Virus record (IMG/VR): IMGVR_UViG_3300027868_000031
Location: 1 to 24,103 of that record
Reading direction: 5' to 3' (one strand)
DNA: 24,103 nucleotides
Source of the DNA: a virus
Under the pieces are notes generated by a model. That model did no database searches, was not told the DNA's origin, and was given only the letters and a program-made list of their open reading frames with translations. Of this stretch, positions 1 to 24,103 are shown in pieces; the first letter of the stretch is position 1; each line of letters opens with the position of its first letter. The position numbers and the translations under genes were made by a program.

Positions 1-312
1 ATTTCAGCGTTTACTATCAGTAAACAGACGGGAACAACTATTATACCTTATATTAATATGCCGTTTATTAGAGATACATCTATACCGATGGTTCATACTG
101 TTGGTAGGAGGGAAGGTACATTAGTAACAGCTTTTATGGGTGGAGAAGGTGTAGCTGCATATAACAACTCCCCAACAGGTATAACTTGGGAGTACCTACC
201 AACAACAGGTTCACCACCTCTTAATACAACTTTTACTGATACTAAGATGTATACTTATTCAACCAAGCCTTTTATAGTTTCAGGAATAGTATCATATATA
301 ACAGTTAATTAA
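1..312 (+). CDS. Partial hypothetical protein, C-terminal end of a possible virion protein
   Basis: The frame is open to the left edge, so the true start lies outside the window and only about the last 103 residues are seen. The first internal ATG (position 58) is probably not the start. The visible part is rich in Thr, Ser, Gly and aromatic residues, with no Cys, no membrane segment and no coiled coil, as in beta-rich tail or fibre proteins. It ends in TAA nine bases before the next ATG, in the same orientation as the small structural-looking genes that follow. I do not recognise the family. A fibre or tail-accessory role rests only on composition and position. Confidence 0.6.
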   Translation: MSAFTISKQTGTTIIPYINMPFIRDTSIPMVHTVGRREGTLVTAFMGGEGVAAYNNSPTGITWEYLPTTGSPPLNTTFTDTKMYTYSTKPFIVSGIVSYITVN

Positions 313-321
313 AATAAAACA

Positions 322-567
322 ATGGGAAAGCAAATAAAAATAAAAGTATTAAAAAATAATTTTTACGCATTAGAAGTTCATGAGATTGATGATAACATAA
401 ATCACAGGTCTATTTTTCAACCTAATACAGATATAGATACTTTGGAAAAACCTGTTGCAGATTTAGCAAAAGAGTTTTGGACAGATGAGGTAAAGAAAGA
501 TTATGAAGATTTTTTACAATCACAATATGAAAAACTTATGAAACAATCAGAAATAATTAACGAATAA
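322..567 (+). CDS. Hypothetical 81-aa charged protein
   Basis: A small protein with a basic N-terminus (MGKQIKIKVLK) followed by a mixed acidic/basic, mainly helical-looking sequence. The C-terminal half has many Lys, Glu and Asp and suggests a helix from about residue 45 on. No membrane segment, cysteine or known motif is visible. The ATG follows an A-rich spacer (AAAATAAAAC) typical of the starts in this window. The TAA is followed nine bases later by the next gene. It lies between a possible fibre fragment and a spike-base-like protein, so an accessory or chaperone role for tail parts is conceivable, but nothing in the sequence proves it. Confidence 0.6.
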   Translation: MGKQIKIKVLKNNFYALEVHEIDDNINHRSIFQPNTDIDTLEKPVADLAKEFWTDEVKKDYEDFLQSQYEKLMKQSEIINE

Positions 568-576
568 TTTTATAAG

Positions 577-843
577 ATGGCATATCAAAAATTACAAGCA
601 GGAAGAGCATCTGTGGTTGTTGCAAGTGACACAGTAAACATTCCAAGTATATCCTCTGAAAATGGAAGAGGAAATAATGGATGTGTTTTATATGTAGGAA
701 CGGGAGGCGACTTAAGAGTATTGACTGTAGGAGGTGATGATGTTACCTTTACAGGTTTTCCATCAGGTTCATTTTTACCTGTAAACGTATTAAGAGTTTT
801 TTCAACAAACACTACAGCTACAGGAATAGTAGCTCTTTGGTAA
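577..843 (+). CDS. Small beta-rich virion protein, spike-base (Rcc01079)-like
   Basis: An 88-aa protein made almost only of short beta-prone stretches rich in Gly, Val, Thr and Ser. The central and C-terminal parts (CVLYVGTGGDLRVLTVGGDD, then a Gly/Phe/Pro loop, FLPVNVLRVFSTNTTATG and a final IVALW) follow a pattern I associate with small phage proteins named spike base protein, RCAP_Rcc01079 family, after the gene transfer agent of Rhodobacter capsulatus. In that family the protein supports a head spike or fibre. The gene sits directly before the adhesin-like gene at 859, which fits a base-plus-fibre pair. The assignment is from memory of the pattern. The virion location is inferred. Confidence 0.6.
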   Translation: MAYQKLQAGRASVVVASDTVNIPSISSENGRGNNGCVLYVGTGGDLRVLTVGGDDVTFTGFPSGSFLPVNVLRVFSTNTTATGIVALW

Positions 844-858
844 AAATAAATATATTTT

Positions 859-2001
859 ATGGGTCTCGCAATCGGTATAGGTAATGGTATATTATTTTCT
901 AGTGAAACTAGTAATAGAAGGTTAATACCTGATTTTATTACTACTTGGAAAACTACAGTATCTAATGAAATTATTACTATAGGGCTTGACACTAATTTAA
1001 CATACAACTTTACTGTTGATTGGGGTGATAATAATCAGGAAACCATTACAATTGGAAATAATATATCCCATACTTATTCTAACCCCGGAAATTATTTTGT
1101 TAAAATTAACGGTACTTTTCCTAGAATATTTATGGGTAGACCAATTGCTACTTCCGATAATCTTATTTCTATAAATAATTGGGGTAATATACAATGGCAA
1201 AATATGGTAGGAGCGTTTAAAGATTGCTCTTATTTAACTAATTCTTCAGCGGAGTTTCCTCCTATTTTAACAAATGTTAACAGTCTTCTTAATATATTTT
1301 ATAATGCAGGAACATCTACTAATTTATTAATTAATTATATTAATCAATGGGATGTCAGCAGTATTATTAATATGGGTAGTGCTTTCAGAAATTCAACATT
1401 TAATCAAACTCTTAGTTCTTGGGATACAAGTAATGTGTTAGGTATGCAATGGATGTTTGCGGGAACAGAATTTTTTAACGGAAATATTAAAACTTGGGAT
1501 GTGAGTAATGTTACAAGCATGCTTGGTATGTTTTCAAGGGCATTGTCTTTTAACCAACCCCTTGTAGATTGGGATGTTAGTAGTGTAACTGATATGAATA
1601 ATATGTTTTCAAATGCAAAATCTTTCAATCAAGATATAGGTTCTTGGGATGTAAGTAATGTTACTAAGATGAGGGCTATGTTTAATATAGACACATTTGT
1701 AGCACCATTAGGAAACTTTGACCAAGATATTAGTAGTTGGGATATACTTAAGGTAAGTGATTTGTTTAATTTTTTAAGAAATCAAAAATTATCAACTACA
1801 AATTACGATAAATTATTATTAGCTTGGGAAGCTACTTTACAGGCTGCATATCCTAATGGTTCAGGTTATCCTTATTTAGGAGCAGGAGTAACAGCTAATT
1901 TTGGTGATTCAGAATATACAAATAACTTAGATGTAAAAGCAGCAAGATTATCTTTATATACTAATTATAATTGGACTATGATAGATGGCGGTGCTGCTTA
2001 A
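859..2001 (+). CDS. Putative receptor-binding adhesin with PKD-like domain and BspA-type repeats
   Basis: A 380-aa protein. Residues about 45-92 have the PKD-like signature FTVDWGDNN ... HTYSNPGNYFVKI, a beta-sandwich found in surface adhesins. Residues about 164-300 hold five tandem units of mostly 25 residues beginning W-D-V/T-S-N/S-V and containing M..MF and FNQ. This is the BspA-like surface repeat (DUF285 type) common in Bacteroidetes surface proteins. The last 60 residues (YDKLLLAW near 286-293 by motif, ending NWTMIDGG) match the usual cap of such repeat arrays. No signal peptide or anchor is present, so it is probably a virion part and not a secreted protein. With the spike-base-like gene just upstream, a host-recognition fibre or head spike is the best guess. 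The domains are clear; the role is inferred. Confidence 0.8.
   Translation: MGLAIGIGNGILFSSETSNRRLIPDFITTWKTTVSNEIITIGLDTNLTYNFTVDWGDNNQETITIGNNISHTYSNPGNYFVKINGTFPRIFMGRPIATSDNLISINNWGNIQWQNMVGAFKDCSYLTNSSAEFPPILTNVNSLLNIFYNAGTSTNLLINYINQWDVSSIINMGSAFRNSTFNQTLSSWDTSNVLGMQWMFAGTEFFNGNIKTWDVSNVTSMLGMFSRALSFNQPLVDWDVSSVTDMNNMFSNAKSFNQDIGSWDVSNVTKMRAMFNIDTFVAPLGNFDQDISSWDILKVSDLFNFLRNQKLSTTNYDKLLLAWEATLQAAYPNGSGYPYLGAGVTANFGDSEYTNNLDVKAARLSLYTNYNWTMIDGGAA
1348..1770 (+). repeat. Tandem 25-residue BspA/DUF285-type repeats within the adhesin gene
   Basis: Five consecutive units start at W-D codons near 1348, 1420, 1495, 1570 and 1645, and a sixth degenerate start lies near 1738. Spacing is 72-75 bases except the last full unit, which is about 93 bases. 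Protein similarity between units is high (WDVSNVT, M..MF, FNQ), while the codons have diverged, so the array is not a recent DNA duplication. Confidence 0.85.
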
Positions 2002-2013
2002 TAAAAAATAAAT

Positions 2014-2226
2014 ATGTCAAACTTAAAAACATCACGATTAGATTATCCACCTGTAGAAACTTGGTTTATAGGTTGGGATAATAATAGAACTGAAATACAT
2101 ACTTATGATTCAGTAACACCAACCCAAACAATGACTTCTCCATGGGATGAGATGGATTATTATATAGATGAAGCTGAATGGTTAAAAGTATTATTAGAGA
2201 ACGGTATTAACCCTGAAGAAGAATAA
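2014..2226 (+). CDS. Hypothetical 70-aa acidic protein
   Basis: A small acidic protein ending in LENGINPEEE, with a Trp/Tyr-rich centre (WFIGWDN, SPWDEMDYYIDEAEWL). The layout suggests a short beta N-terminal half and a helical C-terminal half. There is no membrane segment or cysteine. Similar short proteins seem familiar from marine phages next to fibre or lysis genes, but I know no function. The ATG follows TAATAAAAAATAAAT, a typical A/T-only leader here. The stop is followed by a short A/T-rich spacer with a perfect palindrome before the lysis genes, so this gene probably ends the host-recognition block. Confidence 0.6.
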   Translation: MSNLKTSRLDYPPVETWFIGWDNNRTEIHTYDSVTPTQTMTSPWDEMDYYIDEAEWLKVLLENGINPEEE

Positions 2227-2269
2227 AATGAAATATACACAAAACAATACATATAGTAAATATTTAACT

Positions 2270-2287
2270 ATTAATTATATAATTAAT
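2270..2287. promoter_or_regulatory. Perfect 18-bp A/T palindrome just before the holin-like start
   Basis: ATTAATTATATAATTAAT reads the same on both strands and ends one base before the ATG at 2289. It lies in the only spacer of the left third longer than about 25 bases. It could be an operator, a weak RNA hairpin over the start codon, or chance in A/T-rich DNA. Confidence 0.35.
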
Positions 2288-2288
2288 T

Positions 2289-2444
2289 ATGATTGATGTG
2301 GGAGATATAAAATTATATAGTTTGAGTTTTGCAGGTTTTGCTATGTCTCTTACAAACATTGATGTAATATTAAAAATATTATTATTAGCAGTAACCATTG
2401 GGTATACAATTCAAAAATGGTACTTATTAAATAAAGACAAATAG
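2289..2444 (+). CDS. Putative holin (51-aa membrane protein)
   Basis: The ATG at 2289 opens a 51-codon frame ending in TAG. The N-terminus is short and mostly polar (MIDVGDIKLYSL), then comes a moderately hydrophobic stretch (about residues 13-21), an almost uninterrupted hydrophobic helix (about 25-43, with VILKILLLAVTIGYTI) and a basic tail (KWYLLNKDK). Size, one strong and possibly one weak membrane segment, and a charged C-terminus fit a small phage holin. The next gene is an endolysin-type amidase whose probable start lies within a few bases of this stop, so the pair forms a lysis cassette. An alternative is a spanin-like or antiholin protein. The topology is inferred from hydrophobicity by eye. 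Confidence 0.65.
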   Translation: MIDVGDIKLYSLSFAGFAMSLTNIDVILKILLLAVTIGYTIQKWYLLNKDK

Positions 2445-2446
2445 CC

Positions 2447-2854
2447 ATTAGAGATATAGATAAAATAATAGTTCACTGTACTGATACTCCTAAAGGGAGA
2501 GAAGTTTCTGTAGATGAGATAAGAAGATGGCATGTTGAAGAAAGAGGTTGGTCAGATATTGGATACCATATAGTAATTTCACTAGATGGAAGTGTTCATG
2601 AAGGAAGACCTATTGAAAAAACAGGGGCACATTGTAAAGGTGAAAATAAAAATTCTATAGGAATAGCTTACGTAGGAGGCAAAGGTGGAGACACTAGAAC
2701 TGATGAACAAAAATCTGCTTTAGTAGATATGTTGGAGTTTTATAAAATAAGATATCCATCAATAGAAATATACGGTCATAGAGATTTTTCAGATAAAGAC
2801 TGTCCTAGCTTTAATGCTAGAAAAGAATACGAGAACATAAGTTCAATGTGGTAA
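2447..2854 (+). CDS. N-acetylmuramoyl-L-alanine amidase (T7-lysozyme type endolysin), non-canonical start
   Basis: A zinc amidase that cleaves the bond between MurNAc and L-Ala in peptidoglycan at lysis. Read from ATT at 2447 it has 135 residues, close to T7 lysozyme (about 150). The zinc ligands are His10 (IIVHCTDT), His111 (YGHRD) and Cys119 (DKDCPSF). The family's catalytic Tyr and Lys match Tyr40 (GWSDIGYH) and Lys117. NSIGIAYVGG is the usual core strand. The frame has no ATG, GTG, TTG or CTG between its upstream stop (TAA 2432-2434) and the catalytic His. Possible starts are ATT 2447, giving an N-terminus like relatives (MRDIDKIIVHC), or ATA 2441, which overlaps the holin TAG. The function is very likely; the start is uncertain. 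Confidence 0.87.
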   Translation: MRDIDKIIVHCTDTPKGREVSVDEIRRWHVEERGWSDIGYHIVISLDGSVHEGRPIEKTGAHCKGENKNSIGIAYVGGKGGDTRTDEQKSALVDMLEFYKIRYPSIEIYGHRDFSDKDCPSFNARKEYENISSMW

Positions 2855-2870
2855 TTAAATAACAATCAAA

Positions 2871-3098
2871 ATGAAATTAGGTAAAGAAGAATTAGAAAAC
2901 ATCAGAGCTATTAACACTAAGTTTTTAAAATTAAAAAACGAAATAGCTGATGTAGAGATTATAAAGTACGGATTACTTCAAAAGTTAGACGAGCATAAAT
3001 CTTCACTAAGTAAAGTAGAGTCAGACTTAATTGAAAAATACGGAGTGGATGCTGTTATAGATATAAAGACAGGAGACGTTACGATTCCAAAAAAATAA
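2871..3098 (+). CDS. Hypothetical 75-aa coiled-coil protein
   Basis: About residues 4-57 form one long charged amphipathic helix with Leu/Ile at heptad-like spacing (LENIRAINTKFLKLKNEI, then LLQKLDEHKSSLSKVESDLI), followed by a short beta-like tail (VDAVIDIKTGDVTIP). No cysteine or membrane segment is visible. It sits between the amidase and the small genes leading to the terminase, with only A-rich spacers. Small coiled-coil proteins of this layout occur near lysis and packaging genes in marine phages, but I know no function. A structural or adaptor role is a guess. Confidence 0.65.
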   Translation: MKLGKEELENIRAINTKFLKLKNEIADVEIIKYGLLQKLDEHKSSLSKVESDLIEKYGVDAVIDIKTGDVTIPKK

Positions 3099-3104
3099 AA
3101 TATA

Positions 3105-3335
3105 ATGGATATTAGAAAAATTTCAGTAGGTCCTGATTATAAATCAGGAGCGATGCATTATTTAATTAATCAAGTAGTATTAGGTGGTAACTATACGATT
3201 CACCGAATAACACAAGATTCAAATAATAATAATTTTCTAATATACATAGAGAATGAAGACCAAGAAGTTTTTCTTTGGAAGTCTTTTAGCAACACAGTTC
3301 CTGTGTCAATCGAATATAATATAAATTTTATTTAA
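3105..3335 (+). CDS. Hypothetical 76-aa beta-rich protein
   Basis: A short protein with alternating hydrophobic residues and many aromatics (YTIHRITQ, FLIYIEN, EVFLWKSF), suggesting a compact beta-sheet domain. The N-terminus MDIRKISVGPDYKSGAMHY looks conserved in style, but I cannot name a family. Its TAA shares one base with the ATG of the GroES-like gene (TAATG), so the two are likely translationally coupled. That coupling hints at a role together with the chaperonin-like protein or in the same assembly stage. The function is unknown. Confidence 0.65.
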   Translation: MDIRKISVGPDYKSGAMHYLINQVVLGGNYTIHRITQDSNNNNFLIYIENEDQEVFLWKSFSNTVPVSIEYNINFI

Positions 3336-3898
3336 TGAAATCACCAACGGATTTTATAGTTCGTGCAGTCAATGGTAAAAGATACAACAATACAAAAAAG
3401 ATTGCCGGATTAGAAATAATAATTAATACTTCAGAAGAAAACCACAAAGCATCTAATAGAGAAGCAGAGGTTGTTGAAACACCTATAGGCTATAATGGTC
3501 CTATTGAAAAAGGAGATATACTTTTAGTTCACCACAACGTATTTAAGTTTTACAATGATATGCGTGGCAGAAGAAAAAGTGGTAAAAGTTTTTTTAAGGA
3601 TGATTTATTTTTTATAGATGACCAACAATTTTATATGTATAAAAATAAAGATGGTTGGAACTCTGTAGGAAAGTATTGTTTTGTTGAACCTACTAGCGTT
3701 AAAGATTCCTATCTTTATAAAGGAATAAAAGAAGAGCCTCTTCATGGGGTGATAAAATACTCTAATAGTCAACTTAAAAGTATTGGAATTGATACAGGAT
3801 GTGAAGTTGTATTTCAGCCTGAAAGCGAGTATGAGTTTACGGTAGATGGTGAGAAGTTGTTTAGAATGTTTACTAATAATATAGTTGCTGTATTATGA
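3335..3898 (+). CDS. Phage GroES-like co-chaperonin, one and a half domains in tandem
   Basis: A 187-aa protein with the GroES plan. N-terminal strand PTDFIVRAV (4-12). Mobile-loop-like segment at about 16-33, with KKIAGLEIII (21-30) in the place of the hydrophobic GroEL-binding tripeptide. Then NREAEVVETP (41-50), IEKGDILLVHHNVFKF (57-72) and a closing strand near 91-118. A second copy without a mobile loop follows: LHGVIKY (136-142), IDTGCEVVFQPESEYEFTVD (152-171) and the typical end GEKLFRMFTNNIVAVL (172-187). Bacterial GroES has about 97 residues and T4 gp31 about 111, so this is long. It should cap host GroEL while capsid proteins fold, as gp31 does for T4. It overlaps the next gene by ATGA. 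The fold call is by eye. Confidence 0.7.
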   Translation: MKSPTDFIVRAVNGKRYNNTKKIAGLEIIINTSEENHKASNREAEVVETPIGYNGPIEKGDILLVHHNVFKFYNDMRGRRKSGKSFFKDDLFFIDDQQFYMYKNKDGWNSVGKYCFVEPTSVKDSYLYKGIKEEPLHGVIKYSNSQLKSIGIDTGCEVVFQPESEYEFTVDGEKLFRMFTNNIVAVL

Positions 3899-4176
3899 CA
3901 TCAAACGAACTAAAGAAACAGATTATAGAAGCAGGTATGCGTGCTGTAAAGCAACTGATTAAAGTTGCAAAAGAAGATATCATTAAGCCTGACCCTGAAG
4001 ATGAGTTGGCTGCTGATAGATTAAAGAATGCAGCAGCAACTAAGAAGCTTGCTATATTTGATGCATTTGAAATACTTAATAGAATAGAAACTGAGAAAGA
4101 AGCTTTAGAGTTATTAGAAAAGGGAGGTAATATAAAACATACAAACCAAGGATTTGCAGAACGTAGGTCAAAATAA
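3895..4176 (+). CDS. Putative terminase small subunit
   Basis: A 93-aa, entirely helical-looking protein with an amphipathic first helix (LKKQIIEAGMRAVKQLIKVA), a charged loop (PDPEDELAADR) and a second helix (NAAATKKLAIFDAFEILNRI), ending in a basic tail (FAERRSK). It overlaps the GroES-like gene by 4 nt (ATGA) and the large terminase by 23 nt. Small terminases bind the packaging site and regulate the motor, and are normally encoded just before terL. I see no clear helix-turn-helix, so the call rests on position, size and helix content. It could instead be another small packaging or head-assembly protein. Confidence 0.5.
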   Translation: MTSNELKKQIIEAGMRAVKQLIKVAKEDIIKPDPEDELAADRLKNAAATKKLAIFDAFEILNRIETEKEALELLEKGGNIKHTNQGFAERRSK

Positions 4177-6403
4177 ATTATACAGGGTAGTATCTAATTA
4201 TGTTCCTAAGAATGTTATTACTAACAAGAATAGGAATAGTAGTTGGGTGTATGGCTATAACGAAAAGTATGATTTAGTTATTATATCTAAAACAGGAAAG
4301 CTTGGAGATGTTATAGAGATTTCCGGTTTAAAGATAGGTTTACCTCTTACTCCCAAAGAGTGTCTTCAAAGACACAAAGATAAACAACATCAGTATTGGG
4401 AAAGACATGAGATTCCAAAACAGCTTTCAAAAATAAAATCCATATTTCAATGGAATGAAATGCCTACTGCTTTTAAAGATAGATGGGTGGATTATATTGA
4501 GAATGAATTTGACAGAAGAGAGGATGGGGTGTGGTTTATGAATAACGGAGTCAAAACTTATATTACAGGTTCTCACTACATATACCTTCAATGGTCAAGT
4601 ATAGATGTTGGATACCCTGACTTTAGAGAAGCTAATAGAATATTTTGGATTTTTTGGGAAGCATGTAAAGCTGACAAGAGAAGTTTTGGAATGTCTTACT
4701 TAAAAATTAGACGTTCAGGATTTTCTTTTATGGGGTCTAATGAATGTGCTAACACGGGAACTTTAGCAAAAGACGCAAGGGTTGGAATACTTTCCAAGAC
4801 AGGAGCAGATGCTAAAAAAATGTTTACAGACAAAGTAGTTCCAATATGTAACAGGTTGCCTTTTTTCTTTAAACCTGTTCAGGATGGTATGGATAAGCCA
4901 AAAACAGAACTAGCCTTTAGAATACCTGCTTCTAAGATTACTAAAAAAAATATGCATGAGGTTGACTCTGAAGAGATGACCGGGTTGGATACAACTATTG
5001 ATTGGAAGAATACAGATGACAACTCTTATGATGGGGAAAAATTATTGTTATTAGTCCATGATGAAAGTGGTAAATGGGTAAAGCCAAATAATATATTAAA
5101 CAATTGGCGAGTTACTAAAACTTGTTTGAGATTAGGTAGTAAAATTATTGGCAAATGTATGATGGGTTCAACATCAAACGCTTTAGAAAAAGGAGGGGGT
5201 AACTTTAAAAAATTATTTGAAGACTCTAATGTGGGAACACGAAACTCTAATGGTCAAACTAAAAGTGGAATGTATTCACTTTTCATCCCTATGGAACAAA
5301 ACATGGAAGGCTTTATAGATATATATGGTATGCCTGTTTTACATAACCCTAAGAAACCTATACTAGGTATGGATAGGGAAATGATTAATCAAGGAGCTGT
5401 AGATTATTGGGAAGCAGAAGTTGATTCTTTAAAAGATGACCCTGATGCTCTTAATGAATTTTATCGTCAGTTTCCTAGAACAGAGTCACACGCATTTAGA
5501 GATGAAAGTAAACAATCTTTATTTAATCTAACCAAGATATATCAACAGATAGATTACAATGATACTTTAATAAATGAGCATCATGTAACTAGGGGTTCGT
5601 TTTATTGGAAGAACGGAATCAAAGATACTGAGGTTATATTTAGACCCGACAAACACGGTAGATTTAATATTGGTTGGAGACCAAAGAAAAGTTTACAGAA
5701 TAGAATAATAACAAAGAACGGTATTAAATATCCCGGAAACGAACACATAGGTTCTTTTGGCTGTGATAGTTATGATATATCAGGAACAGTTGGTGGAGGA
5801 GGTTCTAATGGAGCATTACATGGTGTGACTAAGTTTAATATGGATGATGCCCCTAGTAACGCTTTCTTTTTAGAATATGTAGCTAGACCTCAAACCGCAG
5901 AGATATTTTTTGAAGAAGTATTGATGGCTTGTATTTTTTATGGTATGCCAATACTTTGTGAGAACAACAAGCCAAGATTACTCTATCATTTCAAGAATAG
6001 AGGATACAGGGGGTTTAGTATGAATAGACCCGATAAAGCTTATAACAAGCTATCTAAGACAGAAAGAGAGCTAGGTGGGATACCTAACTCATCTGAAGAT
6101 GTGAAGCAGGCTCACGCAGCAGCTATCGAGTCTTATATAGAAAACCACATAGGATTAAATATAGATGAAAGCAACTCCGATAGTTTAGAAGCTGATATGG
6201 GTACAATGCCTTTTGTCAGAACGTTAGAAGATTGGGCAAAGTTTGATATTAGTAATAGAACAAAGTTTGATGCAACTATAAGTTCAGGATTAGCTATAAT
6301 GGCTAATCAAAAACACTTATATACACCTCAAAAAAAAGAGTCAAAAATTAGTCTTAACTTTGCAAGATATAGTAACTCAGGAACAACAAGTCAATTATTA
6401 TAA
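4154..6403 (+). CDS. terL: Terminase large subunit (DNA-packaging ATPase/nuclease)
   Basis: A 749-aa motor that pumps DNA into the prohead through the portal and cuts the concatemer. The ATPase half has a degenerate Walker A-like KIRRSGFSFMGSNE (about 184-197), as in terminases with Arg-rich, Lys-poor loops, and a Walker B LLLLVHDES with Asp303-Glu304. The nuclease half has a first acidic site GCDSYDISG (Asp538, Asp541), a middle CENNKP (Glu603) and a late Asp649 in SSEDVKQAHAAA, as expected for an RNase H-like fold. The start is TTG inside the upstream gene. The next in-frame ATG is about 110 codons later, inside a conserved-looking region, so TTG or another near-upstream codon must be used. 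The stop is followed four bases later by the portal gene. Confidence 0.88.
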   Translation: MQNVGQNKLYRVVSNYVPKNVITNKNRNSSWVYGYNEKYDLVIISKTGKLGDVIEISGLKIGLPLTPKECLQRHKDKQHQYWERHEIPKQLSKIKSIFQWNEMPTAFKDRWVDYIENEFDRREDGVWFMNNGVKTYITGSHYIYLQWSSIDVGYPDFREANRIFWIFWEACKADKRSFGMSYLKIRRSGFSFMGSNECANTGTLAKDARVGILSKTGADAKKMFTDKVVPICNRLPFFFKPVQDGMDKPKTELAFRIPASKITKKNMHEVDSEEMTGLDTTIDWKNTDDNSYDGEKLLLLVHDESGKWVKPNNILNNWRVTKTCLRLGSKIIGKCMMGSTSNALEKGGGNFKKLFEDSNVGTRNSNGQTKSGMYSLFIPMEQNMEGFIDIYGMPVLHNPKKPILGMDREMINQGAVDYWEAEVDSLKDDPDALNEFYRQFPRTESHAFRDESKQSLFNLTKIYQQIDYNDTLINEHHVTRGSFYWKNGIKDTEVIFRPDKHGRFNIGWRPKKSLQNRIITKNGIKYPGNEHIGSFGCDSYDISGTVGGGGSNGALHGVTKFNMDDAPSNAFFLEYVARPQTAEIFFEEVLMACIFYGMPILCENNKPRLLYHFKNRGYRGFSMNRPDKAYNKLSKTERELGGIPNSSEDVKQAHAAAIESYIENHIGLNIDESNSDSLEADMGTMPFVRTLEDWAKFDISNRTKFDATISSGLAIMANQKHLYTPQKKESKISLNFARYSNSGTTSQLL

Positions 6404-6407
6404 ATAA

Positions 6408-8846
6408 ATGGAAGATAATATAAAAATAAATATTGATTCAACAGGTTTTCCAAATCAGTTTGCTTCAGATTCAGAAAAAGCAACTGACCAATATGGATTA
6501 ATGGTGGGTCAAGCTATTCAATATGAATGGTTTAGAAAGGATAGTAATCAATGTAGATTTTATAATCAATGGGGAGAATTTAATCGTCTTAGACTTTATG
6601 CTCGTGGAGAGCAATCAGTAGCTAAATATAAAAATGAATTAGCTATTGATGGAGATTTATCTTATATGAATTTAGATTGGACCCCTGTTCCTATTATTCC
6701 AAAGTTTGTAGATATTGTTGTAAACGGAATGTCTGATAGATTATTTAAGGTTGGAGCTTATTCACAAGATGCAATGTCTCAAGCTAAAAGAAGTAAGTAT
6801 CAGGATATGATTGAAGGTCAAATGGCTGCTAAAACTGAGTTGCTTAGTATTCAAGAAAAATTTGGAGTAGACCCTTTTACAGTATCTCCTGACCAACTTC
6901 CTGCTAATGATGAAGAGCTATCTTTATATATGCAGTTAAATTATAAACCTGCAATTGAAATAGCAGAGGAAGAGGCAATTAATACTTTATTAGATGATAA
7001 CCACTATATAGATTTAAGAAAAAGATATGACTACGATTTAAGTGTATTAGGTATTGCTATAGGTAAGCACGAGTTCCTTCAAGGAGATGGAGTTAAGGTT
7101 TCTTATGTAGACCCTGCCAATGTAGTTTATAGTTATACAGAAGACCCTCATTTCAAGGATTGTTTTTATTGGGGTGAGATTAAGACTGTTGGAGTTACAG
7201 AGTTAATGAAGATAGACCAAAGTCTAACTAATTCTGATTTAGAAGAAATATCAAAGTATAGTCAATCGTGGTATGACTATTTTAATGTTGCTCAATACTA
7301 CCAAGATAGTTTGTTTGCTAGAGATAGTGTTACTCTTTTATACTTTAATTATAAAACTACCAAAACTTTTGTTTACAAAAAGAAAGTAACAGAAGGTGGT
7401 GGTTCTAAAGTAATTGAGAAAGATGATACTTTTAATCCTCCAATAGAAATGATGGAAGAAAACAATTTTGAAAAAGTATCTAAAACAATTGATGTTTGGT
7501 ATGAAGGTATTATGGTTATGGGAACAAACATTATCCTTAAATGGGAAATGTCTGAAAACATGGTAAGACCTAAGTCAGCAAGCCAACACGCAATACCTAA
7601 CTATGTTGCTGTTGCACCTAGAATGTATAAAGGAAATGTAGAGTCTTTAGTTAGAAGAATGATTCCTTTTGCAGATTTAATTCAGATGACTCATCTGAAA
7701 CTTCAGCAAGTTATATCTAGAACAGTACCGGATGGTGTATATATTGATGCAGATGGATTGAATGAAGTAGACTTGGGAACAGGTAATGCATACAATCCTG
7801 AAGACGCACTAAGACTTTACTTCCAAACAGGTAGTGTTATTGGTAGAAGTTATACAGGAGATGGGGAATACAATCAAGGTAAAATTCCTATTAAAGAACT
7901 AAATTCTAACTCAGGAGCTAGTAAGACTCAAATGCTTATCACTAATTATAATCATTACTTAAATATGATTAGGCAAGTGACAGGTCTTAATGAGGCTAGA
8001 GATGCTAGTACTCCTAACCCGGATGCTTTAGTTGGTGTTCAGAAGTTAGCAGCATTAAGTTCTAATACAGCAACTAGGCATATACTAGATGCAAGTCTGT
8101 ATATGTACAGAACAATGGCAGAAGCTTTAGCTCTTAGAGTTTCAGATATTCTTGAATACTCAGATTTCAAAGAAGAGTTTATAAACCAAATTGGAAAATA
8201 CAATGTATCAATACTAAGTCAAATTAGTGATTTATATATTTATGACTTTGGAATATTTATTGAAGTAGCTCCGGATGAAGAAGAAAGAGCACAGCTAGAA
8301 GCAAATATAAATATGGCTTTATCTAAAGGAGATATAAATCTAGAGGATGCTATTGATATTAGAGAGCTTCGAAATTTAAAAATGGCTAACCAACTTCTTA
8401 AAGTTAAAAGGATTAAGAAGCAGGAAAGAGATGAAAAGTTCCAAATGCAACAACAGGCTATGGCTTCTCAACAAGCACAGCAGTTACAGCAAATGAAATC
8501 AGGTGCTGAAATGCAAAAGCTTGAAATGGAAACTCAATCTAAGATGAAAGTTAAACAAGCGGAGATTGCATTTGAAATTGAAAAAATGAATAACGAAGCT
8601 ATGCTTAAAGCTAACTTAATGAAGCAAGAGTTTGCGTACAATCAAGAACTTAGAAACGTTAGTGAAAACGCTTTGAAGTCTAGAGAAGACCAAAGAGAAA
8701 AAGCAAAATCAGATAGAATTTCTCAAGCAAATACCGAACAGTCAAGTTTAATTAATCAAAGAAAAAATAATCTTCCACCTCAAAGGTTTGAGTCTAACGA
8801 AGATAGTTTAGATGGATTTGATTTAGCAGAATTTGAGCCTAGATAA
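6408..8846 (+). CDS. Portal protein
   Basis: An 812-aa protein placed between terL and scaffold, the usual place and roughly the usual size for podovirus portals (about 500-800 aa). The portal dodecamer forms the DNA channel at one vertex and docks the terminase. The first 650 residues contain portal-style segments such as VDIVVNGMSDRLFKVG, SYVDPANVVYSY (crown/stem border in many portals), PIPNYVAVAPRMYKG-like text near 390-405 and NHYLNMIRQVTGLNEARD. From about 665 to 785 comes a long Gln/Glu/Lys-rich helix (MQQQAMASQQAQQLQQMKS) that should form a coiled-coil barrel or tail. The C-terminus is acidic. There is only an A-rich 4-base spacer after terL. Confidence 0.85.
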   Translation: MEDNIKINIDSTGFPNQFASDSEKATDQYGLMVGQAIQYEWFRKDSNQCRFYNQWGEFNRLRLYARGEQSVAKYKNELAIDGDLSYMNLDWTPVPIIPKFVDIVVNGMSDRLFKVGAYSQDAMSQAKRSKYQDMIEGQMAAKTELLSIQEKFGVDPFTVSPDQLPANDEELSLYMQLNYKPAIEIAEEEAINTLLDDNHYIDLRKRYDYDLSVLGIAIGKHEFLQGDGVKVSYVDPANVVYSYTEDPHFKDCFYWGEIKTVGVTELMKIDQSLTNSDLEEISKYSQSWYDYFNVAQYYQDSLFARDSVTLLYFNYKTTKTFVYKKKVTEGGGSKVIEKDDTFNPPIEMMEENNFEKVSKTIDVWYEGIMVMGTNIILKWEMSENMVRPKSASQHAIPNYVAVAPRMYKGNVESLVRRMIPFADLIQMTHLKLQQVISRTVPDGVYIDADGLNEVDLGTGNAYNPEDALRLYFQTGSVIGRSYTGDGEYNQGKIPIKELNSNSGASKTQMLITNYNHYLNMIRQVTGLNEARDASTPNPDALVGVQKLAALSSNTATRHILDASLYMYRTMAEALALRVSDILEYSDFKEEFINQIGKYNVSILSQISDLYIYDFGIFIEVAPDEEERAQLEANINMALSKGDINLEDAIDIRELRNLKMANQLLKVKRIKKQERDEKFQMQQQAMASQQAQQLQQMKSGAEMQKLEMETQSKMKVKQAEIAFEIEKMNNEAMLKANLMKQEFAYNQELRNVSENALKSREDQREKAKSDRISQANTEQSSLINQRKNNLPPQRFESNEDSLDGFDLAEFEPR

Positions 8847-8874
8847 TACCTAAAAAAAATAATTAAATTAATAT

Positions 8875-8882
8875 TAACTTTG
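8875..8882 (+). promoter_or_regulatory. Bacteroidetes -7 promoter box TAACTTTG before scaffold/capsid
   Basis: TAACTTTG fits TAnnTTTG, the -7 element of Bacteroidetes housekeeping promoters, and is followed by TA and A-rich DNA 17 bases before the scaffold ATG. No clear -33 TTG is seen at the usual distance. It would start a separate scaffold-capsid transcript. Confidence 0.65.
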
Positions 8883-8898
8883 TAAAAATTATAATCAA

Positions 8899-9987
8899 AT
8901 GGAATTTAAAGTAAAAGAAGTAAATCCTGTTGAGGAAAAAGGAACTCAACAAGTAGAAAAAGAGTTGCTTGAAAAGCATGAGCAACAAATTGAAGGTGAG
9001 TATGTTCAGGAAAACCAACCTGAAAATATAGAAGGTAAAAAAGAAGAACCATCTACTGAATTAGAAATAAATGAAGAAAGGGTTTTGTCTTTTATAAAAG
9101 ATAAGTATCAAAAAGAAATTAATTCTTTTGAAGAGTTACTTGAAGAAAGAAAAGAGTCTGAAGAATTACCTGAAGACGTAAGTGCTTACTTTAAGTTTAA
9201 AAAAGAAACAGGTAGAAGTATTAATGATTATGTTAAGCTTCAACGTGATTTTGATGAAATGCCTGAAGACGCATTGTTGTCTGAATATTTTTTGGCTACA
9301 GATGAAGCCATTGATGCAGAAGACGTAGATGCTATAATGGAAGACTATAGATATGATGAAGATTTAGATGATGAGTCAGATATTAAAAAGGCTAAATTAA
9401 AAAAGAAAAGAATTGTTGCCAAAGCTAAAAAGTTTTTCAACGAACAAAAGGAAACATATAAGCAACCTGTCGAGTCGACAAGGGAAACTAGTTCTCCTGA
9501 AGTAGATGAAAAATTAAAAGCTTATCAACAGTATTTAGATAATGCAAAAACGGTAGAAGATACTAACTTAAAAAAATCTGAGTGGTTTACAAGTAAAACT
9601 AACGAAGTTTTTTCTTCTGAGTTCAAAGGTTTTGAGTTCGAGGTAGGAGAAAGTAATGTTACCTTTAATCCGGGAGATGCTGACGAGTTAAAGAAATCAA
9701 ACTCTACACCAATGAACTTTATAAATAAGTTTATGAATGAAGAAGGTTTGATGACTGATGCCGCAGGATACCATAAAGCATTATCGGTAGCAATGAATCC
9801 TGACAAGTTTGCCAAGTTTTTTTATGAGCAAGGTAAATCAGATGCTATTGAAGGGGATGCTCGCAAAGCTAAAAATATAAACATGACTATGCGAAAATCA
9901 CCTGAAACAGTTAACAAAGGTGGAATGCAAATTAAAGCTTTAAGCAATAACTCAGGTAAAGGCTTAAAGATTCGAAGTAACAAATAA
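8899..9987 (+). CDS. Capsid scaffolding protein
   Basis: A 362-aa, very acidic, helix-rich protein between portal and major capsid genes. The first 110 residues are nearly all Glu, Gln and Lys. Acidic patches follow (AIDAEDVDAIMEDYRYDEDL), then a Lys cluster near 165-175 (KKAKLKKKRIVAKAKKF). The C-terminus is basic (KGLKIRSNK), the usual part by which scaffolds touch the capsid protein. No protease motif is visible, so the scaffold may leave the prohead intact. It has its own -7 promoter box 17 bases upstream and lies 42 bases before the capsid gene. The call rests on position and composition, which are typical. Confidence 0.75.
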   Translation: MEFKVKEVNPVEEKGTQQVEKELLEKHEQQIEGEYVQENQPENIEGKKEEPSTELEINEERVLSFIKDKYQKEINSFEELLEERKESEELPEDVSAYFKFKKETGRSINDYVKLQRDFDEMPEDALLSEYFLATDEAIDAEDVDAIMEDYRYDEDLDDESDIKKAKLKKKRIVAKAKKFFNEQKETYKQPVESTRETSSPEVDEKLKAYQQYLDNAKTVEDTNLKKSEWFTSKTNEVFSSEFKGFEFEVGESNVTFNPGDADELKKSNSTPMNFINKFMNEEGLMTDAAGYHKALSVAMNPDKFAKFFYEQGKSDAIEGDARKAKNINMTMRKSPETVNKGGMQIKALSNNSGKGLKIRSNK

Positions 9988-10006
9988 TTAATTAACAACA
10001 AAAAGG

Positions 10007-10022
10007 TAGTGACTTACCACTA
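10007..10022 (+). promoter_or_regulatory. Small hairpin in the leader of the capsid gene
   Basis: TAGTG and CACTA can pair around a six-base loop, followed by an A-tract and the capsid ATG at 10030. There is no T-tract, so it is not a terminator. It may protect the capsid mRNA end or expose the start. It is weak (5 bp). Confidence 0.35.
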
Positions 10023-10029
10023 AAAAAAA

Positions 10030-11457
10030 ATGGCAGTATTAAATACACCGGGTTTTGACTTGCAGCCTTCGGCTCAACAAGTACCCTTATCAACAAATTA
10101 TATAACTGACTTCAACTTTTTAAATCAGTATCTTCCTGATACTTATGAAAAAGAGTTTGAGCGTTATGGAAACAGAAGTGTAAGTTCTTTCTTACGTTTG
10201 GTAGGAGCAGAGCTTCCTTCTAATTCTGACCTTATTAAATGGGCAGAGCAAGGTCGTTTGCATACTAAATATGTAAACTGTACATCAGGTGCAGCAGCAG
10301 GAGCAGATACAGCTACTATTACTGTAGCAGATGTATTAGTTCCTGCAACTCAGCCTGCAGGCGGTGCAGGTCAGATTGCAATTAGAGTAGGTCAAACAGT
10401 AATGATTTCTGACAACTCTATTAACTCTACAAACAGTAATAAAGGTATTGTTACTTCTGTAGATACAGCTAATGGAACTTTTGATGTAGCTTACTACGAA
10501 GGAGGAGGACAAACTTTTGCAGCAGGAGTAGTTATTTCTGTATTCATTTATGGTTCTGAATTTAAAAAAGGAACTAACGGAATGGTAGGTTCTTTGGAAG
10601 CTGATGATTTCATCTTCGAAAACTCTCCAATCATCATCAAAGATAAGTATGCAGTATCAGGTTCTGATATGGCTCAAATCGGATGGATTGAAGTAACAAC
10701 TGAAAATGGAGCAACAGGATTCTTATGGTACATAAAGTCTGAGCATGAAACAAGATTACGTTTTGACGATTATCTTGAGACTGCAATGGTTGAAGCAGTA
10801 CCTGCTGAAGCAAATTCAGGAGCTATCGCTGCAGGAGGCGATGTAGGTAACAAAGGTTCTGAAGGTGTTTTCTACAGTGTAAACCAAAGAGGAAATGTAT
10901 TTGGAGGTGGAAACCCAACAACACTTGCAGATTTTGATTCTATTATACAAAGATTAGACAAGCAAGGTTCTATCGAAGAGAATGTTATTTTTGTAAATCG
11001 TGATTTCTCATTTGACATTGACGATATGTTAGCTGCTCAAAACTCTTATGGAGGTGGTGGTTCGTCTTATGGTCTTTTTGACAATGACGAAGACATGGCT
11101 TTGAACTTAGGATTCACAGGATTCCGAAGAGGATATGATTTCTACAAGTCAGATTGGAAATACTTAAACGACCCAACAATGCGTGGTGGAATTACAGGTG
11201 GAGCTATCAACGGACTTTTAGTTCCTGCAGGTTCTACAACTGTATACGACCAAGTACTTGGTAAAAACGCTAAGAGACCATTCTTACACGTTCGATACAG
11301 AGCTTCTGAAACAGAAGATAGACGTTACAAAACTTGGATTACAGGTTCTGCCGGAGCGGCAAGAAACTCTGATTTGGATGCAATGGAAGTACACTTCCTT
11401 TCTGAAAGAGCAGTATGTACTCTAGGTGCAAACAACTTCTTCTTATTCAAGAACTAG
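10030..11457 (+). CDS. Major capsid protein (HK97-like fold expected)
   Basis: A 475-aa shell protein directly after the scaffold. The N-terminal arm (to about 80) has LPDTYEKEFERYGNRSVSSF. Residues about 82-180 form a Gly/Ala/Thr/Val-rich beta insertion (ADTATITVADVLVP, GTFDVAYYEGGG). The main domain follows, with helix EHETRLRFDDYLETAM and loops GGNPTTLADFD and FVNRDFSFDIDDML. The end, MEVHFLSERAVCTLGANNFF, is the usual capsid closing strand. Codons differ from those of its neighbours: many AAC, TTC, TAC and GAC in place of the A/T-ending forms used elsewhere, a sign of very high expression. A strong terminator follows 14 bases after the TAG. The family is inferred from position and pattern. 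Confidence 0.85.
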   Translation: MAVLNTPGFDLQPSAQQVPLSTNYITDFNFLNQYLPDTYEKEFERYGNRSVSSFLRLVGAELPSNSDLIKWAEQGRLHTKYVNCTSGAAAGADTATITVADVLVPATQPAGGAGQIAIRVGQTVMISDNSINSTNSNKGIVTSVDTANGTFDVAYYEGGGQTFAAGVVISVFIYGSEFKKGTNGMVGSLEADDFIFENSPIIIKDKYAVSGSDMAQIGWIEVTTENGATGFLWYIKSEHETRLRFDDYLETAMVEAVPAEANSGAIAAGGDVGNKGSEGVFYSVNQRGNVFGGGNPTTLADFDSIIQRLDKQGSIEENVIFVNRDFSFDIDDMLAAQNSYGGGGSSYGLFDNDEDMALNLGFTGFRRGYDFYKSDWKYLNDPTMRGGITGGAINGLLVPAGSTTVYDQVLGKNAKRPFLHVRYRASETEDRRYKTWITGSAGAARNSDLDAMEVHFLSERAVCTLGANNFFLFKN

Positions 11458-11471
11458 TAAATAGTAAAACT

Positions 11472-11498
11472 AAAGGGAGGGTAACTCCTCCCTTTTTT
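11472..11498 (+). terminator. Rho-independent terminator after the capsid gene
   Basis: AAAGGGAGG (11472-11480) pairs with CCTCCCTTT (11487-11495) around a six-base loop and runs into TTTTTT and further T-rich DNA. It is one of the few G/C-rich stems in the window and should end most scaffold-capsid transcripts. Confidence 0.9.
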
Positions 11499-11527
11499 AT
11501 TTTAATTTTAATTTTAAATTTTATCTA

Positions 11528-12274
11528 ATGAAAAAAGTAAAAACAGCCAAAGACAAATCGTATAAACTTAAAAAAGAAGTAGCTCCTTTAAGTTATATGT
11601 TACCCTCAAGAAACAGCAGAAGACTTCCATTATTACACTTCGATACTACAGAAGGAATAAACAAGCCTTTAAGATATGCTGTTAATCAAAAAACACCTTT
11701 TGAAGATGACCAAGATGGAAATGCAATTTTAGAACCTATTATTTTTGAAGATGGGTTTTTGTTTGTTCCTAAAAACAATCCTGTTCTTCAGGAGTTTCTT
11801 CATTATCACCCTCAGAACGGAAGTGTATTTGTTGAGGTTGATGCTGAAAAAGATGCATCTAAAGAAGTTGAAATTTTAAATGTAGAAGTTGATGCTTTAA
11901 TTGAAGCTAGAAAACTAAACATAGAACAAGTAGAAACATTATCTAGAGTTTTATTTGGATATGATATTAGTAAGTTTACAACTTCAGAACTTAAAAGAGA
12001 TATTTTAGTTTTTGCAAAAAGAGACCCGTATTCTTTTATGAATGCAATTAATGACCCTATGTTAAAGCTTCAAGGTAAAGTAGCTTTGTTGTTTGACCAA
12101 AACATTTTGTCATTTAGAAACAATAGAAAAGATGTATTTTACAACACATCATCTAACAAGAAAAAAATGTTAACTGTTCCTTATGGTGAAGACCCTATTT
12201 ATATAGTTTCTTCTTTCTTAAAAAGCGATGAAGGAATTGAAGCATTAAAAATGTTAGAATCAAAATTAGAATAA
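11528..12274 (+). CDS. Conserved-looking post-capsid structural protein, function unknown
   Basis: A 248-aa protein with a basic start (MKKVKTAKDKSYKLKKE), then SYMLPSRNSRRLPLLHFD, LRYAVNQKTPFEDDQDGNA and a beta-like FEDGFLFVPKNNPVLQEFLH. An acidic helix follows (110-145), then a charged helical part and the end LTVPYGEDPIYIVSSFLKSD. I recall similar proteins after the capsid gene in uncultured marine phages, but no function. Possible roles are a capsid accessory, vertex or neck protein. It lies between two terminators with no -7 box in its short leader, so it is probably expressed by readthrough of the capsid terminator, at lower level than the capsid protein. No cysteines or membrane segments are seen. 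Confidence 0.7.
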   Translation: MKKVKTAKDKSYKLKKEVAPLSYMLPSRNSRRLPLLHFDTTEGINKPLRYAVNQKTPFEDDQDGNAILEPIIFEDGFLFVPKNNPVLQEFLHYHPQNGSVFVEVDAEKDASKEVEILNVEVDALIEARKLNIEQVETLSRVLFGYDISKFTTSELKRDILVFAKRDPYSFMNAINDPMLKLQGKVALLFDQNILSFRNNRKDVFYNTSSNKKKMLTVPYGEDPIYIVSSFLKSDEGIEALKMLESKLE

Positions 12275-12295
12275 TAGCAATAATTATTTATATTG

Positions 12296-12333
12296 AGAGG
12301 CAATTTAGGAAACTAAGATGCCTCTTTTTTTTT
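12296..12333 (+). terminator. Rho-independent terminator before the neck genes
   Basis: AGAGGCA (12296-12302) pairs with TGCCTCT (12319-12325). An inner stem TTTAG/CTAAG closes a GAAA loop, and a nine-base T-tract follows. The T-tract ends only a few bases before a -7 promoter box, so transcription is reset here. Confidence 0.9.
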
Positions 12334-12336
12334 AGT

Positions 12337-12344
12337 TATCTTTG
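12337..12344 (+). promoter_or_regulatory. Bacteroidetes -7 promoter box TATCTTTG before the neck/tail genes
   Basis: TATCTTTG, followed by TAGAAAA, lies 17 bases before the ATG at 12361, the same spacing as at the scaffold gene. It directly follows a terminator. No clear -33 element is seen. Confidence 0.72.
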
Positions 12345-12360
12345 TAGAAAAATAATAACA

Positions 12361-13056
12361 ATGATAAACTCTGTAAGAAATACTGTATTATCGGTATTAA
12401 ATAAAAACAACTATGGATACTTATCTCCTTCAGATTTTAATCTATTTGCTAAACAAGCTCAATTAGATTTATTTGAAGATGTATTTTACGAATACAATTA
12501 TCAAATTAATAAAGAAAACGCAAGGCAATCAGGAACAGGGTATGCAAACATATCTAAATCTTTAGCTGAAGTTATAGAGGGTTTTAATGATTCTTCACCT
12601 TTACAGAATGTTTCTCTAAATACATATTCTTTACCTGATGATTGGTATTTTATTAATGATGTTTATTACAATAATAAAACTGTAGAAAAAATATCTGCTA
12701 GTAAAATAAAAAGATTACTAAATTCAAACTTAACAGCACCTACTTCTGCATTTCCTGCTTATGTTTTAAGACAAAATGTTTTAGATGCTTATCCTTCCAA
12801 TATTACAGGAAATGTAATAGAGATAAATTACATAAGGTATCCTTTAGTACCTAATTGGACATATAATGTTTTATTTGAAGGTGCACCTGTTTTTAACCCA
12901 TCGCAAGTTGGGTATCAAGATTTTGAATTACCGGCTGACTATGAACCTGATTTAGTAAATAAAATTTTACAATATGCAGGTGTATCTATTAGGGAAAACA
13001 CAGTAACTAATTTTGGAATTGCTCAAGAGCAACAAGAAAATAACGATGAAAGATAA
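12361..13056 (+). CDS. Putative neck/ring protein (head-tail connector)
   Basis: A 231-aa protein that begins with a helix and the phrase NKNNYGYLSPSDFNLFAKQAQ (about 14-34). It continues with helix DLFEDVFYEYN, a central beta part (YSLPDDWYFINDVYYNN), and a late IEINYIRYPLVPNW followed by ELPADYEPDLVNKILQYAG. The mix of an N-terminal helical bundle and late beta-strand resembles connector proteins that stack under the portal. It has its own promoter after a terminator, and its TAA shares a base with the ATG of the next gene. The order capsid, this gene, adaptor, nozzle supports a neck role. The exact ring is unknown, and sequence alone would not exclude a tail-completion protein. Confidence 0.6.
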   Translation: MINSVRNTVLSVLNKNNYGYLSPSDFNLFAKQAQLDLFEDVFYEYNYQINKENARQSGTGYANISKSLAEVIEGFNDSSPLQNVSLNTYSLPDDWYFINDVYYNNKTVEKISASKIKRLLNSNLTAPTSAFPAYVLRQNVLDAYPSNITGNVIEINYIRYPLVPNWTYNVLFEGAPVFNPSQVGYQDFELPADYEPDLVNKILQYAGVSIRENTVTNFGIAQEQQENNDER

Positions 13057-13976
13057 TGGCATACTTAAGTGAATATCAATATTACGAAAACGAAGGTACT
13101 GCTCCAACAAATAAAAATTGGGGTTCGTATCAATACGTTAGCTTAGAAGACATTGTAAATAACTTTATGTTAATGTACAGTGGCAATCATTCTTTAATTA
13201 ATAACGAAGAACAATACAAAGTTTTGTTTCACGCAAAAAGAGCTGTTCAAGAATTGAACTATGATGCTTTTAAAGAAATTAAAGTTTTAGAACTAAAGCT
13301 AGATGATGAGTTTAGGTTTGTTCTTCCTAGTGATTATGTTAATTGGGTTAGAGTATCTGTGTTAAGAAACGGAGTTCTTATGCCTTGTGGTGAAAACATT
13401 CAAGCAAATGGTGCTTCTAGTTATCTTCAAAATAGTCAAGGAAAAATTTTATTTGATTCTGAAGGAAATATAGAATCAACAACTTCTGAGCTTGATACTT
13501 TGAGAATAACTCAGCAACTAAAAACAATGTACCTAAACGGTAATAGCCCATACAATAATCAATATGGTTATAACTACGATGGTAGATGGTACTTTGATTT
13601 TGAAATAGGTGCTAGATTTGGATTAAATACCGAGACAGCAAATATGAATCCTACGTTTAGAATAGACTCTAAAGCAGGGGTTATAAATTTTGATTCATCT
13701 CTTGATGATGAAGTTGTTGTTGTGGAATATGTATCAGATGGTATGGAAGGTGGAGACAACACTTTAATAACTGTAAATAAATTGTTTGAAGATTATGTCT
13801 ATGCTTACATTCAATACGCTATTTTAAATAGTAAACTTGGGGTGCAAGAGTACATAGTAAATAGAGCACGTAAAAGCAAGACAGCTCTTTTAAGAAATGC
13901 AAAAATTAGAATTAGTAATATTCATCCCGGAAGACTATTAATGAATCTTCGAGGAAGAGATAAGTGGATAAAGTAA
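13056..13976 (+). CDS. Putative tail adaptor (T7 gp11-like position)
   Basis: A 306-aa protein just before the nozzle gene, the place of T7 gp11. The N-terminal third has a helical part with HAKRAVQELNYDAFKEIKVL (about 70-89), then ELKLDDEFRFVLPSDYVNWV, a phrase found in small adaptor or gatekeeper proteins of podoviruses. The middle (about 115-230) is beta-rich with an insertion. The C-terminus holds a helical region (LFEDYVYAYIQYAILNSK) and a basic end (RARKSKTALLRNAKIRIS ... GRLLMNLRGRDKW). It probably forms the dodecameric ring joining portal and nozzle. The overlap TAATG upstream and the one-base gap downstream suggest coupled translation with both neighbours. Confidence 0.62.
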   Translation: MAYLSEYQYYENEGTAPTNKNWGSYQYVSLEDIVNNFMLMYSGNHSLINNEEQYKVLFHAKRAVQELNYDAFKEIKVLELKLDDEFRFVLPSDYVNWVRVSVLRNGVLMPCGENIQANGASSYLQNSQGKILFDSEGNIESTTSELDTLRITQQLKTMYLNGNSPYNNQYGYNYDGRWYFDFEIGARFGLNTETANMNPTFRIDSKAGVINFDSSLDDEVVVVEYVSDGMEGGDNTLITVNKLFEDYVYAYIQYAILNSKLGVQEYIVNRARKSKTALLRNAKIRISNIHPGRLLMNLRGRDKWIK

Positions 13977-13977
13977 T

Positions 13978-16900
13978 ATGGCGGATATTCAAAAGAATTT
14001 TGTTGCCGGTAAGATGAACAAAAGTGTCGATGAGAGACTTGTTCCTAACGGTCAGTATGTAGATGCATTAAATGTAAGACTAGGTTCTACTGAAGCTTCT
14101 GAAATTGGTTCTGTAGAGAATGCATTAGGAAACACTTCTTTAACTATGTTAAACTTTAATAGTATAAGTTTAAGTGATGATGCAACTTGTATTGGTAGTA
14201 TTCATGATAGTCAGAAAGATACTATATATTGGTTTGTACACGATAGTTCATTTACTGCTTCAGCTACAGGTAAGATAGATATGATACTATCATATAATAC
14301 TAATTCAGATGTGTTAGCATATCATGTAATTAGTTCTGATGATGGAGGAGGTCAGAATACTACATTAAATTTTGACCCTAAATATCTTATTACAGGTGTA
14401 AATAAAATTGATGATTTGTTATTTTTTACAGACAACTTTAATCCTCCAAGGGTTATTAATGTAATGAATAACTATGAGAACCCTGCTAACTATATAGACA
14501 GGTTTTCTTCTGAAGATATTTTAGTTATTAAAAAACCTCCATTTACAGCACCTACATTAGTTATGACTAATGTAAATAATAATTCTGATTTTATAACTGA
14601 AAGATTTATTTGTTTTGCTTATAGATATTTATATGAAAATGGAGAATATAGTGCAACCTCCCCTTGGAGTGAAATTGCATTTAATCCTAAATCTTACAAG
14701 CCTTCAATAAAAAGCGGTGTAAATGATGGTATGGTTAATCAGTATAATGCTGTAGACGTAACATTTGACACGGGAGGAAATTTAGTTATAGGTGTTGACC
14801 TTTTGTTTAAAGAGTCTGAAAGCAATGTTATTAAGGTTATTGAAAAGATAAATAAATCAAACTTAGGTTATTCAGACAACACAAAATATTCTTTTACTTT
14901 TAGTAACAGTAAAATATTTACAGTATTACCTGAGTCAGAATTATTAAGACTGTATGATAATGTTCCTCATAAAGCTAAAGCCCAAACATTAATGGGTAAT
15001 AGATTAATTTATGGAAACTATATAGATGGGTATGATTTAAAAGATGAAGATGGACAGCCAATTGATTTAAGATATAACTTATCTTTAAATTCTGTAGATG
15101 CAACTGATGCACCTTTAACAGTAAATACTACCCAAACTTCTTATACTGTTGGAAACTTTAGTACAGTAATTCAAGATTCTTCTTTGAGTTTTGAAATACC
15201 ATTAGATATATTTCCTACAGAAATAGGAGCAGAGCTTTCTTTTGAATATGTTTTAGAGCATGATTCTTTTCATGCGGTTAGTGGAGCAACTGCTCCTACC
15301 GAAACATCAGAAGATGTTATAGTGTCTCTTATATTTCCTATTAATAAAATATACAATAATATAAATGAACTAATTACATCTGATGAATTTACAAATATAA
15401 TTGGTGTAACAGGAGGTAATATATTAAGTGTTACAAATTCTTGTAATGGATTTACTTTTACAGATACAGTAAATTGTTCTATTCCTGCAACACTTGGAGG
15501 TTATGAAAAACAAAGGAGTGGAATAACACAACTAGACCAAGCTATTGCTATTAGTTTGTCAGGGAATACTGTTACTCTTTCTAACATTGCTATGGAGTTT
15601 AAAAATAGCTCAGGGGATATTGTTTTTGAATATTATAAAATAATAGGCATTCCAACTGTTACTTATAATTCAGTTGGTAATCCTAAAAGCTTACATAGTG
15701 ATAGAAGCTATGAAGTTTCAATGATATATGTTGATGATTATAATAGAGCTACAACAGCATTGGTTAGCAATACAAATACTATTAGTACACCTCCTTCATC
15801 TTCTATTACTCAAAATAAAATACAGGTTAATATACCAACTTCTCAAACACCTCCTTATTGGGCTAAGGGTTATAAGTTTGCAATTAAGTCTGATGGTGGT
15901 TCTTATAAAACTATATTTAGCAATATTGCTTATTTAGACCCTATAACAAACGACACTTACTTTTTACTTGAAGGAGAAAACTCAGCTAAAGTAGAAGAGG
16001 GTGATGTTCTTATTGTAAAGACAGATGTTAATGGAGCAAGAACAAATAAAACATTAACTACTGTTTTAGAAAAAAAATCACAAGAAGCTGATTTTATTGA
16101 GCCTATAAATCCTGCGGGTGGAGATGCTCTTGAGGTTCCTTCAGGTGTTTATATAAAACTTAATGCTACAAATTTTTCAACTGCAAATATTGCTAATGCA
16201 GTAATATCCCCCGGAGAAATAGAAAATACAAGAAATTCAAGAAATAGACCTTGGATAACTTACCCAATGAACGAGCAAGATGAAAATGCAGAGTGGGTAG
16301 ATTATACTGTTCCTGAGAACAGTAGAATAAGTTTTTATTTTAAAGGATATAGAAGGGGTTATAAGAATAGATGTTCTTCTGATTGTGAAAGAGCAATATA
16401 TACAATTGATTTAGATTTAGTTTCTAGTAGAACATATAGTAATATGTATGATTTTTTTATTGGAGAAAATGTAGCTGAATTATTAAATCAAGGAGAAGGT
16501 GAGTGTGATACAAATTACACTACGGAACTTCTTGGTGCAAATAATCCTAACCCTAAATCAGTTACTGCATTTATACCACCAACTCCACAAACAACAGATT
16601 ATGCTTTTGAGTTTCAAAGAGATAGTGTTACAAATGAAATGGTATTATCAATTCAAAGTAAATACAAAGGTTGTGGTAATTGGAGTTCAAGCTCAAGTGT
16701 TTCTGCTCAACTTACAGTTTATAGAGCTGACTCCACTTTTATTTTTGAAACTGAACCTAGTGAAACTGCTCCTGATATTTTCTTTGAGTCTCCTACTACA
16801 TATCCTATTGTAAATGGATTTCATCAAGGAAACGTAGCTAATCAATCACCATCTCAAGCAGGTATTGTATTGACTGATTTCTTTAACTGTTTTAGTTTTG

Positions 16901-19635
16901 GAAATGGTTCAGAAAGTTACAAAATAAAAGATTCTATAAAGGGAAAAGCTTTTGGTTTTGGAGAAAGAGTAACTGCTGTTGCTTCACAAGATTATAAGGA
17001 AGCAAAAAGAAAAGCTGATTTAACCTATAGTGGTGTATATAATAATGAGAACAATGTAAACAAGCTAAATGAATTTAACTTAGGATTAGTAAATTACAAA
17101 CCTTTAGAAGAATCATTTGGTTCAATTCAAAAATTATATTCTAGAAGCACAGATATACTTACTTTTCAGGAAGATAAAATATCTTATGTACTTGCAGGTA
17201 AAAATTTATTATCTGATGCCGCAGCAGGTGGAGCTATTACATCTATACCTGAAGTATTAGGTACTCAGATAGCAAGATTAGAAGATTATGGAATAAGTGA
17301 AAACCCTGAAAGCTTTGCTCAATTTGGTTTTAATAAATATTTTACTGACCAAAAACGTGGAGCTGTATTACAGTTAAAAGGAGGTTCATATAACAATGAA
17401 CAGCTATCTGTTATATCTACATCAGGGATGAGAAGTTATTTTAGAGATTTATTTACCTCTAATGTAAATACTCAAAAATTAGGAGGGTACGACCCTTACC
17501 ACGATGAATATATATTAACAGTTACAGATACAAGTTTACCTGTTGATTCTCAATGTGTAAACTGTGGTATTACAGTAGGTTATGATTTCTCTATAGATTC
17601 TAATGAAAAATCATTTTGTGTAGAACTAGGTTCTAATGTAGGAACTTCTACAATTGATTATGTAGTTTTAGGAGGTTCTTACAATATTACTGTAAATTTT
17701 GATGGACAAACAACTTCTTCAGGACCTGTTACTAATAATGGTTCATTTACTTTTAATAAAACAAATGCCTTAAAATCAACAGCTACTGTAACTGTTACAG
17801 GTCAAGCTTCTGTAGGTGAAACACTTCAACTTACAACAAACTGTGTTTCTGCTGAACCTTTAACTATTATTCAATTAGCTTTAACAGCTAATTATGATGC
17901 TGAACAAAGCATTCATTATGGATATGACTATTCTTTAAATGGATACAATTCTCCAAGACAACAATTTAGAGTTGAAATGGTAGAAGGTACTACTCCTATT
18001 GTAAGTGAGTACTTTGCTACATCAGGTGATAAAGGTCAGTCAAATATGCCTACAAATGGAAGTACTGTTACTATGTATGTAACAAAACAAGATGGTGATA
18101 CATTTGATTGGGAAGAAGCAAATGATGAACTTAGGTTTTATACAAGTAATACTTTATATACCAATAATGCTGTAGATATAAATACATTAGTATCTGCTTC
18201 AAATGAAGCCACGTACTTAGTTTCTAAACAGATAGAAGTTAGTATTGCACCAAATTATGGAGAAGCAGGAGACCGAGATAATTGCTGCGGTGAAGGATTT
18301 AATCAAAATTTCTTTATTCCTTACAATGAAAGTTTTATAAACGCAAATACATTTTATGTTGATGCAGCTTTAACAATTCCAATGGCAGTTGCATCAGGGT
18401 TATCTTTACATAGCCCTAGCTTTCCTACTATAATTAGAAGAAGTGGTGGCAATGGTACTGTTATTTCGGGTTATACTGCTTGTCCTAATTGCGAAGGAAC
18501 AGGAAATCAAGATATACCTTTAGAGATTTTTGTTCCCACTGTGTATGCGGCTACATTTACAATGCCAAATACATCGGATGCATATTTATATTTATTGTAT
18601 AGAACAAATCTTTCTACTAGTAAGTTATTATGTTATGACTCTAGTGATAGTTATGATGTTTGTTGTGATTGTATTAGTAGTGTATGGAGGTCTGTTGAGT
18701 TAAAGACATCAACTAATGAAGATAACGCTTGTTGTGGAGCTGTTAATACAGATGTTTATTATTTTGCTTATGCAGAAACAGATTGGACTACAGCTACTAT
18801 TCTTTATACAGATGTAAATTTATCTACACCTGCTCCTAATGCTTTTTATGTAGAGGGAGATGGAACAGGTACTCAACCTGTTAGAGAAATATCAGATGGA
18901 AATGGTACTTTAGGAACATTATCTAATTGTGCTTCATGTACATCTTTATTGGAAGTAGGGTATGATGCAAATAGTTCGGATGGAGTTTGTTGTGAAATAC
19001 CTAGTACTACTAATGTTTATGTAGCTCAAGGAGAAACATTTCAAACAGCAACAAATATATATAGTGAAGATACTTTGAATGTACCTGCAGCGGATGGTTT
19101 TTATGTACCTTCAAGAGTGTTAACATCAGTATCTCTAGATACTAATACTAATGAAACTTCTTTGTGTTGTTTCTCAGGAGGACCGGGAACTACTTATTAT
19201 ATGTCTAGTCAGAACTTTGACCAAGTTGTAACTTTTAATACAGCTCACTCAATATGGTTAGATGAAGAAGGAACAGTAGCAGCACCTGCAGGGTACTACA
19301 TAGAAGATGTAGCAGGAACTGACACTAGGCAAATACTTAATAATAACTCAGGGTTATTAGAGAATATTGTAGCTTGTGCATCCTGTACAAGAAGTGTGTT
19401 TAGTTCATCTATGAACCTTGGAAGTTCTGTAGCTTGTACTACATCTCCTGAGTTTTACTATACTTGGAAGAATGTTGGTAATACAGCAAGTACACCTGAA
19501 TTGGGAGATGTGGTTTATTACCTTCAAACAGGTGGTAACTATCTTAGTGCAGGAAACTATTATATGAGTGCAGGAAGTAGAATTTATACGATTAATAATA
19601 ATGGAGGAGTAGTTCAAATACAAAATTGTGTTTAA
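13978..19635 (+). CDS. Giant tail nozzle/stabilisation protein with C-terminal cysteine-module array
   Basis: An 1885-aa protein, over twice T7 gp12 (about 790 aa). The start NFVAGKMNKSVDERLVPNGQ and then YVDALNVRLGSTEASEIGSV is the signature of nozzle or stabilisation proteins in Bacteroidetes podoviruses. The first 1180 residues read as a beta-propeller and beta-domain structure ending near GGYDPYHDEYILTV (about 1168-1181). In relatives I remember, a final domain follows soon after. Here, a Cys-rich, Thr/Ser/Gly-rich region of about 700 residues follows, with CC pairs near 1434, 1559, 1584, 1667 and 1729 and CxxC pairs near 1191, 1500, 1655 and 1800, in units containing Y.A..E.F.TAT.IYTD and a GFY turn. 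The expected C-terminal domain seems to lie in the separate gene at 21883. The N-terminal role is likely; the array role is unknown. Confidence 0.8.
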   Translation: MADIQKNFVAGKMNKSVDERLVPNGQYVDALNVRLGSTEASEIGSVENALGNTSLTMLNFNSISLSDDATCIGSIHDSQKDTIYWFVHDSSFTASATGKIDMILSYNTNSDVLAYHVISSDDGGGQNTTLNFDPKYLITGVNKIDDLLFFTDNFNPPRVINVMNNYENPANYIDRFSSEDILVIKKPPFTAPTLVMTNVNNNSDFITERFICFAYRYLYENGEYSATSPWSEIAFNPKSYKPSIKSGVNDGMVNQYNAVDVTFDTGGNLVIGVDLLFKESESNVIKVIEKINKSNLGYSDNTKYSFTFSNSKIFTVLPESELLRLYDNVPHKAKAQTLMGNRLIYGNYIDGYDLKDEDGQPIDLRYNLSLNSVDATDAPLTVNTTQTSYTVGNFSTVIQDSSLSFEIPLDIFPTEIGAELSFEYVLEHDSFHAVSGATAPTETSEDVIVSLIFPINKIYNNINELITSDEFTNIIGVTGGNILSVTNSCNGFTFTDTVNCSIPATLGGYEKQRSGITQLDQAIAISLSGNTVTLSNIAMEFKNSSGDIVFEYYKIIGIPTVTYNSVGNPKSLHSDRSYEVSMIYVDDYNRATTALVSNTNTISTPPSSSITQNKIQVNIPTSQTPPYWAKGYKFAIKSDGGSYKTIFSNIAYLDPITNDTYFLLEGENSAKVEEGDVLIVKTDVNGARTNKTLTTVLEKKSQEADFIEPINPAGGDALEVPSGVYIKLNATNFSTANIANAVISPGEIENTRNSRNRPWITYPMNEQDENAEWVDYTVPENSRISFYFKGYRRGYKNRCSSDCERAIYTIDLDLVSSRTYSNMYDFFIGENVAELLNQGEGECDTNYTTELLGANNPNPKSVTAFIPPTPQTTDYAFEFQRDSVTNEMVLSIQSKYKGCGNWSSSSSVSAQLTVYRADSTFIFETEPSETAPDIFFESPTTYPIVNGFHQGNVANQSPSQAGIVLTDFFNCFSFGNGSESYKIKDSIKGKAFGFGERVTAVASQDYKEAKRKADLTYSGVYNNENNVNKLNEFNLGLVNYKPLEESFGSIQKLYSRSTDILTFQEDKISYVLAGKNLLSDAAAGGAITSIPEVLGTQIARLEDYGISENPESFAQFGFNKYFTDQKRGAVLQLKGGSYNNEQLSVISTSGMRSYFRDLFTSNVNTQKLGGYDPYHDEYILTVTDTSLPVDSQCVNCGITVGYDFSIDSNEKSFCVELGSNVGTSTIDYVVLGGSYNITVNFDGQTTSSGPVTNNGSFTFNKTNALKSTATVTVTGQASVGETLQLTTNCVSAEPLTIIQLALTANYDAEQSIHYGYDYSLNGYNSPRQQFRVEMVEGTTPIVSEYFATSGDKGQSNMPTNGSTVTMYVTKQDGDTFDWEEANDELRFYTSNTLYTNNAVDINTLVSASNEATYLVSKQIEVSIAPNYGEAGDRDNCCGEGFNQNFFIPYNESFINANTFYVDAALTIPMAVASGLSLHSPSFPTIIRRSGGNGTVISGYTACPNCEGTGNQDIPLEIFVPTVYAATFTMPNTSDAYLYLLYRTNLSTSKLLCYDSSDSYDVCCDCISSVWRSVELKTSTNEDNACCGAVNTDVYYFAYAETDWTTATILYTDVNLSTPAPNAFYVEGDGTGTQPVREISDGNGTLGTLSNCASCTSLLEVGYDANSSDGVCCEIPSTTNVYVAQGETFQTATNIYSEDTLNVPAADGFYVPSRVLTSVSLDTNTNETSLCCFSGGPGTTYYMSSQNFDQVVTFNTAHSIWLDEEGTVAAPAGYYIEDVAGTDTRQILNNNSGLLENIVACASCTRSVFSSSMNLGSSVACTTSPEFYYTWKNVGNTASTPELGDVVYYLQTGGNYLSAGNYYMSAGSRIYTINNNGGVVQIQNCV

Positions 19636-19650
19636 TAAAATTAATATAAA

Positions 19651-20685
19651 ATGGCAGCAGTAGAAGGTGAATATTTTTTAGATGGTAGTACATTATCTAA
19701 TTCAACAGCAATTTATAGTAATATAGATTTAACTATAAAAGCTCTTGATGGATACTACGCAGCAGATGGAATTGTAAGGTTTCAATCAGGAGGTGTGTTG
19801 GTTTCAACATCAGATTGTGTTGATTGTACAGGTAATATTATTGAAATAACAGGATGTGATACAAATACATATTATGCTGAATCTACATATCCTGTTTCTG
19901 TTGGAGATGAAATAAGATTTATATCCAATGCAGTTTTGAATACAGTAGAGTGTGGTGTTGTTGCTAATGTAAACTCATCAGGAACTTCATCATCTACCAT
20001 TTATGGTACTCAAGGATATGCTTGTGATTTGTTTACAGGTCAACCAACAATGCTAGGAACTTATCCTACATTAGGAAGTATGTATGGGATAGATTATGGT
20101 AGTAATCAATGTACAAAAACAGACTACCTAGGAAATATAGTTAATGTATCTATCAATTCAAATATAGATTCAAATAATAACGGTTGGAAAACTATTTCTT
20201 ATGGTGTATGTGAATTTGGGGCAGGTAACGGTATAAGTTTAGGATGGGGATTTGAATTAACAGCAGAGCCAATTAGTGCAGACCATCAAAAAATTTATAC
20301 TTTAAATGTGTACTTTACACCTGTAGGAAGTATTGAACAAGTATCTCCTATTTTTAGTACTACATCATCCGGAACAGGAAACAACATAACAACTATAACA
20401 AGAAGACGTTCAAATGGATTGCTTAACTTTTCAGAAGGAAACTTTAGAATAGAAATTCAAAGCACAGAGAATGTAACATTTGATGCAGGTAATATTACTC
20501 TTGATGGAGAGATTAGTTGGGTTGATACTAATATTGTTGCAAGAGACACTACCTTAGGTACTTTTATTTGTTCAGGTAGCCCTACAGCTTGTGCTCCTTC
20601 AGCTACAGCTTGTGATTTTTATTCACAGCAATTAAATTCTCAACAGATAGTTACCTCTAATCACTACTGTGGAATAGTAATATAA
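19651..20685 (+). CDS. Cysteine-module tail protein with a large unknown beta domain
   Basis: A 344-aa protein in the same frame as the giant nozzle ORF, after three in-frame TAA codons. The first 60 residues are one module (GEYFLDGSTLSNSTAIYSN, then the LDGYY turn, SGGVLVSTSDCVDC) without the CC pair. Residues about 65-320 are unlike the modules: a Cys-containing, Gly/Ser/Asn-rich beta domain with YGTQGYACDLFTGQPT, GVCEFGAGNGISLGWGFEL and TTITRRRSNGLLNF. The C-terminus has further Cys (CSGSPTACAPSATACDF). No signal peptide or membrane segment is seen. It is probably a tail or fibre component with its own binding domain, derived from the array next door. The function is unknown. Confidence 0.65.
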   Translation: MAAVEGEYFLDGSTLSNSTAIYSNIDLTIKALDGYYAADGIVRFQSGGVLVSTSDCVDCTGNIIEITGCDTNTYYAESTYPVSVGDEIRFISNAVLNTVECGVVANVNSSGTSSSTIYGTQGYACDLFTGQPTMLGTYPTLGSMYGIDYGSNQCTKTDYLGNIVNVSINSNIDSNNNGWKTISYGVCEFGAGNGISLGWGFELTAEPISADHQKIYTLNVYFTPVGSIEQVSPIFSTTSSGTGNNITTITRRRSNGLLNFSEGNFRIEIQSTENVTFDAGNITLDGEISWVDTNIVARDTTLGTFICSGSPTACAPSATACDFYSQQLNSQQIVTSNHYCGIVI

Positions 20686-20714
20686 TAAAACCAATTCATA
20701 AATAATATATTAAC

Positions 20715-20722
20715 TATCTTTG
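20715..20722 (+). promoter_or_regulatory. Bacteroidetes -7 promoter box TATCTTTG inside the tail cluster
   Basis: TATCTTTG followed by TAAAAAGA lies 22 bases before the ATG at 20745, in the only sizeable spacer (59 bases) of the module region. It would let the following cysteine-module genes be made independently of the nozzle gene. Confidence 0.68.
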
Positions 20723-20744
20723 TAAAAAGAATTAAAAAAAAAAT

Positions 20745-21530
20745 ATGAGTAATTTTAGACAGCAATCAGGTGGAGCTCTAGGAAGTTTAACTACGTGTTC
20801 AGTTTGCTATGATTCATTAACTGTACTTTACACAGGTCAAGGAGGAGAGACGACAGCTTGTTGTGCAGCAACAGGTGGAAATTACCCTGTTGTTACAACA
20901 GTGTACGTAGCTCAAGGAAGGACTTTTATGACTGCACCTATGTTTTATATTGAGACTGACTTGCAACTAGCAGCTCAAAATGGTTTTTATACTGAGAATG
21001 TAGCTCCCGGTTCTAGAACTGTTAGGGAATTAACAGGTCAAGGACAAAATCCTTCATTATCATTTGCTTCAAGTTGTGATACTTGTAGTACATCTGTTAG
21101 TAATATAAAAGAAAGTAGTGCAACTGTTGGTTTAAATACTTCGTATGATGCTTGTTGTGGAAATGACTTTCCAAGTAATTACCTACTCCCTTATGGTACG
21201 ACATTTTTAACTGCAGATAAAATTTATGCAGCAAATGATACAAATTTATCAACTCCTTTAACAGGGTTTTTCTATTCAATAAATGATGGAAAGGTTAAAG
21301 AGTTTAATGGAGCTTCACCTGCAGGAACTGCAGCAAATTGTGCAACTTGTTTTGATACATTAACAGGAATACAATATTCTAGTTCTTCTGCAAATGATGT
21401 TTGTTGTGACCCTTTACCAACAGGAACATATTATGTTGCTCAAGGAGAAACATTTGCAACTACTAATACGTTATATACTAATGAAGAGTTAACAGTAATA
21501 GCTCCAAATGGATTTTATAGTAATGATTAA
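20745..21530 (+). CDS. Cysteine-module protein (three to four units)
   Basis: A 261-aa protein made wholly of cysteine modules. It begins mid-unit (NFRQQSGGALGSLTTCSVC, Cys18 and Cys21), then CC near 39, 136 and 220 and CxxC near 114 and 206, with strands such as TVYVAQGRTFM and TYYVAQGETFATTNTLYTNE. It ends mid-unit at the turn NGFYSND and TAA. An in-frame ORF starting at 21540 continues the unit with correct spacing, so the TAA at 21528 interrupts a module. There is a promoter box 22 bases upstream. It is probably an extracellular, tail-attached protein. The CC and CxxC groups could form disulfides after release or bind metal. No enzyme motif is visible. Confidence 0.68.
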   Translation: MSNFRQQSGGALGSLTTCSVCYDSLTVLYTGQGGETTACCAATGGNYPVVTTVYVAQGRTFMTAPMFYIETDLQLAAQNGFYTENVAPGSRTVRELTGQGQNPSLSFASSCDTCSTSVSNIKESSATVGLNTSYDACCGNDFPSNYLLPYGTTFLTADKIYAANDTNLSTPLTGFFYSINDGKVKEFNGASPAGTAANCATCFDTLTGIQYSSSSANDVCCDPLPTGTYYVAQGETFATTNTLYTNEELTVIAPNGFYSND

Positions 21531-21539
21531 TATAAATAT

Positions 21540-21869
21540 ATGAGTACTTATAGAGTTTTATCGAATGGACAAATGACCTCTTCATTTCAATGCCCTCTTT
21601 GTCCTCAAAGATTAACTGTTTTATACAATGCTAATTCATTGCTTACAGCTTGTTGTGCAGCAAGTAACCCTCCTTATAGTATATTTGTTTGGATTGTTAC
21701 AGGAGAAAACTTTTCTACAGCGGCACAATTTTATACTGATGATACTTTATCTCAAACAGTAAGTAATGGTTGGTATACAACAACAGGTCCGGTAGGAACA
21801 GGAAGAACTTATAGAGTAAAAACATCTAGTTCTCTTGGTAATGCAACATCATGTTCTGCTTGTCCTTAA
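21540..21869 (+). CDS. Cysteine-module protein, second half of a module pair
   Basis: A 109-aa protein in the same frame as the previous ORF, nine bases after its stop. It starts at the same module phase as the gene at 20745: Met1, Arg5, Ser8, Gly10, Cys18, Cys21 and LTVLY at 25-29 line up without gaps. Then come TACCAAS (CC at 38-39), FVWIVTGENFSTAAQFYTDD, NGWYTTTG and a final CSACP. The equal phase shows the ATG is probably real and that ORF borders follow a module border. It could be expressed by termination-reinitiation, by readthrough of the TAA, or be a fission product of a longer gene. The role is as for its neighbour; no other domain is seen. Confidence 0.62.
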   Translation: MSTYRVLSNGQMTSSFQCPLCPQRLTVLYNANSLLTACCAASNPPYSIFVWIVTGENFSTAAQFYTDDTLSQTVSNGWYTTTGPVGTGRTYRVKTSSSLGNATSCSACP

Positions 21870-21882
21870 ATAAAAATAATAT

Positions 21883-22662
21883 ATGTCAAACGTAACAATA
21901 TCATATAGCGAATCAGTTCAAGGATTTCCATCCTTTTATAGCTTTGTACCTCAATTTATGATTGGGTGTAATAATTACTTCTATACTTTTGACAAGGGTA
22001 ATTTGTATAAACACAGTACAAATTCAAATAGAAATAATTTTTATGGAACATCTTACCCTTCAGTAATTAAAACAGTATTTAATTCAGAACCATTAGTTTC
22101 TAAATTGTTTAAAACAATTACACTACATTCAAATGATTCTTGGGATGTAGAGATGACAAGTGATATTGAAAATTATGGAAGAATAAATGCTAATTATTTT
22201 GAAGAAAAAGAAGGAGCTTTATTTTCATACATAAGAACTGAATCATCAAACGGAGCAAGAGTTCTTGAAAATCTTAAGTCAAGAGCAGTAAACGGAATAG
22301 GTAATGCATTAGAAATATTTATTGGTTCAGCATCATACCCTATGGGTACAAATATATATAATGTAAATATTGGAGATAGTTTTTTGTGGCAAGACTCCGG
22401 TGGAGAAGTTTATTATTGGGGAAAAGTTTCTGATAAAGTTATTGACCCTAGTACCAATCCTTCAGTTTTTGTTCAAATTGACTCTGAAAGTATTGCTCCT
22501 CTTCTTGGAGCAACCTCTGTATTTACAATTAGCGTAAAGAATAGTGAAGCAGAGTCACATGGTATATTAGGTCATTATGGGGAAATAACATTAACCAATA
22601 CAAAATCAACTGCTGTTGAATTATTTGCTGTAGTTTCTAATGTAATGAAAAGCTTTCCATAA
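21883..22662 (+). CDS. Separated C-terminal domain of the nozzle/stabilisation protein
   Basis: A 259-aa, Cys-poor protein after the module genes. The N-terminal part, ISYSESVQGFPSFYSFVPQ, then CNNYFYTFDKGNLYKH, NFYGTSYPS and LVSKLFKTITLHSND, follows a pattern I know from the end of large tail proteins in Bacteroidetes podoviruses (S..VKGW.SF.S, N.YYT...G.LY.H, FKTI.Y.G). There it is normally fused to the N-terminal nozzle part, which here ends near residue 1181 of the gene at 13978. The rest is beta-rich, with GDSFLWQDSGGEVYYWGKV and VFTISVKNSEAESHG. It probably assembles with the nozzle at the tail tip. That it is a split-off domain is inferred from memory of homologues. Confidence 0.68.
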   Translation: MSNVTISYSESVQGFPSFYSFVPQFMIGCNNYFYTFDKGNLYKHSTNSNRNNFYGTSYPSVIKTVFNSEPLVSKLFKTITLHSNDSWDVEMTSDIENYGRINANYFEEKEGALFSYIRTESSNGARVLENLKSRAVNGIGNALEIFIGSASYPMGTNIYNVNIGDSFLWQDSGGEVYYWGKVSDKVIDPSTNPSVFVQIDSESIAPLLGATSVFTISVKNSEAESHGILGHYGEITLTNTKSTAVELFAVVSNVMKSFP

Positions 22663-22669
22663 AAAATAG

Positions 22670-22677
22670 TATCTTTG
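22670..22677 (+). promoter_or_regulatory. Bacteroidetes -7 promoter box TATCTTTG before the GNAT/ejection genes
   Basis: TATCTTTG followed by TAATCAA ends only eight bases before the ATG at 22685. If transcription starts the usual few bases after the box, the mRNA would be leaderless or nearly so, unlike the 17-22 base spacing at the other three boxes. Confidence 0.65.
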
Positions 22678-22684
22678 TAATCAA

Positions 22685-23092
22685 ATGATATTTAATTTAA
22701 GACCAATTATAGAATCAGATTATGAAGACATCCTTTCAGGATGGTGGAAGAGTTGGGGATTTTCTGCTCCTCCAAAAGATTTTTTACCTGACAATGGTAC
22801 AGGTGGTATAATGGTTTTAGATGGAGACACCCCTGTTTGTGCAGGGTTTTTGTATACCACTAATTCAAAAGTTGTTTGGGTTGATTGGATAGTATCTAAT
22901 AGAGAGTATAGAAAAAAACCTCATAGAAAAAATGGTTTGAATTTACTGATACAAACTTTAACTAATACAGCTAAAGATAAAAAATATAAATATGTATACG
23001 CTAACAACAACAACACTTATTTAATAGATACATTTTTATCCAATGGATATTTAAAAGGAAGTAAAAGCACAGAGTTAATAAAAAATATATAA
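22685..23092 (+). CDS. GNAT-fold acetyltransferase-like protein
   Basis: A 135-aa protein with a GNAT layout: N-terminal strand FNLRPIIESDYEDIL, then GWWKSWGF and PPKDFLPDNGTGGIMVLDGD, central strands CAGFLYTTNSKVVWVDWIVS, the loop NREYRKKPHRKNGLNLLIQT in the place of the acetyl-CoA-binding (R/Q)xxGxG/A region, and a last strand KYVYANNNNTYLIDTFLSNG typical of the fold's end. The classic Q/RxxGxA is only loosely kept, so activity is uncertain. Similar small GNAT proteins occur beside tail genes in Bacteroidetes phages. The substrate is unknown; a virion or host protein is possible. It starts just after a promoter box and touches the next gene (TAATG). Confidence 0.68.
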   Translation: MIFNLRPIIESDYEDILSGWWKSWGFSAPPKDFLPDNGTGGIMVLDGDTPVCAGFLYTTNSKVVWVDWIVSNREYRKKPHRKNGLNLLIQTLTNTAKDKKYKYVYANNNNTYLIDTFLSNGYLKGSKSTELIKNI

Positions 23093-23883
23093 TGGGATTA
23101 GAAACAGCAATAGCTATAGCTAGTTTAACAATGTCAGCAGGTACAACCACTGCATCATTTATACAAGCATCAGACCAAAGAAAAAAACAAAAACAAGCAG
23201 AAGCCGATGCTGAAAAAGCAATGGCTGAAGCTCGTAAAAAAACAGATGTTAATTTCTACGAAGAGTTGGCTGTAAACAAAGAGGCTTATGAGGCTCAGCG
23301 TCAAGCAATGCTTAGTGCAGGTGCTCAAGCTATTGAAGCGGGTAAAGAAAGCCAAAGAGGTTTATCTGCGGCAGTAGCAAGAACTCAAAAAGCACAAGAG
23401 GCAGGTCAAGCTAAGATTAGACAAGCAGAGATAGCTGATGTAAATAAGTTAGAACAACTTGTTGCTAAAGAAGAAAGCAGGCTACGTGATGTAGGTATTC
23501 AATTAGATTTAGAAGAAGTTGCAGGTGCACAATCAGCAGCGGCACAATTTGCAGAACAAGCACAGGCATCTACTATGCAAGGTGTTGCAGGGATTGGAGA
23601 AACTGTTCAAGCAGGTCTTCAAATGGTTCCGTTGTATCAACAAAACAAAGCATTCAAAGGACTTGATAAAGCTGCAGAGGCTAAAGGAATGACTCCTCAA
23701 GAATTTCTCAAAAGTAAAGCTAGCGAGATTAAAGATGATACAGGTAAGCTAACAGGATATAGATTAAACAAAAAAGATTTAGAGGCTGATTTCTTTGAAC
23801 AAGGAAACCAAGCTTTTCAAGGTGGTTTACTAGATATGTTTGATACTGAAGGCATTAATAAATTTTATAAAACAAGCGACTAA
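23092..23883 (+). CDS. Internal virion (DNA-ejection) protein, T7 gp14-like position
   Basis: A 263-aa protein. Residues 1-27 are a hydrophobic or small-residue stretch (AIAIASLTMSAGTTTASFI) that could insert in a membrane. Residues about 30-165 are one long Ala/Glu/Gln/Lys-rich helix with coiled-coil character (AAVARTQKAQEAGQAKIRQA). The remainder is a mixed helical tail (MTPQEFLKSKAS, GYRLNKKDLEADFF). This layout, after the tail genes and before a second helical gene, is that of podovirus core proteins ejected into the cell to form a DNA conduit. It shares one base with the genes on both sides (TAATG). The call rests on composition and order. Confidence 0.65.
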   Translation: MGLETAIAIASLTMSAGTTTASFIQASDQRKKQKQAEADAEKAMAEARKKTDVNFYEELAVNKEAYEAQRQAMLSAGAQAIEAGKESQRGLSAAVARTQKAQEAGQAKIRQAEIADVNKLEQLVAKEESRLRDVGIQLDLEEVAGAQSAAAQFAEQAQASTMQGVAGIGETVQAGLQMVPLYQQNKAFKGLDKAAEAKGMTPQEFLKSKASEIKDDTGKLTGYRLNKKDLEADFFEQGNQAFQGGLLDMFDTEGINKFYKTSD

Positions 23884-24103
23884 TGGCTAAAACATATTAT
23901 AAGTACCAAAAAAGAGACGATGCTATTGATTGGTCTAAGATTGGTTCTGATATTTCTAAGACATTAACTGACGAAGCAACTAGAAGAGAGACTGAGAAGG
24001 CAAGTATTGATGAAGCTTCAAGAGAGTTTCAGAAGACACTTAATCAAGGAGTTGAATCAGACAATAATACAATACAAGACTTTGCCTTAAACGCAGCCTC
24101 AGA
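23883..24103 (+). CDS. Partial ejection/internal virion protein (N-terminal 73 aa)
   Basis: The ATG overlaps the previous TAA by one base and the frame runs off the right edge. The visible 73 residues are charged and helical (YYKYQKRDDAIDWSKIGSDI, TRRETEKASIDEASREFQKT) with no hydrophobic segment. This resembles the beginning of the second internal virion protein often found after the gp14-like gene in marine podoviruses, where a long gene with a transglycosylase or large helical body may follow. The rest is outside the window, so the length and any enzyme domain cannot be judged. Confidence 0.6.
   Translation, partial: MAKTYYKYQKRDDAIDWSKIGSDISKTLTDEATRRETEKASIDEASREFQKTLNQGVESDNNTIQDFALNAAS

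Follow-up and report, generated by a model that had tools for sequence, protein, structure and literature searches.

The muzzle (or nozzle) protein of phage crAss001, gp44, is a hexamer located at the tail end; contact with the cell is probably made by its distal domain, and muzzles of this type vary in length by insertions (PMC10172136). It is a single chain of 1371 aa. Closer to the virus studied here are Elemovirus and Callevirus (phi38:1), in which the muzzle is the same protein end to end in the same gene neighbourhood, but as a single chain without insertion and without cysteine (Cys) module. In Baltivirus phi19:3 (Pachyviridae) the muzzle is split at the same place as here into two adjacent genes, gp120 and gp121, with neither a middle gene nor a Cys module. 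Podoviridae sp. ctfjg026 (MW202828, Manatee Spring) has a split muzzle and one middle gene, which starts with the same module as found here and continues into a different C-terminal domain; it has no module array and no divided module. Among other podophages, those of Klebsiella have tailspikes that are modular receptor-binding proteins, with a constant N-terminal anchor and an exchanged distal part.

We analysed a stretch of 24,103 nucleotides (the window), positions 1-24,103 of IMGVR_UViG_3300027868_000031; all coordinates are those of the window, and the cassette genes are on the + strand (Table 1). In the viruses concerned, which are flavobacterial podoviruses, the muzzle gene is cut in two and a middle gene lies between the halves, composed of a constant start of about 60 residues and an exchangeable remainder, which is probably the part meeting the host cell. 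We consider it reasonably probable that we are dealing with a cassette built on a split tail muzzle, whose inserted genes encode tail-tip subunits with outward domains. Special to the window are the unusual expansion of the insert to three middle ORFs and a module halved between ORFs 20745 and 21540. The conserved N-terminal (MUZ-N) and C-terminal (MUZ-C) parts are 4359 nt (4.36 kb) apart, in line with the initial annotation, which had placed over 4 kb between both ends. In a nearest-phage comparison, the nearest named phages were unclassified Caudoviricetes, Elemovirus and Pachyviridae, and none was filed in Crassvirales.

Table 1. Features of the muzzle cassette in window coordinates
Feature	Position	Strand	Remarks
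Muzzle N-part ORF, 1885 aa	13978..19635	+	conserved core aa 1-1184 = 13978-17529
Extra domains after core, within N ORF	17530..18780	+	inserted relative to fused homologues
Cys modules, tail of N ORF	18784..19395	+	HMM matches 18784-18945, 19006-19110, 19228-19395
Middle ORF 1	19651..20685	+	module 19657-19836, then variable domain of unknown fold
Promoter-like TATCTTTGTA	20715..20724	+	flavobacterial TAnnTTTG type
Middle ORF 2	20745..21530	+	conserved in L009, L010; modules and half modules by HMM
Second module half, ORF 20745	20748..20816	+	HMM positions 39-61
Module, ORF 20745	20901..21101	+	HMM positions 6-63
Degenerate module, ORF 20745	21195..21353	+	HMM positions 11-59
First module half, ORF 20745	21423..21524	+	HMM positions 5-37
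Middle ORF 3	21540..21869	+	half module and one module by HMM; boundary kept in L010
Second module half, ORF 21540	21546..21611	+	HMM positions 40-61; completes the half ending ORF 20745
Module, ORF 21540	21699..21863	+	HMM positions 10-58
Muzzle C-part ORF (MUZ-C), 259 aa	21883..22662	+	PF25729
Flanking gene, 3' edge of cassette	22685..23092	+	phrog_17252, E 1.4e-37

The ORF 13978 protein matches phrog_14478 (E 6e-227, PHROGs search) and the muzzle gene of the Manatee Spring phage (44% over 1459 aa), and its core aligns with the fused Elemovirus muzzle in blocks of 36-44% identity through aa ~1182 (~nt 17525), which agrees with the end near 17520 proposed initially. The nozzle-type C-terminal domain does begin at 21883 in its own ORF, as proposed initially, and is more exactly the crassvirus muzzle C-terminal domain: ORF 21883 carries Pfam crAss_MUZ_C (PF25729; E 1.8e-15, 57.6 bits against a cut-off of 27), and it matches residues 1200-1283 of crAss001 gp44 (PDB 7qok; E 3.1e-11) and the C end of the fused Elemovirus muzzle (36% over 256 aa). 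At the N-terminal end the similarity to gp44 is weak but significant. A family profile matched gp44 residues 23-159 with an i-E of 1.2e-5 (Z=100000, search of four proteins), but a PDB-wide search with a smaller N-core profile matched no chain, so that there is a modest case from sequence for homology of the N-part to the gp44 N-terminus. In a crassvirus-type muzzle both parts are on one polypeptide, whereas here they are two genes with others between them, and these separate ORFs are conserved in related contigs; the IG2 and crass insertions of gp44 are also at another place than the insertion in the window. The flanking gene is conserved and is also the neighbour in the Manatee Spring relative (MW202828), where its annotation is N-acetyltransferase subunit.

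Both ends could be mapped onto the single-chain muzzles of Elemovirus (1470 aa), phi38:1 (1324 aa), L097 (1354 aa), FpV4 (1961 aa) and crAss001 (gp44). Thus, ORFs 13978 and 21883 are halves of one ancestral type, in agreement with the initial annotation, which described both ends as one protein in homologues. In the fused relatives measured, the join between the two parts is 4-15 residues long (15 aa between core and MUZ-C in Elemovirus), compared with at least ~90 aa of additional domains in genuinely split loci; the extra domains that follow the core in the window are missing from Elemovirus and shared with split relatives. In crAss001 gp44, the equivalent of the join is residue ~1198; this is past the crass/IG2 insertion and therefore, by the domain limits of PMC10172136, within the propeller-containing remainder. 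Maribacter phage Panino, at first counted as split, was dropped for an apparent frameshift inside the N core.

Fission is not confined to this cassette: most of the aquatic relatives sampled have a split muzzle, and the Baltivirus pair is split without any Cys module. Of the proposed modular growth followed by fission, the association of extra domains with splits stands. The tree requires four changes and, with its long branches and unsure root, gives no direction of fission or fusion, so that growth may or may not have come first and the changes may be repeated fissions or re-fusions. The initial annotation named no described system of this kind, and our search of open-access papers found no account of either a split muzzle or the Cys module. 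The Baltivirus pair was already in GenBank.

In most loci, there is one middle gene, made of the conserved ~60-aa Cys module and then variable domains. Among 20 pairs of relatives with MUZ-N at least 95% identical, mean identity was 99.0% for the upstream gene, 96.8% for the module, 81.1% for the variable part (lowest 36%), 98.5% for MUZ-C and 98.5% for the downstream gene. The variable part is 59% identical in L045/L049 against 99/99 for the muzzle halves, and 36% in L020/L021 against 95/95. A conserved N-terminal anchor with a remainder exchanged between near-identical phages is therefore found in the relatives' middle gene, like in Klebsiella tailspikes, but its position differs, and here a Cys module of ~60 aa, linked to a split muzzle, is the anchor. 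The product may be present in the virion and bind the host. The support that this exchange gives to the swappable subunits proposed initially concerns the middle gene of relatives and does not extend to the three ORFs of the window.

The Cys module is apparently undescribed. Searches of Pfam, PHROGs and PDB folds assigned neither it nor the variable parts scanned to a family, and a BFVD search returned unnamed viral proteins only. Modules were placed with a module HMM, and loci were searched with a single module as query; in all 81 loci found by the module alone, the module-bearing ORFs adjoin muzzle genes. In the window, the final third of ORF 13978 carries modules (HMM domains at aa 1603-1656, 1677-1711 and 1751-1806, flanked on both sides by more degenerate copies), and so do ORFs 19651, 20745 and 21540; the four ORFs counted initially all contain modules, but are the tail of the N ORF and three whole ORFs. 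The module of ORF 19651 is matched by the HMM at E 3.8e-25, and this ORF is 40% identical to the Manatee Spring middle gene across the module; it corresponds to the one middle gene of the relatives. ORF 21540 and the beginning of ORF 20745 are paralogous, with ~39% identity between ORF 21540 and the N-part of ORF 20745. Since N halves outnumber C halves 2:1, the pairing of half modules is ambiguous. Two AF2 models, mediocre and unequal in overall quality (pLDDT 73 and 59), were read by their pLDDT. Both half-module ends of ORF 20745 were confident, with block pLDDT of 87-89 for the N end and 84-93 close to the C end. The N half of ORF 21540, whose chain lacks a partner half, was not (42-51). 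A PDB fold search with the AF2 model gave no match and thus lends no fold-based support to docking or host contact.

The three middle ORFs are real genes. ORF boundaries are repeated in the related contigs L009, which ends before the MUZ-C gene, and L010, and the split is therefore not a sequencing error. The dN/dS of 0.25-0.54 across all cassette ORFs indicates purifying selection; omega is 0.35-0.44 for ORF 19651 and 0.49-0.54 for ORF 20745, both conserved in these contigs. On exchange among the window's own middle ORFs, the result at hand is a raised dS in ORFs 20745 and 21540. Moreover, the stop/start junctions and the A-rich sequence upstream of starts are kept in related contigs, as is TATCTTTGTA before ORF 20745 in L009 and L010, the latter having an additional gene, an HExxH-like ORF in junction 2, upstream of the site. 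This 10-mer has four copies on the + strand of the window, each just 5' of an ORF, and none on the - strand.

We propose that the muzzle would be made as two polypeptides, MUZ-N from ORF 13978 and MUZ-C from ORF 21883, which must assemble together because neither retains the whole ancestral chain. The short join is where the cut lies and where the extra DNA is inserted. The genes between the halves would encode tail-tip subunits, in which the Cys module may dock on the muzzle and the exchangeable outward domains after it probably contact the host surface. In the lineage of the window, the module would have multiplied into an array over four ORFs and one copy would have been divided between two chains, so that the subunits of ORFs 20745 and 21540 may join, or that of ORF 20745 close on itself, by half-module completion. 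Tentatively, and with more doubt than confidence, such completion might link tail-tip chains end to end or close ORF 20745 on itself. The chains would then build up a stalk or ring attached to a muzzle of two chains, and phages could freely exchange the variable subunits. The 'structural protein' labels in relatives come from record annotation.

The middle ORFs might instead be moron-like late-gene passengers in a permissive gap between muzzle genes, with no need for a place in the virion. Unrelated genes do occupy the gap too (the HExxH-like ORF in L010, modification enzymes in L007, L046 and L069), and ORF 20745 has a promoter-like site of its own. Against this, the module adjoins muzzle genes in every one of the 81 loci found with it, it also occurs within the muzzle N ORF itself, and it is conserved about as well as the muzzle halves; we consider this explanation unlikely. 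Somewhat less likely still is a tail-tip location in which the variable part has a non-receptor role, such as enzymatic surface degradation, virion shielding or superinfection control. It would fit with the Manatee Spring middle gene being annotated 'putative glycosidase' and with no variable part scanned belonging to a Pfam or PHROG family; nevertheless, such a location at the genes of tail-end proteins and such exchange between near-identical phages are typical of host-recognition parts.

Readthrough or frameshifting into one long muzzle chain is very improbable. Of the window's four junctions, two are in frame (19635/19651 and 21530/21540), and one module is cut exactly at stop/start, but junction 1 holds three in-frame stops, the other two junctions are out of frame, 21530/21540 is out of frame in L010, which carries a whole additional gene in junction 2, and the starts share the A-rich upstream sequence of other genes. 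Sequencing or assembly error, or decay of the muzzle gene, can practically be dismissed: artefacts of such kind occur, as with Panino, but identical boundaries in independent contigs and purifying selection on all ORFs refute this reading. A split muzzle with tail-tip subunits between its halves thus remains our preferred interpretation. The cassettes show a recurrent route by which phages open up their tail-end protein: the short muzzle join is interrupted, exchangeable genes settle in the gap between the two genes, and the halves themselves remain constant. For flavobacterial podoviruses, this provides a clear candidate for host recognition that can be tested, a dedicated Cys module by which cassettes of this kind can be recognised, and a set of near-identical phage pairs differing mainly in the middle gene. 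The sole match in a bacterial or archaeal genome (L168) is in an archaeal MAG, where it adjoins a muzzle C gene and different genes lie beyond; it is likely phage sequence mis-joined into that MAG.

The virus record, 24,103 bases long, carries a terminase-to-tail block with a portal matching phrog_6547, and this block closes with five ORFs in the region of the crassvirus-type tail muzzle, or nozzle. The N-terminal part of the muzzle (MUZ-N) is encoded by ORF 13978 and the C-terminal part (MUZ-C) by ORF 21883, which also matches residues 1200-1283 of the crAss001 muzzle gp44 (PDB 7qok; E 3.1e-11), in line with the nozzle-type C-terminal domain read there by the initial annotation. Against the Elemovirus muzzle (L004), one chain of 1470 aa, ORF 13978 aligns as far as window aa 1182, which bears out the end of the N-terminal part placed near 17520, and ORF 21883 covers the C-terminal 235 aa of that chain; the conserved parts lie 4359 nt apart in the window versus 15 aa in Elemovirus. 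The initial annotation described both ends as one protein in homologues, and they are indeed single-chain in Elemovirus, Callevirus phi38:1, L097, FpV4 and crAss001 gp44, the family profiles matching gp44 residues 23-159 and 1201-1284.

Coordinates of the muzzle region and of other features in the window and in related loci (L-numbers)
Feature	Coordinates	Strand	Description
ORF 13978	window 13978-19635	+	MUZ-N, 1885 aa; phrog_14478, E 6e-227
ORF 19651	window 19651-20685	+	middle ORF, first after ORF 13978
ORF 20745	window 20745-21530	+	middle ORF
ORF 21540	window 21540-21869	+	middle ORF
ORF 21883	window 21883-22662	+	MUZ-C; Pfam crAss_MUZ_C, E 1.8e-15
Upstream ORF	window 859-2001		upstream of terminase; DUF285 (BspA-like) repeats, E 6e-43; weak PKD domain
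Interval (~640 nt)	window 2227-2870		no listed ORF of at least 60 aa; no Rfam match at gathering score
Extra ORF	L010:9599-9958		HESIH motif, metalloprotease-like; no Pfam match
Panino break	L091:6630-7720		apparent frameshift within N core
Cys-rich middle gene	L060:7621-8991		10% Cys
Oxygenase clade	L046:4582-8536		
Oxygenase clade	L007:4424-9543		
Oxygenase clade	L033:4664-7355		
Oxygenase clade	L052:4953-7925		
Oxygenase clade	L069:4287-8223		

The ORFs between the two parts behave as genes. Two related IMG/VR contigs, L009 (which breaks off within the region) and a single contig numbered L005/L010/L011, have the same ORF boundaries, including '...GFYSND stop' followed by 'MS-x-YR', and dN/dS against the window is 0.25-0.26 for ORF 13978, 0.35-0.44 for 19651, 0.49-0.54 for 20745, 0.36 for 21540 and 0.42 for 21883. 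Expression of a longer chain by readthrough is unlikely, given that three in-frame stops stand at the 13978/19651 junction and that the L010 counterparts of ORFs 20745 and 21540 lie in different frames. The 13978/19651 junction (window 19615-19670) shows no difference among the three contigs across 56 nt, which is more conservation than gene divergence suggests, the proteins encoded there differing by up to 14-23%. A-rich sequence precedes all four starts, as at other window genes, and the TATCTTTGT motif precedes ORF 20745 in all three contigs despite an extra L010 gene inserted directly before it, exactly between the counterparts of 19651 and 20745. Four copies of the form TA[AT]CTTTGTA stand on the + strand of the window (8875, 12337, 20715, 22670), each shortly before an ORF, and none on the - strand; these sites probably split the late genes into transcription units.

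Division of the muzzle is the common state among the sampled relatives. MUZ-C-encoding loci, collected with two profiles and classed by script with near-duplicates counted, comprise 5 fused against about 150 split forms, the latter with no (36), one (81), two (17) or three or more (15) middle ORFs; FpV4, outside the script's reach, was found fused separately. One of these 36, Maribacter phage Panino (L091), was set aside, since its muzzle appears to be broken by a frameshift, either an actual lesion or an error of sequencing, and not by fission. In the fused forms sized by the script, the join between the conserved parts is 4-15 aa long, versus at least ~90 aa of extra domains in split loci; insertion and fission thus go together. 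The initial annotation had proposed modular growth followed by fission; the two do coincide, and growth first is one possible order, a quick tree of fused and split states requiring four changes and being uncertainly rooted. Baltivirus gp120/gp121, already in GenBank, is a split muzzle without modules, unlike the window.

Most relatives have a single middle gene of 59 to ~570 aa, which opens with a Cys module of ~60 aa (roughly 'YYLDxxTLSxATxVYxDAxLTTxAxDGFYSDGxIVREQxxGxLLPxxxCPxC') and continues with a remainder of variable length and domain content; in L026, L035 and L057 the module alone (59 aa) is the entire gene. A module-only search yielded 81 loci (80 viral, one from a MAG), in all of which the module ORF adjoins MUZ-N and/or MUZ-C. 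The MAG locus (L168, CP070801.1; middle gene and MUZ-C on a partly masked contig labelled Aenigmatarchaeota) is probably phage sequence mis-joined into an archaeal MAG. In the L060 middle gene the variable part has likewise expanded into an array, here of many C-x4-C...GDGSGTYATLAACxxAC repeats.

In the window, the usual middle gene is represented by ORF 19651 (module E 3.8e-25); three modules can be recognised in the tail of ORF 13978, and ORFs 20745 and 21540 consist of little else than module array. This array is cut inside a module: ORF 20745 ends at HMM positions 5-37 and ORF 21540 opens with 40-61, while ORF 20745 itself starts with a half module (39-61). The AF2 model of ORF 20745 (29 rows, pLDDT 73, pTM 0.51), which resembles no solved fold, has strands at 3-8 and 256-259 and both ends predicted better than its poor middle module; in that of ORF 21540 alone (26 rows, pLDDT 59), the N-terminal half module is unordered and the whole module reaches 65-82. 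These models fit a half module that would require its other half, and the predicted secondary structure suggests that completion might occur by strand pairing.

The middle-gene remainder is exchanged in relatives. Among 76 distinct loci (pairs non-independent), the 20 pairs with MUZ-N identity of at least 95% had mean identities of 99.0 upstream, 97.3 in the N tail, 96.8 in the module, 81.1 in the middle-gene rest, 98.5 in MUZ-C and 98.5 downstream; the 56 pairs at 85-95% had 91.4, 81.7, 88.3, 57.7, 91.9 and 75.4, respectively, the loss in the variable part being partly whole-domain gain or loss. L045 and L049 share 59% in the variable part versus 99.5% in MUZ-N and 99% in MUZ-C. Between the window and L010, amino-acid identity is 97% for the upstream gene, 86% for 13978 and down to 56% for 21540, and the raised dS of 20745 and 21540 (0.62 and 1.12, vs 0.34-0.44) hints at exchange there too. 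The swapping envisaged by the initial annotation is supported for the middle gene of relatives and hinted at for the window ORFs.

Six copies of gp44 assemble at the tail end; the propeller and the ring-joining domain of gp44 are similar to the T7 nozzle, its IG2 and crass domains lie within residues 318-1021, and its distal part probably contacts the cell (PMC10172136). The window join maps to gp44 ~1198, C-terminal to the IG2 and crass insertions. In the simplest reading, the muzzle would be built from two chains, MUZ-N and MUZ-C, on which extra tail-tip subunits may dock through the module and present exchangeable, probably host-contacting domains. The muzzle, its division into two genes and receptor-binding proteins of modular build were already known; no published description of the module, the middle gene or a divided module was found in the open-access literature.

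The ORF upstream of the terminase is a possible surface adhesin. In one clade of relatives, the gap between the muzzle halves encodes prolyl-hydroxylase-like 2OG oxygenases (Pfam E 7e-12 to 8e-15) and, depending on the locus, an O-fucosyltransferase, a carbamoyltransferase, a GDP-mannose dehydratase or a hydroxyproline O-arabinosyltransferase family protein (PF23452, E 5.5e-8), with long PTP/PAP tracts in the flanking muzzle pieces. A candidate function in this clade is glycosylation of tail-tip hydroxyproline by phage-encoded enzymes; the oxygenase is present in 12/18 Pro-rich loci vs 0/103 others (121 distinct but related loci, so that the association is non-independent).
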